Assembly (NCBI GenBank): GCA_008933735.1
Contig: WBUL01000007.1
Location: 62,001 to 126,000 of the forward strand
Reading direction: 5' to 3'
Source of the DNA: Anaerolineae bacterium
GTDB taxonomy: Bacteria > Chloroflexota > Anaerolineae > Aggregatilineales > J027
Length of the DNA: 64,000 nucleotides
A program made the position numbers and the translations under genes. Under the pieces are notes generated by a model. That model saw only the letters and a program-made list of their open reading frames with translations, ran no database searches and was not told the origin of the DNA. Positions 1-64,000 of this stretch are shown here, piece after piece. Each line of letters opens with the position of its first letter. The stretch's first letter is position 1.

Positions 1-768
1 TCACTGGACAATGTCCGCATCCGGCAGGAACCAAATATTCGCAGCCCGCGCATCGGGTTTATCGGTTGGGGCGAACTTGCAGAACTCCTTGCGGTCAGCG
101 CTGATGGCGTCTGGTATCAGGTCGATTACGATGGTGTCATTGGATGGTCAGTTGCCGAACTGTTCGAGGTCGTCGGCAGCGATAACCCGACCATCATCAC
201 GCAGCCCAACAACGTCGTTCTGGACTCACCGCTTTCCGTCCCGCCTGTCGGCAATGCCAGCGGTCTGGTGACTTCCCAAGCCAACGTTCGCATCCGTGCC
301 GAACCCAGCCTGCAAGGGCGACGCATTTCATTCATTGGCTGGGGGGAGCAGGCCGAAATCGTCGGCATCAACGAGGATCGCACCTGGTACCAGATTAACT
401 ATAATGGTATTGTGGGGTGGTCTCTGGCAGAATTCTTCGTGGTTGAAGGGGACATTACGACCGCGCCCGTAACGGTTCAGGTAACCCCTGGTGTCGTAAC
501 AGCGACACCCGTTCCCGGTGCAACCCCCGAAACCGTTACGTCAGTGGATCAGGTGTTTGGTGTTGTACGTTCGCTGGGCAACCTGCGTCTGCGTGATGCC
601 CCTGCCCTGAACGCCCGCCAGATAGGCCGTCTCGGCTGGGGTGACGAAGCCAATCTGCTGGCGGTCAGTGATGACAGGTTCTGGTATCAGATTGAATTTG
701 AGGGCGTGATCGGTTGGGCAATTGCCGATTATTTTGAACTGGTACGCGGCCAGATTCCGCCCCGTTAA
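1..768 (+). CDS. SH3b-repeat protein, 5'-truncated by window edge
   Basis: The frame is open from the first base with no stop, so this is the 3' part of a longer gene and the ORF-track start at 268 is internal. The visible 255 codons hold three tandem bacterial SH3 (SH3b) repeats at about residues 2-58, 93-145 and 185-250. Each has a VRIR.EP-like start, a GWG(E/D) turn and a WYQ...G(V/I)(I/V)GW end. A Thr/Pro/Val-rich linker separates repeats 2 and 3, as is common in extracytoplasmic proteins. SH3b domains in known proteins bind peptidoglycan or surface ligands; no enzyme domain is visible here, but the N-terminus lies outside the window. A hairpin follows the stop. A second SH3b protein lies at 5509-6525. 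The family call is firm; the function is unknown. Confidence 0.88.
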
Positions 769-792
769 CACAAAATTCCACACAAAACATAA

Positions 793-822
793 CAGGGGGA
801 TCTTTATCCCCCTGCTTCATTT
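793..822 (+). terminator. Hairpin terminator after the SH3b gene
   Basis: A perfect 8-bp stem (CAGGGGGA/TCCCCCTG) with a 6-nt loop lies 25 bases past the stop. It is followed by a weak T-containing tail (CTTCATTT). It probably separates the SH3b gene from the sugar transporter. Confidence 0.6.
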
Positions 823-941
823 GGCTGAATGGCTTAAAAATTTGTGCTTTTCGTACTGTTTTTTTGCAATCTTCGCTCAGATTTGGGAAAATTACCTATC
901 GCCAAAAGAACTTTGGTTACTTAATTAGGAAGGTAGAAGTC

Positions 942-2219
942 GTGAAGAAAAAACTGCTTTACACGCTTATGATTGTGGCGCTGCTGGCTGTAGCGGTCGT
1001 CCCCGGCGTTACCGCTCAGGATGAACTCTCCGGCCAGTTGGAAATCTTCTCCTGGTGGGCAGGCGATGAAGGCCCAGCATTGGAAGCCCTCATTGCGCTC
1101 TACAATGGAAAATATCCGAATGTTGAAGTCATCAACTCGGCAGTAACGGGTGGTTCTGGTGTGAATGCCCGTGCCGTCCTCAAGACCCGTATGCTCGGTG
1201 GCGAACCGCCCAGCACGTTCCAGGTTCATGCTGGTCAGGAACTCACCGGAACGTATGTGGTAGCAGACCGGATGGAAGATATCACCTTCATCTATGAAGA
1301 AGAAGGCTGGCTGGACAAATTCCCGCAGGGTATTCTTGATGCGATGAGCTATGAAGGCGGTATTTACAGCGTACCGGTCAATATCCACCGCTCCAATGTG
1401 ATGTGGTATGTCCCCGCCAAACTCGAAGAATGGGGAATTGAAGCCCCGGCGACCTGGGACGATTTCCTGGCGGTCTGCCCGACCCTTCAGGAAGCAGGCG
1501 TGGTGCCGCTGGTCGTTGGTGAAGCCTGGACTGTCAATCACCTGTGGGAAAGCGTTGCCCTGGCAGTCCTCGGTGCGGACGGCTGGAATGCGCTCTGGAC
1601 AGGTGAACTCGACCCGGCGGGTGAAGAAATGGTTGCCGTATGGAATCGGTTCGGCGAGGTACTGGCCTGCTCCAACATTGACGACGATGCCTCTGGCCTC
1701 TCCTGGCAGCAGGCAACGGACAAGATGATTGCGGGTGATGCAGCCTTCAACATCATGGGCGACTGGGCAGCCGGTTACATGACCACCACCCTGGGTCTGA
1801 CCCCTGGCGAAGGCTACGGCTGGGCTCCCTCCCCGGATACTGGTGGCACCTTCATGTGGCTGTCGGACAGCTTTGGTCTGCCCAAAGATGCCCCCAACCG
1901 TGATGCTACGATTGCCTGGCTGAAACTGCTTGGCTCTGTCGAAGGTCAGGATGCCTTCAACCCCCTCAAGGGTTCCATCCCGGCCCGTATTGACGCCGAC
2001 GTAACCAACGCCGACCTATACAATGCCTACCTGCAATCCGCCGCAGCAGACTGGGGCTCAAATACCCTTGCCTCCAGCCTGGTGCACGGTGCAGCCGCCA
2101 ACGAAAACTTCTCCGGTGAATTCGGCACCATTATGGAAACCTTCCGCGAAGCCGGTGCAGAAGCTGCCGCCGCAGTGATGGCGGAAATCTGCGCTGACTC
2201 CGGTGCGTGCGGTGGTTAA
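942..2219 (+). CDS. Sugar ABC transporter substrate-binding protein (glucose/mannose type)
   Basis: Family 1 extracellular solute-binding protein of 425 aa that captures sugar for the two permeases downstream. I chose the GTG at 942 because AGGAAGG lies just upstream and it gives a clean signal peptide ([12 protein letters not shown]...VTAQ); the ORF-track ATG at 864 adds an unlikely leader. After the signal come [62 protein letters not shown] and [14 protein letters not shown]. From memory these stretches closely match the glucose/galactose/mannose-binding protein of Thermus thermophilus, so glucose or mannose is the likely ligand. That specificity is inference from similarity. A terminator directly follows, which usually leaves the binding protein more abundant than the permeases. 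No ATPase gene is nearby. Confidence 0.93.
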
Positions 2220-2247
2220 TCGCACTGACGCAGGTTAAAAATCTCAC

Positions 2248-2276
2248 AGCCCCGTACTTGTGACGGGGCTTTTTTA
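2248..2276 (+). terminator. Intercistronic terminator between binding protein and permeases
   Basis: A perfect 8-bp stem (AGCCCCGT/ACGGGGCT) with a 7-nt loop is followed directly by a T run. It sits between the binding-protein stop and the permease start, where a leaky terminator would lower permease expression relative to the binding protein. Confidence 0.85.
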
Positions 2277-2311
2277 TAATTAGCGGACAGCTCGCTGAAA
2301 AGGAGTTTTTT

Positions 2312-3649
2312 ATGCGAAGTCATAATGACCGAATGATTGCCTTCTTCATGCTGCTCCCCTCCATCATCTTGTTAGGGATTTTTGTGTACGGGTTTATTGG
2401 ACTGTCCGTCCAGACCTCACTCACGGACTGGGGCAACAACCAGCAGGAAAAACCTCCGCTTCAAGAAGGCGTTGAGCGCAGCTACATCGGGCTGGAAAAT
2501 TATCAGCGTTTGTTGACCGCCGTGCGCGAATTTCGCTTCCGCAATTCGATGGTGAACACTTTTTTCTTCACCGTGCTTTTCATCGGCGGGTGTGTGGCAG
2601 TAGGATTTGGGCTGGCAACTCTCATCGACCAGAAAATACGATTTGAAGGATTTTTCCGGACTACTTTCCTGCTCCCGATGTCCCTGTCCTTCGTGGTGAC
2701 CGGGACGGTCTGGCGCTGGATGCTGCAACCCAATGGGGGTGTGAATATCCTGCCAGAAAAAATATTCGGGCTGGGCAGGATCAAACAAAGCTGGGTCAAC
2801 AGCGAAACCCTCCTGTGGAAATTCGACTGGCAGGATATTCCCCTGTTTCTCACCTATATCGGGCTGGCGACCCTGGGATTCCTCGCGTTTAACTATCTCA
2901 GCCAGGAAAATGACCGGGTCGGGGTCATCTCCAAAGTCATCATTCACCTGTTTGTGGTGTGGCTGCTCGCGCTGATTGTCCTCAGTCTGCTTTTTGGGGG
3001 CGCTTCCTTAAATTGGCTGTGGGCTGCCCTTATTGCGCTGGCATCACTGGCCTATCGCTACTACCAGTCGGACGGGCATGTGCTGGATATGCAGGACAAA
3101 GCTGAACGAAGCTGGCGACCTGTGCAGTATTTTGCCATCGCGGCGGTCATTGTTGCGGGGGTCTATATCGCCGGACTGTGGGACAAGATCTTCCTGCCGC
3201 TGGCGACCCCTGCCGCCGAGCAGCCCAAAGGGTACAATGCGGCGCTTTCCGGGGTGATTCTCGCCGCTATCTGGCAGATGTCCGGCTACACGATGGCGAT
3301 GTTCCTGGCAGGCATACGCGGCATTCCGGAAGAACTACGCGAAGCCGCCCGCGTGGACGGCGCATCGGAACTGGAAGTGTACACCAGTATCATTATTCCC
3401 CTGCTGCGCCCCATCACATTGAGCGCCATGATCATCCTGGGGCACATTTCGTTGAAAATCTTTGACCTTGTGTTTGCGATGGCTGGGCCAGACAACGGGA
3501 ATACGATGGTACCCGGTATCCTGGTTTATACCGCCTTCCGTTCAAATCGGTTTGCAATCGCATCAGCGGTTGCGGTGATCATGCTGGTGCTGGTCGCGCT
3601 CGTGATCATCCCCTACCTGTATACATCTTTGCGTGAGGAGAAAAAGTAA
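2312..3649 (+). CDS. Sugar ABC transporter permease 1 (MalF/UgpA type) with hydrophobic insert
   Basis: Inner-membrane permease of a CUT1 sugar importer, 445 aa, start set by AAGGAG upstream of ATG 2312. The C-terminal EAA loop is clear (PEELREAARVDGAS...IIIPLLRP, about residues 340-370), which docks the ATPase. The N-terminal part is ordinary for the family up to VWRWMLQPNGG (about residue 135). The usual short link from there to IWQMSGYTMAMFLAGIRGIP is replaced by roughly 150 residues with about four extra predicted membrane segments. This makes the protein about 150 aa longer than typical homologues near 290-310 aa. The second permease follows 2 nt after the stop. The permease role is secure; the role of the insert is unknown. 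Confidence 0.93.
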   Translation: MRSHNDRMIAFFMLLPSIILLGIFVYGFIGLSVQTSLTDWGNNQQEKPPLQEGVERSYIGLENYQRLLTAVREFRFRNSMVNTFFFTVLFIGGCVAVGFGLATLIDQKIRFEGFFRTTFLLPMSLSFVVTGTVWRWMLQPNGGVNILPEKIFGLGRIKQSWVNSETLLWKFDWQDIPLFLTYIGLATLGFLAFNYLSQENDRVGVISKVIIHLFVVWLLALIVLSLLFGGASLNWLWAALIALASLAYRYYQSDGHVLDMQDKAERSWRPVQYFAIAAVIVAGVYIAGLWDKIFLPLATPAAEQPKGYNAALSGVILAAIWQMSGYTMAMFLAGIRGIPEELREAARVDGASELEVYTSIIIPLLRPITLSAMIILGHISLKIFDLVFAMAGPDNGNTMVPGILVYTAFRSNRFAIASAVAVIMLVLVALVIIPYLYTSLREEKK

Positions 3650-3651
3650 CC

Positions 3652-4488
3652 ATGCCAGCCGCCAATTACCCTCATCTACTTCGACGCGGGGTCGTTTATG
3701 GCCTGCTGATTCTGTGTTTGCTGATTTACCTGCTGCCCATTTACATGATTCTGGTCACTGCTCTCAAATCGCCGGATGCGGTGAACCTGAACACCGCCTG
3801 GGATTTGCCCAAAAGCATCTACTGGCAGAGTTTCGAGGAAGTTTACAACGAATTCGGGAATCGCATCCGTAACAGCTTGATACTGGTTACGCTTGCCACT
3901 GTTTTCTCCGCCCTAATGGGATCGCTGAACGGCTATGTGTTGTCCAAGTGGCGAATTCCGGGTGAGAAGATTCTGTTCCCCCTCATGCTGTTTGGCATGT
4001 TCATTCCCTATCAGGCGATTTTGATCCCGCTGTTTGACTTTCTACGCCGGGTTGATTTGTACGGCGGGCTGCCAGGGCTGATTCTCATCCATGTTGTTTA
4101 CGGGCTGCCGATAACCACGCTGATCTTTCGTAACTTCTACGTTGAAATCCCTGACGAGATGTTAGAAGCAGGTATGATGGATGGGGCGAATTTCTTTGAC
4201 TTATACGCCCGTATCGTCTTTCCGCTCTCGATACCAGGGTTTGTGGTAGTCATCATCTGGCAGGTGACACAAATCTGGAACGAATTTCTGTTTGCGGTCA
4301 TGCTCACCAGTGGTACCAAAGCCGAACCGATCACTGTCGGTCTGGCACAGCTTGCAGGGGGCGAAGCCGTCAAATGGAATCAAACGATGGCGGGTGCTCT
4401 GGTTGCAGCCCTGCCGCCCCTGCTCGTCTATATTTTCGCGGGTCGCTATTTTATTCGCGGTCTGCTGGCGGGGTCGGTCAAGGGGTAA
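3652..4488 (+). CDS. Sugar ABC transporter permease 2 (MalG type)
   Basis: Second membrane subunit of the sugar importer, 278 aa, a normal length for the MalG family. About six membrane segments are visible, and the EAA motif reads PDEMLEAGMMDGANFFDLYARIVFPLSIPG (about residues 162-193; quoted in two joined parts). The start ATG lies 2 nt after the first permease's stop, with GAGGAG inside the end of that gene, so translation is probably coupled. No nucleotide-binding subunit follows; importers of this kind often use a shared MsmX-like ATPase encoded elsewhere, and that is the inference here. A hairpin terminator lies about 30 bases downstream. Confidence 0.94.
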   Translation: MPAANYPHLLRRGVVYGLLILCLLIYLLPIYMILVTALKSPDAVNLNTAWDLPKSIYWQSFEEVYNEFGNRIRNSLILVTLATVFSALMGSLNGYVLSKWRIPGEKILFPLMLFGMFIPYQAILIPLFDFLRRVDLYGGLPGLILIHVVYGLPITTLIFRNFYVEIPDEMLEAGMMDGANFFDLYARIVFPLSIPGFVVVIIWQVTQIWNEFLFAVMLTSGTKAEPITVGLAQLAGGEAVKWNQTMAGALVAALPPLLVYIFAGRYFIRGLLAGSVKG

Positions 4489-4519
4489 ACCGCGCTCAGA
4501 GTCATGGAGAATTTCATCC

Positions 4520-4547
4520 AAAAGGCAGGCTGGAATGCTTGCCTTTT
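4520..4547. terminator. Bidirectional terminator between convergent genes
   Basis: The stem AAAAGGCAGGC/GCTTGCCTTTT (11 bp with one G-T wobble, 6-nt loop) has A's on one side and T's on the other. It lies between the MalG-type permease and the convergent membrane-protein gene, so it could stop transcription from both sides. Confidence 0.75.
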
Positions 4548-4560
4548 ATGCTTGGATGCC

Positions 4561-5469
4561 CTAACGCAGCAGCCAGACATACAGCGCTCCCCCACCATAA
4601 ATCAGCCACAGCGCCCCATAGATTATTTTTGCCAGAAGCGGCAGGCGGACGGTCAGCACGGCAAAATGCAGCAGCAAACTGTAAAACAGGATGTAGGGCA
4701 CAAAAAACAGCCACGCCAGAATGCTTAATGCTGCGTCTTTCCGCTTGAAGGCCGTCCAGCCCAATGTCAGTCCAATGAGATAGGACACAGGCCAGGGCAA
4801 AACGGCACTGGGCGCGATATTGTAGGGGTTGGTCGGTTGGTCGTCGTAGGTATATCTCTGAACAGCGGACTGCATTTCGTCGGGCCAGTATCCCCAAATC
4901 AGCAGGGTGACCAGCAAAAAAATCAGCATGAATACGCCTCCCTGGAGGATCTGCCGGCGCGTATAGGTCATACCCACGCCCAGGGCTATCTGCGGTTTCA
5001 CCAGCAAAAAAATCCCACTCAGGGCAGGCGGCATCAGCAGTCCGATCGCGGGCAGCCAATCTATTCCCAGTTCCAGTGCATTATCCATCGCCATAAACGA
5101 GGTCAGAGTCAGAAAAACCCCCGTCCGGTTACCACCATATTTATAAATGATCAGAGTCAGCAGGCAAAAATACAGGCAGAGTTGCAGCAGCACCGCGACT
5201 TCAAGCGGGGGCAGGGCAAAAGGGGCTAGGAAAACCGCTGCCCAGGGAGGATTAACAAAACGCTCCAGCCGGTAAGGATTAAAGACGTGGCTTCCTACCT
5301 CGGTAAAGACATATTTCTGCTCATACCACACCGCTACCAGGTCGGCAGGTCGTATCAACAGAACAACGACCAGCCACCAGAACAGCGCCAATCCGGACGC
5401 CATAAGCAGAGATGCCTCTATTCCGGGCTCTTCTTCGTGATCAGTGGCAGGGGTCAAAGGAATCGCCAT
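4561..5469 (-). CDS. Polytopic membrane protein, possibly GT87/DUF2029-like
   Basis: A 302-aa integral membrane protein with about eight to nine hydrophobic segments and a short acidic N-terminus. Features recalling GT87-type polyprenyl-phosphate-dependent mannosyltransferases are a large loop with RFVNPPWAAVFLAPFA (about residues 70-85), FLLVKPQIALGVG (about 155-167) and a WGYWP loop. NPPW and KPQ elements at these spacings occur in that family, but the overall match is weak and a catalytic residue cannot be assigned. It lies 39 bases after the SH3b gene 5509-6525 on the same strand, with a strong hairpin between them. It could equally be an unrelated membrane protein, so no function is claimed. 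Confidence 0.75.
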   Translation of the reverse strand: MAIPLTPATDHEEEPGIEASLLMASGLALFWWLVVVLLIRPADLVAVWYEQKYVFTEVGSHVFNPYRLERFVNPPWAAVFLAPFALPPLEVAVLLQLCLYFCLLTLIIYKYGGNRTGVFLTLTSFMAMDNALELGIDWLPAIGLLMPPALSGIFLLVKPQIALGVGMTYTRRQILQGGVFMLIFLLVTLLIWGYWPDEMQSAVQRYTYDDQPTNPYNIAPSAVLPWPVSYLIGLTLGWTAFKRKDAALSILAWLFFVPYILFYSLLLHFAVLTVRLPLLAKIIYGALWLIYGGGALYVWLLR

Positions 5470-5474
5470 CGGGT

Positions 5475-5502
5475 AGGCGTATTCTCTTGTGAGAATACGC
5501 CT
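5475..5502. repeat. Perfect 12-bp inverted repeat (hairpin) between two minus-strand genes
   Basis: AGGCGTATTCTC and GAGAATACGCCT form a perfect 12-bp stem with a 4-nt loop. It sits between the stop of the SH3b gene and the start of the membrane-protein gene. The T-rich tail is on the plus-strand side only, so for the minus-strand genes it looks more like an mRNA-stabilising or processing hairpin than a standard terminator. Confidence 0.7.
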
Positions 5503-5508
5503 TTTAGG

Positions 5509-6525
5509 TTATTTTGCGCTTAATTCTGCCAGGCGAGTCTGAACATCCTGCAAATCGGCCAGCCCTTCCTGAGCAGTTGCCAGCCAGGGCGCAAATCGGG
5601 TCGCATCTACCAGTGTTTTATCCGGCCCACAGCCCAGAATCCATGCCGCCCGTGCCCGGTTGAGCTGGCGAATGGCCGCGTTCATATCGCGCACGAGTTC
5701 AAGCAGCTCTGGCACCAGTTCATAATCCCGCCGCGCGGGAACATACGACTTCATGAAAGGGATTTCCGGCCCACAGGCAACAAACGGATCAGCGTCCGCG
5801 CCCAGGCTGAGAACAAAGACCAGTTCATTGACCGCAGGCAGGTACTTTGCCAGATGTGCCTGAGCCCGATCTACAACCGCGCGTTGTTCCAGCGAAGGCG
5901 GCCCACCTGGTACCGGCAGATTGGTGCCTGAGCCCGGCTGGCCCGCAACCGCCACAGTACGAATATCTCCCAGCACCGTCACGGCATACAATTCAACCCA
6001 GCCGACCTGCCCGTTGAAATCGATCCTGCCCCACGAGCGCGACGAATCTACCTGTGTCACGACAACACGAACGCCGGGATCAACCGTACCCAGCAGCACC
6101 GAGTTGAAATCAGGCTGCTGCCGCACATTCACGGATGTACCGCTGGAAAAGATGACCAGAGTACCGTTCGCAACAATCGTGCCGTCTGGTGCGGAACTCT
6201 GCCCGATATTCGCGGGTACATTCGGGTCACTGCCATCTGTAACAGGCAGAAGCGAAATATCCCCATTGGCCGCCACATACACCGAACTAACCCAGCCAAC
6301 CACGCCCTTATAAGCCACCTGAAGCCACGAGCCATCCCCGTTACGTCCAATGACCTGAAGGGTAGTATTGACAGGAGCCGTTTGCAGCCGCGCCCCGCTG
6401 GTCGAAGGAAGGGAGCGGATATTCAGTTCAGCCGTGGTGACCACAAAAGCAGGGGCTTCCTGCTGTGCCAGAACAGGAACTGCCATCACCAGCAAGACCA
6501 GGAGAATAAGCAAACGTGATTTCAT
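5509..6525 (-). CDS. Secreted SH3b-domain protein with C-terminal helical domain
   Basis: A 338-aa exported protein starting with a clear signal peptide (MKSRLLILLVLLVMAVPVLAQQ); GAGGAG lies about 9 bases before the ATG. Two SH3b repeats follow: about residues 25-88 (LNIRSLPS...GSWLQVAYKGVVGWV) and 120-190 (VNVRQQPD...WGRIDFNGQVGWV). A short Pro/Gly linker leads to a C-terminal region of about 120 residues rich in Leu, Glu and Arg that looks helical and contains two cysteines (VACGPE, ILGCGPD), which could form a disulphide. No catalytic motif is evident. A role at the cell wall or surface is the general expectation for SH3b repeats. Confidence 0.85.
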   Translation of the reverse strand: MKSRLLILLVLLVMAVPVLAQQEAPAFVVTTAELNIRSLPSTSGARLQTAPVNTTLQVIGRNGDGSWLQVAYKGVVGWVSSVYVAANGDISLLPVTDGSDPNVPANIGQSSAPDGTIVANGTLVIFSSGTSVNVRQQPDFNSVLLGTVDPGVRVVVTQVDSSRSWGRIDFNGQVGWVELYAVTVLGDIRTVAVAGQPGSGTNLPVPGGPPSLEQRAVVDRAQAHLAKYLPAVNELVFVLSLGADADPFVACGPEIPFMKSYVPARRDYELVPELLELVRDMNAAIRQLNRARAAWILGCGPDKTLVDATRFAPWLATAQEGLADLQDVQTRLAELSAK

Positions 6526-6663
6526 AAAAAAATACTCCTCAAATCGGACACATGGTACACGATAAAATTCGGTTTTGCCAACACGCCCCCCCCACTCTTG
6601 AGGGGTTCTCCTTCAATGACTACAAAACACAGGTAAAATGGAGGGTGGATGTAGGAGAAACCC

Positions 6664-7644
6664 ATGAACACCTTTCTCATTTTACTTGGAATCTTTTCAG
6701 GAATGGGGGCGCTGGCCTTGATCCTGAGTTCACTTCGCGCCCGTCGAACAACCACCCTCCGCCCTGTCGGGATGGGGCTGCTTGCAGTGAGTTTTTTCCT
6801 GATCATTGTGGGCGCGAGTCTCGTTTCAGCCGCACCCAATGAACGTATGGTGGTTTTCAACCGCGTTTCGGGCAATTTAGGCAACCCGAAGGGCCCTGGT
6901 CTGCACTTCATCAACCCCCTGACCACCAGCTATAAAATCTACGACCTTTCGCGGCAAACGTATACTATGAGCGCGGTCACCTATGAAGGCGATCTGCCCA
7001 CCGATGATGCGGTTCCGGCGCGAACCTCTGATGGTCAGGAGGTTTTTATCGACCTTACCATCATTTATAACATCAACGCGGATGGCGTCAATGACCTCCA
7101 TCAGAAGTGGCCTAATGACCGCTACCGGATGGAACTGATACGCCCTCTCATGCGAAGTGTGGTGCGCGATGTGGTCAGCGAATTTCCAGTGGAAAGTGTT
7201 TACCAGGAACGCGCTACCATTGACGATAGAATAACGGAAACCGTCGCCTCAGCACTGTCTGGTGAAGGTTTGATGCTGGTGGATATTCTGGTGCGGAACG
7301 TAACCTTTACGGATGAATACGCACAGGCAATTGAAAACGCGCAGGTTGCTGAAGTCCGCATTCGTGAAGAGGAATTTCGTATTCAGGAAGTCGAAAATCA
7401 GGCGAAACAGGTAGAAGCCCGTGCCGAGGGTGTAGCGAATGCCCGCGTTATTGAAGCAGAAGGCGAAGCCAAAGCATTGCAGCTTATCGCTGATGTCATC
7501 CGGGAAAACCCAGATCTGCTTCAGTACCAGTACATCGTGAACCTGAGCGATAACGTTCAGATTATCGCCCTGCCAGCAGACAGCCCTTATATCTTTGACT
7601 TCCCTTCGCTGATACAGCCAGCGGCGGAAAGCACTGAGCCGTAA
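6664..7644 (+). CDS. SPFH/band 7 (prohibitin-like) membrane protein
   Basis: A 326-aa protein of the stomatin/prohibitin/flotillin/HflK-C (band 7) superfamily, whose members form membrane-associated oligomers and often control proteases or membrane domains. Two N-terminal membrane segments (about residues 1-20 and 32-55) precede the SPFH domain, recognisable from NERMVVFNRVSG, GPGLHFINPL, FIDLTIIYNI and SVVRDVVSEF (about 58-215). An Ala/Glu/Arg-rich coiled-coil stretch (about 225-270, EAEGEAKALQLIADVI) follows, as in prohibitins. ATG 6664 has GGAG about 8 bases upstream. It is transcribed away from the SH3b gene and converges on glgC with only a few bases between stops. No protease gene is next to it. 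Confidence 0.92.
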   Translation: MNTFLILLGIFSGMGALALILSSLRARRTTTLRPVGMGLLAVSFFLIIVGASLVSAAPNERMVVFNRVSGNLGNPKGPGLHFINPLTTSYKIYDLSRQTYTMSAVTYEGDLPTDDAVPARTSDGQEVFIDLTIIYNINADGVNDLHQKWPNDRYRMELIRPLMRSVVRDVVSEFPVESVYQERATIDDRITETVASALSGEGLMLVDILVRNVTFTDEYAQAIENAQVAEVRIREEEFRIQEVENQAKQVEARAEGVANARVIEAEGEAKALQLIADVIRENPDLLQYQYIVNLSDNVQIIALPADSPYIFDFPSLIQPAAESTEP

Positions 7645-7648
7645 GGGT

Positions 7649-8920
7649 CTACCCTGGCCCGCTGTAATGAATACGTGCGCCATCAGGGACAATCCCGTTG
7701 GCGTACTTTTCTTTAAAGTGCTCGCGGGTGGCATCTTCCCCAATGATCACGCTGCGTCCGATCACAACACCTGCCGGAATATCGGCGTTCTTGCCCACCG
7801 TGGTCAGCCCCAGATTGCCAGGGGTATAGTCTGAACGACCAAGCCGTGCCCGGTGCCCAACAACTACCTGCTTATCCAGAACACAGTGCTCTACAATAGC
7901 TCCCCCTTCGATCACCGAATCCGTGAGGATGATACTGTCGCGTACCACTGCGTCCGGCCCAACATACACTCCTGGCGAAAGCACTGAGCGTTCAACCAGA
8001 GCCCCTTCCGCAACTTCAACTCCATTGCACAGCATACTATCCACGATACGTGCCCCTCTGGCGACCCGCACCGGAGCACGTTCCTCGCTCAAAGTATGAA
8101 TGACCCAGTGGCGATCATGTAAGTTGATCGGCGGCGGATCCTGCAACAAGTCCATATGAGCGTTCCAGAAAGCGTCAACCGTTCCTACATCCACCCAGTA
8201 ATCGTCAAAAGGATAGGCATAGACTTTCATCCCCTTTGAAATCATAGTGGGGATGATATTTTTCCCAAAATCATGTTCCGAAGTAGGGTTTTTGCCGTCT
8301 TCTTTTAATAATTCAATCAGCACCTTCGTGTTAAAAACGTAGATGCCCATGTTCGCAAGATTGCCGGGGGGATTTTTAGGTTTTTCAAGAAACTCCCGGA
8401 CGGTCATGTCGTCATTGGTGAACATGATGCCAAAACGCGACGCTTCTTCCCAGGGGACTTCACGCACACAAATCGTGACATCCGCATTCCGTTCCCGGTG
8501 GTAATCGATCAGCATCCGATAGTCCATTTTGTAAATATGATCGCCGGAAAGCACCAGGGTATAGTCCGGCTTGCCGCGTTCAATGAAGTTTATGTTTTGG
8601 GTCAGCGCATCGGCTGTTCCCGCATACCAATCCGTAGGGCTACGTCCTTTGAAGGGTTGAAGGAGTTGAATCCCGCCGCTCAAGGTGCGGTCTAAATCCC
8701 AGGGGCGGCCCAATCGGATATGCTCATTCAGAGAGTGAGGGCGGTACTGTGTCAGCACCAGTACATCAAAAATATCGGAGTTGACACAATTGCTGAGCGG
8801 AAAATCAATAATACGATATTTACCAGCAAAGGGCACAGCAGGCTTGGCACGCTTGGAGGTCAGCACCCCTAAGCGCGTTCCTTCTCCACCTGCCAGGATC
8901 ACCGCACGAACACCGGGCAT
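7649..8920 (-). CDS. glgC: Glucose-1-phosphate adenylyltransferase
   Basis: Makes ADP-glucose from ATP and glucose-1-phosphate, the committed step of bacterial glycogen synthesis. It is 423 aa, a normal length. The N-terminal nucleotidyltransferase motif is intact ([15 protein letters not shown], residues 7-21), followed by [20 protein letters not shown], the catalytic-region [10 protein letters not shown] and a FEKP-like [11 protein letters not shown]. The C-terminal third is a left-handed beta-helix with repeated hexapeptides (for example [24 protein letters not shown]). ATTAGGAG lies about 9 bases before ATG 8920. It is the last gene of a minus-strand run with the EEP-fold gene and the STAS-like gene. 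A GH57-like gene and trehalose genes occur elsewhere in the window, consistent with glucan and trehalose metabolism. Confidence 0.96.
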
Positions 8921-8942
8921 ACTTGAGACTCCTAATCACTAA

Positions 8943-9839
8943 CTACGAATTATTCCAACCCACCCACACATCGACATATACAGGCCGGTGATCTGACCCC
9001 TGAGCATTGCCGCGCTGGACAACCTTGGCGGTTCCCGGCACCATCCGGTAGCGCATCGCCTGAGACAGCAAGATATAATCCAACTGGCTGTACTCGCGTT
9101 TATCTGACCAGTAATGCGTCCAGCGTTCTTTTTCGGGCAGCTCACTCAGCACATCGTACAACCCCAATTCCGGGTCTGCCAGCAGGGGTTTGAGGGTTTC
9201 CGCATCGGGTGTATCGTTAAAATCCCCCATCACGACGAACAACCCCTGTTTGGGGTTCGGGAAACGGCGCTTGATCAACTGGCCTATCGCCATCGCCTGC
9301 CGGGTACGTCGTTCTGTTGCGTCCCGGATGGCCTTTTCCCGCTTCTCCCCTTTAAGGGTGGGGTCAACAAACTTGCTTTTCAGATGGGAAACAAACGCCG
9401 TAAACACCGGAATGTAGCTGTCCGGGTCTAAAACTTCGACCTCCAGTAAATCTCTGGAAAAAATTTTCCCTTTGCGGGGGTCGCCAAAATCCCGCAAGAA
9501 CTGGTAAGAAACCACCTGCCCCAGCGGCAGCACACTGGCTAACCCCACCTGAATCCCACGCGGATCGTTCCCTTCCACCACAACGAGTTCATCAAAGTGC
9601 TTGCCTAGCTGAACCGTATTAAACTCAGCGAGCGCACCTTTGTTTTCGACCTCTTGCAGCGCCAACACATCCGGTTTATCCTCACGCAGCCGCTCCCCTA
9701 AATAATACATCTGCATCAGGTCTTTAGGCTTGGTGCTGCGTGGAGCACCAAAATCATCCCCTCGCTGATAAGGATCATCAAAACGGTCATAGAAGTTATT
9801 GACATTGTACGTTCCGAGTTTGATGCGGCGAACAGCCAT
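8943..9839 (-). CDS. Endonuclease/exonuclease/phosphatase-family hydrolase
   Basis: A 298-aa protein of the EEP superfamily (DNase I/exonuclease III fold), metal-dependent phosphodiesterases acting on nucleic acids, lipids or sugar phosphates. Family motifs in order: GTYNVNNFYDRFDD (residues 8-21), DVLALQEVENKGAL (metal-binding Glu, about 58-71), VVMGDFNDTPDAETL (catalytic Asp-x-Asn, about 203-217) and SDHRPVYVDVWV (C-terminal Asp-His, about 282-293). There is no signal peptide, so it is probably cytoplasmic; the substrate cannot be told from sequence. It lies 14 bases after the STAS-like gene and 22 before glgC on the same strand, suggesting one transcript, though no functional link is obvious. 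Confidence 0.9.
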   Translation of the reverse strand: MAVRRIKLGTYNVNNFYDRFDDPYQRGDDFGAPRSTKPKDLMQMYYLGERLREDKPDVLALQEVENKGALAEFNTVQLGKHFDELVVVEGNDPRGIQVGLASVLPLGQVVSYQFLRDFGDPRKGKIFSRDLLEVEVLDPDSYIPVFTAFVSHLKSKFVDPTLKGEKREKAIRDATERRTRQAMAIGQLIKRRFPNPKQGLFVVMGDFNDTPDAETLKPLLADPELGLYDVLSELPEKERWTHYWSDKREYSQLDYILLSQAMRYRMVPGTAKVVQRGNAQGSDHRPVYVDVWVGWNNS

Positions 9840-9853
9840 AAGCCCCCTTGCTC

Positions 9854-10228
9854 CTAACAGAGTCCAAGCTGATTAAAAAATTCCCAGGCATCATCGTCAT
9901 CGACGGACACATGCACCTGCATATCCAGTTTATTATTTAGCACCTTTGCCACAAAACTTAAAAACTGGTCCGGATTCAAAAACACACAGTAACCCATCAT
10001 GTCATGGTTTGTGATCCGGCTGTTCGAAAATACATTGAGAATGTCCTCCGGCGTGCTGGTCATGCCCTCAAAATCCAGCACCACATGCAGCGGCATCAAC
10101 GCCTGATCCAATAAAGCCGCCACCGACTCCAATGCGTCTGCCACATCCTCGGCGGCCAGAGCCTCCAGGAAATACATTTTCATGAGACGAGGGTTGTTCT
10201 TCCAGGGATACACTAATTCGTAAGACAT
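9854..10228 (-). CDS. Small STAS/SpoIIAA-like protein of unknown function
   Basis: A 124-aa protein. I place the start at the internal ATG 10228 (MSYELVYPW) because the extra 18 residues of the ORF-track version look like untranslated leader. The pattern is an alternating strand-helix one: an N-terminal strand, a helix rich in Ala/Asp/Glu (about 27-45), PLHVVLDFEGM (about 50-60), GYCVFLNP (about 81-88) and an acidic C-terminal region ending in AWEFFNQLG. This resembles STAS/SpoIIAA-like domains. The same layout appears in the N-terminal 120 residues of the FHA protein at 15517-16719 (PIHLLLDG, LGYVMIYG), so the two probably share a domain. No conserved phosphorylatable Ser/Thr can be assigned. 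Function unknown. Confidence 0.75.
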   Translation of the reverse strand: MSYELVYPWKNNPRLMKMYFLEALAAEDVADALESVAALLDQALMPLHVVLDFEGMTSTPEDILNVFSNSRITNHDMMGYCVFLNPDQFLSFVAKVLNNKLDMQVHVSVDDDDAWEFFNQLGLC

Positions 10229-10386
10229 GACCTGACAGCCAGTTTTGCCTATGAGTATAGCAACTATCAAGCGGCCTCTCAAAAAACCGCTCCTTTAATG
10301 AATCCTTAATGTTAGTGTCACAAATGAACAATCTGTTGGGACGATGCTATAGTCTGGAAAAGATGAGTAGATAAGGAGCATATACC

Positions 10387-11508
10387 ATGAGAAAAATCCT
10401 TTTCGCAGTGATGGCCCTGGCACTGGCCTTCAGTGCGGGCGCTGTGCTTGTCCAGAAATCCGAACCGGCTGCCGCACAGGAGGCGACCCTCGACCTGCCT
10501 GATCTGTATGAGCAGGCCCGTCAATCTGTTGTGTATATTGAGGTTGTTGGCAGCGGCCCAACAACCGTTTCGATGCCCAATGATGAAAATCACCCGGACG
10601 AGTTTTTCTCTCGTGGACTGGGATCAGGTTTCGTCTGGGATACTGAAGGACACATCGTCACGAATTACCATGTCGTGGGTGATGCCAAGCGTATTGATGT
10701 AACCTTCTTTGACGGCACCTTTGCCCGTGCGGAAGTGGTCGGTCTTGACCCTGACAGCGACCTCGCTGTGATAAAAGTTGATGTTCCGGCTGAAAAGCTT
10801 GTGCCAGTGGTTGTGGCGGACTCAGGATCGCTGGAAGTCGGTGAACCCGTCATTGCAATCGGCAATCCTTTTGGGCAAACCTGGACGATGACTACAGGGA
10901 TTATCAGCGCCCTGGGACGCGCGAACAGCAGCCTGACAGGATTTTCTATTCCTGACATGATTCAGACTGATGCAGCCATCAACCCCGGCAACTCCGGCGG
11001 CCCTCTGTTCGACGCTGCGGGGCGCGTGGTTGGTGTCAATACACAGATCATCTCGGAAAGTCGGGCGAATTCGGGTGTCGGGTTTGCCGTGCCCTCAAAT
11101 ACTGTTCAGCGCGTTGTCCCTGAACTGATCGAAGACGGGGATGTCGCCTACACCTGGATTGGAATCCAGGGAGGTAGTGTCACGCTGGATATTATTGACC
11201 TGATGAATTTAAATCCGGATGTACGCGGCGTCCTGATCAGCAACGTGATCGACGGCGGCCCGGCCTCTGACGCGGATTTGCAGGGCGCAGACAGCCGTGC
11301 TGAGATTGACGGGCTGGCCTACCGTATCGGGGGCGACATTATTACCGCCATTAACGGCACACCGATCAACACGCTTGAAGCGTTGGTTTCCTATCTGGCG
11401 GCAAACACTCAGCCTGGCGATAACGTTGAACTGACGATTATCCGCGATGGCGAAACCCTGACAATTCCCGTTCTTCTCGAAGAACGCCCAGAACGTTCGA
11501 GTCGATAG
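10387..11508 (+). CDS. HtrA/DegP-family serine protease with PDZ domain
   Basis: An exported trypsin-like protease for quality control of extracytoplasmic proteins, 373 aa. AAGGAG lies 8 bases before ATG 10387, and residues 1-35 are a signal peptide or anchor. The catalytic triad is visible: His in VTNYHVVGDAK (about residue 97), Asp in DPDSDLAVIKV (about 127) and Ser in DAAINPGNSGGPLFD (about 205). A C-terminal PDZ domain of about 90 residues (WIGIQGG...GGDIITAINGTPIN...ELTIIRDGE) binds unfolded C-termini. The protein is slightly shorter than E. coli DegP and has one PDZ domain, as in DegS or DegQ-like forms. A strong terminator follows, so it is probably monocistronic. Confidence 0.95.
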   Translation: MRKILFAVMALALAFSAGAVLVQKSEPAAAQEATLDLPDLYEQARQSVVYIEVVGSGPTTVSMPNDENHPDEFFSRGLGSGFVWDTEGHIVTNYHVVGDAKRIDVTFFDGTFARAEVVGLDPDSDLAVIKVDVPAEKLVPVVVADSGSLEVGEPVIAIGNPFGQTWTMTTGIISALGRANSSLTGFSIPDMIQTDAAINPGNSGGPLFDAAGRVVGVNTQIISESRANSGVGFAVPSNTVQRVVPELIEDGDVAYTWIGIQGGSVTLDIIDLMNLNPDVRGVLISNVIDGGPASDADLQGADSRAEIDGLAYRIGGDIITAINGTPINTLEALVSYLAANTQPGDNVELTIIRDGETLTIPVLLEERPERSSR

Positions 11509-11526
11509 TTTTCCCCTTTTGCCCGG

Positions 11527-11557
11527 TGGCGCGGACACCCTCCCGCGCCATTTTTTT
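11527..11557 (+). terminator. Rho-independent terminator after the HtrA-type gene
   Basis: An 8-bp GC-rich stem (TGGCGCGG/CCGCGCCA) with an 8-nt loop is followed by seven T's. The ORF-track start of the next gene (11526) would fall in this hairpin, which supports the later start at 11619. Confidence 0.9.
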
Positions 11558-11618
11558 ATTCGCCACAAACCGTCCCACGTGCTATGTTCATACAGGGTAT
11601 TCACACACAAAGGCAGCA

Positions 11619-12389
11619 ATGCTTCGGACGTTAGAAGTTTATCCTCAACAGAAAATTTTCTGGGTCGCAATGCTGGGGCTATGGCTGCTGACCCTGACCA
11701 TCACCCCGATTGCGATCTGGATCGAAGGTGAACACACCTTTCCGACATTTGCCACGCTGGGTGTCCTGGCACAGGCGGCAGCGACGCTGACTGCACTTTC
11801 GTGGAGTTGGTCAGTTCCACGACTTTTTACGATGTCGCTGATCGTTAGTGGACTGACATGGCTCGCGGAATTCATGGGCAGTTCCACCGGATTTCCCTTT
11901 GGCACGTATGAGTACACCGATGTTTTGCAGCCACAGCTTGCCCATGTGCCGCTCATTATCCCCTTCGCCTGGCTGATGATGCTGCCAGCGGCGTGGGCAG
12001 TCACACGAGCGATTTTGCAGCACACACGGTTCACCGATAACTGGCTGGTTTTTGCCGCGCTGAGTGGGCTGGTTTTTACGGCCTGGGATTTATACCTTGA
12101 CCCGCAAATGGTCGCCAAAGACCTGTGGCGTTGGGAAAATCCGAACGGCTACTTCGGTATTCCATGGATGAACTTCTTCGGCTGGTGGCTGGTGGCTTCC
12201 CTGATTACGCTGATAATCCGTCCGACCCAGCTACCCTTGCGCCCGCTCATGACCATTTATGGGCTCACATGGATTTTTCAGGCAGTGGGTCTGGGATTGT
12301 TCTGGGGGCAGCCGGGGCCTGCGCTGTGTGGTTTTGCATCAATGGGAAGTTGGATAGGGCTGGCATGGAAACAATCCTCTGGACGATAG
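11619..12389 (+). CDS. Carotenoid biosynthesis membrane protein, CruF-like 1',2'-hydratase
   Basis: A 256-aa polytopic membrane protein of the CruF/carotenoid-biosynthesis family, whose known members hydrate the psi end of a carotenoid. I start it at ATG 11619 (MLRTLEVYPQQK) because the longer ORF begins inside the preceding terminator. About seven membrane segments are visible, with family-like motifs TWLAEFMGSSTGFPFGTYEYT (about residues 74-94), FAWLMMLPAAW and AWDLYLDPQMV (about 148-158; acidic residues are probable active-site candidates). It begins an overlapping gene run with PlsY, a GT2 and a CrtI-family oxidoreductase, which strongly supports a carotenoid role. The exact substrate (gamma-carotene, lycopene or an apocarotenoid) cannot be read from the sequence. 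Confidence 0.85.
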   Translation: MLRTLEVYPQQKIFWVAMLGLWLLTLTITPIAIWIEGEHTFPTFATLGVLAQAAATLTALSWSWSVPRLFTMSLIVSGLTWLAEFMGSSTGFPFGTYEYTDVLQPQLAHVPLIIPFAWLMMLPAAWAVTRAILQHTRFTDNWLVFAALSGLVFTAWDLYLDPQMVAKDLWRWENPNGYFGIPWMNFFGWWLVASLITLIIRPTQLPLRPLMTIYGLTWIFQAVGLGLFWGQPGPALCGFASMGSWIGLAWKQSSGR

Positions 12390-12955
12390 GCGCGTTTTTC
12401 CTCGGTGCGATTCCGTTTTCCCCGCTGGTTTCCCGCTACGCACTGGGGAAAAATCTCCGTGAGGTAGGTGATGGCAATCCCGGCGCGACAAACGTTGTAA
12501 AGGCTGGCGGCGTGCAGTGGGGTATCCTGGCATTCGCACTGGATTATCTGAAGGGAGCGCTGCCGCCGGGAATCGCATGGTTTTTCGCGGGGATTCAGGA
12601 CTGGCGCCTTGTGCCCATCGCGGTCGCACCCGTTGCGGGTCATGCTTTCTCACCATTTCTCAATTTTAAGGGCGGCAAGGCACTGGCTGCCACCTTCGGT
12701 GTGTGGTCTGGGCTGACACTGGCAGAGGTTCCCACCATGCTTGGCCTGATGATGACGCTGTTTTTTATCATTCTGACCATCGACGGTTGGGCGGTGGTGC
12801 TGGCGCTGCTTCCGCTTTCAATTTACATGCTGGTCTACAAGAGCACGGTCTTATTCGCGGTATGGGCAGGTATTTTTGCAATCGTGGCCTACAAACACCG
12901 GGCTGATTTATACAAGCCCTTGCGCCTCAAACCCTGGATAAAATTCTCACGATGA
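12365..12955 (+). CDS. plsY: Acyl-phosphate:glycerol-3-phosphate acyltransferase (PlsY family)
   Basis: PlsY transfers an acyl group from acyl-phosphate to glycerol-3-phosphate in membrane lipid synthesis. The gene encodes 196 aa from ATG 12365 (METILWTIGAFFLGAIPF); the ORF-track version starting at 12125 is mostly out-of-frame overlap with CruF. The three PlsY active-site segments are present: VGDGNPGATNVVKAGG (about residues 34-49), GHAFSPFLNFKGGKALAATFG (about 96-116; joined) and YKHRADLYKPL near the C-terminus. Five or so membrane segments fit the family. The gene overlaps the end of the CruF-like gene by 25 bases and the GT2 gene by 4 (ATGA). It may serve general lipid synthesis or, speculatively, acylation in the carotenoid pathway. 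Confidence 0.93.
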   Translation: METILWTIGAFFLGAIPFSPLVSRYALGKNLREVGDGNPGATNVVKAGGVQWGILAFALDYLKGALPPGIAWFFAGIQDWRLVPIAVAPVAGHAFSPFLNFKGGKALAATFGVWSGLTLAEVPTMLGLMMTLFFIILTIDGWAVVLALLPLSIYMLVYKSTVLFAVWAGIFAIVAYKHRADLYKPLRLKPWIKFSR

Positions 12956-14070
12956 TCGTCTGGTTTCTGGTCGCGCTGGCTTTGTTGATCATTTTGCTGA
13001 CAAGTGTGCTCAACGCCTTCACTTTCCCGCGTTTGAAAACTGCCACACAGGGCGAGCGCAAGAAAATCTCGATCCTGATCCCTGCCCGCAATGAAGCGCA
13101 GGTCATCGAGAACACGATCCGGCATCTCCTTGCACAAGAATGGGATCATTATGAAGTGATTCTGCTTGACGACCATTCCAACGATGACACCGCAGAACGT
13201 GCACGGCAGGCTGCCCAGGATGACCCGCGTCTAAAAGTGCTCTCCGGCCAGCCCCTGCCCTCCGGTTGGTTAGGGAAAAACTGGGCCTGCCACCAATTAA
13301 GCCAGGCGGCACAGGGCGATGTGCTGATTTTTACGGACGCAGACGTGGAGTGGGACGCCAGCGCCCTGCCGGCGCTGATAAGTTTACACCACGATATGCT
13401 GACCGTCTGGCCGACGCAAATCACCCTCACCTGGGCTGAACGATTGTGTGTATCCGCTATCGCGCTGGCGATTATCGGCTATCTGCCGGAAATCATGGTG
13501 CGAAAATCACCGTTTTCGGCTTTTGCCGCCGCGAATGGGCAGTGTCTGGTGTTCACCCGCGATGCTTATGAGACAGTCGGCGGGCATGAGGCTGTGCGTG
13601 ATCAGATTGTGGAGGATGTGGCGCTGGCAAAACGTATCAAACGGGCCGGGAAAACGCTTATCATGCTGGAAGGAAACAGGCTAATCCGCTGCCGGATGTA
13701 TCACAACTGGCAGGAAGTCCGCGATGGATTCGCCAAAAATATCCTCGCCGGACACGGTAACCGCTTGATGTTTCTGGCAGTTTCAACCGGGTTTCATTGG
13801 GCGGTGTTTATCCTGCCTTGGGTGTGGCTGCTGGTGGGTGGATTCGTTCATCTCGGTGACTATTGGCCTGTCTTCCCATTCGTGCTTATAGCTGCTGGCA
13901 TTCTGGTAAGAGCGATCAGTCTACGGGTTACACACCAGCGTGTGGGAGATGCGTTTCTCATGCCGCTGACCGTGCTTTTAATGACGCGGATTGCGGCACA
14001 GTCGGTATGGTGGCAAATTCGGCATGGCGGCCCCCGATGGAAAGGACGAGTTTTTGTCAAAGGCACATGA
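12952..14070 (+). CDS. Family 2 glycosyltransferase (carotenoid CruC/CrtQ-like)
   Basis: A 372-aa membrane-bound GT-A glycosyltransferase. After an N-terminal membrane segment come ISILIPARNEAQVIENTI (about residues 35-52), EVILLDDHSNDDT (about 66-78), GDVLIFTDADVEWD (DxD-like metal site, about 119-132) and VRDQIVEDVALAKRIKRAG (ED acceptor motif, about 211-229). Two to three C-terminal membrane segments follow. PSGWLGKNWACHQL is typical of GT2 enzymes of the CruC/CrtQ kind that glucosylate carotenoids. Its position between plsY (4-base ATGA overlap) and a CrtI-family gene (overlapping its end) fits synthesis of a carotenoid glycoside. The sugar and acceptor are inferred from context. Confidence 0.88.
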   Translation: MIVWFLVALALLIILLTSVLNAFTFPRLKTATQGERKKISILIPARNEAQVIENTIRHLLAQEWDHYEVILLDDHSNDDTAERARQAAQDDPRLKVLSGQPLPSGWLGKNWACHQLSQAAQGDVLIFTDADVEWDASALPALISLHHDMLTVWPTQITLTWAERLCVSAIALAIIGYLPEIMVRKSPFSAFAAANGQCLVFTRDAYETVGGHEAVRDQIVEDVALAKRIKRAGKTLIMLEGNRLIRCRMYHNWQEVRDGFAKNILAGHGNRLMFLAVSTGFHWAVFILPWVWLLVGGFVHLGDYWPVFPFVLIAAGILVRAISLRVTHQRVGDAFLMPLTVLLMTRIAAQSVWWQIRHGGPRWKGRVFVKGT

Positions 14071-15520
14071 GATTCTGATTGTTGGCGCGGGAATAGGCGG
14101 TCTCAGCGCCGCAATTCACCTGGCAGCAAACGGCCAGCGCGTCAAAATCCTGGAAAAAAACGCAACCGTAGGCGGGAAAATGAACGAGATTGCCGCTGAT
14201 GGCTTTCGCTGGGATACGGGGCCGTCGGTCATCACCATGCGTCATGTTTTTGAGGATTTGTTCGCTGCCGCAGGGCGTCGTTTAGAAGATTATCTGAACC
14301 TGGTACCTGTTGATCCCCTCACCCGCTATTTTTACCTTGATGGCCGCATTCTGGATATTCACCCCCAGCTCGAAAATACCCTGCAAGCCATTCAACAATT
14401 CGCGCCGGAGGACATGGAAGGCTATGAAAAATTCCTCGCTTATGCCGCGCAGATTCACCGCATCACCGGGCCAGTGTTTATTTACAATCAGCCTCCCACC
14501 TGGCGCAGTTTCCTCAAGGTTTCCCCTTTTGACGCGCTGAAAATCGACGGGCTTAGAACCATGCAAAACGCAATTGACGGCTTTGTGAAATCACCCCAAC
14601 TGCGCCAGCTTCTGGGTCGATTTGCAACATATACCGGGGCAAGCCCTTACCGCGCTCCTGCCACTCTGAACGTAATCGCGGATGTCGAACTCGCCGGCGG
14701 CGTATGGTATCCGCGAGGCGGCATTTATGCCATCGCAAAAGCACTGAGGGCACTGGCTGAAGAATTAGGGGTGACCATCTGCGAAAACACTCCTGTACAT
14801 CACATCGAGGTTCAGGACGGCAAAGTGAACGGGGTGCTGCTGGCAAAAGGGGATTTTTTACCTGCTGAGGCTGTGATCTCCAATGTGGATGTGGGAACTG
14901 TGTACGAAAAAATGCTGCCATCTGTTCCTCCAAAGCGGGCACGGGACTTGTTGAAGATGGAATCCTCCTGTTCAGGATTTATTATGCTGCTCGGCATCAA
15001 AGGCACGCATCCGCAGCTTGCCCATCATAACATCTTTTTCTCCCGCGATTACCCGCGTGAATTTGATGAGATTTTCCGGCTGGGGGTGCCGCCTTCCGAA
15101 CCCACCGTTTATGTGGCGATTACCTGCAAAACCGACCCCCAGGATGCCCCATCTGACCATGAAAACTGGTTTGTGCTGGTTAATGCGCCGCCACTAGGGA
15201 AAGCCTATGATTGGAAGCAGCAAAATTACCGTGAGGTGGTGCTGGGTCAACTGGCGAAATTCAGTGTTCAGCCGAATATTGTCACGGAGAAAATAATAAC
15301 CCCGCCGGATCTGGAGCAGATGAGCGGGGCACGGCGCGGGGCGTTATACGGCACTTCCTCAAACAACCGTTGGGCGGCTTTCTTGCGACCGCCCAATCGT
15401 GCCGCCGGCATACAGGGACTCTATTTTGCGGGTGGAACAACCCACCCCGGCGGCGGGGTGCCAATGGTTACCCTGTCGGGCAAAGTCGCCGCGACAATGT
15501 GTCTGGAAGACCTGCCCTAA
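14054..15520 (+). CDS. Phytoene desaturase/CrtI-family carotenoid oxidoreductase
   Basis: A FAD-dependent carotenoid desaturase or oxygenase, 488 aa. I prefer the TTG at 14054, which has AAAGGA 7 bases upstream and gives LSKAHEILIVGAG; an ATG at 14024 is the alternative. Domains: the Rossmann FAD site IVGAGIGGLSAAIHLAANG (about residues 8-26), GGKMNEIAADGFRWDTGPSVITM (about 38-60; family hallmark, joined), and the C-terminal FAD motif YFAGGTTHPGGGVPMVTLSGK (about 456-476; joined). This hallmark order is that of CrtI-family enzymes, which include phytoene desaturases, CrtD-type 3,4-desaturases and CrtO/CrtP-type oxygenases; motifs alone do not separate them. It overlaps the GT2 gene and ends the carotenoid operon, facing the FHA gene with stops overlapping by a few bases. 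Confidence 0.92.
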   Translation: MSKAHEILIVGAGIGGLSAAIHLAANGQRVKILEKNATVGGKMNEIAADGFRWDTGPSVITMRHVFEDLFAAAGRRLEDYLNLVPVDPLTRYFYLDGRILDIHPQLENTLQAIQQFAPEDMEGYEKFLAYAAQIHRITGPVFIYNQPPTWRSFLKVSPFDALKIDGLRTMQNAIDGFVKSPQLRQLLGRFATYTGASPYRAPATLNVIADVELAGGVWYPRGGIYAIAKALRALAEELGVTICENTPVHHIEVQDGKVNGVLLAKGDFLPAEAVISNVDVGTVYEKMLPSVPPKRARDLLKMESSCSGFIMLLGIKGTHPQLAHHNIFFSRDYPREFDEIFRLGVPPSEPTVYVAITCKTDPQDAPSDHENWFVLVNAPPLGKAYDWKQQNYREVVLGQLAKFSVQPNIVTEKIITPPDLEQMSGARRGALYGTSSNNRWAAFLRPPNRAAGIQGLYFAGGTTHPGGGVPMVTLSGKVAATMCLEDLP

Positions 15521-16719
15521 TCCTCGAAGTATACCCGCATGACCATGTTCCCCAGCCGAATCTCGTCAGCATCGCATAGGCGACGGGCCTCGTTAAGTTT
15601 TACAGGGTCATCGTTGACAAAAGTGCCGTTCGTGCTGCCCATATCATTGATAGTCAGCGCGTTGCTGACCGGTGGATTGATGCGAGCATGAATGTGACTC
15701 ACCCCCAGCCGATACCCCCCATAAGGCCCCAGATTGATGTCCGGCTGCAAACTGTCGCCGGGGTCAGACCGTCCAAAAATAATCACATTGGTCGGCTGGA
15801 TAATCATTTTGACCTTCTGTGAGGTAATCGCATCCCGAATTTCAAGACGCACTTTGCCTCCCTCCGGGAAAAAATCGTCTCGGAAGTGGTTAGTACGGAC
15901 TAAATCCGGCGTGTGCCAGCCTTCACGCAAACCCTGCGATCGGCGGGCGAGTTGTTCGGGGCTGTTCAGGCCAAGCTGGGCAATAGTGAGCTGCGCCTTT
16001 GGGGTAATCGGCACAACCTCCATCCCATCAGGACTCCACTGAAAATGCTCATACCAGTAATCACGGCGTGGATGGAACAACACATCAGCACTCGTCTGCG
16101 CCTCCTGTTTGTGCTGGCGGCAGGTATCGCAGGCAAAACACAGATTTTCAAAGGCGATGCTGCCATCCGGCACAATTTCGACTACTTTGAGCTTGACGAC
16201 GGCATCCTGGGTCGTATGGCAGTACTCACATCGCCCGTTAAAAACCTTCAAGAGCTGTTCGCTCACGGTCCTGGAAATCCTGGTTTTTCGCAAAGGGCGG
16301 GTTGGGAAAATATCTGTTCCCTCCGGAATCTTGGTTTTGATGTCTCCCGGAAGCGATTTGTCGAGTTTTTGCAATGTCTTGACCGCCTTATCAAATGTGT
16401 TCACAAAACCAAATTTCAGGCCAAACAATCGTCCAATGACCTCAACCACCATCCGCAGCGGCGTATCTCTCAGGCCGTAGATCATGACATAGCCCAGAGC
16501 GATATGTTTAGGCCAGCCCCATTTCTTGAGAACCATCAAGCCCGGCATTCGTTCGACCAGAACACCGTCTAACAGCAGATGGATCGGGCTTTCCACATTC
16601 TGATTGAGGAATGTCGAGACCCACTCATCCAGTTTTGAGGTGTCGTCCGCTGTGATGCTTCCCCCGCCCGTGACGACAATGACGCGGCTCTGAACCAACC
16701 AATAGACTTCAATGCTCAT
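15517..16719 (-). CDS. STAS-like / HNH-like zinc / FHA domain protein
   Basis: A 400-aa cytoplasmic protein with three modules. I start it at ATG 16719 (MSIEVYWLVQ); the ORF-track start is a TTG in AT-rich DNA. Residues 1-120 form an alpha/beta domain similar to the small STAS-like protein at 9854-10228. Residues about 165-210 form an HNH-like zinc module: GRCEYC...FENLCFACDTCRQHK keeps both CxxC pairs, but the position of the usual DH of HNH nucleases reads VE (LKVVEIVPDGS), and the usual CN is CR. Residues about 295-400 are an FHA domain with GRS, SHIHARI and NDMGSTNGTFVND, all features of phosphothreonine binding. It is probably a signalling adaptor rather than an active nuclease. PP2C phosphatases and a GTPase-like gene lie nearby. 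Confidence 0.85.
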   Translation of the reverse strand: MSIEVYWLVQSRVIVVTGGGSITADDTSKLDEWVSTFLNQNVESPIHLLLDGVLVERMPGLMVLKKWGWPKHIALGYVMIYGLRDTPLRMVVEVIGRLFGLKFGFVNTFDKAVKTLQKLDKSLPGDIKTKIPEGTDIFPTRPLRKTRISRTVSEQLLKVFNGRCEYCHTTQDAVVKLKVVEIVPDGSIAFENLCFACDTCRQHKQEAQTSADVLFHPRRDYWYEHFQWSPDGMEVVPITPKAQLTIAQLGLNSPEQLARRSQGLREGWHTPDLVRTNHFRDDFFPEGGKVRLEIRDAITSQKVKMIIQPTNVIIFGRSDPGDSLQPDINLGPYGGYRLGVSHIHARINPPVSNALTINDMGSTNGTFVNDDPVKLNEARRLCDADEIRLGNMVMRVYFED

Positions 16720-16821
16720 AAGCGCTAGTGGGGAATAATTACACTCTTCACAAAACAAACATACACCTGTTTTGCCTCTTTGTCCACGTATTACCTGGAC
16801 TTTTACAGAAGCTGCGCGGAT

Positions 16822-17394
16822 TTATCTGCCGTAGAGTTTCACATATCGGAAACAGTCGATGGTATGGTCGTTCACCATACCCGTTGCCTGCATAAACCCG
16901 TAGCACATGACCGGTCCAACAAAGCTGAAGCCGCGCTTCTTCAAATCTTTGCTCATCGTCTGGGATTCGGTGGTTTCCGGTGGGATTTCTTTGAGCGTTT
17001 TCCAGGCATTGATCTTCGGTTCGCCACCTACGAACTGCCAGATGAAAGCATCAAAACTGCCCACTTCGTCCTGCACCTTCAAGAAGGCCTGGGCATTTTT
17101 CACGGCTGCGCGAAGTTTTAACGCATTACGGATGATCCCTTCATCTTGCATCAGCGCCGCGATCTTCTGTTCATCGTAGCGGGCAACCTTTTCCGGGTCA
17201 AAATGGTCAAACGCGGCGCGGAAATTCTCACGTTTTTTGAGGATGCTGAACCAGCTTAACCCGGCCTGCATCCCTTCCAGAATAAGAAACTCAAATAACT
17301 TATGTTCATCATGAAGAGGAACACCCCACTCCTCATCATGATAGGCCAGATAAAGGGGATCGGTATTCACCCAGCCACAGCGTATGAGTGTCAT
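16822..17394 (-). CDS. tag: DNA-3-methyladenine glycosylase I
   Basis: Removes 3-methyladenine from alkylated DNA to start base-excision repair; 190 aa, the usual length. The family signature is complete: CGWVNTDPLYLAYHDEEWGVP (residues 6-26; joined), LFEFLILEGMQAGLSWFSILKKRENFR (about 33-59; joined), GIIRNALKLRAAVKNAQAF, and the C-terminal zinc-site region FVGPVMCYGFMQATGMVNDHTIDC with Cys and His ligands. The early Cys6 and later His and Cys residues fit the zinc-binding pattern of Tag. GAGGGATG lies just before ATG 17394. It stands alone between the FHA gene and a divergent secreted-protein gene. Confidence 0.95.
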   Translation of the reverse strand: MTLIRCGWVNTDPLYLAYHDEEWGVPLHDEHKLFEFLILEGMQAGLSWFSILKKRENFRAAFDHFDPEKVARYDEQKIAALMQDEGIIRNALKLRAAVKNAQAFLKVQDEVGSFDAFIWQFVGGEPKINAWKTLKEIPPETTESQTMSKDLKKRGFSFVGPVMCYGFMQATGMVNDHTIDCFRYVKLYGR

Positions 17395-17506
17395 CAGTTC
17401 ATCCCTCTCTCTGAATCAGACGGTGATTCTAGCACAGTCCCACGCTTGCCAAGCCACCCGTAATTTCATACACTGTCACCACACTCATTAACCAAGGAGC
17501 AGTATT

Positions 17507-18148
17507 TTGAAGCGTTTTACACTCATTGCTGTACTGGTAGTTCTGGCTATTTCGCCCTTCACGGCCCTGGCCCAGGATGAAGAATTCGATATTGATACCT
17601 CTTCCTGGCAAACCTTTGAAGCCGAAGAAGGTGAAGACGACGTTTTTGTCAAATTTATGTACCCGGAAGACTGGCTCACAGAGGTGCAGTTTGGCGGCCT
17701 CATTATTGCCAGCAGCGAAAGCGCTCTTGAAAAAGCCAACTCTGAAGAAGAAACTCAACCCGAAGAAGGCGAATTTATTGCTACTATCCAGCTTTTACCC
17801 ACCGAATTTCTGAGCTTCTTTGAAATCGAGGGGGACGACCTGGAAGCCGTCACCACCGAGATGGCAGCGTTTTTTACAGCCGAATCTGACACCGAAGAAG
17901 AAGCTCAACTGGAAGTAGGCGAAGTTTCTATCATTGAATTCAGCGAGGAACTCTCTATCGGGCGCGTTCCCGTCACGGATGAAAATATCGAAGGCGTACT
18001 GCTGGTTTTCCAACTTACTGAGGAAGTCTACGGGGTCGCCATTGGCGCCGGTTATCCAGGTGAGCTGGAAGATAACGAACTCGTGCTCTATGGCATCATT
18101 TCCACCCTGGAATTTACCGGCACAGTGGAAGACTTAATGGCGCAGTAG
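17507..18148 (+). CDS. Secreted acidic protein of unknown function
   Basis: A 213-aa exported protein. The start is a TTG at 17507, chosen because AAGGAG lies 8 bases upstream and a signal peptide follows (MKRFTLIAVLVVLAISPFTALAQ). The mature part is strongly acidic, with runs such as EAEEGEDD and NSEEETQPEEGE. The core VKFMYPEDWLTEVQFGG...IATIQLLP resembles the YPxxW-type start of the larger secreted proteins at 31867-33054 and 33068-34321, suggesting a shared beta-rich domain of the PsbP/Mog1-like style. No enzyme motif is seen. A 7-bp hairpin follows the stop and lies against the end of the convergent GTPase-like gene. Confidence 0.8.
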   Translation: MKRFTLIAVLVVLAISPFTALAQDEEFDIDTSSWQTFEAEEGEDDVFVKFMYPEDWLTEVQFGGLIIASSESALEKANSEEETQPEEGEFIATIQLLPTEFLSFFEIEGDDLEAVTTEMAAFFTAESDTEEEAQLEVGEVSIIEFSEELSIGRVPVTDENIEGVLLVFQLTEEVYGVAIGAGYPGELEDNELVLYGIISTLEFTGTVEDLMAQ

Positions 18149-18158
18149 CAGTGACTGA

Positions 18159-18185
18159 CAGGGGGTTAAGCCCCCTGCTTTCTGA
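18159..18185 (+). terminator. Hairpin terminator at convergent gene ends
   Basis: CAGGGGG/CCCCCTG forms a 7-bp stem with a 5-nt loop and a short CTTTCT tail. It overlaps the 3' end of the convergent GTPase-like gene. Confidence 0.55.
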
Positions 18186-18690
18186 TATTCACCCTATCAA
18201 AAATTTCGTACATCAGCCCCAGCAGGACTTTTTTCACGCTCTCTGTATCGTTTGCCCCATACGGGATAAATTTCACACTTTCCGGCTGATGCAGCACCCG
18301 CCGCAGTTCTTCCGGGGAGAGCCCGTTCGTATCATCCTGATCGTTGACTGCTACGACAAACGGCGCGGGGGCAGATTTACGGAACAGATTCACGATACGT
18401 TCGGCTTCAGGGTAGGCATCCGGCAATGCATTGTTGATAACAATCACGTAACCCAGCAAATCCCGGCTGTAGTTGATGTCCCAGGCGAATTCAAATCGTC
18501 GCGTGTCCGGTGTGCCGAACAGATGAATGACCAGCTCATCATCGACCGTATAGCGCCCAAAATACAGAGCCACGTGATTCTCGGCGGTTTGAAGTTCGGT
18601 AGCAACAAGATCAATTTCGCTGATAGCTTGGATGAAAGCGTCTTTTCCAGAAGCGAACGAGCCTACCACGATAATTTTTGCAGTCTGCAT
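18166..18690 (-). CDS. MglA/COG2229-like small GTPase with degenerate nucleotide-binding motifs
   Basis: A 174-aa protein of the bacterial MglA-like small GTPase group, starting at ATG 18690 (MQTAKIIVVG); the ORF-track extension lacks family features. The fold markers are there in order: IIVVGSFASGKDAF (P-loop, residues 6-19), VALYFGRYTVDDELVIHLFGTPDTRRF (about 42-68; joined), LLGYVIVINNA and FVVAVNDQDD (G4, about 113-122). The key positions differ from active members: GK(T/S) is GKD, the usual TPGQ.RF is TPDTRRF, and NKxD is NDQD. Loss of the P-loop Thr/Ser, the glycine of the switch and the G4 lysine suggests weak or no GTP binding. No roadblock partner is adjacent. It may be a pseudo-GTPase scaffold. 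Confidence 0.82.
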   Translation of the reverse strand: MQTAKIIVVGSFASGKDAFIQAISEIDLVATELQTAENHVALYFGRYTVDDELVIHLFGTPDTRRFEFAWDINYSRDLLGYVIVINNALPDAYPEAERIVNLFRKSAPAPFVVAVNDQDDTNGLSPEELRRVLHQPESVKFIPYGANDTESVKKVLLGLMYEIFDRVNIRKQGA

Positions 18691-18787
18691 AACCATTCCG
18701 AACGTGAAACGTTTCATGAAATTCCATTGTACAGTTTCCCATGAGGATGCACAGCTCACACGGTGTTTTTGTAACCATTTTCCAACG

Positions 18788-19474
18788 CTATTGAATCGGC
18801 TGCTGGAGCAGTGCCACGCTGAAAATCATTTCTAAAGAATTGGAATAGATCACGACACTGCTGAACTGGGTAATATCAAGGTCTTCGGGCAGCCGGTAGT
18901 TTTGCCCGCCGATGTTACCTTTCAGCAGACCCGCATCATAGGCTAGATCCCCCTCAAAAAGCTGTTCGCTACTGGTGAGATTGCTGCTCACAGCCAGGTA
19001 GACGTGCAAATCCGGCCCCAACCCAACCTCAAAATTGGAATCGAAGCGCAGAATGCGGGTGATTTCTCCATCTCCGACGAGTTCCCAGACGTTCACCCGG
19101 CCTTTCGCCCAACGCAGGGCGTCAATTTCAGAAAATTCACCGGTACGGATACGGGTTTCTGTAAACTCACTAAAAGTTTCAATGGCAATCCCATCACGAA
19201 TACTGTTATCGGCCTGTTCATTGGACGGCGCGGGCACCGGATCAGCCAGGAGCGCGTTGGCGAACAGAGCGGCCTTTTCTTCATCCTCTTTATCAAGGTC
19301 TGTCAGCAGATCACACTGCTCTTGCAGCAGTCCCTCCGGGCACCGGAACACTTTGACGACATCCTCTTCGGGTTTTAGAGGTTCGGCAAATTCCAGCCAG
19401 ATGGGGGCACTGCCCGCCACAGCCACCAAAATCCCCAGAAGAAAAATTAAGCGCCAGCGAATATATCGTGCCAT
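18788..19474 (-). CDS. Membrane-anchored DM13-domain protein
   Basis: A 228-aa protein with an N-terminal anchor or signal (MARYIRWRLIFLLGILVAVAG), start taken at ATG 19474; upstream ATGs at 19480, 19489 and 19510 are possible. Residues about 30-110 form an acidic, helical linker with two cysteines. The C-terminal 110 residues form a DM13 domain: VNVWELVGDGEITRILRFDSNF, GPDLHVYLA, LKGNIGGQNYRLPEDLDITQFSSVVIYS and MIFSVALL. DM13 domains are found on surface proteins in animals and bacteria and are proposed to bind haem or take part in electron transfer. The cysteine commonly found after VVI(W/Y) is a serine-rich stretch here (YSNS), so redox function is uncertain. Confidence 0.85.
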   Translation of the reverse strand: MARYIRWRLIFLLGILVAVAGSAPIWLEFAEPLKPEEDVVKVFRCPEGLLQEQCDLLTDLDKEDEEKAALFANALLADPVPAPSNEQADNSIRDGIAIETFSEFTETRIRTGEFSEIDALRWAKGRVNVWELVGDGEITRILRFDSNFEVGLGPDLHVYLAVSSNLTSSEQLFEGDLAYDAGLLKGNIGGQNYRLPEDLDITQFSSVVIYSNSLEMIFSVALLQQPIQ

Positions 19475-19544
19475 GACCATCTCATCCATCTTGAATGCCG
19501 TGCCGATCATAGCATATTTTACTGGGAACGATTGCTGAACATGA

Positions 19545-19569
19545 ATGCCTGCTATATACTAGCAGGCAT
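19545..19569. promoter_or_regulatory. Perfect 10-bp inverted repeat overlapping a start codon
   Basis: ATGCCTGCTA and TAGCAGGCAT form a perfect 10-bp inverted repeat with a 5-nt centre. It covers the ribosome binding site and the first two bases of the ATG at 19568. As RNA it would hide the start codon; as DNA it could be an operator. Confidence 0.55.
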
Positions 19570-20074
19570 GAGTTTTCATCCTACATCCAAGCTCGCGGAA
19601 ACCCTCGAAGCCAACCGTCAGGGTCGTCTGACAGGCTCGCAGCGCATGATGGTCATGATGGGTGCGTTGTTCACCGCAGGCGGTCTGACCTGTATGGGTG
19701 CGATGTTTATTCAGTTGGTCGCGGCAGTTATCGCGGGCATCATGCCCCAGAATATTCTGATGTGGTTGTTTTTGATCATTACTTTAGCAGCGTTTATTTA
19801 CCTGGCGCTGACTCTCTATGTGAATGCCCGCACCTTTATCCCGGATCTTATAGGCTCCACAAAAGTGAAATCATCACAGGGAAAACTGGAAATTCGCCTC
19901 CCGAAGCGTGAACGCTGGGAATTACCCTTTTCGTACATTGTGGGAGATTATTCATTCGCCCCGTTTGAAGTGCCAGACGACGTGCCCATGGAAAAAGGTC
20001 GTGAATACGTTGTTTATTATCTGGCGCATACCCGCAAGTTCTTGAGCATCGAACCCGCTCCCAAAAGAGACTAA
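19568..20074 (+). CDS. Small two-TM membrane protein of unknown function
   Basis: A 168-aa protein. ATG 19568 (MSFHPTSKLAETLEANRQG) is taken as start; the ORF-track start adds 12 residues that include one arm of the inverted repeat. Two membrane segments (about residues 33-60 and 68-92) follow a short polar N-terminus. A C-terminal soluble part of about 75 residues contains LPKRERWELPFSYIVGDYSFAPFEVP and an EYVVYYLAHTRKFLSIEP end that looks like a small beta domain. No known motif was recognised. It lies 50 bases upstream of the PP2C pair on the same strand and may share their transcript. Confidence 0.75.
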   Translation: MSFHPTSKLAETLEANRQGRLTGSQRMMVMMGALFTAGGLTCMGAMFIQLVAAVIAGIMPQNILMWLFLIITLAAFIYLALTLYVNARTFIPDLIGSTKVKSSQGKLEIRLPKRERWELPFSYIVGDYSFAPFEVPDDVPMEKGREYVVYYLAHTRKFLSIEPAPKRD

Positions 20075-20126
20075 TTTTCCACTTTTGCCCTATAATTGAT
20101 ACAGCATAAAGGATGGATTGACACAC

Positions 20127-20903
20127 ATGCCTAAGAGAATCAGATTTGGCATTAAAACCGATATTGGGCAGGCCCGCATGAATAACCAGGACGCGGTATT
20201 CGCCCTGGCAACCCACAGCGCCAGCGCCTTTAACCAGCCCTCATTTGGCGTATTCGTGGTAGCGGATGGCATGGGAGGGCATGAACACGGCGAAATCGCC
20301 TCAGCTATTGCGGCGCGGGTGGTAGCTGACCACATCCAGCGCACACTCCTCATTCCGATGCTGGCGGGCAGTCCGGTAGAAGATGTGTTAGAAATCCTGG
20401 AAACAGCGGTGCAGAAAGCAAATGAGAACATCCAGGGGGAGGTTCCGGATGGCGGTACGACCATTACCTTTGCCGTACTGGTAGACAACCGAGCCTATCT
20501 GGGGCAGGTAGGGGACAGCCGCGCGTACATCATTTCCGGAGGCAAAATCGAGCAGATTACCCGCAGCCACACGCTGGTTGACCGTCTGATTGAACTGGGG
20601 CAGCTCACTAAAGAAGAGGTGAATTCCCCCAATGTTAATGTCAAAAATGTGCTGTATCGGGCGCTGGGTCAGGGCGAAGTGCTCGAAGTCGATACGCTCA
20701 CCCGCCAGTTGAAAAATGATGACTATCTTCTGCTGTGCAGTGATGGGCTGTGGAATCTGGTACAGGACGAGGATTTACAGAAGATCGTTGTTGAGGCATC
20801 CAACCCGCAGGAAGCCTGCGATACGCTGGTGAGTCTCGCCAATGAGAAGGGCGGGCATGATAACATATCAGTAATTGTGGTCAAAGTGGGCGAAGACAGA
20901 TAG
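20127..20903 (+). CDS. PP2C-family Ser/Thr protein phosphatase (Stp1/PrpC type)
   Basis: A metal-dependent phosphatase that removes phosphate from Ser/Thr residues, usually opposing PknB-like kinases. It encodes 258 aa from ATG 20127 (a TTG at 20118 is possible). The PP2C motifs are complete: RMNNQDAVF (about 13-21), VVADGMGGHEHGE (about 45-57, metal-binding Asp and Gly), YLGQVGDSRAYII (about 128-140), ITRSHTLVDRL, LLLCSDGLWNLV (about 197-208) and GGHDNISVIVV (about 241-251). There is no transmembrane segment, so it is cytoplasmic. Its stop overlaps the GTG of the next PP2C-like gene by one base (TAGTG), indicating coupling. The FHA protein at 15517-16719 is a plausible phospho-reader in the same pathway. 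Confidence 0.95.
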   Translation: MPKRIRFGIKTDIGQARMNNQDAVFALATHSASAFNQPSFGVFVVADGMGGHEHGEIASAIAARVVADHIQRTLLIPMLAGSPVEDVLEILETAVQKANENIQGEVPDGGTTITFAVLVDNRAYLGQVGDSRAYIISGGKIEQITRSHTLVDRLIELGQLTKEEVNSPNVNVKNVLYRALGQGEVLEVDTLTRQLKNDDYLLLCSDGLWNLVQDEDLQKIVVEASNPQEACDTLVSLANEKGGHDNISVIVVKVGEDR

Positions 20904-21595
20904 TGCCCCAAAAAATCAGCTACGGTGTCAGAACCGACATCGGCAAAGTTCGCACAACCAATCAGGATGCTGTTTTTTCCCTCCTGACATGCTGTGACAG
21001 TTTTTCAAAACATCCTGCTTTCGGGATTTTCATCGTAGCTGATGGAATGGGTGGGGCGCTTGCCTGCCAGATCATACCAGCCTACATCCAAAAAAAACTG
21101 CTTCCCGCCCTGCTGACGGGCAAAACCCCTGAAAATATCCCTGATCTCATCCACGAAGCCTTCCAGCAGGCCAATACCAGCCTCCTCGCCGAGACACCAG
21201 ACTCCGAAACGACCGCTGCGGCAGCGGTCGTTGTAGGCAGCACGGTTTATCTTGGGTCTGTGGGAGATACAGGTGCATTTCTTGTTTCCCATGAGCGCTG
21301 CGAACGGTTAACCTGCATTCACGATTTACAGCAGGGTGTCCCTTCATATCCTGCCCTGGGTACCGACAATCTTATACCGGATACAATGGTCATTCATCTG
21401 AAACGTCACGAACGCCTGCTGTTATGCAGCGACGGCTTATGGAAACTCGTCCCGGAAGCAGCCATTCAGCATACTGTTACCAGAGCCAGCACCCCACAAG
21501 TTGCGTGTGATGCACTCGTCAACCTGGCGAATACCAATGGCGGATCAGATAACGTCTCCGTCATCATTGTCAAAGTTGATGAGGAAGCCGGGTGA
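20903..21595 (+). CDS. Second, divergent PP2C-like protein
   Basis: A 230-aa paralogue of the preceding phosphatase, GTG start coupled to its stop. It keeps TTNQDAVF, VADGMGGALACQ, LLLCSDGLWKLV and GGSDNVSVIIVKV, so the metal-binding aspartates are mostly retained. It differs in other conserved places: the first protein's GHEHGE becomes GALACQ, GDSRAYI becomes GDTGAFL, and the LT.DHS-like motif plus about 25 residues before the catalytic C-terminal part are shortened to LTCIHDLQQG. Activity may be reduced, or it may regulate the first enzyme. Its stop overlaps the GTG of the SDR gene (GTGA), so three proteins are translated as a unit. Confidence 0.88.
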   Translation: MPQKISYGVRTDIGKVRTTNQDAVFSLLTCCDSFSKHPAFGIFIVADGMGGALACQIIPAYIQKKLLPALLTGKTPENIPDLIHEAFQQANTSLLAETPDSETTAAAAVVVGSTVYLGSVGDTGAFLVSHERCERLTCIHDLQQGVPSYPALGTDNLIPDTMVIHLKRHERLLLCSDGLWKLVPEAAIQHTVTRASTPQVACDALVNLANTNGGSDNVSVIIVKVDEEAG

Positions 21596-22461
21596 CCGTA
21601 CTGATTACGGGCGCATCGACCGGCATTGGCAAGGCCGCTGCGCTGTATCTGGCTCAAAAGGGATGGCAGGTGCTGGCAGGAGTCCGGAAGGCCGCTGATG
21701 CCGAAGCGCTCCGACGTGAATCCTTACAGAATCTTACCCCCCTGTATCTGGATATTACCGACCAGACTCAGATCAAAAACGCCGCTGAGGTGGTTTCTCA
21801 AGTCGGCGACTTAACTGGGCTGGTCAACAACGCGGGTATCGCAATCGCCGGGCCGCTGGAATTTGTACCGCTTGAGGAAATCCGCCGCCAGTTTGAAGTT
21901 AACATCCTTGGGCACATCGCGGTTACCCAGGCCATGCTGCCATTCATCCGCAATACAAGAGGGCGGATTGTGTTTGTGGGTTCCATTGGAGGACGCAGTT
22001 CGCTTCCCTTTTTCGCGCCGTACAATGCCTCGAAGTACGCCCTCGAAGCTATTACTGATGCGATGCGGGTGGAGCTTCGTCCATGGAAAATCCACGTTTC
22101 GATTGTTGAGCCGGGAATTGTGGAAACTCCTATCTGGGAAAATTCACTTGCAACCGGAGCGTCTTCGCTGGCGAAACTGCCACCGGATGCCCATCACCTG
22201 TACGGCCCGGCCATCGGATGGGCGCGGCGTCTGAAGCATGTGCATGGTGTTCCGCCGGAATCCGTCGCCCATGCCATCGAACATGCCCTGACAGCCAAAC
22301 ATCCCCGGAACCGTTATGTGATTGGGAAAGATGCCTATTGGCGATTGGCGTTGGAAGCCCTGCCGGATTTTCTTCGAGATTGGCTCATTGCCCGGTATTT
22401 ACCGCCCTATGGACAAAAAATCCCTCTTCTCAACGAAGAGGGGGAAAGCAGGACTTCCTGA
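21592..22461 (+). CDS. Short-chain dehydrogenase/reductase (SDR)
   Basis: A classical SDR oxidoreductase of 289 aa using NAD(H) or NADP(H). The GTG at 21592 overlaps the stop of the PP2C-like gene (GTGA). Visible motifs are VLITGASTGIGKAAALYLA (nucleotide binding, residues 3-21), LVNNAGIAIAGPLE (about 80-93), the catalytic Ser in VFVGSIGGRSS (about 129-139) and the YxxxK pair YNASKYALEAI (about 144-154). After the catalytic part a C-terminal tail of about 90 residues resembles the substrate region of retinol- or ketosteroid-type SDRs. The substrate is unknown. It is convergent with ino1 and only 15 bases separate the two. Confidence 0.93.
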   Translation: MTVLITGASTGIGKAAALYLAQKGWQVLAGVRKAADAEALRRESLQNLTPLYLDITDQTQIKNAAEVVSQVGDLTGLVNNAGIAIAGPLEFVPLEEIRRQFEVNILGHIAVTQAMLPFIRNTRGRIVFVGSIGGRSSLPFFAPYNASKYALEAITDAMRVELRPWKIHVSIVEPGIVETPIWENSLATGASSLAKLPPDAHHLYGPAIGWARRLKHVHGVPPESVAHAIEHALTAKHPRNRYVIGKDAYWRLALEALPDFLRDWLIARYLPPYGQKIPLLNEEGESRTS

Positions 22462-22476
22462 TGTGGTGGGCTTCCG

Positions 22477-23577
<1,101 letters not shown>

Positions 23578-23778
23578 GATGGTGCTCCTTTTATCGCTTA
23601 CGAGGCGGCATTATAGCATAGGGTCAGGGCGTTTTGAGATGGCATTTTGTCATAAGATTAAGCGATTCATTGTATTATATTTATTAATAGTCGATTTTAA
23701 ATAAGCTTTTCTTGTGCAAACCTGTGAAGTATCTTATCCTTTAAGTAGTGCAAGTTGAATAAAGAGGGATGGTGCAAA

Positions 23779-25059
23779 ATGACAAAACATGCTTTCTGTC
23801 TTCACACACACTTTTATTTGCCACCCCGTGCGAACCCCATGAATGGAATCCTTGGCTCGGAACGCAGCGCTGCACCTTTCCGAAACTGGAATGATCGTCT
23901 CTATGAAGAAGTGTACCGTCCCAACGCCAGTCTCGGAAACTTTGAGCTTTTTAACTTCGATATTGGGAATGCGATTTTGCTGTGGCTGGATTTGTATGCA
24001 GATGACACTCACCAGGTCATCATAGATAGCGTGAAAAAGGTTCAGCAAAGGCGCAATGCCAGTAACATGCTCGGCATTCCTCTCCACCAATCCCCGCTGC
24101 CCCTGCTTTCCCGGCGTGATCGTTTAACCCAGCTTATCTGGGGCAAAGAAGCGCTTAAATCGCGTTTTGGGGTCGAACCGTTAGGGGTCTTTTTGCCAGA
24201 ATTTGCTGCCGATATTCCTACGCTGCAATCAGTGGTGGATGCAGGCTACGAATTCACGGTTTTGCGCTCTTCACAGGTAAACGGCCTGCCTGCCAACGGC
24301 GGTGCTGGCCCTTACCAGATTCGACTCTCCAAAGGTGATTCGATCCAGGTTTTTGTCATTGATGACGAACTATCTGCGTCGCTGATTCAGGAAATGACCG
24401 AGCGAGGCGGTTCGGCCTACTGGGTCAGGCAAGAACTAGCAGGACATTTACGCTCCTGTGGCCCGCTGACGCTGCTTTATACTGATGGTAATGCCCTGGG
24501 GCAGGATCATATGAAGGAGGCAGATTTTGTTCATTACCTGCTGAAGACGGAGATCAGGTCGGCAGGCTGCCATCTCGTTACGCTGGAAGAGTATCACAAA
24601 CAAGGGCATCAACCCCTGGCTGAACTTGAGCTTATCCCGTATGAGCGCAAGGAGACCGAACAGCAGGCCCATTGGCGAGACGCCCTGCATGACCTGATGA
24701 CGGAGTGCAATCTGCTGTTTGCGGAGCTAGTCGGCGACAATGCCTGGAAGATACGCGACCAAGCATTTTCTGTTGAAAATACAGAGCACATCGAGCTAAT
24801 CCGCAGCCAGATGGCCCTACAGCGAGCCTGGGCCAATGTCGCGGCGCTGGAAACCCCCTACATCACCGACAGTCATATTATCCGCGAAGCGGCCTACGCA
24901 ATCCTGCAAATCAAACTTGTTAACGGCACTGACTTCTCGACGATTCTCAGTGACCGAATGACCCCCAAGCAAATCTCTGAATTCACCGAAATCCTCCATA
25001 CCATGATGCAGGATGCGCGGGCAACCGGCACGTATCCGGTGGTGGATGCTCCCGTTTAA
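23779..25059 (+). CDS. GH57-like glycoside hydrolase-fold protein
   Basis: A 426-aa protein resembling the N-terminal catalytic part of family 57 glycosidases and DUF3536-type homologues, which act on alpha-glucans. ATG 23779 follows GAGGGATGG; the ORF-track TTG start lies within that binding site. Family features: FCLHTHFYLPPRANPMNGIL (residues 5-24), FNFDIGNAILLWLD (about 60-73), LGIPLHQSPLPLLSRRDRLTQLIWGKEAL (about 95-123; joined) and GVFLPEFAADIPTLQSVVDAGYEFTVL (about 133-159; joined), where the Glu of LPEFA matches the region of the GH57 nucleophile. A C-terminal helical part of about 150 residues follows. It is shorter than usual DUF3536 proteins. A link to glycogen (glgC in the same window) is plausible, but the activity is not established. 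Confidence 0.8.
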   Translation: MTKHAFCLHTHFYLPPRANPMNGILGSERSAAPFRNWNDRLYEEVYRPNASLGNFELFNFDIGNAILLWLDLYADDTHQVIIDSVKKVQQRRNASNMLGIPLHQSPLPLLSRRDRLTQLIWGKEALKSRFGVEPLGVFLPEFAADIPTLQSVVDAGYEFTVLRSSQVNGLPANGGAGPYQIRLSKGDSIQVFVIDDELSASLIQEMTERGGSAYWVRQELAGHLRSCGPLTLLYTDGNALGQDHMKEADFVHYLLKTEIRSAGCHLVTLEEYHKQGHQPLAELELIPYERKETEQQAHWRDALHDLMTECNLLFAELVGDNAWKIRDQAFSVENTEHIELIRSQMALQRAWANVAALETPYITDSHIIREAAYAILQIKLVNGTDFSTILSDRMTPKQISEFTEILHTMMQDARATGTYPVVDAPV

Positions 25060-25081
25060 GGGTAAAACGGCCTTTCACACC

Positions 25082-25115
25082 AAAACGCGGCTGCTCTCAG
25101 GCTGCGTTTTTGTTT
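25082..25115 (+). terminator. Rho-independent terminator after the GH57-like gene
   Basis: AAAACGCGGC/GCTGCGTTTT forms a 10-bp stem with one G-T wobble and a 9-nt loop, continuing into a T run. Confidence 0.85.
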
Positions 25116-25197
25116 GGACACGAAAATTTGTAATAAAATATAGAAAGGCTTTAAAATCCCTGTATCAGGACCGGATTCAGTGTAGGAAGACCAGACT

Positions 25198-25458
25198 GTG
25201 AGTAAGGTTATGGCAACAATTTCGACGGAAGCGATCTACTCGTTGGAAAAAGCCTTCAGTGATGCGTATGCCAATCACTATGGGCAGGCCCCCACTCAGG
25301 TACAGACTCTATCCGATGGGCGTATCCTCATCAATGGCATCGCTTTTACTCGGACAGAAGTGGTACGTATGATCCAAACACTGGAAAGCGAAACCGCCAA
25401 AAAACGAAGAAGCCTTGTGACCCGCCTTATCAGCTTCTTCGGTGGGAAATCACGCTAG
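25198..25458 (+). CDS. Small protein of unknown function (86 aa)
   Basis: GTG 25198 is preceded by AGGAAG at a suitable distance; an ATG at 25210 is the alternative. The 86-aa product has a helical N-terminus (EAIYSLEKAFSDAYANHYG), a short strand pair (VQTLSDGRILINGIAFTRTEVVRMI) and a basic C-terminal tail (KKRRSLVTRLISFFGGKSR) that could form an amphipathic, membrane-touching helix. No family was recognised. It converges on the helical-repeat protein gene with one base between the two stops. The good ribosome binding site and coding-like composition support a real gene. Confidence 0.65.
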   Translation: MSKVMATISTEAIYSLEKAFSDAYANHYGQAPTQVQTLSDGRILINGIAFTRTEVVRMIQTLESETAKKRRSLVTRLISFFGGKSR

Positions 25459-25459
25459 G

Positions 25460-26362
25460 TCATAACTGCTGAGCAATCCGGTCTACCTCGTCTGACCAGT
25501 GTGCCAAACCCGCCAGACTGTCACGAATAATCTCCTTGACCCCAACATGCGGCCAGGCTGCCCATGCCCTTAACTGTGCCAGCCCGACCGAGGGCAGCGC
25601 TTCTACCGCTACATTTATACATCGGCTCAACGCCTCGCGCAGAAGCGGATGGGCTTCCTGACTTTGCGAAACAAAACGGAGTGCCTGCTGCTGCAAATCC
25701 AGTACATCCAGTACGCGGAACGGCTGGCCTTCCAAAAGAGGGAGATACGAAATGCTGCTAATGATCGCGCCCCATTCCAGACTATTCGCCTGCATGGCAT
25801 GAAAACGCAGACGGCGCAGAGTCGTTTCCCAGCTCAGAGACAGCATCCGGTGTAAACCCATCGCCGCCGTATCCCTGACCCGCCACAATGGACTGTTTGC
25901 CAGTTCCAGCAGAGTCCCGGTTCCGCTTTGGATCTGGCTGAACACCCCTGCCCACACCCCCAGACCGACAGCCGCCGCCATTTGCAGCATTTGCAGCGGC
26001 GAGTCCGGGTCTTCTCCAAAAAAAGCTGGCGGGTGGTGCATGTTCAACCACGCCAGCAGCCATTCCATATTTTTGTAACTGTCCTGAAGTGGTATTTCTT
26101 CGTGGTGGCAGATGGTATAAATCACATCGCCAAACGCCCGCAGCAGTTCCAGATTCGACTCTTTCCCCGGCAGGGCGCTGTGGTCTATCAGATAATCTTC
26201 CAGGGCACAGATATCCGGATCAAGCAGGCGGTTCCGGGTGTGCTGATTCAGGCTGTACCGCGCCAGGTTAAATTCATTGGGTGCCAGCAACCCCGGACTC
26301 CGCAGTGCGGATTGGATCAGGGGCTGCAATATCTCGTAATAGGTGGCATAATTCTCCATCAT
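25460..26362 (-). CDS. Helical (possibly HEAT-like) protein of unknown function
   Basis: A 300-aa protein, predicted entirely alpha-helical from its Leu/Ala/Glu-rich sequence and lack of strand patterns. The central part (LLELANSPLWRVRDTAAMGLHRML, about residues 150-175; joined) and the C-terminal part (AHPLLREALSRCINVAVE, HVGVKEIIRDSLAGLAHW) have the spacing of HEAT-type helical repeats, which act as protein-binding scaffolds. There is no signal peptide or enzyme motif. The gene lies 9 bases after the two-TM secreted protein gene on the same strand, so the two are probably co-transcribed. The function is unknown. Confidence 0.75.
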   Translation of the reverse strand: MMENYATYYEILQPLIQSALRSPGLLAPNEFNLARYSLNQHTRNRLLDPDICALEDYLIDHSALPGKESNLELLRAFGDVIYTICHHEEIPLQDSYKNMEWLLAWLNMHHPPAFFGEDPDSPLQMLQMAAAVGLGVWAGVFSQIQSGTGTLLELANSPLWRVRDTAAMGLHRMLSLSWETTLRRLRFHAMQANSLEWGAIISSISYLPLLEGQPFRVLDVLDLQQQALRFVSQSQEAHPLLREALSRCINVAVEALPSVGLAQLRAWAAWPHVGVKEIIRDSLAGLAHWSDEVDRIAQQL

Positions 26363-26371
26363 TGATTCCTA

Positions 26372-27511
26372 TTAGCGCCGCCGCGACCGGGAGGTCTGCG
26401 GCTGTTTGCGCCGCCGCCCAAACAAAAGATTCCTCACCCCGCCAAGAATTTCACCCAACAAGGGAATCTGCATGGCAAAGCCGACAACCGCCAGTGCCGT
26501 TCCCGCAGTGCTGGCCTGGGGCACAGTAATGGAGCCAAAAACAAAATTCACATCCACCTGAAGCGCCTGCCCCCAGATATTGCGAGCAGGGATCGTCTGC
26601 ACATTGGTGTTAGGTTTGGGCTGCCATTCCAGATTAATCACCAGATTGATCACAAACGACCCGGAATTACCCGGTGCATCCAGACTCCAGCGCCAGGTTC
26701 CTTCTTCACCCCGCCCCAACTGCTGGGTTTGTGGCGTCAGGGTTTCGACATCAAAATCCGGCGCGACGAGTCGGGCTGAATAACGAGCGTTATGGGTATC
26801 GTAAAAATCAGTAATCAGAATGGGGGTGGCGATGACCTGATTGTCCTTGATTTCGGCCACAGCTTCAACGCCGCCAGAAGGCAGCGCCTTGAGGGTCAGA
26901 ACCACCGTTCCGGAACCGCCGACCCGAAAGGAGCGCGGCCATTCCAGTTCTACGGTGCGCTGCTCATACCCTGCGATACCGCCTGCGCCACCCTGACCAG
27001 AGGTGTTGGGCGCGGCTACCGCCGATGAGACCGCGAGTGGAACCACCGCTACCTCAATTTTGTTATCAAGGACAACATTTTCTGCCAGCGATTGCTGAAC
27101 CACCTGAGACTCTTCCACCGATAGTTCAGGCTGCTGTTCTATCGTGATAGTCTGGGCCGCAGCCTGCACTTCTGCAACCTGGGCTTCAAATTCCTGCACG
27201 CTGGCATCTGTCCCCGCTGAGGAAAGCACTTCCAGCGCAGGGGCTTCCAATTCCGGCTGCGCGTTAATAATGTTAGTGGTGGAAGTTTCGCCATCGACCA
27301 CGACGGGCAAATCCGGCGGAACTTCCCGGCTAAAGTTGGTACCAAAAGAATTATCAGCGATTTCCTTGAGGGTGGTTGTCGCACCGCCCAGCTCACGCAC
27401 TTCCCGGTAAAAATTAAAAAACTCCGGCGCCTGCGCGACCCCGACCCCAACCAGACCGACAACGAGTAGGATCACCCCCAGCAGTCCGGCAATGAATCTG
27501 AAACATCCCAT
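26372..27511 (-). CDS. Bitopic surface protein with beta-sandwich-like ectodomain
   Basis: A 379-aa protein with an N-terminal membrane segment or signal (MGCFRFIAGLLGVILLVVGLVGVGVAQ) and a C-terminal hydrophobic segment (TALAVVGFAMQIPLLGEIL) followed by a basic tail (RRRKQPQTSRSRRR). Between them are an acidic Gln/Val/Glu-rich region (about residues 70-165) and a domain of about 150 residues with alternating strands (VELEWPRSFRVGGSGTVVLTLKAL, ARYSARLVAPDFDV, GTWRWSLDAPGNSGSFVINLVINLEWQPK) that looks Ig- or Big-like. It is probably displayed outside and held at both ends. Function unknown. It is divergent from the ECF sigma factor gene. Confidence 0.78.
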   Translation of the reverse strand: MGCFRFIAGLLGVILLVVGLVGVGVAQAPEFFNFYREVRELGGATTTLKEIADNSFGTNFSREVPPDLPVVVDGETSTTNIINAQPELEAPALEVLSSAGTDASVQEFEAQVAEVQAAAQTITIEQQPELSVEESQVVQQSLAENVVLDNKIEVAVVPLAVSSAVAAPNTSGQGGAGGIAGYEQRTVELEWPRSFRVGGSGTVVLTLKALPSGGVEAVAEIKDNQVIATPILITDFYDTHNARYSARLVAPDFDVETLTPQTQQLGRGEEGTWRWSLDAPGNSGSFVINLVINLEWQPKPNTNVQTIPARNIWGQALQVDVNFVFGSITVPQASTAGTALAVVGFAMQIPLLGEILGGVRNLLFGRRRKQPQTSRSRRR

Positions 27512-27637
27512 CTTATTTTTTCCCTCACTCGTTACGGTAACATCATCCCTATGATACGGGTTTCAGCCCTCAATTTCAAACCTTTTGCCCACGCTGGCAA
27601 TATATAGGGTGTGAGTGCTCATGTTTTGGAGGTTGGT

Positions 27638-28180
27638 GTGGATGAACTTGAGGCAATTCACCGATTGAAGCGCGGGGACATCAGTGGGCTCGCCCTGCTT
27701 GTCCGGCGCTACCAGGTACAGGCCGTCCGAACCGCTTATCTGATCACCCAGGAACGCGACCTGGCAGAAGATGTGGTGCAGACAGCCTTCATCCAGGTGT
27801 ATCGGCAAATTGACGGGTTTGACACAAAAAGACCCTTTGCGCCCTGGTTTATGCGGAGTGTGGTGAATGCGGCTGTACAGGCTGCCCGAAAACAGCACAG
27901 ACAGATTTCCCTGGACAGCAGCCCTTTTGAGGATGGGCTGCCCGACCCCGCCCCCAGCCCGGAATCGGCAGTGGAATCAGCGGAATTGGAGCAGGTTGTA
28001 TGGCAGGCATTACAAAAGCTGTCACCGGAACAGCGTGCCGCCGTTGTGCTGCGATACTATCTGGGCTTCAGCGAAAGCGAAATGTCCGATGAGTTGGACT
28101 GTGCGCCCGGTACGGTCAAATGGCGTTTGCACAGTGCCCGCAAACAGCTTCGCATCCTGTTAGGGACGCAGGAGGAATAG
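27638..28180 (+). CDS. ECF-type RNA polymerase sigma factor
   Basis: A sigma-70 family extracytoplasmic-function sigma factor of 180 aa. I choose GTG 27638, which has GGAGG 5 bases upstream, over the upstream GTG 27611. Region 2 is seen in GLALLVRRYQVQAVRTAYLITQERDLAEDVVQTAFIQVYRQI (about residues 15-56; joined), and region 4 in LQKLSPEQRAAVVLRYYLGFSESEMSDELDCAPGTVKWRLHSARKQL (about 128-174; joined), which contains the helix-turn-helix for the -35 element. A Pro/Ser-rich linker separates them. The next gene, 3 bases on, encodes a membrane protein with a cytoplasmic N-terminus and is likely its anti-sigma factor or a co-regulated sensor. Confidence 0.93.
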   Translation: MDELEAIHRLKRGDISGLALLVRRYQVQAVRTAYLITQERDLAEDVVQTAFIQVYRQIDGFDTKRPFAPWFMRSVVNAAVQAARKQHRQISLDSSPFEDGLPDPAPSPESAVESAELEQVVWQALQKLSPEQRAAVVLRYYLGFSESEMSDELDCAPGTVKWRLHSARKQLRILLGTQEE

Positions 28181-28183
28181 TTC

Positions 28184-29458
28184 ATGAACAACAAACATCT
28201 GACCGACATTTTGAAATCACTGACTGAAAAGGAGATACCAGACGACATGGACTTATGGCCTGTCATTCAAGAACAGTTACAGCATCCACCGCGCCGCAGG
28301 ATGCGTCGTTTCCAGCGGCTTATCGTGGTCGCAGCCGTCCTCGGAACACTGCTCATCAGCGCTGCTGCCTACGGGTTTTACCAACAGCAGACTGGCCCGG
28401 ATGACCCAGGATTGGATGAGGTCAAGCACAGCAACCTGATCACCCCGCTCGGTTTGAGTCAGACGATCAATGGGTTTACGGTCACGCTCGATTGGGCCTA
28501 TGCCGACGCCCACCGCATCGCCATTGCCTATACCCTGGGAAGTGAAGCGAGCACGGATATGTACGGCATTTTCACGATGGAGCACCTGACAGATGACCAG
28601 GGAAACCTCTTCCCCAGCACGTTTGGAGGTGTAGTGTCAGACAACAATCTGCAAAAAGCCAATGCCAATTTCGATGCCAGTTCCCTCAGCGGCGCACCGG
28701 ACAGTTTAAATCTGACCCTGACTGTTGACATTCAGCGGCAGACCAATCTGCCTCCTCTCCCTACCCCAGACCCGAATGTAACCCCTGATGGCTCAGGGGG
28801 TGGATTCGGAGGGGGAGGCGGCGGCAGTGGTGAAGGGTTTGTTCCCTATATCCCTGAGGACGCTTCTTCTTTCCAGGTAGGGAATATCCCGATGGGAGAA
28901 GCCGTAGAGTTCGAGACTCAGGCAACGCTGAGCTTTGAGTTCACCATCCCATTCATTCCGGCAGTCGTCGTGGAACCAGGAGAAACCATCACGACCCATG
29001 ATCTGGCGGTGACGCTCGAAAAAATCGCTGTCGCACCCTCCATGACCAAAGCCGTAGTTTGCCACCCTCTGCCCGACGAGCAGTCCTGGTCACCATTTGT
29101 GCGCCTCAATACAGGCAGTATTCAGCTTGAAGCTGCCGCCAGCACACCCCTTGGAGGCGGGTGTTGGGAAATGACTTTTCTTGCACCCTATGACCGCCAG
29201 CCTGCGACCTGGACATTCACGGTAGAACGACTGCAAACACCGCCTGTTTTCACCGCTGACCAGCTAGAAGCCGCCTTCGCCGAATACGGCGTGACCGTTG
29301 AGGTACAGGGCGAAGGCTCACAGGGCGGCTATAATTTTAGTGGTTCTTCGCAGACTATTCCCGAAGGCATCGACATTAACCAGCTCTGGCGGCAGGTTGA
29401 AGACCGTTTCCGTCAGATCACCAGCGGCCCCTGGGAATTTACCATCGAAATTCCGTAA
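28184..29458 (+). CDS. DUF4179-like membrane protein, probable anti-sigma factor or sensor
   Basis: A 424-aa single-pass protein directly after the ECF gene. Residues 1-43 are a cytoplasmic helix-rich part (LTDILKSLTEKEIPDDMDLW) of the size that binds sigma factors. A membrane segment follows (about 46-66, LIVVAAVLGTLLISAAAYGFY), then a large outside domain. That domain begins like DUF4179 (LGLSQTINGFTVTLDWAYADAHRIAIAYTL, about 88-117; joined), has a glycine-rich linker (GGGFGGGGGGSGEG) and ends in a second beta-rich part with two cysteines (VVCHPLP, GGGCWEM). No zinc-binding ZAS motif (HxxxCxxC) is seen, so it is not a classic zinc anti-sigma factor. A strong terminator follows. Confidence 0.85.
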   Translation: MNNKHLTDILKSLTEKEIPDDMDLWPVIQEQLQHPPRRRMRRFQRLIVVAAVLGTLLISAAAYGFYQQQTGPDDPGLDEVKHSNLITPLGLSQTINGFTVTLDWAYADAHRIAIAYTLGSEASTDMYGIFTMEHLTDDQGNLFPSTFGGVVSDNNLQKANANFDASSLSGAPDSLNLTLTVDIQRQTNLPPLPTPDPNVTPDGSGGGFGGGGGGSGEGFVPYIPEDASSFQVGNIPMGEAVEFETQATLSFEFTIPFIPAVVVEPGETITTHDLAVTLEKIAVAPSMTKAVVCHPLPDEQSWSPFVRLNTGSIQLEAAASTPLGGGCWEMTFLAPYDRQPATWTFTVERLQTPPVFTADQLEAAFAEYGVTVEVQGEGSQGGYNFSGSSQTIPEGIDINQLWRQVEDRFRQITSGPWEFTIEIP

Positions 29459-29466
29459 TGTTTCTC

Positions 29467-29500
29467 AAGCCCCTCTCATCGTTGAGGGGCTTTTTTTCTT
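29467..29500 (+). terminator. Rho-independent terminator of the ECF/DUF4179 operon
   Basis: AAGCCCCTC/GAGGGGCTT forms a 9-bp stem with an 8-nt loop and a run of seven T's. The T run is on the plus strand only, so it serves the ECF operon more than the convergent PCW operon. Confidence 0.92.
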
Positions 29501-30111
29501 TACTGCCGCAGCCGGTAATACTCTGCGCTGCCAAAGCCGTGCCAGCGCGGAGTCCCTAGCGGCACCACCGGGTCTTCGTTCTCTTTGGGCGGCTGGCGCA
29601 TTTCAATCGCTCGAATCGGCATATCCGGGGTGATGCGGAACGAGCCGTCCGGCTGCACAGCATTTACCAGAATCCCACCTTCCTGCCAGTAGACGTAGGC
29701 TTCCGTTACCACGCGGCGGGGGCCCCGTCCGCCGAGGGTGCTGGCCGATGAAGCGAGGAATGCATACTGCGGCTCGCCATATACCAGGATCGCATCGCCC
29801 AGACGAAGCTGCCGCGTTGGGGTAACGTTCAGACGAAATCCTGCCAGAATCTGCCCGCCATAATTCCATGTCCGCCCGCTAAACATCCATGCTCCGTCCC
29901 GATTCGCCAGTGCCAGCCGCTCCTCAAAAATGAGAATCGCTTCTTCACCAGGACGAACACCATACCAGCACGGTAGTACACAATCGCCGGGGTCAAGATA
30001 ATTCGGTGGAATCGGTGTCAGCGCCCCCATGAAGCGGGCGCTGTAGACTGCGCTCAGGCTGCATCCATACGCGGCGATAAATCCCATCAAAATCAGCACA
30101 AAACCACGCAT
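29500..30111 (-). CDS. PCW-motif secreted protein, copy 1 (unknown family)
   Basis: A 203-aa protein of a tandem four-member family. Its ATG at 30111 overlaps the stop of copy 2 (TAATG), so it is translationally coupled; the ORF-track start is 48 bases too early. An N-terminal membrane or signal segment (MRGFVLILMGFIAAYGC) is followed by LDPGDCVLPCWYGVRPGEE (about residues 38-56), the family hallmark with two cysteines, and LRLGDAILVYGEPQY (about 103-117). The last 60 residues are specific to this copy. The cysteine after the signal (YGCSLS) could make it a lipoprotein, though the lipobox is poor. It is the last gene of a six-gene operon. No known domain was recognised. Confidence 0.78.
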   Translation of the reverse strand: MRGFVLILMGFIAAYGCSLSAVYSARFMGALTPIPPNYLDPGDCVLPCWYGVRPGEEAILIFEERLALANRDGAWMFSGRTWNYGGQILAGFRLNVTPTRQLRLGDAILVYGEPQYAFLASSASTLGGRGPRRVVTEAYVYWQEGGILVNAVQPDGSFRITPDMPIRAIEMRQPPKENEDPVVPLGTPRWHGFGSAEYYRLRQ

Positions 30112-30686
30112 TATTTCTCTCCAAACGGCTGCGCGGCTGTATACACACAGCCCTGCCACGCCACCGCATTAAAAGGCCGCGCGAAGTTTCCGTAGCGAAT
30201 CGACTCAATGGGTGATTCCACACTCAAACGTTTCGTGACAGGCACAAACAGGGTGATTTGTTCCTCTTCATAATAGAGTTGCAGCACTTTTTCCGTCCCA
30301 ACCTGACGCGCATCAATTGAAAATTGCAGGGTCTGATAATCTGGCTCGCCCAACGCCAGCAAAAAATCACCCAACCGAATTCCTGATGGCCGGATGAACA
30401 AATCACCGTTCTCTGGATGAAGCAAAATGATATGCTCATGCGCCATCAGCCAGGTATTTTTTGCGATTTCCTGGACACCTGAAAGCTGGCTGACCGCGCC
30501 ATGAACCTCCATGATGCTGGATTTTCCAGGACGAATCCCTGACCAGCAGGGTGAAACACAGCCCTCATCTGGCAGCACTGCCGCTAGGTAACTTGCCATG
30601 TACTCGTCCGCCCTATCACGCTGCACGAGCCATCCGGCAAAAACCGCCCCCCAGATGACCATCAGCCACAGTAAAAAACGCAACAC
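30111..30686 (-). CDS. PCW-motif membrane-anchored protein, copy 2
   Basis: A 191-aa family member with an N-terminal membrane anchor (MLRFLLWLMVIWGAVFAGWLV). The hallmark reads LPDEGCVSPCWSGIRPGKSS (about residues 38-57), followed by a helix and strands, then IRLGDFLLALGEPDYQTLQF (about 103-122) and VLQLYYEEEQITLFVPV (about 132-148). A third cysteine (WQGCVY) lies near the end. The two hallmark cysteines four residues apart could form a disulphide or bind a ligand outside the cell. It is placed between copies 3 and 1; the gap from copy 3 is 32 bases. Function unknown. Confidence 0.78.
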   Translation of the reverse strand: MLRFLLWLMVIWGAVFAGWLVQRDRADEYMASYLAAVLPDEGCVSPCWSGIRPGKSSIMEVHGAVSQLSGVQEIAKNTWLMAHEHIILLHPENGDLFIRPSGIRLGDFLLALGEPDYQTLQFSIDARQVGTEKVLQLYYEEEQITLFVPVTKRLSVESPIESIRYGNFARPFNAVAWQGCVYTAAQPFGEK

Positions 30687-30718
30687 TCAGGGTTCTCCAG
30701 TAAAAAAGCGTCGGGCTG

Positions 30719-31291
30719 TCACCGCCCATAGAGAGACAGCCAGGTAAAACCCTGCCACATGGCACAGGTCTTGGGGGTGCTGGGATGATAATACATAAAA
30801 CGAACCGGGGTGGCAGGATGCAGGCGAGCCCCGTGAAGGATGGGATCAGTGAAAATCTCCAGCCGATCCTCTTCGTAGAAAAAAATCAGGCGGGTTTCGA
30901 CCCCGGTTGCCAGCCGCACACAGTCAGGATTACCCAACCTTGCAAACAACTCTCCCAAAGTCACCTGTCCGGATATATCGAGCATCACCTGTGTGACGAT
31001 CCGTGAACGGGTGCTGATAATCACGTAGGAGGTATAAAACCGCTGTCCATCCGGGGAAAACTCCTTGCTGCCAGCCCCGTCACGGGCATTTGGGAGGGTG
31101 CTCAACAGGGTATGTACATGCTCATCCTTCGTATTAACCTGAATCCCATACCAGCAGGGGGCCAGACAGGAGTCATCCGGCAGCAAAATCTGTATGTCCC
31201 GCGGAGCAGATGTCTTTGTCATCAGCGCTGCGCCACACAAGAAAAGCACCATGATAAACAGGCCTACCGTCAGCACCCCAAAGCGTACCAT
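30719..31291 (-). CDS. PCW-motif membrane-anchored protein, copy 3
   Basis: A 190-aa family member with an N-terminal hydrophobic segment (MVRFGVLTVGLFIMVLFLCGAALM). The hallmark reads LLPDDSCLAPCWYGIQVNTK (about residues 34-53), followed by VTLGELFARLGNPDCVRLA (about 111-129) and RLIFFYEEDRLEIF. Compared with the other copies the PG after GI(R) is missing, and the EPDY of LGEPDY reads NPDC. A fourth and fifth cysteine (NPDC, TCAMWQG) give more possible disulphides. Its start directly follows the stop of copy 4 with no spacing, so coupling is likely. Function unknown. Confidence 0.78.
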   Translation of the reverse strand: MVRFGVLTVGLFIMVLFLCGAALMTKTSAPRDIQILLPDDSCLAPCWYGIQVNTKDEHVHTLLSTLPNARDGAGSKEFSPDGQRFYTSYVIISTRSRIVTQVMLDISGQVTLGELFARLGNPDCVRLATGVETRLIFFYEEDRLEIFTDPILHGARLHPATPVRFMYYHPSTPKTCAMWQGFTWLSLYGR

Positions 31292-31858
31292 TTATTCCAC
31301 CACCGGCGGATACTTCGCCAGCCAGATCGCACCCAGCCACTCCCATGAATAAAAAGGCTGTGCATAATAATTGTCAGGATATTCAAACGCGGCAAGCGGC
31401 ATTTCTACAGATACACGCCCCTGTGATGATACCGACACCAGCACAATCACCTGCTGTTTTTCATAGTACAGGGAAATCAGTTTTTCTTTTGCGCCCGTGT
31501 TCAAATTCACAGCGGCCTGCTGCGTCTGATAATCGGGTTCTCCCATCGCTGCCAGAATATCGCCCAGCCGGACATGCGGTGCCAGCAGGGTTAAACTGCT
31601 CAGAAACCAGGCAATGTATACCTCATCTTCATAGGTAAACCTCCAGGCGTAGTCCTGAATCGGCTGCGCGTCAGGAAGCTGGTTCAAGATCACGGTTCCT
31701 TCTTCTTTGGATGTCACAACAGAACGAATCCCTCGCCAGCACGGAGCAGTACAGGTGTCATCCGGCAGCAAAACAGCAACCGCAGGCGGTGTTCCAGCCC
31801 GTAAACCGGCTTCCCTTGCTGTCATCACCCCTGCACCAACCATCCCGACCAGCACCAT
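31292..31858 (-). CDS. PCW-motif membrane-anchored protein, copy 4
   Basis: A 188-aa family member. ATG 31858 is chosen because AGAGGAG, embedded in the last codons of the preceding gene, lies 11 bases upstream; the GTG at 31897 would start inside that gene. An N-terminal anchor (MVLVGMVGAGVMTAREAG) is followed by the hallmark LLPDDTCTAPCWRGIRSV (about residues 29-46), VRLGDILAAMGEPDYQTQQ (about 105-123) and KLISLYYEKQQVIVLVSV. It is most like copy 2, suggesting recent duplication of these two. It lies 8 bases after the large secreted protein gene 31867-33054, within one operon. Function unknown. Confidence 0.78.
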   Translation of the reverse strand: MVLVGMVGAGVMTAREAGLRAGTPPAVAVLLPDDTCTAPCWRGIRSVVTSKEEGTVILNQLPDAQPIQDYAWRFTYEDEVYIAWFLSSLTLLAPHVRLGDILAAMGEPDYQTQQAAVNLNTGAKEKLISLYYEKQQVIVLVSVSSQGRVSVEMPLAAFEYPDNYYAQPFYSWEWLGAIWLAKYPPVVE

Positions 31859-31866
31859 CAGCCAGA

Positions 31867-33054
31867 TTACTCCTCTAATTGGAACATCGCTCCCCACACA
31901 TTATCAAACACCAGCGTTTTGTCATTCACCCGAATGCGTGTGAGAAAATCCAGCCAGACCTGGTCATAAGTATCATCGGCGGCTTCATAGCGCACCCACA
32001 GCAGTCCTCCGTTAAACGGCAGTTCAGCGACGATTAACGCTCCAGAACTTTCCTCCGTTTCGATCTTCCCTGCCGCCGCCAGCAGCGTGTCCCAGGAAAA
32101 CAACACGGTCTTGCTGATTTCCTCCTGCTGATTCAGCAAATCCAGGACACTCACGTAATTCGCTGGCAGCAGCGAGACACGCATGGAAATCGTCGCCGAT
32201 CCATCTGGTGTCTGTGCGGTGACCACCAGTACATCCTCGTCTTCCAGAACAACCCAATCTGGTGGCGCGGAGGTCGTAATACCATTTTGAATGAATCGCA
32301 GCCCCATCGGTTCGCCCACTTCAACCGGATCAAAGGTCAGCGCCCCGGCAGGCAGCGTAGTCCCTGCCTCAAATCGCTCCACCAAGCTGTCCGCAGGTTC
32401 AAAGCTGACTAACAGTTGGGCAATGTTCTCCTCAAATTCGAGCGGCTGCTCGTTCAGTTTGAGGGTTCCCAGCAGCATATTTCCCATCGCCAGCAAGTCA
32501 ATCCAGTTTTCCGCTGGGGCTTCAAAAAGAATGATGGCAAGTTCATCCCCTTCTACCAAGGTCGCAAACGACAGCGACAGCACATGCTCATATTGTTCAA
32601 AACGAGGATTCGTATTTTGTTCGATATACAGCATCAACGCCGCTCGCTGGCTGCCATCCCGCAGTGCGACCGGGTCGGCGTAAGCGCCTTCCTGTTTCAA
32701 GCCCCTGAAGGAGGCATATTTTTCGTAATAGTCCAGTGCCGGATTCAGCGCTTCGGTATCAAACTGGATTTCCAACTGGTCAGCGGGACGCAGAATCATT
32801 TGTATCTGAATGGGTGTTTCACCCGGCTGTAATTCAGAAATATTTGTCATGATGCCGTATGGGGTGGGTGACTCCGTCACAGACTGCTCCCAGCCTTCTG
32901 GCACCCCCAGGCTAAATTCAGTGCTGCCGCTGCGAAGGATCATTTCGCCCGCGATGGGAGGAATCTCCATTTGGGCCAGCACAGCCGAGGGCAAAAGCCA
33001 GAGGACAATGAACAGGGCAGCCACCCTATAGCCTTTTCTGAAAGGATCATTCAT
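31867..33054 (-). CDS. Large secreted protein with two P..W beta domains
   Basis: A 395-aa exported protein; TAAGGAG lies 9 bases before ATG 33054, and the signal peptide is MNDPFRKGYRVAALFIVLWLLPSAVLAQ. Two halves begin alike: STEFSLGVPEGWEQSVTES (about residues 44-62) and LRFIQNGITTSAPPDWVVLEDEDVLVV (about 245-271; joined). Both look like compact beta domains of the PsbP/Mog1-like style, with IQIQMILRPAD and ATISMRVSLLPAN as matching strand pairs. No enzyme motif is seen. It stands second in the operon, 13 bases after the similar gene 33068-34321 and 8 before the first PCW gene, so the six proteins probably act together at the cell surface. Confidence 0.8.
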   Translation of the reverse strand: MNDPFRKGYRVAALFIVLWLLPSAVLAQMEIPPIAGEMILRSGSTEFSLGVPEGWEQSVTESPTPYGIMTNISELQPGETPIQIQMILRPADQLEIQFDTEALNPALDYYEKYASFRGLKQEGAYADPVALRDGSQRAALMLYIEQNTNPRFEQYEHVLSLSFATLVEGDELAIILFEAPAENWIDLLAMGNMLLGTLKLNEQPLEFEENIAQLLVSFEPADSLVERFEAGTTLPAGALTFDPVEVGEPMGLRFIQNGITTSAPPDWVVLEDEDVLVVTAQTPDGSATISMRVSLLPANYVSVLDLLNQQEEISKTVLFSWDTLLAAAGKIETEESSGALIVAELPFNGGLLWVRYEAADDTYDQVWLDFLTRIRVNDKTLVFDNVWGAMFQLEE

Positions 33055-33067
33055 ACTCTAATTCTCC

Positions 33068-34321
33068 TTATGGCATAACAATCTGCTCTAATGCTTGCAG
33101 CAGAGGCTCGACAGGCAGCACGCTGCCATTCACCACCGTTGAACTCAGAACCGTTTGCCAGAGCGCCAGCGCAGAAGCCCATTCATTCTGGGGGGCGTAC
33201 AGCGTGACCATGAGCAAACCGCCCTCTATTTCAACGAGAATCACCTGCTGAAGCGTTCCCCCAGAATGAGCCGCATATTCCGCTGGATACCGTACTCCTA
33301 CGACTCGTGCGGGCGCACTGCCCCATGCAAAATCGACCCATGTGCCTACATTGATTTGCTCATAAGTATTGGTCTGCAAAAATGTGCTGTAAGCAGCAAC
33401 AGGGTCGGACGGCAGGTCAGCCTGCTGAAGCTGTGTCAGAATCCGTGCTTCGGAAATCAAACTCACCTGAATCAATGAACCACGCAAAGGCTCACCTTCT
33501 TCGATACCGCGCCAATCGTCTTCATAAAAGAATGTGGTCGGGAAATCGGGGTTGTCGGTCATATTGCGGCGAAACCAGTTCGGCGGTGCGGCAATTCGCA
33601 CCTCGGCCCCGCCGCTTATTTTCAGAGCCGCCACGACCGGTCCGGTCAGGCTGTAAGGGTCACTCACTCGGTTTAAAGCAACACGTGGCCCTGCCGGGTC
33701 AAGCGACTCACCGTTCACGGTCAGGCTGGCTCGAACAGCGGCAAACTGGTCTAAAACCATGGGGCGCGGCGGTTCCTGGGGCAGCAGCGTCGTTTCAAAC
33801 TGCATCAGCAGCAGTGCCTCTAATTCGATTTCCACCCCGATCCATTGAACATAGCGGCTGAGCGGGTCATCCTGGTGATACACCACAAACAGCGCTGCCG
33901 GGTAAGCGTCCCAGCGGAAGCGGTAAACCTCACTCATCAGTGCCGGGTCGTAGTCTTCCGTATAGGGCAGGATCGCTTTCAGCCCTTCCATGAGCGCCCC
34001 AATGCGGTCATCTTCCGGCAAATTTCCATACAAAAACGCGGCGGGTTCATCAAGGCGTGCCCGCACCTTCTGAAAATCCGCGCCGCCCACATAGGCTGAC
34101 ACAGCCGACTGCGCTTCGGCCTGGCGCGGGGAAAGGGGAACCTGAATTGTCCAGGTATCCGGCACCACAAAAGCGACAGTCAGGTTATCTTTTGAGACGG
34201 TAAGAGATTCTTGCATGGCCGCTGCACGAGCCGTCAGGTTGAACCCGCTCATCAGAACTGCAAGACATATCATGATAAGGACAAATCGCGGCATTTGAAG
34301 TCTCATACGTTCATTCACCAT
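33068..34321 (-). CDS. Large secreted protein, paralogue of 31867-33054
   Basis: A 417-aa exported protein and first gene of the PCW operon. The start is uncertain: I take ATG 34321 (MVNERMRLQMPRFVLIMICL), with 34306 or 34294 also possible; the signal peptide ends near TARAAAMQ. The mature part again has two beta domains, one beginning with NLTVAFVVPDTWTIQVPLS (about residues 45-63) and one near GAEVRIAAPPNWFRRNM (about 238-254), matching the P..W pattern of its neighbour. The C-terminal part ends in LLMVTLYAPQNEWASALALWQTVLSS, like the LAIILFEAPAENWIDLLAMGNMLL stretch in the neighbour (quoted in part). Function unknown. Confidence 0.8.
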   Translation of the reverse strand: MVNERMRLQMPRFVLIMICLAVLMSGFNLTARAAAMQESLTVSKDNLTVAFVVPDTWTIQVPLSPRQAEAQSAVSAYVGGADFQKVRARLDEPAAFLYGNLPEDDRIGALMEGLKAILPYTEDYDPALMSEVYRFRWDAYPAALFVVYHQDDPLSRYVQWIGVEIELEALLLMQFETTLLPQEPPRPMVLDQFAAVRASLTVNGESLDPAGPRVALNRVSDPYSLTGPVVAALKISGGAEVRIAAPPNWFRRNMTDNPDFPTTFFYEDDWRGIEEGEPLRGSLIQVSLISEARILTQLQQADLPSDPVAAYSTFLQTNTYEQINVGTWVDFAWGSAPARVVGVRYPAEYAAHSGGTLQQVILVEIEGGLLMVTLYAPQNEWASALALWQTVLSSTVVNGSVLPVEPLLQALEQIVMP

Positions 34322-34418
34322 ACGAATCTTAGGCGGATTGCTGATGTTAATCAATCCTGCTCAACAAAAGCCCAACATTTGGAGTAGAATCACAAACAGT
34401 TTCAAGGGGAAACTCCTT

Positions 34419-36041
34419 ATGACAAATCCGAATCCTGCCGCGCCGCCGCATTTACAGCGTCTGGTGCGTTCACTGCTCACGGTAATGGTCGGTTTCATGC
34501 TGACCAAAGGTGTCAGTCTGCTGCAAACGATCATCATTGCCAACCGGTTTGGAGCGGGCAGCGAATACGATACCTTTGTGCAGGGCAGCACACTGCCAGA
34601 CTACATCGTGCGCTTGATCGGCGGCGGGGCGCTGGGTGTGGCTTTCATCCCGGTTTTTAGCGCCCTGTTGAACAAAGAAGACCCCAGCAGCGCCTGGACA
34701 CTCGCCAGCCAGGTCTTTAATACCCTCATGCTGGTGGCGATTACTTTAAGCGTGCTGGTCATGCTGACCGCGCCCTGGCTGGTGGAAACGATTATCGCGC
34801 CGGGCATGTCTGATTCAGAGGTGCGGCAAACCGCCGAAATCATGCGAATTCTCAGCGTCGGGACGATCATTTTTAGCCTGAGCGGTATTTTATCCGGCGT
34901 GCTGCACGGGCATAACCATTTTCTGCTGCCTGTCCTCGCGCCCATTTTTCAGGATTTAGGCCTGCTCTTTGGGGTGATATTTTTCCTCGACCCGTTCGGG
35001 ATCCACGGGCTGGCCTGGGGGATGCTGCTCGGTGCGGTGATGCATTTTGGGATTCAAGTGCCGGGGTTGTTCATGTTCAAGTTCAAGTGGTATCCAAAAC
35101 TGGGCTGGCAAGACCCCCAGCTTCGCCATGTGATTACCCTGATGCTGCCGCGTATGTTAATCGGTGTGGCATTTTTAGTGAATCTGATCGCCATTAACAA
35201 CATTAATTCTCGGTTGGGCGAAGGCGCGGCGAGCGCGTTTTCGTGGGGAATCCGCTTCATGGACATCCCCCAGGCGCTGATCGGGACCGCAACGGGCATC
35301 GTCATTTTCCCGACGCTTTCTGCCCTCAACGCCATGGGGAGAATTGAAGAACGGCGGGCTGCTTTTGCCGGGGCACTGCGTTTTATCCTGTTTGCGACGA
35401 TTCCTTCGACAGCAGGCATGATCCTGGTCAGCTATCCGGCACTCCGGCTGTTGTTTAACGAGTGGGACTCCGCGATTATCTTCACCGCGATTCAAATTTT
35501 GAGCCTCGCTATTATCATCCAGAGTTTGCATGAAGTCCTGACACGCTCTTTTTATGCCCAGCAGGATACGCTCCGCCCTCTGATTTTTTCGGTCATCGCA
35601 ACAGGCATCACGGTCATAACCGTTATTGTCATGTATCAAATGTACCGTGCTGCTGACCCGCCCCTGTGGAGTCCCCTTGCGGTTGGCGGCCCCGCGCTGG
35701 CCTATGTGATCAGCTTTATGGTGGAAGTCATTCTGCTGGCCTATACGCTGCGTAAACGCTGGGGAGATATTGCCCTGCCAGAACTGATGCAGACCGCGTT
35801 CAAAACGCTGGCAGCGACGGCTGTGATGGTCGTGAGCGTGCTTCTTGCGGATGTTATCCTCGATTCCGCCGGATTCGGCACCTACACCAGAGTCAACATC
35901 CTGATCCAGCTTGTCGTGAAAGTTGGTGTGGGGATGCTGGCATTTCTCATCACCGCATGGTGGATGGACGTACAGGAACTTCAGGAAGCGCGGCACATCT
36001 GGCGTGCCCGCCGCCTGAGACTAGCTGAGGAAGGGGTATGA
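34419..36041 (+). CDS. murJ: Lipid II flippase MurJ (MviN family)
   Basis: Moves lipid II, the peptidoglycan precursor, across the cytoplasmic membrane. The protein is 540 aa from ATG 34419 (MTNPNPAAPPHLQRL), chosen for AAGGGG upstream; the ORF-track start lies in the divergent promoter region. About 14 membrane segments of the MOP exporter superfamily are visible, with typical motifs GGGALGVAFIPVFSALLNKED (about residues 67-87; joined), LPVLAPIFQDLGLLFGV, GLAWGMLLGA and RSFYAQQDTLRPLIFSV (about 373-389). The next gene overlaps by 4 bases (ATGA). In this window a MurF-Alr fusion also relates to peptidoglycan, though it is 7 kb away. Confidence 0.94.
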   Translation: MTNPNPAAPPHLQRLVRSLLTVMVGFMLTKGVSLLQTIIIANRFGAGSEYDTFVQGSTLPDYIVRLIGGGALGVAFIPVFSALLNKEDPSSAWTLASQVFNTLMLVAITLSVLVMLTAPWLVETIIAPGMSDSEVRQTAEIMRILSVGTIIFSLSGILSGVLHGHNHFLLPVLAPIFQDLGLLFGVIFFLDPFGIHGLAWGMLLGAVMHFGIQVPGLFMFKFKWYPKLGWQDPQLRHVITLMLPRMLIGVAFLVNLIAINNINSRLGEGAASAFSWGIRFMDIPQALIGTATGIVIFPTLSALNAMGRIEERRAAFAGALRFILFATIPSTAGMILVSYPALRLLFNEWDSAIIFTAIQILSLAIIIQSLHEVLTRSFYAQQDTLRPLIFSVIATGITVITVIVMYQMYRAADPPLWSPLAVGGPALAYVISFMVEVILLAYTLRKRWGDIALPELMQTAFKTLAATAVMVVSVLLADVILDSAGFGTYTRVNILIQLVVKVGVGMLAFLITAWWMDVQELQEARHIWRARRLRLAEEGV

Positions 36042-37687
36042 GTCTTAATTCCAAAACACTGCCTTTTATCTGCTTTTTTTTGATTCTGGCTGTCCTTTTA
36101 TCGGGAACTCAGGCCAGTGCCCAGCTTCCGCCCACCATTGTCTTTTTTACGGCGGACACGCCTTCTTCATTGACGGTCAGCGACGCGGAAAATGGGCAGT
36201 TACAAATCACGCTGCGGTGGAAAACGGTCAATGCCGGAAGCGATTTGCAGGCACGGCTGGAAACCCTGATCGTTAACACCTGGCAGCCGCTGACCCGACC
36301 CGATGGCACGCCATTTTCCCCGACGGACAGTTTTGCCACCCTATACCAGCACCCCTTGAATTTCGCGCCGCCTACTTACCATTTAACCATTGTAGACACA
36401 GCAGGAAACGTCATTGCCCAACAGTTTTTGACTGTACCCTATACCTTTGACCCGAACAGTCCGCCGCCGCAAATTGTCGCCTTTTCCAGTGATCGGCAAA
36501 CAATCGAGATAGGCGAAATCCAATCCGGTCAGGCACGCTTGAATGTGAACTGGGAGATTGCCGGACGCTGGCCTCACTCGAATCTCGTCTTTCAACAGAT
36601 TTTGGATGATGGGAATCGGGTGTCGATTGAGCTTCCCCGCGAACATTTGTGGATTCCATCCAGGGGTCAGGGCGTGGTTGCGCCCGTGCCGCCAGGACTA
36701 AGCAGCCTGGTTCAAATTCAACTGCGGGTCGTCGATGTGCGGGATGATGCTGTGCTGGACGAGGCCACGATTCTGCTCAACATCACCAACAGTACAGGCA
36801 GCACGGCACCAGACACTGTCGTGATCTCGACCTCACCGCCCACTGACATGCCTGCCCCGGAACGCCAGAGCCAGACATCTTCGACCGACCAGCAAATCGT
36901 AGCCAACCGCCCCGAATACACTATCGCGGGCACGATTCCAACAGTGTATCGCTTCGCATTCGTGCCGGAGCCTGCCGCCTATGGGGAATCTATTGACATC
37001 ATCTGGCGCGTGGAGGGCGCATCGAGTGTGGCGCTTGATGTGATACTGCCCGACGGCACACGCCAGAATATTATGCAGGCAGTCCCTGACATCGAGGGAC
37101 GCTTTGCCGTCGTCCTGCCTGCGGGTACATATTACCGCCTAAAGATAATTATGCAGGTGACCAACACGGCGGGTGATGTGCTGGACATGGAACGCTACCT
37201 CACCATGAAATGCGATCACCCCTACATTTTTGAACAAAAACTGCCTGCCATGATGTGTCCTGATGGGCCTGAGCAGTACATTCAGGGGACATTTCAGGAA
37301 TTTGAAGGTGGGTACCTGCTGCGGCGGGCGGACACAGACAAAATCTACGTGATGTATCGTGGTGGGCGCGGCTTTGAAATTTTCCCCGACTCATATGAAC
37401 AGGGCGAAAGTGTAGTGGTGAACGAAATTCCACCCGCAAACTACTTTGCGCCCCAGGGCAGGCTGGCAAAATTCTGGCTGCAAAACCCGGACGTGCGCCA
37501 GCGGCTTGGCTGGGCAATTGGGCAGGAAAGTATTTACGTAATCACGCTACAAAACGAGCAAATCAACAACAGCCAGTTTACCACCTATCTCCTCTGGCCG
37601 GACAGCCGCCTGGTTTTTATGCGTTTTACCCAGGATGAAATGACAGGCGAATGGGTCGGCAGCGGTTGGGGCTATGTCGGGAGGTGA
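36038..37687 (+). CDS. Large secreted protein with Ig-like domains, coupled to murJ
   Basis: A 549-aa exported protein with a signal peptide (MSLNSKTLPFICFFLILAVLLSGTQASAQ), start overlapping the murJ stop. Three beta-sandwich-like modules of about 110 residues are suggested by repeated patterns such as IVFFTADTPSSLTV...LTLRW-like strands (about 32-135), IVAFSSDRQTIEIGEIQSGQARLNVNWEI (about 147-240) and YRFAFVPEPAAYGESIDIIWRVEG (about 305-385), joined by a Ser/Thr/Pro linker. A C-terminal domain of about 150 residues (GTFQEFEGGYLLRRADTDKIYVMY, PDVRQRLGWAIGQE) contains a RLGWA.GQE element that I associate with similar secreted proteins in this phylum. Translational coupling to murJ suggests a cell-envelope role, but that is inference. 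Confidence 0.8.
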   Translation: MSLNSKTLPFICFFLILAVLLSGTQASAQLPPTIVFFTADTPSSLTVSDAENGQLQITLRWKTVNAGSDLQARLETLIVNTWQPLTRPDGTPFSPTDSFATLYQHPLNFAPPTYHLTIVDTAGNVIAQQFLTVPYTFDPNSPPPQIVAFSSDRQTIEIGEIQSGQARLNVNWEIAGRWPHSNLVFQQILDDGNRVSIELPREHLWIPSRGQGVVAPVPPGLSSLVQIQLRVVDVRDDAVLDEATILLNITNSTGSTAPDTVVISTSPPTDMPAPERQSQTSSTDQQIVANRPEYTIAGTIPTVYRFAFVPEPAAYGESIDIIWRVEGASSVALDVILPDGTRQNIMQAVPDIEGRFAVVLPAGTYYRLKIIMQVTNTAGDVLDMERYLTMKCDHPYIFEQKLPAMMCPDGPEQYIQGTFQEFEGGYLLRRADTDKIYVMYRGGRGFEIFPDSYEQGESVVVNEIPPANYFAPQGRLAKFWLQNPDVRQRLGWAIGQESIYVITLQNEQINNSQFTTYLLWPDSRLVFMRFTQDEMTGEWVGSGWGYVGR

Positions 37688-38698
37688 TTATTCCCTGTCC
37701 AGCCGCCACGCGGTCCACTTGAAGAAAACATGGATCAGGCCAAAGGGGATCATAATATATGATAGAAAAATAGTCCCGAACACAACCGCATAGAGTCCAG
37801 TATGTTCGATGGATGAAAACGCACGATGGGTGCTGATTTCCCCCAGGCCAAGCGCGGGCAGCCATTCCCAGAATACCGCTATCCCTGCCAGTTCAATAAA
37901 AGAGGGCAAAACCGGAGGGCGCGAACGATCCCAGGAGTAGTCCGATTTGACAGCAAGCTCGCTGTACAACAGGTACATAATCACCCACCCCGCCAGACCA
38001 AGCATCACCCGCATCACAAGAGCACCGACAAAACTTGCAGCGATGGCAAAACCCGGACGGTTGATGTAACTGCTCACCAGTCCACTCATGGAGGCGACCA
38101 GTCCGGCTTCCATAAGCGGGACAGCAACCCACATCGCCAGTAAGGGCAGCCCCGCCAGGAAAAAGGACAGGCCGGGCATCCGCTGCAAACAGGGTTCGGC
38201 ATAACAGTAACGGGAAGAGGCGGAGGTTTCCGCCAGCAGCAGCATAAAAAACACCGTTGCGATGCCCCATTGTGTAATTATGAGTCCTTTCAGCAGCGGC
38301 CAGACCTGCCACCCCATCGCCACCAACTGCGTATGCAGCCACTGGGTTTTAGGCATAGGGATCAGGCGGATTAAATCCCAGTCCCCTGTCTGGCGGCGGG
38401 CACTGATCGCGGACGCCAGCCGCGACGCCGACGACCAGACAAGCCGCCAGCGTGCAGCGATACTGTATACCCAGAAAATGAACAGCGGCGCGGCGCATAC
38501 ACCTACACAGGGCGACAGCAGCGCCAGCCCAGACACCATCACCAGGGTAACTGCCACGACCCCATTGACCAGGCACGGCGACTCCCCAAGGGAGCTTCCA
38601 TGCCGGATTTCATAGGTGGTCAGGACATCATAGCGTCGCTGCATAGGAGCCAGCAGTGCCCGCAAAACGGAAAAACCGTTGTGTTCCTGGGAGTTCAT
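37688..38698 (-). CDS. ABC-2-like membrane protein, copy 1 of a four-member array
   Basis: A 336-aa polytopic membrane protein. The array's two hallmarks are present: an N-terminal TYEIRHG (about residues 29-35), matching the P(L/V)V.YEIR of the others, and ARRQTGDWDLIRLIPMPKTQWLHTQLVAMGWQVWPLLKGLIITQ (about 100-143; joined). The position and look of the second match the E.E.GTLELLL.TP segment of ABC-2 type permeases, and about six membrane segments fit. This copy has the least conserved N-terminus. It is the last gene of the operon, 10 bases after the DUF89 gene. No ATPase is nearby, so transport is not proven. Confidence 0.78.
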   Translation of the reverse strand: MNSQEHNGFSVLRALLAPMQRRYDVLTTYEIRHGSSLGESPCLVNGVVAVTLVMVSGLALLSPCVGVCAAPLFIFWVYSIAARWRLVWSSASRLASAISARRQTGDWDLIRLIPMPKTQWLHTQLVAMGWQVWPLLKGLIITQWGIATVFFMLLLAETSASSRYCYAEPCLQRMPGLSFFLAGLPLLAMWVAVPLMEAGLVASMSGLVSSYINRPGFAIAASFVGALVMRVMLGLAGWVIMYLLYSELAVKSDYSWDRSRPPVLPSFIELAGIAVFWEWLPALGLGEISTHRAFSSIEHTGLYAVVFGTIFLSYIMIPFGLIHVFFKWTAWRLDRE

Positions 38699-38708
38699 GT
38701 CTCGCGCA

Positions 38709-39830
38709 TCACAGTTTGCTTTGTATTACACCGCGCTGCCCATTAATCCGCCAGTTTTTGTCGATACTGTCCAGTCTGGCATAACTGCCCACCGGAAAAC
38801 CAACCGTTGGGTCGCTTTTCAGCGTTCGCAGGGTGGCAACAGGAGCAGGGAAATAATCCAGGGCGTCAGCAAATGCGACACCTTCCGGCCAGATGGCATC
38901 CCCAATCATACGGCGATGATTAGCATCTCCCTTAAAAATCACCAGCGCGGCTTTTTCAAAGGTTTTCCGCAGACGCAACGGCATTTCCCACACAAAGCGC
39001 GGGCTGTTCCAGAAGCCGTCCGGCGCCAAGCGCAAACGTCCATCATCAAAAGCGGTTTGTAAACGCTGACCGAAAGCAGTAAACGCGGGTTTCTGTGCGA
39101 CCCGCCGCAGAAAATCCCATACATCCGCCACTACCACATCACTTACAAAGACCGGATGCAGTTTGACGTGCAGCACAACCTTATGCCGTTTGAGCAGCTC
39201 ATCAATCAGGGCAGCATCCATCGTGAATTCTGTGCCATAATTATCCGCCACCAGATGCACTTCACCGCTTGTGCCCCGAAGATGTGACAGAATTTTTTCG
39301 GTATCATCCACCAGCAAATCTTCAGCATCTGCATGAGCGCCCCGCCCCACAGCAATCTCATAACTTAAATCAATCCGGTTGCCCCACAGCGCCAGATGTA
39401 AGCGGCGTTCCAAATCGGCATTCAGCGCCTGCTCCAGCAAATTCCAGGGCGACTCGCTGTTCATTTCGAGTGCTTTCTTGGGGCCAAACGGGTCACGCTG
39501 CGTTTCCCACCAGCGCACGGCCTCGATCACCCGCCGATAGAAGATATGCTCGGCATAAAACCAGCCCGTATTTAGCCAGGTATCCTTCCGGTAAGGCTCA
39601 GAGGCGGAAAGCCAGTCATCATGATCCGGCGCCGGATATTCCGGCAGGCGAATCGGCGCATCATTCATTAACTCAAAACGCAGTTTTTTTAGCGCATCCT
39701 GAATCGCGGGGTGATAATCAGGATTGAGCTTCAGAATTTCGTCAACTATCCCTGGCGCACGGCGGCGCATCGTGTCGTTTCCAAAAGCATTACTCTCGTC
39801 CGTGCGGACGGGGGGAGGCGGAGTCAGCAT
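38709..39830 (-). CDS. ARMT1/DUF89-family metal-dependent phosphatase
   Basis: A 373-aa protein of the DUF89 (damage-control phosphatase) family, class III-like, with AAAGGA upstream of ATG 39830. Family motifs are clear: NTGWFYAEHIFYRRVIEAVRWWE (about residues 83-105; joined), LHLALWGNRIDLSYEIA (about 142-158, metal-binding Asn and Asp), VHLVADNYGTEFTMDAALIDEL (about 190-211, catalytic Asp-Asn; joined), VVLHVKLHPVFVSDV and VIFKGDANHRRMIGD (about 311-325). Known members remove harmful phosphorylated metabolites such as sugar phosphates; an O-methyltransferase role has been claimed for the human protein. It sits inside the ABC-2-like array, between copies 2 and 1, which is an unexpected setting. 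Confidence 0.9.
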   Translation of the reverse strand: MLTPPPPVRTDESNAFGNDTMRRRAPGIVDEILKLNPDYHPAIQDALKKLRFELMNDAPIRLPEYPAPDHDDWLSASEPYRKDTWLNTGWFYAEHIFYRRVIEAVRWWETQRDPFGPKKALEMNSESPWNLLEQALNADLERRLHLALWGNRIDLSYEIAVGRGAHADAEDLLVDDTEKILSHLRGTSGEVHLVADNYGTEFTMDAALIDELLKRHKVVLHVKLHPVFVSDVVVADVWDFLRRVAQKPAFTAFGQRLQTAFDDGRLRLAPDGFWNSPRFVWEMPLRLRKTFEKAALVIFKGDANHRRMIGDAIWPEGVAFADALDYFPAPVATLRTLKSDPTVGFPVGSYARLDSIDKNWRINGQRGVIQSKL

Positions 39831-39864
39831 ACGATCGGTCCTTTTTCATCCAAACGCCTTAATT

Positions 39865-40932
39865 CTAGCGCCTTGCCATATGAGTTAAAGCCTGTTTTAT
39901 TGCACGGGACATACCATCCAGCGGCAAAAATCCAAAAGCAAAAGCAAAAAAGCCCAGACAGGCCACAAAAATCAGCGCGTGGGAAAGATAGGTCACCTCC
40001 AGCGTCAACCCCCAGACAGCCAGCCAGGGCAGCCAGTTCCACGTAAAAAAACAGATCGGAAGATGTAACAACCATCCGAGTATTCCTATGACCATCAGGA
40101 GCACGAAAGTCACCACAAAGCCATCGCCCAGATGAAAAAACAGTCCGAATGCTGTTAACAACAGCGGCAGGCCGAACAAGATATTCGCGGATGAACCCAC
40201 ATGAATTTTCATTGTGTTCCCGAAACTCCTGAACAGGGCAAAGGAGGGATTTTTACTGCATACACTGGCGTGAAGGGCCGCTGTGGAAAACACCCCTGTC
40301 TCGATCAGCGGCAGGCAAATCACCATCATGCAGAACGGCAGCGCCACCAGGAAAAACATCCACGTGGGCAGGTAATGGGCATCCGGAATGAGATCAGTCA
40401 GCAAGAAATCGTCTAATTTCTCTCCCTGCCAGCGCTGATGCTGTTGGGCACTCATATAGAGCAGTGCCACACCCGTAAAAACTGCCTGCCCGATTATCAG
40501 ATTCCGCACCAGCGGCCACACCTGCCAGCTTATGGCGGTAAGTTGGAGTTCCAGCCAGCGTGCTTTTGGAATTGGCGTGATGAGAATCAAATCCCAATCA
40601 CCACGTTCACGTCGCACGGTAATCATCCTGGCAGCACGCCCACTGATGGCGACAAAAAGCCGCAGCCGCGAAAGGATCAGATAGACGGCTAACCCGCCCA
40701 GCGCCCCCTGACCAACTACCGGCCAACTGAAACCGTAGCTCTGAAGAGCAAACAGCAGTATCAGCAGAGTCAGTCCCATGATTGATGGGATCAGCCAGCG
40801 CCATTCACGCGGGCGTTCCGATTGGCGAATTTCATACTGCACCAGAGGATGATCCAGATTCTTCCAGAGCGGCAGCACCGTCAGGAAAATCTGCTTACGG
40901 GTCAATTGACCCTCATCTGGTGAAATTCGCAC
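39865..40932 (-). CDS. ABC-2-like membrane protein, copy 2
   Basis: A 355-aa polytopic membrane protein of the array. The N-terminal part reads LWKNLDHPLVQYEIRQSERP (about residues 22-41), and the central hallmark is TVRRERGDWDLILITPIPKARWLELQLTAISWQVWPLVRNLIIGQ (about 103-147; joined). About six to seven membrane segments follow in two groups. It is most like copy 3, with the shared arrangement DEGQLTR..I...LP(L)W.NL.HPLV. Its ATG lies 4 bases after the stop of copy 3. The DUF89 gene follows 34 bases downstream. As in the other copies no nucleotide-binding domain is present in the protein. Confidence 0.8.
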   Translation of the reverse strand: MRISPDEGQLTRKQIFLTVLPLWKNLDHPLVQYEIRQSERPREWRWLIPSIMGLTLLILLFALQSYGFSWPVVGQGALGGLAVYLILSRLRLFVAISGRAARMITVRRERGDWDLILITPIPKARWLELQLTAISWQVWPLVRNLIIGQAVFTGVALLYMSAQQHQRWQGEKLDDFLLTDLIPDAHYLPTWMFFLVALPFCMMVICLPLIETGVFSTAALHASVCSKNPSFALFRSFGNTMKIHVGSSANILFGLPLLLTAFGLFFHLGDGFVVTFVLLMVIGILGWLLHLPICFFTWNWLPWLAVWGLTLEVTYLSHALIFVACLGFFAFAFGFLPLDGMSRAIKQALTHMARR

Positions 40933-40936
40933 AGGG

Positions 40937-42064
40937 TCAGTCTCGTCGGCTCAAACGATGCAGCGCTGAAGTCAAAAATCCGCGAGTACTTTCTATCGGA
41001 GCATAGGTGTAGCTGTAAGGCAGGGTCAGCAGAAATGCCAGAAAGATCACGACATGCACCAGATAGGGCATTTCCATCGTCAGCGCCAGAATCCCAATCC
41101 AGGGCAGCCATTCCCACACGAGCGCCAGGAAAACAACGGGAATGCCATAAGCAAGCAGCGTTCCCACCATGATAAAACCGGAGGCAAGTCCTACCGCCAG
41201 TCGTACATCCATCCCGTTAAATTCCTGAGGGAACAGCGTTCCCAGGATCACGATCAGTACCATCATTGCCAGCGGCGTGACGACAACAAACACCACCGTT
41301 GAAACAATCCGCCCGATCCCCAGGTAAATGACCGCCCGGAGAAGCGAAAAAGCGGCCATCCGGCTTTCCGCGCTCGCGTTTAAAACCGCCGACGCATACA
41401 ACCCAACCTCCGCCAGCGGAATCAGGGTCGCCAGGGCACCGATGGGCAGAGCCAGCGCGACAAAAATCCAGGCTGGAAGATAATGCGCGTTAGGGTCGGG
41501 AAGATATTGATAAGAATCCGAGAACGCTTCATTTTGATAAGAGTCATGCTGCGCCACACCCAGATAGCCAATCGCCAGCAGCATGAACACCGCGTGGATT
41601 ATCATCAGACCCCGCACAAGCGGCCAGGTCTGCCAGATGAGCGCAGTCACCTGTAAATTCACCCAGCGCGACTTGGGAATCGGTGTCAGCATGATTAAAT
41701 CCCAGTCGCCGCGCTCTCGCCGCAGGGTAATCATTCGAGTCGCCTGCTCCGCCAGCGCGACCAACAGCCGCAGCCGCCCCAGCACCAGGTACGCCAGCAG
41801 CCCTGCCAGCATGGTGACCCACAGAGCTTTCCAACTTCGCCCACCGATCAACACAACAGCGATCATGGCCGATAGGGTGATAATCGTGACGGTAATTCCC
41901 AGCCAGGGCCGCGTACCGCGCCGGCGAGTCTGTCGAATTTCGTATCGCACCAGGGGATGAGTCAGATTTTCCCAGGGTGGGAAGACAGCCTGCCATACTT
42001 CGTCACGGCTCAGCCGCCCCTCAAAAGGGGTAAATGGATAGAGCGCCGGATTTTTTCGTTTCAT
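40937..42064 (-). CDS. ABC-2-like membrane protein, copy 3
   Basis: A 375-aa polytopic membrane protein. I start it at ATG 42064 (MKRKNPALYPF), whose ATGA overlaps the stop of copy 4; the ORF-track start runs into that gene. Hallmarks: FPPWENLTHPLVRYEIRQTRRRG (about residues 30-52; joined) and TLRRERGDWDLIMLTPIPKSRWVNLQVTALIWQTWPLVRGLMIIH (about 115-159; joined). About six membrane segments are predicted. A PYSYTYAPIESTRGFL segment near the C-terminus is specific to this copy. Translation is probably coupled on both sides, so equal amounts of the paralogues are expected, consistent with a heteromeric complex. That is inference. Confidence 0.8.
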   Translation of the reverse strand: MKRKNPALYPFTPFEGRLSRDEVWQAVFPPWENLTHPLVRYEIRQTRRRGTRPWLGITVTIITLSAMIAVVLIGGRSWKALWVTMLAGLLAYLVLGRLRLLVALAEQATRMITLRRERGDWDLIMLTPIPKSRWVNLQVTALIWQTWPLVRGLMIIHAVFMLLAIGYLGVAQHDSYQNEAFSDSYQYLPDPNAHYLPAWIFVALALPIGALATLIPLAEVGLYASAVLNASAESRMAAFSLLRAVIYLGIGRIVSTVVFVVVTPLAMMVLIVILGTLFPQEFNGMDVRLAVGLASGFIMVGTLLAYGIPVVFLALVWEWLPWIGILALTMEMPYLVHVVIFLAFLLTLPYSYTYAPIESTRGFLTSALHRLSRRD

Positions 42065-43179
42065 CGTTCGCGCATTTGCAGCCGCCGCACCGTCCTTGCT
42101 GCCAGTGAACGGATCAGCAGCAGCGGCGTCGCCACATAGGTGGTCAACCCTGTACACATGATCGAAAGATACAGCAGGATATGTTCAGAAACGCGGGCTT
42201 CTGTTGACACCATCAACGGCCCCAGCGCAGGCAGCCACTCTACAAAAAACGACGTGATCGGCACTGCAATACAGGTATACAGCGAAAACCCCAGCACACT
42301 CGCCCCTCCGAAGTCGCCCAAATCATTATTCGGACTGAAGGTAAAGAAAAACACAACAAAAAACAGCCCGGCGTAGAAAAACACAGCAGCGATAATGGAG
42401 CGGATGAAAAAAATCCCCAGAAAGTTATATAACATCGCCATCGCGGGATGCTTGCTTAAGGTGCTGATGTAAAAACTGAGCGCGGCCAGAACCGCCACCA
42501 TCATGAGAGGTTCCAGGATCAGGGCGGCAAAAATGGGAAACGTCAGGATCATATATACGGGCAGCGGTAGATAACGATACGAGGAGCCTTCGTAATAATA
42601 ACGATCCCCGCGGTCGTCATAGCGGTCGTAGAGGATGACCCCAACGAAGATCAGAACCAGCACCGTCTGAATTATCATGAGATTGCGGACGAGCGGCCAC
42701 ACCTGCCAGCCCAGGCCGATCAACTGCGCTCGCAGCCAGCGGGCTTTGGGCATCGGCGTAATCGCAATCAGTTCCCAGTCGCCGCGCAGCCGCCGTTCTG
42801 TGACCACCTTTGCCGCCCGTGAAAATACCGCCAGCACCAACCGCCAGTGCCCATAAATCACTCCCAGACTCAGCACTACCGCCACAATCCCGACCATCGG
42901 GCCAATGAATGCCCCTATAAACTGGGTTTCAAGCTCGCCGTATGCCAGCATTCCTGCTGCGTACAAAATTTCCCCGATCAACACCAGATACGCCATCACA
43001 ACCAGCATCCAGGGACGGCTGCCCGTGCGCTGGCTGCGCCGAATCTGGTACACCACCAGGGGGTCATCCAGCGTTTGCCCAACCGGAATGACCGCGCGGA
43101 TAAACGACCAGGGATTGATGGGGCTGGGAAAATATTCGGTGACGGCGCGGCGTTTTAAGGAGGGTTTAGCTTCAAGCAT
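42061..43179 (-). CDS. ABC-2-like membrane protein, copy 4 (first gene of the array)
   Basis: A 372-aa polytopic membrane protein and the promoter-proximal member of the array. The N-terminal part reads VGQTLDDPLVVYQIRRSQRTG (about residues 32-52; joined) and the central hallmark VTERRLRGDWELIAITPMPKARWLRAQLIGLGWQVWPLVRNLMIIQ (about 125-170; joined). An acidic, tyrosine-rich outside loop follows (YDRYDDRGDRYYYEGSSYRY, about 182-201), seen in no other copy. About seven membrane segments are predicted. Its stop overlaps the ATG of copy 3. Upstream is a 315-base intergenic region that probably holds the operon's promoter. Confidence 0.8.
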   Translation of the reverse strand: MLEAKPSLKRRAVTEYFPSPINPWSFIRAVIPVGQTLDDPLVVYQIRRSQRTGSRPWMLVVMAYLVLIGEILYAAGMLAYGELETQFIGAFIGPMVGIVAVVLSLGVIYGHWRLVLAVFSRAAKVVTERRLRGDWELIAITPMPKARWLRAQLIGLGWQVWPLVRNLMIIQTVLVLIFVGVILYDRYDDRGDRYYYEGSSYRYLPLPVYMILTFPIFAALILEPLMMVAVLAALSFYISTLSKHPAMAMLYNFLGIFFIRSIIAAVFFYAGLFFVVFFFTFSPNNDLGDFGGASVLGFSLYTCIAVPITSFFVEWLPALGPLMVSTEARVSEHILLYLSIMCTGLTTYVATPLLLIRSLAARTVRRLQMRER

Positions 43180-43494
43180 TCACAGTATCCTGTACCATAA
43201 CAGACATGCCCATTATGGCACAGGTTCGCGGATTCGCAGAAGCACCTGAGTGTTCTGAGGGACTATTTTCCTATCTGGATCTTATGCGAGTTCTCACAGA
43301 GGTCAGGCAAATACCCCTGAGTGGGCAGGTCTTCGTTCGCTGTGTGCACTCAGCCCCCCGATTTTCGTAGGGGCGCGGTCTTAAGCGGGTAAAAATCGCC
43401 GATTTTTACCCGTGTGACCCGCCCGCCAATGGAGGAAAGCAGATCGCAGGGAGATGACACTTACAGTTAAGGCTCGCTTAACTAGCACAAGACT
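43180..43494. other. 315-base intergenic region with palindrome, no gene seen
   Basis: This gap lies between the start of the ABC-2-like operon and the 3' end of the MurF-Alr gene. ORFs here are shadows. It holds a perfect 13-bp palindrome (43386-43412) and a short 7-bp inverted repeat (AGTTAAG/CTTAACT, 43465-43483). No tRNA cloverleaf or other RNA family was recognised. It probably contains the operon promoter, but I could not assign -35/-10 elements. Confidence 0.6.
43386..43412. repeat. Perfect 13-bp inverted repeat
   Basis: CGGGTAAAAATCG and CGATTTTTACCCG flank a single C, a near-continuous palindrome. As the central A/T runs are inside the stem it is not a normal terminator; a protein-binding operator or a small RNA hairpin are alternatives. 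Confidence 0.7.
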
Positions 43495-46053
43495 CTATTT
43501 GGTACGCGAAGCACGCGGCATGATCATGCTGATCACTTCGTAGTTGAGTGTATTCAGGAAATCGGCGGCGTCTTCTGCCGTGATTTTTTCTTCGCCCTGT
43601 TCGCCAATTAACACGACTTCATCGCCCACCCGGACATCATCAATATCCGTTACATCCACCGTGCACTGGTAAATATCCACATTGCCAATCAGTGGCGCTC
43701 GTTTGCCTTTGACCAGCACATACGTCCAGGGCAGCGGCCCTACCCGAAAACCGCTGGAATAACCGACAGGCAGCACCGCCACCGTGCGTGTTGTGTCCGA
43801 GGCGACCAGTCCGATTAAATTAGTAGACACACGCTTTAACTGCACAATTGTGGTTTTCCAGGACAGCGCGGTTTTGAAATCCGGTGGGAGTTCGTAACGC
43901 CCCGGATACAGGCCATACAGTGCTGCGCCACAGCGCACCATGTTAAATCGCGCTTCCGGGATATGCAGCGCGGGGCCGGACGCTGCTGCATGAACATACT
44001 GGAACTGCGCGTTAATGGTTTTGAGCATGTTAATGGTTTCATCAAATTCGTTTAACTGGCGGATGGCATCCTGCCGTTCTATGGTGGAGGCGATATGCGT
44101 GTAAATGCCTTCCAGATGAATCCGGTCAAGCTTATGCAGCCCTCGGACAAACTGCGGTACTTCATCACGCATCAAGCCCATGCTGCTTCTGCTCACATCA
44201 ATGCGGATGTGGGCTTTGATGGTGCGGTCCAGTTCGGCGGCGGCCTGGTTGAAGGCTTTTGCCGTGTTCAGATCATAAATGGAAATGGTCAGATCGTGCC
44301 GCACCACCTGACGTGCCGCATAGGGAACCGTGTATCCCATAATCAGAATCGGCTTAGTGATACCCGCCCGCCGCAGTTGGAGTGCTTCGTCAATCGAGGT
44401 CAAACCAAGATAATCCGCCCCGTTTAAACCGGCAGTGGTACTGACGGGAATCGCGCCGTGCCCGTAGGCATCGGTTTTCACAACCGCCATCAGGGTACAC
44501 TGCGCCCCGATAATTTCTTTGATCCGTTTAACGTTGTGGGCGACCGCAGCCGTATCGACATGCACCCAGGTCGGGCTCATCGGGCGGGTTGTCCAGTCCG
44601 AATCAAGCGCAGTGTCCTGACGCGGCAGCACCATCACATCTTCAGGATTATTCAGCAGCGCGGCGACGACACGCTCCATCCGTGCTGACCGGTTGCCCTT
44701 GACCAACACAAGGTCTTTCGGCCCTAAACGGTTGCGAATAGCGGTGGCAGCATCCTGCGCGGAAAATGTGATGTGCGTACTGGTGAGGGGGAACCCCTTG
44801 TCCAACGCGGCCCGGACTGCATTCGCTGCATCGTCCCCTTCGGAAACTACTTCCGTCGCCACTTCTGCCAGGCTGGCGCCAATTTCCAGGTAGCTCTGCG
44901 GGCGGCGTTCACTCGTATCGGCAATATCGCCCAGCACCACAAAGATTTTCCCTCGTGGGCTGACCAATCCCATTTGAGTTTCTTTAATGGATGGCTGGGG
45001 ACGCAGTGCTTTGAGCCATTCCAGCACCAGCAGCATATCATCCGGCGTGGTGTCGTAGGTATCGTCAATGAGCTGGCACCGGTTTACCCCTACCAGAGGG
45101 CGCATTCTTCCGGGAAGAGGTTCCAACTGGGTCAGGGCATTCAGGCTGTTTTCCAGCGGCACTTCAAAGGACAACCCCACGCACAGCGCCGACAGCACCG
45201 CGTATAAATTGTGTGCTCCCAGCAGCCGCACCCATTTAGCGATAAAACGCTGGTTGCCATAACGCAAATCGAATCCGGTTTTATCCAGCGCCTGGATAAT
45301 ATTATAGGCGGTCAGGTCTGCCCCAAAGGATGTCCCTTGTTTATCAACGCTGATCGTTAATTTGGGAACACGACATTGAATCTCTCGCACCAGGGCATCA
45401 TCGTAATTCAGCACAGCGAGGCCATCCTGCGGCAAATTTTCGATGAGGACTCGTTCTTCCGGGATAGCAGTTTTGCTGGCTTTCGTCGGGTTGATATTGG
45501 TCACTACACCGACCGTTGAGGGAGCAGCGGTAATCATTTCCGCCATTTCCCCCGCTTGGGTACTGTCATACTCCAGAACAGCAATTTCATGCTGTTTGGT
45601 CAACTGCCCCAGCGCTAACGGGAGCGCGAACCGCCCCGGAATATTTACCCGTCCGGTATACACCTGATAACGAAGCCGCAGCACCTGACTGATAGCTTCT
45701 TTGGTCGTGGATTTGCCATAACTACCCGCTACTGTGACGACAGTCGTGCCAAACTTGCTTAGCACATAATTTGTCCAGCGCATCAGAGCCGCCTCAACAT
45801 CATGCATGATGATGACGGTGATACCCTGCGTATCAAAAGTGGGGGGATGTTTGCACATGAGGCCGGTTGCACCTGCCCTCACGGCGTCCTCCATGAAGTG
45901 GTGTCCATCACCACGCTCTGTCTTGAGCGCAACAAACAAATCGCCAGACTTCACCTGACGGGATTCAAAGCAAAATCCGTTAAAAATCTGGGCTACTGGC
46001 TCACCAAAAAGCTGACCATCCGCCGCATCCAGAATATCGTAAAGATTAATCAT
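43495..46053 (-). CDS. MurF-Alr fusion protein (D-Ala-D-Ala ligase/alanine racemase) with altered active sites
   Basis: An 852-aa fusion as known in Bacteroidetes and some others. Residues 1-460 resemble MurF, which adds D-Ala-D-Ala to UDP-MurNAc-tripeptide: the ATP loop is TVAGSYGKSTTKEAI (about 105-119), but the usual TN(I/V)..AH reads TNINPTKAS, without the His. Residues about 485-852 resemble alanine racemase: the PLP lysine is kept in AVVKTDAYGHG. Other usual catalytic features are changed: the DTGM.R.G motif is DVSRSSMG, the GY(G/S) catalytic tyrosine segment reads IGLVASDTT and is a few residues shorter, and GR(I/V)CMD is GNVDIYQ. Either activity could be lost or changed. It is transcribed away from the response-regulator gene. 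Confidence 0.88.
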   Translation of the reverse strand: MINLYDILDAADGQLFGEPVAQIFNGFCFESRQVKSGDLFVALKTERGDGHHFMEDAVRAGATGLMCKHPPTFDTQGITVIIMHDVEAALMRWTNYVLSKFGTTVVTVAGSYGKSTTKEAISQVLRLRYQVYTGRVNIPGRFALPLALGQLTKQHEIAVLEYDSTQAGEMAEMITAAPSTVGVVTNINPTKASKTAIPEERVLIENLPQDGLAVLNYDDALVREIQCRVPKLTISVDKQGTSFGADLTAYNIIQALDKTGFDLRYGNQRFIAKWVRLLGAHNLYAVLSALCVGLSFEVPLENSLNALTQLEPLPGRMRPLVGVNRCQLIDDTYDTTPDDMLLVLEWLKALRPQPSIKETQMGLVSPRGKIFVVLGDIADTSERRPQSYLEIGASLAEVATEVVSEGDDAANAVRAALDKGFPLTSTHITFSAQDAATAIRNRLGPKDLVLVKGNRSARMERVVAALLNNPEDVMVLPRQDTALDSDWTTRPMSPTWVHVDTAAVAHNVKRIKEIIGAQCTLMAVVKTDAYGHGAIPVSTTAGLNGADYLGLTSIDEALQLRRAGITKPILIMGYTVPYAARQVVRHDLTISIYDLNTAKAFNQAAAELDRTIKAHIRIDVSRSSMGLMRDEVPQFVRGLHKLDRIHLEGIYTHIASTIERQDAIRQLNEFDETINMLKTINAQFQYVHAAASGPALHIPEARFNMVRCGAALYGLYPGRYELPPDFKTALSWKTTIVQLKRVSTNLIGLVASDTTRTVAVLPVGYSSGFRVGPLPWTYVLVKGKRAPLIGNVDIYQCTVDVTDIDDVRVGDEVVLIGEQGEEKITAEDAADFLNTLNYEVISMIMPRASRTK

Positions 46054-46238
46054 AACGCACGCTGTATGAATTTAGATAAAGCCATAAACTCAGTTTAGCA
46101 GGATTTCCGTTTCCTGCGCGAATCGTTGCTGTCACGATTTCCTTACTACGCCAGATTAGAATAGAATACAGTAGAGGTTTTCTCATTCCACAAGAATATG
46201 CTAAATTATTAGGCAAAGCTCAGTGAGGAGTGCGTAAC

Positions 46239-46673
46239 ATGCCTACGATTTTGTTTGCAGAAGACAGTCCCGTCCAGGCGAAGCTGGCGATTCACCATCT
46301 CAGCGAAGCGGGTTACGAAGTGATTCATCATGTATCGGCGGAAGATGCCCTGCAAGCGCTGGAAGATGGTCTGAAACCCGATCTGATTCTCTCCGATGTC
46401 GTCATGGGGGAAATGAACGGTTATGACTTCTGCCGCAAAGCCAAGTCCGAGGCACGCTGGAAGAATATCCCCTTCATGATGCTCACAGGGCAGGAGGCAC
46501 TGGAAGATCAGTGGGAAGGCACGGACGCGGGCGCGGATGATTACGTGGTCAAGCCGTTCAACGGCCCGGATATGCTTCAGCGTATTCGGCTGCTGCTGGT
46601 GGGCAAGGGCCCCAACATTGACGACGACTACATCTCGTCCGGGCGATATATGGAAAAGCCCGAAATCGAGTAA
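46239..46673 (+). CDS. Stand-alone response regulator (receiver domain)
   Basis: A 144-aa CheY-like protein. ATG 46239 has GAGGAG 8 bases upstream, better than the GTG at 46230 within it. The receiver is complete: acidic pair in LFAEDSPVQA (residues 5-14), phospho-acceptor Asp in DLILSDVVMGEM (about 50-61), Thr in MMLTGQEAL (about 81-89) and Lys in DDYVVKPFN (about 104-112). A C-terminal tail of about 20 residues (DDDYISSGRYMEKPEIE) has no output domain, so it acts by protein contact. No histidine kinase is adjacent. A hairpin terminator follows. Confidence 0.93.
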   Translation: MPTILFAEDSPVQAKLAIHHLSEAGYEVIHHVSAEDALQALEDGLKPDLILSDVVMGEMNGYDFCRKAKSEARWKNIPFMMLTGQEALEDQWEGTDAGADDYVVKPFNGPDMLQRIRLLLVGKGPNIDDDYISSGRYMEKPEIE

Positions 46674-46707
46674 CCGGCATGTCCGTCACAACCGCAACGC
46701 GATTCTG

Positions 46708-46737
46708 ACCCGCTAAACAGCTTAGCGGGTGTTTTTA
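46708..46737. terminator. Terminator between convergent genes
   Basis: ACCCGCTAA/TTAGCGGGT forms a perfect 9-bp stem with a 5-nt loop, followed by G and a T run. It serves the response-regulator gene. Confidence 0.88.
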
Positions 46738-46741
46738 TTCC

Positions 46742-47254
46742 TTAGACCGAGCCGGGAAGATAGCGTTTCATTGTTTTGAGATAGCTGACCACAGACTGGT
46801 CTAAACGAGACCGTTCATCGTCAGTCAGTTCACGTTTGATCTGGGCAGGAACGCCCGCCACCAGCACCCCGGATGGGATCACCTGCCGTTCCCGCACCAC
46901 GGATCCAGCGCCGACAATCACGTATGCCCCGATTCTTGCCCCACTTAACAGAGTCGCATTCATACCAAGCATTACATGACTTTCGACCTGGCAGCCTTCC
47001 ATCACCACTCCATGCCCGATAATGACATCATCGCCCACAACCGTATCAAACTGGCGGTTGACATGCAGCACGGCGTTGTCCTGCACACTGGTACGCTCCC
47101 CGATGACAATCTGCCCTAAATCACCGCGCAGCACCGCCCCAAACCAGATGTTGGCCTGCGTTTTAACCACAACCTGTCCAATCAGAACAGCAGTAGGGGC
47201 AATAAACACTTCCGGGGCAATTTGTGGGGTCTGATCCTGGAATGGGTAAATCAT
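46742..47254 (-). CDS. Gamma-carbonic anhydrase-like hexapeptide-repeat protein
   Basis: A 170-aa left-handed beta-helix protein of the gamma-carbonic anhydrase/YrdA/PaaY group. ATG 47254 is chosen for GAGAGG upstream; the ORF-track extension is out of family. Motifs: VFIAPTAVLIGQVVVKTQANIWFGAVLRGDLGQIVIGERTSVQDNAVLHV (about residues 14-63; joined from hexapeptide repeats), DDVIIGHGVVMEGCQVESHVMLGMNA (about 73-98) with the metal-site histidines at IGHG and ESHV. Known members bind Zn or Fe and hydrate CO2 or hydrolyse thioesters; many have no measured activity. A short helical tail ends the protein. Confidence 0.92.
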   Translation of the reverse strand: MIYPFQDQTPQIAPEVFIAPTAVLIGQVVVKTQANIWFGAVLRGDLGQIVIGERTSVQDNAVLHVNRQFDTVVGDDVIIGHGVVMEGCQVESHVMLGMNATLLSGARIGAYVIVGAGSVVRERQVIPSGVLVAGVPAQIKRELTDDERSRLDQSVVSYLKTMKRYLPGSV

Positions 47255-47298
47255 GGGTTTCCTCTCTATCTCCCATGATTTTAACGACAAGTGCCCAC

Positions 47299-47327
47299 AA
47301 AAAAAGTCCCCTCTCGGAACCGAGAGG
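47299..47327 (-). terminator. Terminator of the small membrane-protein gene (minus strand)
   Basis: Read on the minus strand, CCTCTCGG/CCGAGAGG forms a tight hairpin followed by GGAC and a run of seven T's. It lies 30 bases past the stop of the gene 47356-47751. Confidence 0.8.
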
Positions 47328-47355
47328 AGAACCAGAGTGCACATAAGAGGTGAAT

Positions 47356-47751
47356 TTAGCGCGTCCGCCGCAGCACATACATTTGCGCCAGCGACAGCAA
47401 AAGCACGGCATCACCCACGACAGCCAGCGCCCAACGTGCGTCCGTTGCCAGGTCACCCCATGCCAACGCCAATCCGATGGCTATCACAAGGGCACTGTCA
47501 AAATTCAAAAGGGCGACCACCCAGGCCGTCCGGCGGCTGACTTCCCCACGTGCGATGTAAAAAAGAAAAGCGGCGTAAGCTAAGGCAAAAATCCCTGCGC
47601 CGATAACCACCGTGCGGCTAATCCCGAACCAATCCGCAACAGTTTCCGCCCCAACCAGCAGAAGTGCGCCGAGGGCGATTTCCACCAGCCCGTCAAACTG
47701 TAACATCCGCTGGACGAGTGTATTCTGTTTGCTTTGAGTCAGTGTTGCCAT
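47356..47751 (-). CDS. Small four-TM membrane protein of unknown function
   Basis: A 131-aa integral membrane protein with four hydrophobic segments (about residues 20-40, 46-66, 74-94 and 104-125) and short polar ends. The layout resembles DUF-type four-helix proteins seen in many bacteria, with no conserved polar residue in the membrane that would point to transport. AGGAAC(T) lies just before ATG 47751. It is flanked by a minus-strand terminator, so it is probably transcribed alone. The name hypothetical membrane protein is all the sequence supports. Confidence 0.8.
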   Translation of the reverse strand: MATLTQSKQNTLVQRMLQFDGLVEIALGALLLVGAETVADWFGISRTVVIGAGIFALAYAAFLFYIARGEVSRRTAWVVALLNFDSALVIAIGLALAWGDLATDARWALAVVGDAVLLLSLAQMYVLRRTR

Positions 47752-47810
47752 GAGAGGAACTCCTTTTTGATTGACTTGTCCCCATCATAGGTCACGGCAT
47801 ACTGCCAAAT

Positions 47811-48455
47811 CTACGAAAAAGACTGCCAATCACTGCCAAAAAAGGCATAGAAGTCGGGATTCGTGTAGACCCTATCCCAGCAGAAATGATCGGCATCGGG
47901 GAAAATGGTCAATCGGACATTTCCACCACACGCCCGCAGTAAATCCACCATCTGATGTGAGTTTTTAACCCACACCGCTTTGTCCTGTTCCCCATGAAAC
48001 ACCCAGACAGGCACGTTTTTCAGAGCGCAGAGCTTCGTTTCATAGTCGGGGAAGATGCGTCCACAGATCGGTACCACCGCCGCGAATCTTTCGGGGTGGT
48101 GAGCCGCCAGACACCATGCCCCCTGTCCTCCCATGCTCAACCCGGTCAGGTAGACCCGGCTGCGGGCAATAGCATAAGTATGGAGGATGTGATCCAGCAG
48201 CGTGTCAAGCTTTTCGACGAGATCAATCCAGCGCACCTCAGCAGGGCACTGTGGCGAAACGACCACAAACGGGAAGTTTTCTTCCCGGTCTATCCAGAAT
48301 GCCAGCCCGTACTTCTTGACCAGCTCAGGTTCGTTTCCACGCTCCCCGCTGCCATGCAAGAATAAAATCAGCGGCCAATCGCGTTTTTCGGCATAGCTTT
48401 GCGGCAGATAAAGCCAGTAAGAAAGATCAAAATCCGTTTTCAATTGGTGTGACAT
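47811..48455 (-). CDS. Alpha/beta hydrolase of the dienelactone/phospholipase-esterase type
   Basis: A 214-aa serine hydrolase. ATG 48455 overlaps the stop of the preceding membrane-protein gene (TAATG), so the longer ORF-track start is rejected. The fold signs are LILFLHGSGERGNE (oxyanion region, about residues 30-43), the nucleophile elbow GLSMGGQGAW (about 112-121), a catalytic Asp in FHGEQDKAV (about 160-168) and His in FPDADHFCW (about 190-198). It resembles predicted peptidase/esterase proteins (COG4099-like) without a signal peptide, so it is cytoplasmic. The natural substrate is unknown. It is last in a gene run with the membrane protein, HAD phosphatase and R-M genes. Confidence 0.88.
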   Translation of the reverse strand: MSHQLKTDFDLSYWLYLPQSYAEKRDWPLILFLHGSGERGNEPELVKKYGLAFWIDREENFPFVVVSPQCPAEVRWIDLVEKLDTLLDHILHTYAIARSRVYLTGLSMGGQGAWCLAAHHPERFAAVVPICGRIFPDYETKLCALKNVPVWVFHGEQDKAVWVKNSHQMVDLLRACGGNVRLTIFPDADHFCWDRVYTNPDFYAFFGSDWQSFS

Positions 48456-49798
48456 TATTTCAGACGTTCCCTTAAGTCTTGAGCAATTAACTGGGCGGCG
48501 GCATTTTGCCAGTTGTACAGGGTGCGTTCCGGTACCTGGAACTGAAACCACTCCAGAACCGCTTTGATCCGGGGCTCAAGATGGCTGCTGTCGGCGCGAC
48601 GGCTGTAAGGCTTGATACCTGTAACATAAGGAAAGTAGGTTGCGTTATAGTAGCGCCATTCATCCGTCGTGCCAAAATTTTCTTTACCACGCGGTTTGAG
48701 CCGTTCGATGCTTTCCATCAAAATGGCTTTAAGCTCAGCCGCCCGTTCCAGGGTATCAGCTTCCGCCCCGCGTTCGATGAGCCGCGCCTCAATGATCGGC
48801 AGATAGGTTAATGGATTGGTTGCCAGCCGGGGTAAATTGCCCATATTGCTTAGCGCACGACGAGTCAAACGGACAAGTTCATCTTCATCCATCTCTGCAA
48901 AATCGACTGAGCTCTTCACCTTCGGCAGTGCACGGGCCGCAGTACGCAGCTCCTCGCGTGCCTTCTGGAGCTGCGGCGTGCCGGAAAAGGCCACCTGGTC
49001 AAACCACTTTTGAAGCGAATCCGAAAACACCTGGATAAAAATGGCGGCGGAAATCGTGGTTAAAAGCAGAACATAGAAAGCGAGACCCCTTTCCCCGCTT
49101 AATATCATCGCCAGCGCAACCTGCCCCCCAAATAACAGCGCGATAAAAAAAGCCGCGTCGAATGCACGCAGCATATCCAGCCACAGCGCTTCACCCTGCT
49201 GTGCAGCATCCCAGAACGCAATCGCTACTCCGAAGGCAATGAGATCCATGCTGATCGCCGCCAGCACCACATTAGAGGGAAGCACATCCAGCGCCAGCAG
49301 CATGGCCGCGACTCCCAATCCCATAAACAGCGTTGCCAGACCCACAATTTGAAAGGTGCGGTTCCGACTCCGAATCACCGCCAGAAATGAACAGCCGAGT
49401 GGAATCACCACCGCCATCAAAAAAATCATATAGCCCCACTGCGGCGATTCGTCGGCATAGTTAAACACGAAGTCCGTAACGGCGGCAGCCAGATACAAAA
49501 CCGCAGCCCCGATCAGGAAAAAACGGGCACTGAAGTGAAAACCCGTTTCTGGGGGCAGCAGTTCCACGATTGCCAGAAACCAGAACACACTTAACCACAG
49601 TGGCAGCGGCCAGCCGAAACGCATCAGCAGGGTGTCATCCGGGGCTGGTTTTTGCAGTATGTCCACCGCCAGCATTAACCCATAGACCAGCAGACCGAGG
49701 CCGGCATATCTCAGCAGCGTGGTTTGTACATCGCGCTGGATCAGATACAGTCCTAACCAGACCACATAGCCGAAAATAAGAATTTCGAGAACGATCAT
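48455..49798 (-). CDS. Polytopic membrane protein with cytoplasmic C-terminal domain
   Basis: A 447-aa protein. About eight membrane segments occupy residues 1-260, spaced like the 7TM input modules of bacterial sensors. The last 185 residues are soluble and helical (LQKAREELRTAARALPK, AEMDEDELVRLTRRALSNMGNL), ending with WRYYNATYFPYVTGIKPYSRR and VPERTLYNWQNAAAQLIAQDL. No kinase, cyclase or GGDEF motif can be found. The end segment could be a winged-helix-like or protein-binding unit. Start and stop overlap both neighbours (ATGA with the HAD gene, TAATG with the hydrolase), so it is in an operon. Function unknown. Confidence 0.8.
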   Translation of the reverse strand: MIVLEILIFGYVVWLGLYLIQRDVQTTLLRYAGLGLLVYGLMLAVDILQKPAPDDTLLMRFGWPLPLWLSVFWFLAIVELLPPETGFHFSARFFLIGAAVLYLAAAVTDFVFNYADESPQWGYMIFLMAVVIPLGCSFLAVIRSRNRTFQIVGLATLFMGLGVAAMLLALDVLPSNVVLAAISMDLIAFGVAIAFWDAAQQGEALWLDMLRAFDAAFFIALLFGGQVALAMILSGERGLAFYVLLLTTISAAIFIQVFSDSLQKWFDQVAFSGTPQLQKAREELRTAARALPKVKSSVDFAEMDEDELVRLTRRALSNMGNLPRLATNPLTYLPIIEARLIERGAEADTLERAAELKAILMESIERLKPRGKENFGTTDEWRYYNATYFPYVTGIKPYSRRADSSHLEPRIKAVLEWFQFQVPERTLYNWQNAAAQLIAQDLRERLK

Positions 49799-50265
49799 AA
49801 GGATGAACTAAAAAAATCTGCTGCCCATACGAATTGAATGCCTGCGCGTTTCGCCGCTTCCTGATCGGTATCCAGATCGCCCACGAATACAATTTCATCG
49901 GGGTTATCTATTTTAGCGCGGCGGGCAATGGTCAGCAGCATTCCGGGGTTGGGTTTGCGGTGCAGACTCTCACGGGCATATTTTTTGACGGTGCCATTCG
50001 GATGATAGGGGCAGAACAGGGCGTAATCCGCCCCGATGAGACCCGCCACGTACTGCATCAAAGCCTGTGCCTGCTTATAGGAAAGATACCCGAACGCGAC
50101 CCCGCCCTGATTGCTGGCAACGGCAAGAATGTGCCCCTCGGCTTTTAGCTGCTGGCACTTTGCCAGCACTCCCGGCATAAGGGTATGTTCTTCAATGGTG
50201 TTGGCTGGCCTGCCCTCAATGCTGGCGACCAGCGTACTGTCTTTATCGAAGATAATGAGCATCAC
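49795..50265 (-). CDS. HAD-IIIA family phosphatase (GmhB/HisB-N like)
   Basis: A 156-aa phosphatase of the HAD superfamily, subfamily IIIA. Motif I is IIFDKDSTLV (residues 4-13), an Asp-x-Asp pair with Ser in place of the usual Gly. Motif II lies in LAVASNQGGVAFGYLS (about 47-62), the Cys/His zinc loop is reduced to FCPYHPNG, KPNPGMLLTIARRA holds the motif III Lys (about 104-117) and VFVGDLDTDQEAAKRAG holds motif IV (about 127-143). Related enzymes dephosphorylate D-glycero-manno-heptose bisphosphate or histidinol phosphate; neither pathway is visible nearby. It lies 12 bases after the restriction-enzyme gene. Confidence 0.9.
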   Translation of the reverse strand: MMLIIFDKDSTLVASIEGRPANTIEEHTLMPGVLAKCQQLKAEGHILAVASNQGGVAFGYLSYKQAQALMQYVAGLIGADYALFCPYHPNGTVKKYARESLHRKPNPGMLLTIARRAKIDNPDEIVFVGDLDTDQEAAKRAGIQFVWAADFFSSSL

Positions 50266-50277
50266 TCATCTCTAAAG

Positions 50278-51138
50278 TTAGTCATCTAATAGATTGGGGC
50301 GCGGTGTGATTCTTTGGAGAATCGCTTGGGGATTATGTGCAAGCGTTTGAAGAAACTCCTGGGCATCTTCTAAATCGGTAAAGGCCGCGTGGATAGTATT
50401 CCCGGTATTAATTTGCAAAGTAATTTCGAATTTCTGAACCATGGGGTTGGATGGCAGGGGTGCAAGCAGCTCATCAATTGCATTTTTTACTAAGTCTGCC
50501 CCAGTTTTACCTGGAAATCTTTCAAATTTCAGCCAGCTTTGAGCAATGGTTTTGAGATGACCGGTAGACTGCAACTGCAAGATAAGATTAAGCAGGTCTT
50601 CTGGTCGTTCATAACTTTCACGCATGGTTGCAGCATTTAGGTTGAAGCTGTTATCGCCCAGGAAATTATCAAGCGGAGACTGAAGGGTGCTGTCTATCTG
50701 ATCGTCTGTTGCCACCAAAATCATTTTGATGCCACCTTCGGATAACAGCATTAATCCAACTCCTTCCGTCCAGTACCCGGCTAAAACTGCGGCAGCCCCT
50801 CGAATAGTTGGATACTTTTTGCGAACCTCTCGCAGTTGTAAAATCCAAGCACCTTTATCATTATGATGACGAGCATCCTTTAACCATTTGGTTTCCAGGA
50901 GGGCAATAGGTTCCGTTGTATTCTTTAAAACAACGACATTATCCATTTGGCGAGGAAGCCCACCTATCATTTCAAGTCTAATAACTCTTTTCCCCTCCTC
51001 CGGACTCAGGAGTTCATAACCGGCATGTTTTTCTGCAAGGTACTGCCTGACAAACTCGATCACGGCCTCTTCAAAAACTTCTCCAATAATTTGACCAAAT
51101 TTACTGGCTGGACTTTTAACTTTTTTCTCTGAAGCCAT
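50278..51138 (-). CDS. Putative PD-(D/E)XK restriction endonuclease
   Basis: A 286-aa protein paired with the methyltransferase gene 5 bases upstream. A nuclease core is suggested by RQMDNVVVL (Asp, about residues 63-71) followed by IALLETKWLKDARHHNDKGAWILQL (about 78-102), where ETK fits the (D/E)xK part of the motif and the following helix is typical. FGQIIGEVFEEAVIEFVRQYL near the start resembles the first helix of such nucleases. The C-terminal 100 residues may recognise DNA. I do not recognise an isoschizomer group, so the target is unknown. DNA here is clearly richer in A and T than the flanking genes, a sign of horizontal transfer. Confidence 0.75.
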   Translation of the reverse strand: MASEKKVKSPASKFGQIIGEVFEEAVIEFVRQYLAEKHAGYELLSPEEGKRVIRLEMIGGLPRQMDNVVVLKNTTEPIALLETKWLKDARHHNDKGAWILQLREVRKKYPTIRGAAAVLAGYWTEGVGLMLLSEGGIKMILVATDDQIDSTLQSPLDNFLGDNSFNLNAATMRESYERPEDLLNLILQLQSTGHLKTIAQSWLKFERFPGKTGADLVKNAIDELLAPLPSNPMVQKFEITLQINTGNTIHAAFTDLEDAQEFLQTLAHNPQAILQRITPRPNLLDD

Positions 51139-51143
51139 AGCTT

Positions 51144-52460
51144 TTACTTTTTAAGAATAACAATCCCTTCCCGAAGAGGAACATTGTGCCGCTGTGGGTT
51201 CTCCTTCCATTTTTCGCCTCGCCCGCGCAGTTCATAATAGTCAAAATGACGGAAACCCAATGCTACCGCCAATTCCCCGATTAAAGTATCTGTGGCTACA
51301 TGAACACCATAAGGTGCAGAATCTCCCAAAACGAGACAGAAATGTCCGCCTGGCATCAACACTCGATGGGTTTCTTTCAGCACTGCCAAGATGTCATTAA
51401 AATACAAAGCTGTCATCAGGTCATAGGCTTTTTTGCCGCCCTTTTGATTCCTCAAAAGGGCAAGGGCGAGGATGGAAGTCTGTAGCTTCTGGTATATGTT
51501 AGGTGCTATAGCCTTAATTTCTTCAGAGAGGGCCGTTTCAACATTATATTTGCTCCGATTGATCTGAGTGGTTGCTGCGATCATTAATTTATCACGATAG
51601 TCTCTGGTAATATCAGACCAGGTTCGTGCTAACCCCCAAAAATAAGTTTCAAGGCGGGTTCTATCAGCATAATCATAATTATTCAAGTAAGGGGGTGAAG
51701 TGAGTGCAAGTTTTACTTGCTCATCGGCTAGCAGTTGTTTTTGACGCGAATCCCCTAAAATATTCTTGATTTCACAGCGCCTTTCTTTCGTTTTTTGTAA
51801 ATCCCCCATCATTTGCCAGACGGTTTTTTGGAAAGTCCCCAAAGCGTCCTTGGGCGGTGCTTCTCCTCTATTTTTACGTGGGGAAATATAAGGCCAGCCT
51901 GTGCCTGCCAATGCGGCTCCGCGTAAGGTCTCTGTAAGCGCTAACTTGAGAAAATCCTGCACAGCCGGATAAGTTGAGTAAGAAAGGATCTGCTCCCGCA
52001 AAATGTACAAAATTTTCAAGTCGTCAGGATGGTAACATTTGTAGACTAATTCAGGGAAAACACCTTCTATATCAATAAAAGTTTTCCCCCCATGCGTTTT
52101 TTCGGAAACTTCTTCAAAAAACTCACGAATTTGTTTTCGCAAAATATTTTCTTCAAAATCCCAATTCAACTTCACCTTTGCTACCCAGTGAACAAAGGAG
52201 TGAGCCTCGACCCCATAAGCATTGATCCCTTGCTGCTTGGCAACCACCAAGGTCGTTCCTGTGCCAGAAAAGGGATCATAAATCCAATCCTCAGGGAGTA
52301 CACTAAATAAATCCAAACTTTCAAGAACGAATTTATAGGAAAACCCGGCAGGATAACGAAACCAACGGTGAATAGGCGCTTTGGCGCTATCCTTAAAAGT
52401 GCCGATTTCCCGCCCTGAATAGTAGGACGGGGATAATGTTTCGTCTCCAGTGGAGGTCAT
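51144..52460 (-). CDS. DNA methyltransferase of a restriction-modification system
   Basis: A 438-aa S-adenosylmethionine-dependent DNA methyltransferase. The start is uncertain: ATG 52460 (MTSTGDETLSPSYY) is preferred over the upstream TTG 52526. The SAM-binding motif I is WIYDPFSGTGTTLVVAKQQG (about residues 71-90), and the catalytic motif IV is LALTSPPYLNNYDYADRTRLE (about 253-273; joined), with TSPPY typical of N4-cytosine or beta-type amino-methyltransferases. A variable region of about 160 residues between them is the likely target-recognition domain, giving the motif order I-TRD-IV. A GHFCLVLGDSAPYG strand follows. Together with the nuclease gene it forms a type II-like system. Base composition is AT-rich. 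Confidence 0.9.
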   Translation of the reverse strand: MTSTGDETLSPSYYSGREIGTFKDSAKAPIHRWFRYPAGFSYKFVLESLDLFSVLPEDWIYDPFSGTGTTLVVAKQQGINAYGVEAHSFVHWVAKVKLNWDFEENILRKQIREFFEEVSEKTHGGKTFIDIEGVFPELVYKCYHPDDLKILYILREQILSYSTYPAVQDFLKLALTETLRGAALAGTGWPYISPRKNRGEAPPKDALGTFQKTVWQMMGDLQKTKERRCEIKNILGDSRQKQLLADEQVKLALTSPPYLNNYDYADRTRLETYFWGLARTWSDITRDYRDKLMIAATTQINRSKYNVETALSEEIKAIAPNIYQKLQTSILALALLRNQKGGKKAYDLMTALYFNDILAVLKETHRVLMPGGHFCLVLGDSAPYGVHVATDTLIGELAVALGFRHFDYYELRGRGEKWKENPQRHNVPLREGIVILKK

Positions 52461-52559
52461 GAAAGGGAGTAGAAGTTGGGTCGGCGAGTCCAAAATTCGT
52501 TTTCCTATGCAAAGCAGCAGGGGCAAGTTGGCGAACTTACCCCTGTATTGTAGCAGAGT

Positions 52560-55500
52560 TTACTTCCTGCGTATCGGAAAACGCGAGAGCACCGTGACCG
52601 ACTGCGGGGCCGTGACTTTATCACCCATTTTGAGGTCAGTGATCCCTTTGCCATCTTTAGAACTGCCGACATTGGCATAGACCATCAACTCCGTGCCCTC
52701 GGCGGCAAATTTGTCCTTCACCAGTGCCTGCCCGATGTGATAGCCTTCCAGCCCTAACGCACAGGAGGTCACCTGCCCGACCACACGTCCACGAGCATCG
52801 ACCAGAGGGTCACCGGGAACTGGTGATCGCAGCCCCTTGGCGTCCACCTGGAAGCGGACGGTTTCCACATCGCGTTTGGCTTCATAGTCCAGGAAGGCAG
52901 TTTTACCCACAAAAAACGGCTTCCATGTTTTGACATAGCTGCCAAAACCCGCGTCCGCCGGATTCATATTCAAATGACCGGCCAGCTCATGCCCATACAG
53001 CGGAAGACCGGCTTCCGTTCGCAGACTGTCCCGCGAGGCCAGACCACAGGGGGTAACCCCTTTTTCGACCATGAGCTTGAAGAAAGAGGCCGCCTTTTCA
53101 GGATGAACAAAAATTTCAAAGGCGACTCGTTCACCTGTATATCCGGTACGGGAGATAATCAAATCATAGCCCGCCAGCGTCACCTGGGTCAGTTCCGCCC
53201 AGCCAAGCTTTTTGACCTTCGCTTTATCCGCCTCGCTGCCATCCAGCGTGAGCAGATAATCCACACTCTTGGGGCCTTGCAGCGCGATGTCCACTCGTCC
53301 ATCGGCTAACCCTGGCGCTCGCAAATCGCGTAAGGTGGTCATCTTACGTCCTGGCGCTTTAATCCAGGGACGTTCATTACTGATGCGAACCTCGCCTTTC
53401 AGCACCGCATTCAGCCACGCCCAATCCTTGTCATTGTTGGACGCATTCACAACCATCATAAAATGATCTTTGCCGCGCCGATAGATAAAAATATCATCCA
53501 AGGGAATGCCGTCCGGGGCAAGCAAATAACTGTAATGGGCTTTGCCAACGTCCAATTTGGAAACATCATTGGCGGTCACAGCATCCAGAAAAGCCTCAGC
53601 GCCTGCGCCGGAGACATCAAACACCCCCATGTGCGACACATCAAAAATGCCTGCATCCGTCCGCACAGCCCTGTGCTCATCCGTCACCGACGCATACCAG
53701 ACCGGCATATCATAGCCGCCAAAACCAACCATCTTGGCGCCCAACGATTTATGCAGGCTGTGAAGCGGTGTGGTTTTCAGGGTATCGCTGTCCGGTTCGT
53801 TCCATTCAAAGACGGGCAGGACATTCCCTTTTGGCCCTTGGTAACTGCGGCCTGTACAGCCCACAAAGTAGGCTTTATCTGACGCAAATCCAATGCCCTC
53901 AAAAGCCCAATCTTTATCAAAACCCGCCTCTGCAAACCGCGTCATATCCGGTTCACGGGTGAGCGGACTCACCGAGACCGGCCCCGGCACCTTAGACTGA
54001 ACATCATGTTCGTCAAACTGAACGTACCCATCCGACAGGGCGGTCAGCCACTGCACCACGTAGTCGAGACATTCTTCCACGTACAGCAGATAGACATGGT
54101 CACCTTTACGTTCCACAATACCGCGTGAGATGTAGGTACCATTCATTTCAAGGATAAAGGTCGGCTGCCAGTCACCATTTTTCATGCCCAGCACATCACA
54201 GGTCAGCACCGTCTGGAGAAAAGGTGCCGCAGATTCGCCGTAAATATGAATGGTCGACCAGGGGGCACTTTCATAGTGGTCGTCTACAGGCAGCACACGG
54301 AAATGTTCTTCAGCGGCGTCAGCCTCTTTGGGATAATTTACCAGACTGGGAATTTCATAATCGATTCCGGCTTCCGTCGCCAGCTTATTCACGCGCTGCT
54401 GCACATCCACAAATACATCAAAATCAACCTTTGCCCGCCAATTTTTGACGGTGTTGTTCTTCATGTAGCTGAACGGTTTGCAGGCAAACAACAAATCGGC
54501 GATTGCGTCGGTCAGTTCGATACATTCTGACTCTCGAAAGCCGCGCTGGGTAATCCAGGGCGTGCCGAACCGAACCCCCGTCGCCCGGAAGGGCGAGGTA
54601 TCACCGGGGATGGTATTACGATTTGCCACTACCCCCGCAACATCCAGGAGTCGTGCCGCAATGTCACCTGATAAGGGCGAACCGTCCGCACCTTTGATCT
54701 GCCCCACATCCACCAGGAACATATGGGTATTGGTGCCGCCATACGGGATTCGCAGGCCCCGTTCCTGAAACCGAGCAACCATTGTTTTCGCATTTTTCGC
54801 CGTCTGGTGCTGCAATTCGTGAAACTGTTTCGTTCCGGCAATTTTCATAGCAACGGCCAGCGCCGCAATTGTATTTACGTGCGGCCCGCCCTGTTCCCCT
54901 GGGAACACCGCCCGGTCAATTTTGCGGGCGAGATCGCGCTTATGGGTCACTAATACAGCCGCCCGCGGGCCATTCAGGGTTTTGTGGGTGGTAAAACTGA
55001 CAATATCCGCAATCCCGACGGGTGACGGATACACCCCCGCTGCGACTAACCCCGCTACATGGGACATGTCGGCAAGCACCAGACTGCCTGCTTCATCGGC
55101 AATTTCACGGAACAACTTCCAATCAGGTGCCCAGGGATAGGAGGTATACCCCGCGATAATAAACTTAGGACGGTGCTTGAGCGCCAGGTCTCGAATCTGG
55201 TCGTAATCCAAGCGCTCGGTTTGGGGGTCAACACCATAGGCCACCACATTAAAAAAGATGCCGCTCCGGTTCACAGGGCTGCCATGTGTCAGATGTCCAC
55301 CGTCGGTCAGGTTTAAACCCATGATGGTATCACCAGGCAGGGCAAGGGCTGTATAAACAGCACTGTTGGCGGGTGCGCCGGAAAGCGGCTGCACATTCAC
55401 ATACAGCCTGTCCGGGCCGTACTTTTCGGTCGCAAACCGTTCGGCAGTACGGCGGCGGGCCAGACTTTCGACGACTTCCGCCATTTCCGTGCCTTTATAG

Positions 55501-55781
55501 TAGCGCGGGCTCCCATCGCGCCGAAACTCAGCCAGCCGAACATCCAGATCCAGCAGGCCTTCTTCGCTCATAAACCGCCAGTGTTCCGGCGGATAACCTT
55601 CCGCATAGATATTACTGAGTACTGACCCGACTGCTTCACGCACCGCCAGTGGAATCGACGATTCTGACGGGATCAAAATGAGCTTACGCGCCTGACGAAT
55701 CGCCTCAAAATCCACCAGCGCGGCGACATCGGGGTCAATACTGGCAAGGTCGCCACGAAATAAGAAATCATCCATCGGCAT
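52560..55781 (-). CDS. Serine hydroxymethyltransferase-GcvT (aminomethyltransferase) fusion
   Basis: A 1073-aa fusion joining two one-carbon enzymes. Residues 5-465 are SHMT, which converts serine to glycine with tetrahydrofolate: [37 protein letters not shown] and the PLP lysine in [12 protein letters not shown] (about 265-276). Residues about 680-1070 are GcvT, the T-protein of the glycine cleavage system: [48 protein letters not shown] and [11 protein letters not shown] middle part of about 200 residues contains a truncated GcvT-like piece ([30 protein letters not shown]). SHMT alone is about 415-430 aa and GcvT about 365. AAGGAG lies 13 bases before ATG 55781; ATG 55793 has it only 1 base away. 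No gcvH or gcvP is nearby. Confidence 0.92.
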
Positions 55782-55850
55782 AAGTGCGATCATTCTCCTT
55801 AATATGTTTTGATCGACTCTGTCGATTTTAGCGTGGCTTACGTTTTTTTT

Positions 55851-56807
55851 CTATTCTGAGGGTTCAATCGGCTTTGCATTCACTTCCCACAGAAATTCCT
55901 TAATGTCCCTGAGGGTCCCAAATTCTGTGCCGATCTGCGTTGCTGCATAAATCGCTGCCGCCCCCCCAAGCTCCAGGGCACTGTCCAGCGAATGTTCTTT
56001 AAGCCGCCCGCGTAGATACCCTGCCAGCATGGCATCATATACCCCGGATCGTGTTCCTGTTCTGATTTCTTCAGGATATTCCAGTTTAAGAATCTGGTCT
56101 TCTGTTGCCAGGATCGCGCCTGCATAATCATTGAGAATGATCATCACACGCAGAGCACCTTCTTCCTGCAACTTGCGGGCGCAGTAAATCACATCCTTCT
56201 CTACACGTACCGGGAAATTGAAATATCGCTCGATACGCAGTTGATCCAGCATCACAAGGGTGGGTTTGGCCTGTATCCCCTGGCGCAGCGACTCGCCCTC
56301 TGTGTCCAGGACAACCCGCGCCCCAGCTTCTTTTGCAACCGTTGCCAGCCCGGCATAGGTATCCGCATTAGCACCGAGCGGCAGGCCTCCTGCAAATACC
56401 ACATAATCGTTAGGTTCGATCCGCTCCCTGAGCATATCCTCCACCCTACGGAATATTTCAGGCGGTACTTCGGCACACTCCTCTTTGATGATGGTTTCCT
56501 GACCCGAACCTGTATCTTTTATAAAGATGCTGCTGCGGATGCGCCCCTCAAAACGCACCACCCGCACCGGAAAGCCGTATTCCAGCAGCAGCGCCTCATA
56601 TGCGCGTGAAATGGGGCCTGTGCCGAGGAGGACAATGGCTTCGGTTTCTGTTCCCAGCATTCTTACCGCCGATGAGATATTCATTCCACGACCTGCGGCT
56701 GAGATAACAGACCCGTCAATTACCTGATTTTCATAGCCGACAGCAAGATAATGTACAGTAATGGTGCGATCCAGCGAAGGGTTCAGGGTAACGGTTATAA
56801 TCTTCAT
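55851..56807 (-). CDS. PfkB-family sugar kinase (1-phosphofructokinase-like), divergent
   Basis: A 318-aa ribokinase-fold kinase of the 1-phosphofructokinase/tagatose-6-phosphate kinase group. MKIITVTLNPSLDRTI (residues 1-16) and GGLPLGANADTYAGL (about 140-154) are typical. The conserved glycine-rich motif near the start, usually GGKG.N, reads SAAGRGMNISSAVRMLG (about 36-52), and the C-terminal anion-hole motif, usually GAGD, reads SGVYDAMLAGYLRG (about 254-267), where the catalytic Asp is kept. The usual KPN..E motif is replaced by LDQLRIERYF. It may act on a different substrate or be weakly active. It is divergent from otsB, sharing a region of about 30 bases. Confidence 0.85.
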   Translation of the reverse strand: MKIITVTLNPSLDRTITVHYLAVGYENQVIDGSVISAAGRGMNISSAVRMLGTETEAIVLLGTGPISRAYEALLLEYGFPVRVVRFEGRIRSSIFIKDTGSGQETIIKEECAEVPPEIFRRVEDMLRERIEPNDYVVFAGGLPLGANADTYAGLATVAKEAGARVVLDTEGESLRQGIQAKPTLVMLDQLRIERYFNFPVRVEKDVIYCARKLQEEGALRVMIILNDYAGAILATEDQILKLEYPEEIRTGTRSGVYDAMLAGYLRGRLKEHSLDSALELGGAAAIYAATQIGTEFGTLRDIKEFLWEVNAKPIEPSE

Positions 56808-56840
56808 GATGTAATCTCCTTATCCTGGAAAGGATGTGTT

Positions 56841-57638
56841 TTGTACTGGCAAGAAATCCGTTCAACGGGACTCAAAACACTGCTCACGAAATCCAGCATC
56901 GGTCTAATCTGCGATTTTGACGGCACCCTCAGTCCGATTGTCCAGGACCGCGAGAGGGCTCAGCTTGCCCCTGGCAACCGGGAACTCCTGCGACAGCTCC
57001 AGAAACACCTTCGGCTGGTGGCGCTCGTTTCCGGGCGGGCGGTGGCTGACTTAAGCGCACGTGTTGGTCTGCCCGGCCTCATTTACATCGGTAATCATGG
57101 TCTTGAACGACTCGTTGACGGTCAGATCGTTTGCCCGCCCGAAGTGGCAGCCTATCGTTCGGCTATCAAGGCAGTGCTTAACGCCATCCACCTTGAAAAA
57201 CAGATGACATTGGAAGACAAAAACGTAACCTTTGCCATCCACTACCGGCAGGCTGCCGATCATGAAGCCATCCAGACCACTTATTCTCCCCTTTTACAAT
57301 CCTTAGCAGATGAACATGGCCTTCATTTTTCGCAGGGGCGGAGGGTATTTGAGCTGCGCCCGCCCCTTGAAATCAACAAAGGCACTGCCCTCGCCAGCCT
57401 GGTCACACAGTACGGATTGGATGGCCTCGTCTTTATCGGAGATGACATCACCGATGCAGACGCCATGCGAACAGCCCGCCAACTGCGGGAGCAGCAGACC
57501 TGTTACTCGGTCAACCTCGCGGTTGAATCGGAAGAAATGCCTGCTATCCTGCATGATTATGCAGACGCTTTCGCAGCGGGCACCTCCGACGTAACGGCAT
57601 TTTTGGCCTGGTTTTTGGATGCACTCAGCGCATCCTGA
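56841..57638 (+). CDS. otsB: Trehalose-6-phosphate phosphatase
   Basis: Hydrolyses trehalose-6-phosphate to trehalose, a stress protectant; 265 aa. I start it at TTG 56841 (LYWQEIRSTGLKTLL), because AAAGGA lies 6 bases before and the longer ORF would overlap the divergent kinase gene. HAD phosphatase motifs are complete: GLICDFDGTLSPIV (about residues 21-34), ALVSGRAVADL (about 61-71), ELRPPLEINKGTALASLV (Lys, about 171-188) and GLVFIGDDITDADAM (about 195-209). The 3' end overlaps the convergent otsA gene by 82 bases, so both proteins read the same DNA on opposite strands. A hydrolase cap of about 100 residues lies between motifs II and III. Confidence 0.94.
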   Translation: MYWQEIRSTGLKTLLTKSSIGLICDFDGTLSPIVQDRERAQLAPGNRELLRQLQKHLRLVALVSGRAVADLSARVGLPGLIYIGNHGLERLVDGQIVCPPEVAAYRSAIKAVLNAIHLEKQMTLEDKNVTFAIHYRQAADHEAIQTTYSPLLQSLADEHGLHFSQGRRVFELRPPLEINKGTALASLVTQYGLDGLVFIGDDITDADAMRTARQLREQQTCYSVNLAVESEEMPAILHDYADAFAAGTSDVTAFLAWFLDALSAS

Positions 57639-59071
57639 ATTTGCTGGTAAAACCACTGTTTGATGTCAGCCTGGGTGACTTTCTCACGCAGCGCCGCTGC
57701 TCGTTTGCGGCGCTCCTCCACAGGCATATTCAGCGCCTGGTGCATCGCTTCCGCGGTCCCATACACATCAAATGGCGAAACGGTCAGTGCATGTTCACCC
57801 AATTCAAAGAATGCGCCTGCATGTTCTGATAAAATCAGCACCCCATCGCGCTGGTTGACCAGCACCCCCTCTTTTGCCACCAGATTCATGCCATCTGCCA
57901 GGGGATTAACCAGCAGAACATGATAAAGCTGCATGGCAGCAATTGCCCGTGTATAGTTGTCGCCCACGATAATCCGCACAGGTTCCCAGAAGGCTTCGCT
58001 GTAGTTTGCGTTAATCAGACCTGCTACAGCCATGATTTCCTGCAAATAGTTCTGGTATTCAATCACTTCCATCCGTGATGGCACCAGCAGCGCCATCATA
58101 TGAATTTTCCCGTAATATTCAGGGTGATTTTCCAGAAGGACGCGGAAGGCTTCCAGCCCGCGCAGGATATTCTTACTCGGCTCGATGCGATCCGTTCGCA
58201 GAATCAGTTTGCGATCACCGACGAAATTCAAAATCGTCGTTCGCAGCAGCAGCGCTTCGTTGCTGTTTGCCAGTTCCTGCACTTTTTCCACGTCAATGGA
58301 GATCGGATATGCGTTGGCAAGGATGCGCTGCCCCCGGTACGTAATGGAAGTGCGGCTGCCATGTGAATGGGCATCCGCCAGATAGTAACGGCAGGTCTGG
58401 ACAAAATTAAAGGCATCTTTGTTCGTCTGGAAGCCGACCCGATCTGAGGCCAGCAGCCCATCCAGAATGGTGTCTCGAATCTGCCCCGGCAAAATGCTCC
58501 AGGCGTCTGTGCCCGGCCAGGGAATATGAATAAACGGCTGAATCTGAACCGAACTGCCCAGTTGATCTCGCAAAAAGCGCGGCAGCAGATAGAGATGGTA
58601 ATCCTGAGGCAGAACAATCACCGGGCGGTCAACATCCTTCACCATCTCCACAATCGCATCGGCAAAAAGCTGATTAATCACCACATACCCATTATTCCAT
58701 GCATTCCAGGTTTCACGGGTGATGCTGGGTTGGCGGGGGGCATCCCAGAGTTGGTGCTGGATGAACCACAGCAGAGGATTCGCAATGACTTCATAGTAGC
58801 CCCGGTAAGCCCCGGCTTCGGGAATCAGCAGACGCAGGGAGATACCTTCAACGGTTTGAGGCTGGTTGTTTCCGGCTTCCGCCCATTTGCGATCATCTTC
58901 GCTCAACGAGGCAGCCACCCACAGCACATCATGTTTTTCTGCTAACCCTGCCAGCGCCGTCACCAGTCCTCCGGCGCCGCGCTTCGATTCAAACGTGCCA
59001 TCTTCTTTCTGCGAAAAGGAATACGGCCCTCGATTTGAGGCAATGATAATGAGAGGATCTTTGTCGGCCAT
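57557..59071 (-). CDS. otsA: Trehalose-6-phosphate synthase (GT20)
   Basis: Makes trehalose-6-phosphate from a nucleotide-sugar and glucose-6-phosphate; 504 aa. GT20 features: IIASNRGPYSF (residues 8-18), RGAGGLVTALAGL (about 31-43), VLPQDYHLYLLPRFLRDQLG (about 153-172), FIHIPWPGTDAWSILPGQIR (about 179-198), the sugar-nucleotide site LRTDRIEPSKNILRGLEAF (about 291-309, with Arg and Lys kept) and PLADGMNLVAKEGVLV (about 390-405). A C-terminal tail rich in Ala, Ser and Lys overlaps the last 82 bases of otsB. Family enzymes use UDP- or GDP-glucose; which one is not clear. otsB is convergent, unlike the usual same-strand arrangement. Confidence 0.93.
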   Translation of the reverse strand: MADKDPLIIIASNRGPYSFSQKEDGTFESKRGAGGLVTALAGLAEKHDVLWVAASLSEDDRKWAEAGNNQPQTVEGISLRLLIPEAGAYRGYYEVIANPLLWFIQHQLWDAPRQPSITRETWNAWNNGYVVINQLFADAIVEMVKDVDRPVIVLPQDYHLYLLPRFLRDQLGSSVQIQPFIHIPWPGTDAWSILPGQIRDTILDGLLASDRVGFQTNKDAFNFVQTCRYYLADAHSHGSRTSITYRGQRILANAYPISIDVEKVQELANSNEALLLRTTILNFVGDRKLILRTDRIEPSKNILRGLEAFRVLLENHPEYYGKIHMMALLVPSRMEVIEYQNYLQEIMAVAGLINANYSEAFWEPVRIIVGDNYTRAIAAMQLYHVLLVNPLADGMNLVAKEGVLVNQRDGVLILSEHAGAFFELGEHALTVSPFDVYGTAEAMHQALNMPVEERRKRAAALREKVTQADIKQWFYQQIQDALSASKNQAKNAVTSEVPAAKASA

Positions 59072-59162
59072 TATGCTCCCTCAAGGTCTCATCTACCCTT
59101 TAAGGGTAACACATCAAATCCACTCCATGATAAGAATCTGATGATTTCTCCTCAACGATAAC

Positions 59163-59187
59163 GCACAAAAGGATTCCTCTTTTGTGC
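59163..59187. repeat. 9-bp inverted repeat in the divergent otsA/GCS2 promoter region
   Basis: GCACAAAAG and CTTTTGTGC are separated by 7 bases. It lies upstream of a possible promoter for the plus-strand gene and could be an operator for either divergent gene. Confidence 0.5.
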
Positions 59188-59198
59188 ATCTTGCCCAC

Positions 59199-59227
59199 TT
59201 GCCGCGTTTTAGGGATACTTCTAATAT
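59199..59227 (+). promoter_or_regulatory. Possible sigma-70-like promoter for the GCS2 gene
   Basis: TTGCCG and TAATAT are 17 bases apart, each matching four of six consensus positions. They are about 27 bases before the start codon, a normal leader length. Assigned by eye only. Confidence 0.35.
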
Positions 59228-59253
59228 AGCCAGAAGTTTTGGAGAATATTGTT

Positions 59254-60438
59254 ATGCCCACCGCGCCGCTGACCATTGGGATTGAAGAAGAGTACCAGAT
59301 TATTGACCCTGAAACCCGTGAACTGACCTCGTATGTGCAAAAATTAATGGATCGAGGGCGCGTGGTGCTGGGCAACCAGATTAAAAATGAATTTATGCAG
59401 TCCCAGGTGGAGGTTGGCAGCCGGGTATGTCAGAATATCAAAGAAGCCCGCGAAGAAATCATTCACCTGCGCCGCACCATTCGAGATATTGCCAGAGAAC
59501 ACGGAAAATCGATTGCCGCCGCTGGAACACACCCTTTTTCACGATGGCAGGATCAACAAATGTCCGAAGGCGAGCGTTACGATGATCTGCTGACCACCAT
59601 GCAGGACAGCGTAAGACGCCTGCTGATTTTTGGAACACACGTTCACATCGGTTTTGGTAAAGATCGGGTTGCGCGTGAACTCACGATTGACATTCTGAAC
59701 CAGATTCGCTACTTCCTGCCGCACATTCTGGCGCTCTCGACATCTTCCCCCTTCTGGCACGGGCGCAACACAGGCATGAAAAGCTACCGGAGCAAGGTTT
59801 TTGAAAATATGCCGCGTTCCGGCATTTCCCCCACTTTCAACAGCTATGCGGAATATGATAACTATGTGGACTTGATGGCACGGGTTGGGGCCTTGGGACG
59901 TGAAGGCACACAAAAACTCAGCGGCGAATCCGGAATCAAGGACGCCACCAAAATCTGGTGGGATGCTCGCCCGCACCCGAACTGGGGCACCCTGGAAATC
60001 CGTATCGCGGACATGTGTACGACGGTGGACGAAGCGATTTCTATTGCTGCCTTTATTCAAGCGCTGGTTGCCAAGCTGATCCAGCTCCGCAATCAGAATC
60101 GCAGTTGGCGAATCTATCGCACCCATGTCATTAACGAAAACAAATGGCGGGCGGTACGTTATGGCATTGATGGAGAATTAATTGATTTTGGCTGTGAGGC
60201 CGAAGTCCCTATGCGGAATCTGGCGCAGGAATTGGTCGAACTGGTCGATGATGTTGTAGACGAACTCGACTCACGAGAGGAAGTCGCCGGCATCCTGAAA
60301 ATTTGCGAAACGGGGACAAGCGCTGACCGCCAGGTCGCCGTTTATAACAAAGCCATCGCTGACGGTGCGGCCCATCAGGACGCTCTTCGCAGCATCGTAG
60401 ATAATCTGATTTATGAAACCGGCAAAGGCTGGGAATAA
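59254..60438 (+). CDS. Carboxylate-amine ligase/glutamate-cysteine ligase type 2 (YbdK-like)
   Basis: A 394-aa ATP-grasp-unrelated GCS2-type ligase; family members join glutamate and cysteine, or a related acid and amine. ATG 59254 is chosen, with TTGGAG 9 bases upstream (the ORF-track TTG lies in this site). Motifs: LTIGIEEEYQIIDPETREL (residues 6-24, metal-binding glutamates), FMQSQVEVGSRVC (about 48-60), GTHPFSRWQDQ (about 91-101), RLLIFGTHVHIGF (about 123-135) and HPNWGTLEIRIADMCTT (about 240-256). The core is complete for the family. The product could be gamma-glutamylcysteine or another thiol precursor; actual activity of YbdK-type proteins is often weak. The GT39 gene overlaps its end by 26 bases. 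Confidence 0.9.
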   Translation: MPTAPLTIGIEEEYQIIDPETRELTSYVQKLMDRGRVVLGNQIKNEFMQSQVEVGSRVCQNIKEAREEIIHLRRTIRDIAREHGKSIAAAGTHPFSRWQDQQMSEGERYDDLLTTMQDSVRRLLIFGTHVHIGFGKDRVARELTIDILNQIRYFLPHILALSTSSPFWHGRNTGMKSYRSKVFENMPRSGISPTFNSYAEYDNYVDLMARVGALGREGTQKLSGESGIKDATKIWWDARPHPNWGTLEIRIADMCTTVDEAISIAAFIQALVAKLIQLRNQNRSWRIYRTHVINENKWRAVRYGIDGELIDFGCEAEVPMRNLAQELVELVDDVVDELDSREEVAGILKICETGTSADRQVAVYNKAIADGAAHQDALRSIVDNLIYETGKGWE

Positions 60439-62878
60439 GCACTTCTACGCCGACAATGCCTCACCGATGATGACCTCAAACCGTTGGCGGCGCCGATGGG
60501 GCGCGGCAGCACTGATTCTGGCGCTGATTTTGATGAGCACAGCGGCGATGCTGTTCTGGCGCGTCAAACCTGAACCGGCTGTTCCGGATGGCACCCCCTG
60601 GAATTTTTATCTGGCAGGGCTTACAGCGCTGGTTGGCGGCGTGTTACTGCTGACAGCGACTCCGGTTAAGCTGGAAAAACCGCCGCTTTTGCTGCTGCTG
60701 ATTCTGCTGCTGGCGTTTGCCATCCGTCTTTATCATTTTCCCGATGTGCCGTATGGGGTGTGGGGGGATGAAGCGGAAGCAGGCTTGAGTGCCCGTCACA
60801 TTCTGAACGAAAGCGATTATCGTCCCATCTACAACGGGTCGCTGCATATGACCTACGTTCAGATGTGGATGTATGCGGGGCTGCTGGCTGTGTTCGGGGA
60901 TACGAGCATCCTGGCGCTGCGGGTATTAAGCGTGTTGTTTGGCGTTGGCGCCGTGTTCCTCGGCTACTATGTTGGCAAACAGATTCACAGCCCTTCTTTT
61001 GGCCTCTGGATGGCCTTTTTTCTGGCAATCATGCGCTGGTCATTGACCTTCAGCCGCCTGGCAATCACAGGCATTGAAACCCCCTTTTTTGCTCTGCTGA
61101 CCTTGTATCTGCTCATCCGCCTTATGCACCGACCAAGCCTCCTCAACGCGGTGCTGCTCGGTTTTGGGGTCGGGGGTGGTTTACTGTTTTACATGGCCTA
61201 CCGCCTGATTGTTGCGGGATTGTTTGTGGTAGCGCTTCTGCACTGGTGGCGGAAGGCGATCCCCTATTTCCTCCTTGTGGGTATCGTCGCGCTGATGGTT
61301 ATTTTCCCAATACTCATCTTTGCAGACACCAATCCGGATGTCTTTCTGAGACGGCAGCGGGATACCTTTATTGGGAATCTTGTGCCGGAGGTGTACCCCA
61401 CACTGGAAAAAGCAATTTACGAAAATGCCAAAACCTATGTCAGAATGTTTCACATCCAGGGGGATGGCTGGTCACTGTATAACTATCGTAACGTGCCTAT
61501 GCTTGATCCTGTCATGGGGGTGCTGATGATCCTGGGACTGGCTTTCGCGCTGGTTCGCATCCGGCAGATTGAAAACCAGTTCTTTTTAGTCACCCTGATA
61601 ACAGGTCTGGCGGCGGGCGTGCTGACGGTCAGCGAAGCGCATTCCGGGCGCACGGTTGGGGTGGTCATGGTAGTCGCGTACCTGTGCACCCTGGGACTGT
61701 TTGGGGTAAAAGAGCTTATAGAACGCTTTTACCATTCGCTGCCGGAACAGGTACCGCTGGCGGCTGGGCTTCTTCTTGGGGCAGCCGCCCTGGTTCTTAA
61801 TTTTACGGCCTACTTCAACGGGTATGCCCACAATTACGAAGGCTGGATTCTGTCGGCTCGTAACCGGGTCATCGCTGATGAGCTGCTGCGCTATCCACCT
61901 GAGGATTACCGCTTGATTGTTTCTAATTCCACGTTTTCGCATAATCCGATTTTCTTCATTGAACCCGATCTCTTCCCACACCTGGAAGGCGTCGAGATCG
62001 CCGGTCTGTTCCCGCTGTACACGGAATCTCAGAAATCGTTTTATATCGTGCTGGGGAGGAAAGACATCTGGGCGGTGGATTACGTGCGGATGCTGTATCC
62101 CAACGCCGAAATCACGACGCCAAATCTGAATCGATTCAGATTAGAAGGAGATATCCCTGATATTCCCTTTATGTTTGGGGTCAGACTGCGCCCGGGGGAC
62201 ATCAAAAGTTTGCAGGGGTTGGATGAACGGGGGCGGGGATTCTTATATGTTCGCCAAACAGGAGAATATCGTTTTCTGGTTCCGCCGGATGCTGCTATCA
62301 CCCTGGACGGGGTAACACTCGAACCGCCTGAAACAGTCCTGGGGTTAAATGTCGGGCTGCATACGCTGGAAACCACCCATCCCTTGCAGTGGCAGCCGCC
62401 TGGAACCTCCAACTATTATCCCGTTCCCTCCCATGCGCTGTATCATGCTCCGGTAGGCGTGATGGGTTTGCGCGGCTATTTTTACCCCAATCCGAACTGG
62501 GAAGGCATTCCGGCCTCAGACCGGGTTGATCCGACTCCCTACACTTATTTTCACGAAATCCCCCTGGCACGTCCCTACACGGCACGATGGGTTGGGTGTT
62601 TGCAAGTCCCCGCCGATGGAGACTATGAGATCACAGTAGAAACCGTTGGATATGCGGAAGTAAATATTAACGGGGAACAAATCCTGGCGGCGGCAACTGA
62701 GGATGGGCAGGTTGGCGCGATTCGGACCCTCCAGACAGGTCAAATTCCCATTGAAATCCGCTATCGGGACACACAGGATTATTCCGCCCTGTACGTGCAG
62801 TGGCGTCCCCTAACGCAAGGGGATTTGATGCCGCTGTCTCCGGTGCTGCTGTCCCCGGATGTTGAGGCATGTCAGTGA
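60413..62878 (+). CDS. GT39-like membrane glycosyltransferase with C-terminal PA14 domain
   Basis: An 821-aa protein; the start may be the ATG at 60413 or 60467, neither with a good ribosome binding site. Residues about 25-455 hold around 12 membrane segments in the style of protein-mannosyl or dolichyl-phosphate-mannose-like (GT39/GT-C) transferases. The first outer loop has GVWGDEAEAGLSARHIL (about 117-133), with the catalytic-type Asp-Glu pair. An outside region of about 150 residues follows. The last 140 residues form a PA14-like domain (MGLRGYFYPNPNWEG, YTARWVGCLQVPADGDYEITVE, ALYVQWRP), which often binds carbohydrate. Such proteins transfer sugars from polyprenyl-phosphate donors to surface proteins or glycans. 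The fusion with PA14 is unusual. Confidence 0.87.
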   Translation: MKPAKAGNKHFYADNASPMMTSNRWRRRWGAAALILALILMSTAAMLFWRVKPEPAVPDGTPWNFYLAGLTALVGGVLLLTATPVKLEKPPLLLLLILLLAFAIRLYHFPDVPYGVWGDEAEAGLSARHILNESDYRPIYNGSLHMTYVQMWMYAGLLAVFGDTSILALRVLSVLFGVGAVFLGYYVGKQIHSPSFGLWMAFFLAIMRWSLTFSRLAITGIETPFFALLTLYLLIRLMHRPSLLNAVLLGFGVGGGLLFYMAYRLIVAGLFVVALLHWWRKAIPYFLLVGIVALMVIFPILIFADTNPDVFLRRQRDTFIGNLVPEVYPTLEKAIYENAKTYVRMFHIQGDGWSLYNYRNVPMLDPVMGVLMILGLAFALVRIRQIENQFFLVTLITGLAAGVLTVSEAHSGRTVGVVMVVAYLCTLGLFGVKELIERFYHSLPEQVPLAAGLLLGAAALVLNFTAYFNGYAHNYEGWILSARNRVIADELLRYPPEDYRLIVSNSTFSHNPIFFIEPDLFPHLEGVEIAGLFPLYTESQKSFYIVLGRKDIWAVDYVRMLYPNAEITTPNLNRFRLEGDIPDIPFMFGVRLRPGDIKSLQGLDERGRGFLYVRQTGEYRFLVPPDAAITLDGVTLEPPETVLGLNVGLHTLETTHPLQWQPPGTSNYYPVPSHALYHAPVGVMGLRGYFYPNPNWEGIPASDRVDPTPYTYFHEIPLARPYTARWVGCLQVPADGDYEITVETVGYAEVNINGEQILAAATEDGQVGAIRTLQTGQIPIEIRYRDTQDYSALYVQWRPLTQGDLMPLSPVLLSPDVEACQ

Positions 62879-62899
62879 GGGCGGACGTGCTGTCCGCCC
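62879..62899. terminator. Hairpin between convergent genes
   Basis: GGGCGGAC/GTCCGCCC is a perfect 8-bp GC-rich stem with a 5-nt loop, directly after the GT39 stop. There is no T run, so any termination would be weak. Confidence 0.5.
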
Positions 62900-62903
62900 T
62901 GCC

Positions 62904-63533
62904 CTATGAGGATTCCTTTTCCTGATCACCACGCCGCAGTTGACGGCGGCGGCGGCGGTCACTGACGGTTTTGCCTTCCTCGCCAGCTTGTTCGGCGCGT
63001 TTTTCGCCCATTAATCGGTTTTTGACTACCAGAAGCTGTTTCGCCATTTTCTGACGCTGCGTTGGGTTGCGAATGGCCTCCAACCCCGCCTCATAGGCGG
63101 CAACAGCCTGCATCAGGTTGCCGGATTTAAACAGCATGTCCGCCAGCGCCAACACCGTTTCACCATAGTTATCATCGTCGCCCAGGTCACGGAAAATTGC
63201 GGCGGCTTCACGGTAAAATGTGGCGGCCTGTTCCTGGTTACCCTGCTTGGAATACGCCAGCGCCATGTTCCCCATCGCCTGGGCTTCCAGACGGCGGTTT
63301 TTCTGCTCACGGAAGGTTGCCAATCCACTTTCCATCAACTGAATGGCTTCGTCGTAGTTATCCATTGCCCGGTAGGCCAGACCCAAATTGACCTGCATTT
63401 CCGCCATGCCAATCACATCACTTTCCTGCTGGAAAGCATCAATGGCGGACTTGAAGGTTTGTGCTGCCCCTTCGTAATCGTGATCTTCGAATTGGCGAAT
63501 ACCCTTCGCCTGTAACAGTTTTCCTTCAGACAT
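62904..63533 (-). CDS. Tetratricopeptide-repeat protein
   Basis: A 209-aa protein with about four TPR units (residues about 5-160), seen as AKGIRQFEDHDYEGAAQTFKSAIDAF, QVNLGLAYRAMDNYDEAIQLMESGLATF, MGNMALAYSKQGNQEQAATFYREAAAIF and VLALADMLFKSGNLMQAVAAYEAGLEA (each quoted in pieces of the helix pair pattern). A basic C-terminal tail (DRRRRRQLRRGDQEKESS) follows. TPR proteins mediate protein contacts. The gene lies 2 bases after the XRE regulator gene, so they are co-transcribed; such pairs may form a regulator-sensor unit. The N-terminal extent of the operon is outside the window. Confidence 0.88.
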   Translation of the reverse strand: MSEGKLLQAKGIRQFEDHDYEGAAQTFKSAIDAFQQESDVIGMAEMQVNLGLAYRAMDNYDEAIQLMESGLATFREQKNRRLEAQAMGNMALAYSKQGNQEQAATFYREAAAIFRDLGDDDNYGETVLALADMLFKSGNLMQAVAAYEAGLEAIRNPTQRQKMAKQLLVVKNRLMGEKRAEQAGEEGKTVSDRRRRRQLRRGDQEKESS

Positions 63534-63535
63534 GG

Positions 63536-63997
63536 TTATAACGTAATCTCCAGAATACTTTCTGCTAACTCACGCAGCTTTTCGGTGTCCATTTTCGCCA
63601 GCTTGATTGCCAGCTCAATATAGCGGTGGTTGGACGGCTTGGCGATAAACTGACGGACTTCCGGCGGCATATGTAAAAAAAGCTCAAAGGCTTCCTGCGC
63701 TTCCAGGTAACGTCCAACCCGGTTTTCACCTTCCAGAAAAGCCGACTCGGTCACGCGCAGTGCCGAGGCCAGGGAACTGAGATGGGAAAGCGGGACAGCC
63801 CGCTGCCCATATTCGTACTGCATCAGGGTTTGCTCATCCAGGCCAACCCGCGCCGCCAGTTCGTCCGGTGTCAGCCCGGCCTGCTCCCGGTACAGCCGAA
63901 TCTCAACGCCGATCATACGATCACGGGTCGAAAGATATTCGTGCTGGTTGACCACTCGCTCTGCCATCTGCTCCAACAGAGTCTCTGTGCCGGACAT
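63536..63997 (-). CDS. XRE-family HTH transcriptional regulator
   Basis: A 153-aa DNA-binding protein. The helix-turn-helix is IRLYREQAGLTPDELAARVGLDEQTLMQYEYGQRAVPLSHLSSLASALRV (about residues 31-80; joined), typical of the Cro/CI (XRE) family. The C-terminal 70 residues are helical (AQEAFELFLHMPPEVRQFI, KMDTEKLRELAESILEITL) and may mediate dimerisation. A start at 63997 is likely, as the ATG is 3 bases from the window edge, but an earlier one cannot be excluded. It is coupled to the TPR gene downstream. Confidence 0.9.
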   Translation of the reverse strand: MSGTETLLEQMAERVVNQHEYLSTRDRMIGVEIRLYREQAGLTPDELAARVGLDEQTLMQYEYGQRAVPLSHLSSLASALRVTESAFLEGENRVGRYLEAQEAFELFLHMPPEVRQFIAKPSNHRYIELAIKLAKMDTEKLRELAESILEITL

Positions 63998-64000
63998 GAG

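Follow-up and report, generated by a model that had tools for sequence, protein, structure and literature searches.

A tandem array of four ABC-2-type transmembrane proteins without an adjacent ATPase in an Anaerolineae genome

In type V ABC transporters, two transmembrane halves work together and the coupling helix is where the ATP-binding subunit docks; an ABC-2 subunit lacking its ATPase is generally regarded as inert. The elbow helix is a further trait of type V transporters (PMC8386196). The closest known systems are the ABC-2 or type V transmembrane domains (TMDs) of ABC2_membrane_2 (PF12679), such as NosY of the NosDFY transporter. They have an N-terminal elbow-helix motif (NPVVLKELR, compared with HPLVRYEIR) in common with four membrane proteins, A–D, encoded in one array within the 64-kb window of Anaerolineae DNA analyzed here. 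With ABC-2 and type V TMDs in general, A–D also share the TM2-TM3 coupling-helix loop, the predicted fold and a positive-inside topology, but they have no ATPase in the operon or the window, fall below every Pfam cut-off and occur as four diverged tandem copies. A second described system is relevant to the gene lodged among them: the ARMT1 phosphatases of fission yeast (SPCC1393.13) and budding yeast (YMR027W) have the motifs DNxGxE and KGDxNxR in common with the DUF89 protein of the window, which differs from them in being a bacterial gene inside a membrane-protein array, apparently by chance.

The array (43179-37688) consists of five adjacent, tightly packed minus-strand genes in the order A, B, C, DUF89, D (Table 1). 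A sequence-only reading of this DNA had described four paralogous membrane proteins together with a DUF89 gene, and all five genes were confirmed at the positions it gave, with the four paralogs intact. It had also called the genes translationally coupled, which is exact for A/B, where the ATG of B and the stop codon of A overlap as ATGA, and likely for B/C (gap of 4 bp) and DUF89/D (10 bp), while C and DUF89 are separated by a small gap of 34 bp with an AAGGA-like site. Gene B also appears in the open reading frame list in a longer GTG form reaching 42157. Pairwise identity among A–D is 26-39%, and their pairwise BLAST scores of 89-237 bits, compared with at most 22 bits for shuffled copies, place the paralogy far above chance. 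Approximately 40 columns are invariant across the four proteins, all four frames are intact and the base composition is that of the neighboring genes, i.e., native. The motif R..GDW(D/E)LI..(T/I)P(M/I)PK..W is present in all four, as proposed earlier, whereas P(L/V)V.YEIR, proposed for the same set, is found in B and C and, as YQIR, in A; D retains YEIR only (VLTTYEIR).

The next gene upstream of the array, 316 bases away, is a murF-alr fusion encoding an 852-aa MurF-alanine racemase, and an inverted repeat (GGGTAAAAATCG/CGATTTTTACCC) was spotted by eye in the gap between it and gene A. A MurJ-like gene lies on the strand opposite to murF-alr. Elsewhere in the window, an aminomethyltransferase (GcvT) domain is fused to serine hydroxymethyltransferase in a 1077-aa protein.

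Table 1. Coordinates of the array, the secreted-protein genes and other features of the window
Feature	Position in window	Strand	Description
w1	29500-30159	-	CxxPCWxG protein; membrane-anchored secreted
w2	30111-30686	-	CxxPCWxG protein; membrane-anchored secreted
w3	30719-31291	-	CxxPCWxG protein; membrane-anchored secreted
w4	31292-31897	-	CxxPCWxG protein; membrane-anchored secreted
MurJ-like gene	34338-36041		
Gene D	37688..38698	-	336 aa ABC-2-like membrane protein; most diverged of A–D
DUF89 gene	38709..39830	-	373 aa DUF89/ARMT1-like damage-control phosphatase; motifs intact
Gene C	39865..40932	-	355 aa ABC-2-like membrane protein; GTG start; sister of B
Gene B	40937..42064	-	375 aa ABC-2-like membrane protein; ATG start
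Gene A	42061..43179	-	372 aa ABC-2-like membrane protein; PLVVYQIR; RLRGDWELIAITPMPKARW
Inverted repeat	43370-43415		murF-alr/gene A gap
murF-alr	43495-46053		MurF-alanine racemase fusion
1077-aa protein	52560-55793		Serine hydroxymethyltransferase-GcvT fusion

A–D are ABC-2-like in ancestry and predicted fold. None of the four reached a family in Pfam or NCBIfam, a profile of A–D alone recovered just weak relatives, and a sequence search of solved structures gave unrelated helical matches only, e.g., designed repeat proteins; the homology to ABC-2 permeases runs through intermediates. A–D match their relatives by BLAST with E values of 1e-5 to 1e-8, and four of these relatives (G014, G001, G053 and G052) match PF12679, with G014 above the cut-off; G014 and G053 match PF12730 as well. 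A profile of 29 family members was aligned by hhalign with L164, an ABC-2 permease encoded in the same genome next to its own ATPase (E 4.8e-6, Prob 86). The alignment pairs HPLVRYEIRQTRRR with NPVVLKELRGRMRG at the elbow-helix motif and RRERGDWDLIMLTP with GERERQTYDLLRTT at the coupling-helix motif, and L164 is also a direct match of the family profile (E 1.1e-6). A MurJ control gave Prob 0.1 against the same profile. A second permease, the NosY-like L171, gave an insignificant match, and the four-sequence profile A1 reached just E 0.03 against the ATPase-linked permease; the ABC-2 link therefore needs the wider family.

Structure prediction led to the same group. The AlphaFold model of B (pLDDT 75, pTM 0.72) was used for a Foldseek search in which the seven best matches were all NosY (probability 1.00, E 0.01-0.05), with modest TM-scores of 0.32-0.35 by query and 0.42-0.46 by target. 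Hydropathy gives 6-7 segments, where the type V fold has six TM helices. In A–C, the loop carrying the GDW motif holds 7-10 Arg/Lys residues, compared with 0-2 in the loop between TM1 and TM2, which makes a cytoplasmic position of the GDW loop probable; judged by hydropathy and charge, the second motif would be on the cytoplasmic side. The two motifs singled out by the sequence-only reading are exactly those paired by hhalign, and they correspond to the elbow-helix region (first motif) and to the coupling-helix loop (second motif) of one half of a type V transporter. The ABC-2-like descent suggested by the sequence-only reading, with two motifs at the right places, is thus borne out by BLAST, by Pfam via the relatives, by hhalign and by Foldseek.

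The same reading had noted that no ATPase accompanies the array, and a search of the operon and the whole 64-kb window turned up no ABC ATPase gene; the nearest matches on the contig (C20:12.5 kb and C20:48.9 kb) fall outside the window. Because no cognate ATP-binding subunit is encoded adjacent to them, A–D are classed here as ABC-2-type TMDs and not as an ABC transporter. Nor did an ABC ATPase adjoin a family member in any of the neighborhoods read, although one homolog, L050 (G014:C311), has a complete ABC-2 system a few genes away. The same-strand run at L050 contains an ABC-2 ATPase, two permeases and an rlmI-like methyltransferase gene. None of the 13 CcmA/DrrA-type ATPases examined in the window's own genome is an orphan, each being encoded next to its own permease, which makes a shared ATPase partner an assumption, and with an assembly completeness of 81.5%, an orphan ATPase could be missing.

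A–D form one clade (support 100/100) on a long common stem, within which B and C group together (99/99). When 396 genomes of the class were searched with profile A1, the array turned up in a single one, that of the window; a search of genome_contigs and viral contigs for the array found nothing, and neither did a plasmid search with B alone. A wider profile detected homologs in most genomes of the order (136 of 154), generally 1-3 per genome, although the weakest of these matches may be ordinary ABC-2 permeases. The named relatives are Chloroflexota metagenome-assembled genomes throughout. Shorter arrays, of three and two copies, occur in G035 (L149/L048) and G065 (L082), respectively. The window's own genome encodes two additional members, both on contig 11: L103 lies near addA, and L200 immediately follows a gene for an AddB-like nuclease. 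The nearest sequences to A–D outside the clade, in a weakly supported grouping, are two homologs (L052 and L115) that, like A–D, have no ATPase; they have weak PF12679 matches and, unlike A–D, are single copies beside argS. A–D are most likely a four-copy expansion, specific to this lineage, of a poorly known family found widely in one Anaerolineae order, probably Aggregatilineales.

Four small membrane-anchored secreted proteins, w1–w4, are encoded in tandem 6 kb from the array (29500..31897) and are the only copies found in this genome. They carry CxxPCWxG together with LGDxxAAxGxPD, and the CW(x)G proteins found with relatives likewise carry an LGDVxAAxGxPD motif. A gene for such a CW/PCWxG protein lies directly downstream of the family member in 7 of 52 relatives, coordinates add G002 and G015 to the relatives with this neighbor, and in G021 the CW/PCWxG protein is fused to the ABC-2-like part. 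No Pfam family was matched by w1–w4. AlphaFold suggests a mixed alpha/beta domain for the PCWxG protein, and a fold search with it gave no clear match (best probability ~0.5). It is possible that w1–w4 are extracytoplasmic partners of A–D.

The explanation we favor, with about as much confidence as doubt, is that A–D are stand-alone ABC-2 transmembrane subunits, expanded to four, that act in pairs with an ATPase supplied in trans and with secreted partners, the DUF89 gene being separate. The conserved cytoplasmic GDW(D/E)LI..TPxPK loop would still dock an ATP-binding subunit encoded elsewhere; pairing and borrowing of an ATPase is the likeliest course because few parts of A–D are as well conserved as this docking loop. 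The proteins could pair as homo- or heterodimers, with B and C the likeliest hetero-pair, and would export or flip some substrate, while the small CW/PCWxG proteins encoded nearby might act on the outer face. By analogy with ABC-2 subunits, which work in pairs, a heteromeric complex of A–D is possible. The most promising locus for finding an ATPase used in this way is L050.

The main rival is ATP-free use, and the evidence does not decide between it and an ATPase in trans. Here the ATPase would have been lost for good and the ABC-2 fold exapted as a scaffold, sensor or anchor, which we consider a serious but less probable alternative. It agrees with the homologs read without an adjacent ATPase, with the lack of an orphan CcmA/DrrA-type ATPase among those examined and with the rewriting of the motif, which reads GDWDL or TWDNL instead of GTLELL. 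The coupling-helix motif might then be reused for another cytoplasmic protein, for which, in many relatives, the AddAB helicase-nuclease encoded upstream is a tentative candidate, held with the same reserve. The addA gene lies directly upstream of 32 of the 51 family members that have upstream sequence, often with a 4-base overlap, and Pfam confirmed the identity of this AddA through its UvrD and PD-(D/E)XK domains. What speaks against exaptation is that the loop remains conserved at the site at which an ABC-2 permease docks its ATPase and can still be aligned with that of a genuine permease, and that the L050 homolog shares its same-strand run with a complete ABC-2 system. The A–D array, moreover, is not near addAB, and operon neighborhood alone is no proof of contact.

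The gene order addB-addA-(ABC-2-like), with frequent ATGA overlaps, is conserved across this bacterial order and was seen at L118-L138, L140, L149, L151, L152 and others, and in the window's own genome at L103 and L200. These addAB-linked homologs resemble A–D in belonging to the same family by profile search, in length and in having no ATPase; they differ in that most occur as one copy, the motifs take the forms WARPxHP and TWD(N/S)L, and identity to B is ~15-20%. A broader version, in which an order-wide, ATPase-free ABC-2-fold family is usually made with AddAB and sometimes with, or fused to, the CW/PCWxG domain, and in which the window encodes a four-subunit complex with four secreted partners, appears rather unlikely to us; if true, such an AddAB-linked family would deserve more interest than a plain expansion.

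The DUF89 protein has a clear ARMT1-like domain and is a predicted damage-control phosphatase. Its match to PF01937 scores 167.6 bits (E 5.2e-49), where the curated cut-off is 25, and D196, N197, E201, D231, K300-G301-D302, N304, R306 and K338 are at least 95% conserved across 42 sequences; we take these residues to be its metal/catalytic motifs. DNxGxE and KGDxNxR align with the yeast enzymes of solved structure. DUF89 is common in the order (104 of 154 genomes), yet the nine other genomes of the window's family all lack it; it had no conserved neighbor across the 20 loci examined, and it was seen with the membrane family in this genome alone. In three genomes of a different, single family (L058, L059 and L070), ABC-2 systems lie near DUF89 on the opposite strand, an arrangement observed in that family only. 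A functional link, which the sequence-only reading had left unexplained, is not supported, as the membrane family is common without DUF89 and its members are almost everywhere single genes lacking it, the very finding that this reading had named as refuting its proposal. Its position between C and D is most likely incidental, that of a bystander: a separate housekeeping metabolite-repair gene that would have come to lie in the transcription unit by chance.

A single module of array and DUF89, in which, for instance, damaged phosphorylated metabolites would be exported by the one and dephosphorylated by the other, would fit the tight spacing within one minus-strand unit and the intact DUF89 motifs; we regard it as very improbable in view of the wide occurrence of DUF89 without a conserved neighbor, a membrane family widespread without it and a pairing seen in no second genome. 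As a candidate functional partner, DUF89 was ruled out by the census and the neighborhood comparison. That A–D are duplicates evolving neutrally or in decay, with no particular function, as their restriction to one genome and high divergence might suggest, is highly unlikely, since the intact frames, invariant columns, native composition, tight overlapping gene order and long common stem point to long purifying selection.

Literature searches yielded no description of ABC-2 families lacking an ATPase in this order, and A–D and proteins like them, which are covered by no Pfam or NCBIfam model, are given a context by the comparison presented here. A conserved, order-wide family that retains the ATPase-docking loop and yet is encoded alone, frequently alongside the addAB DNA-repair genes, offers a test case for distinguishing ATPases shared in trans from a repurposed channel fold.
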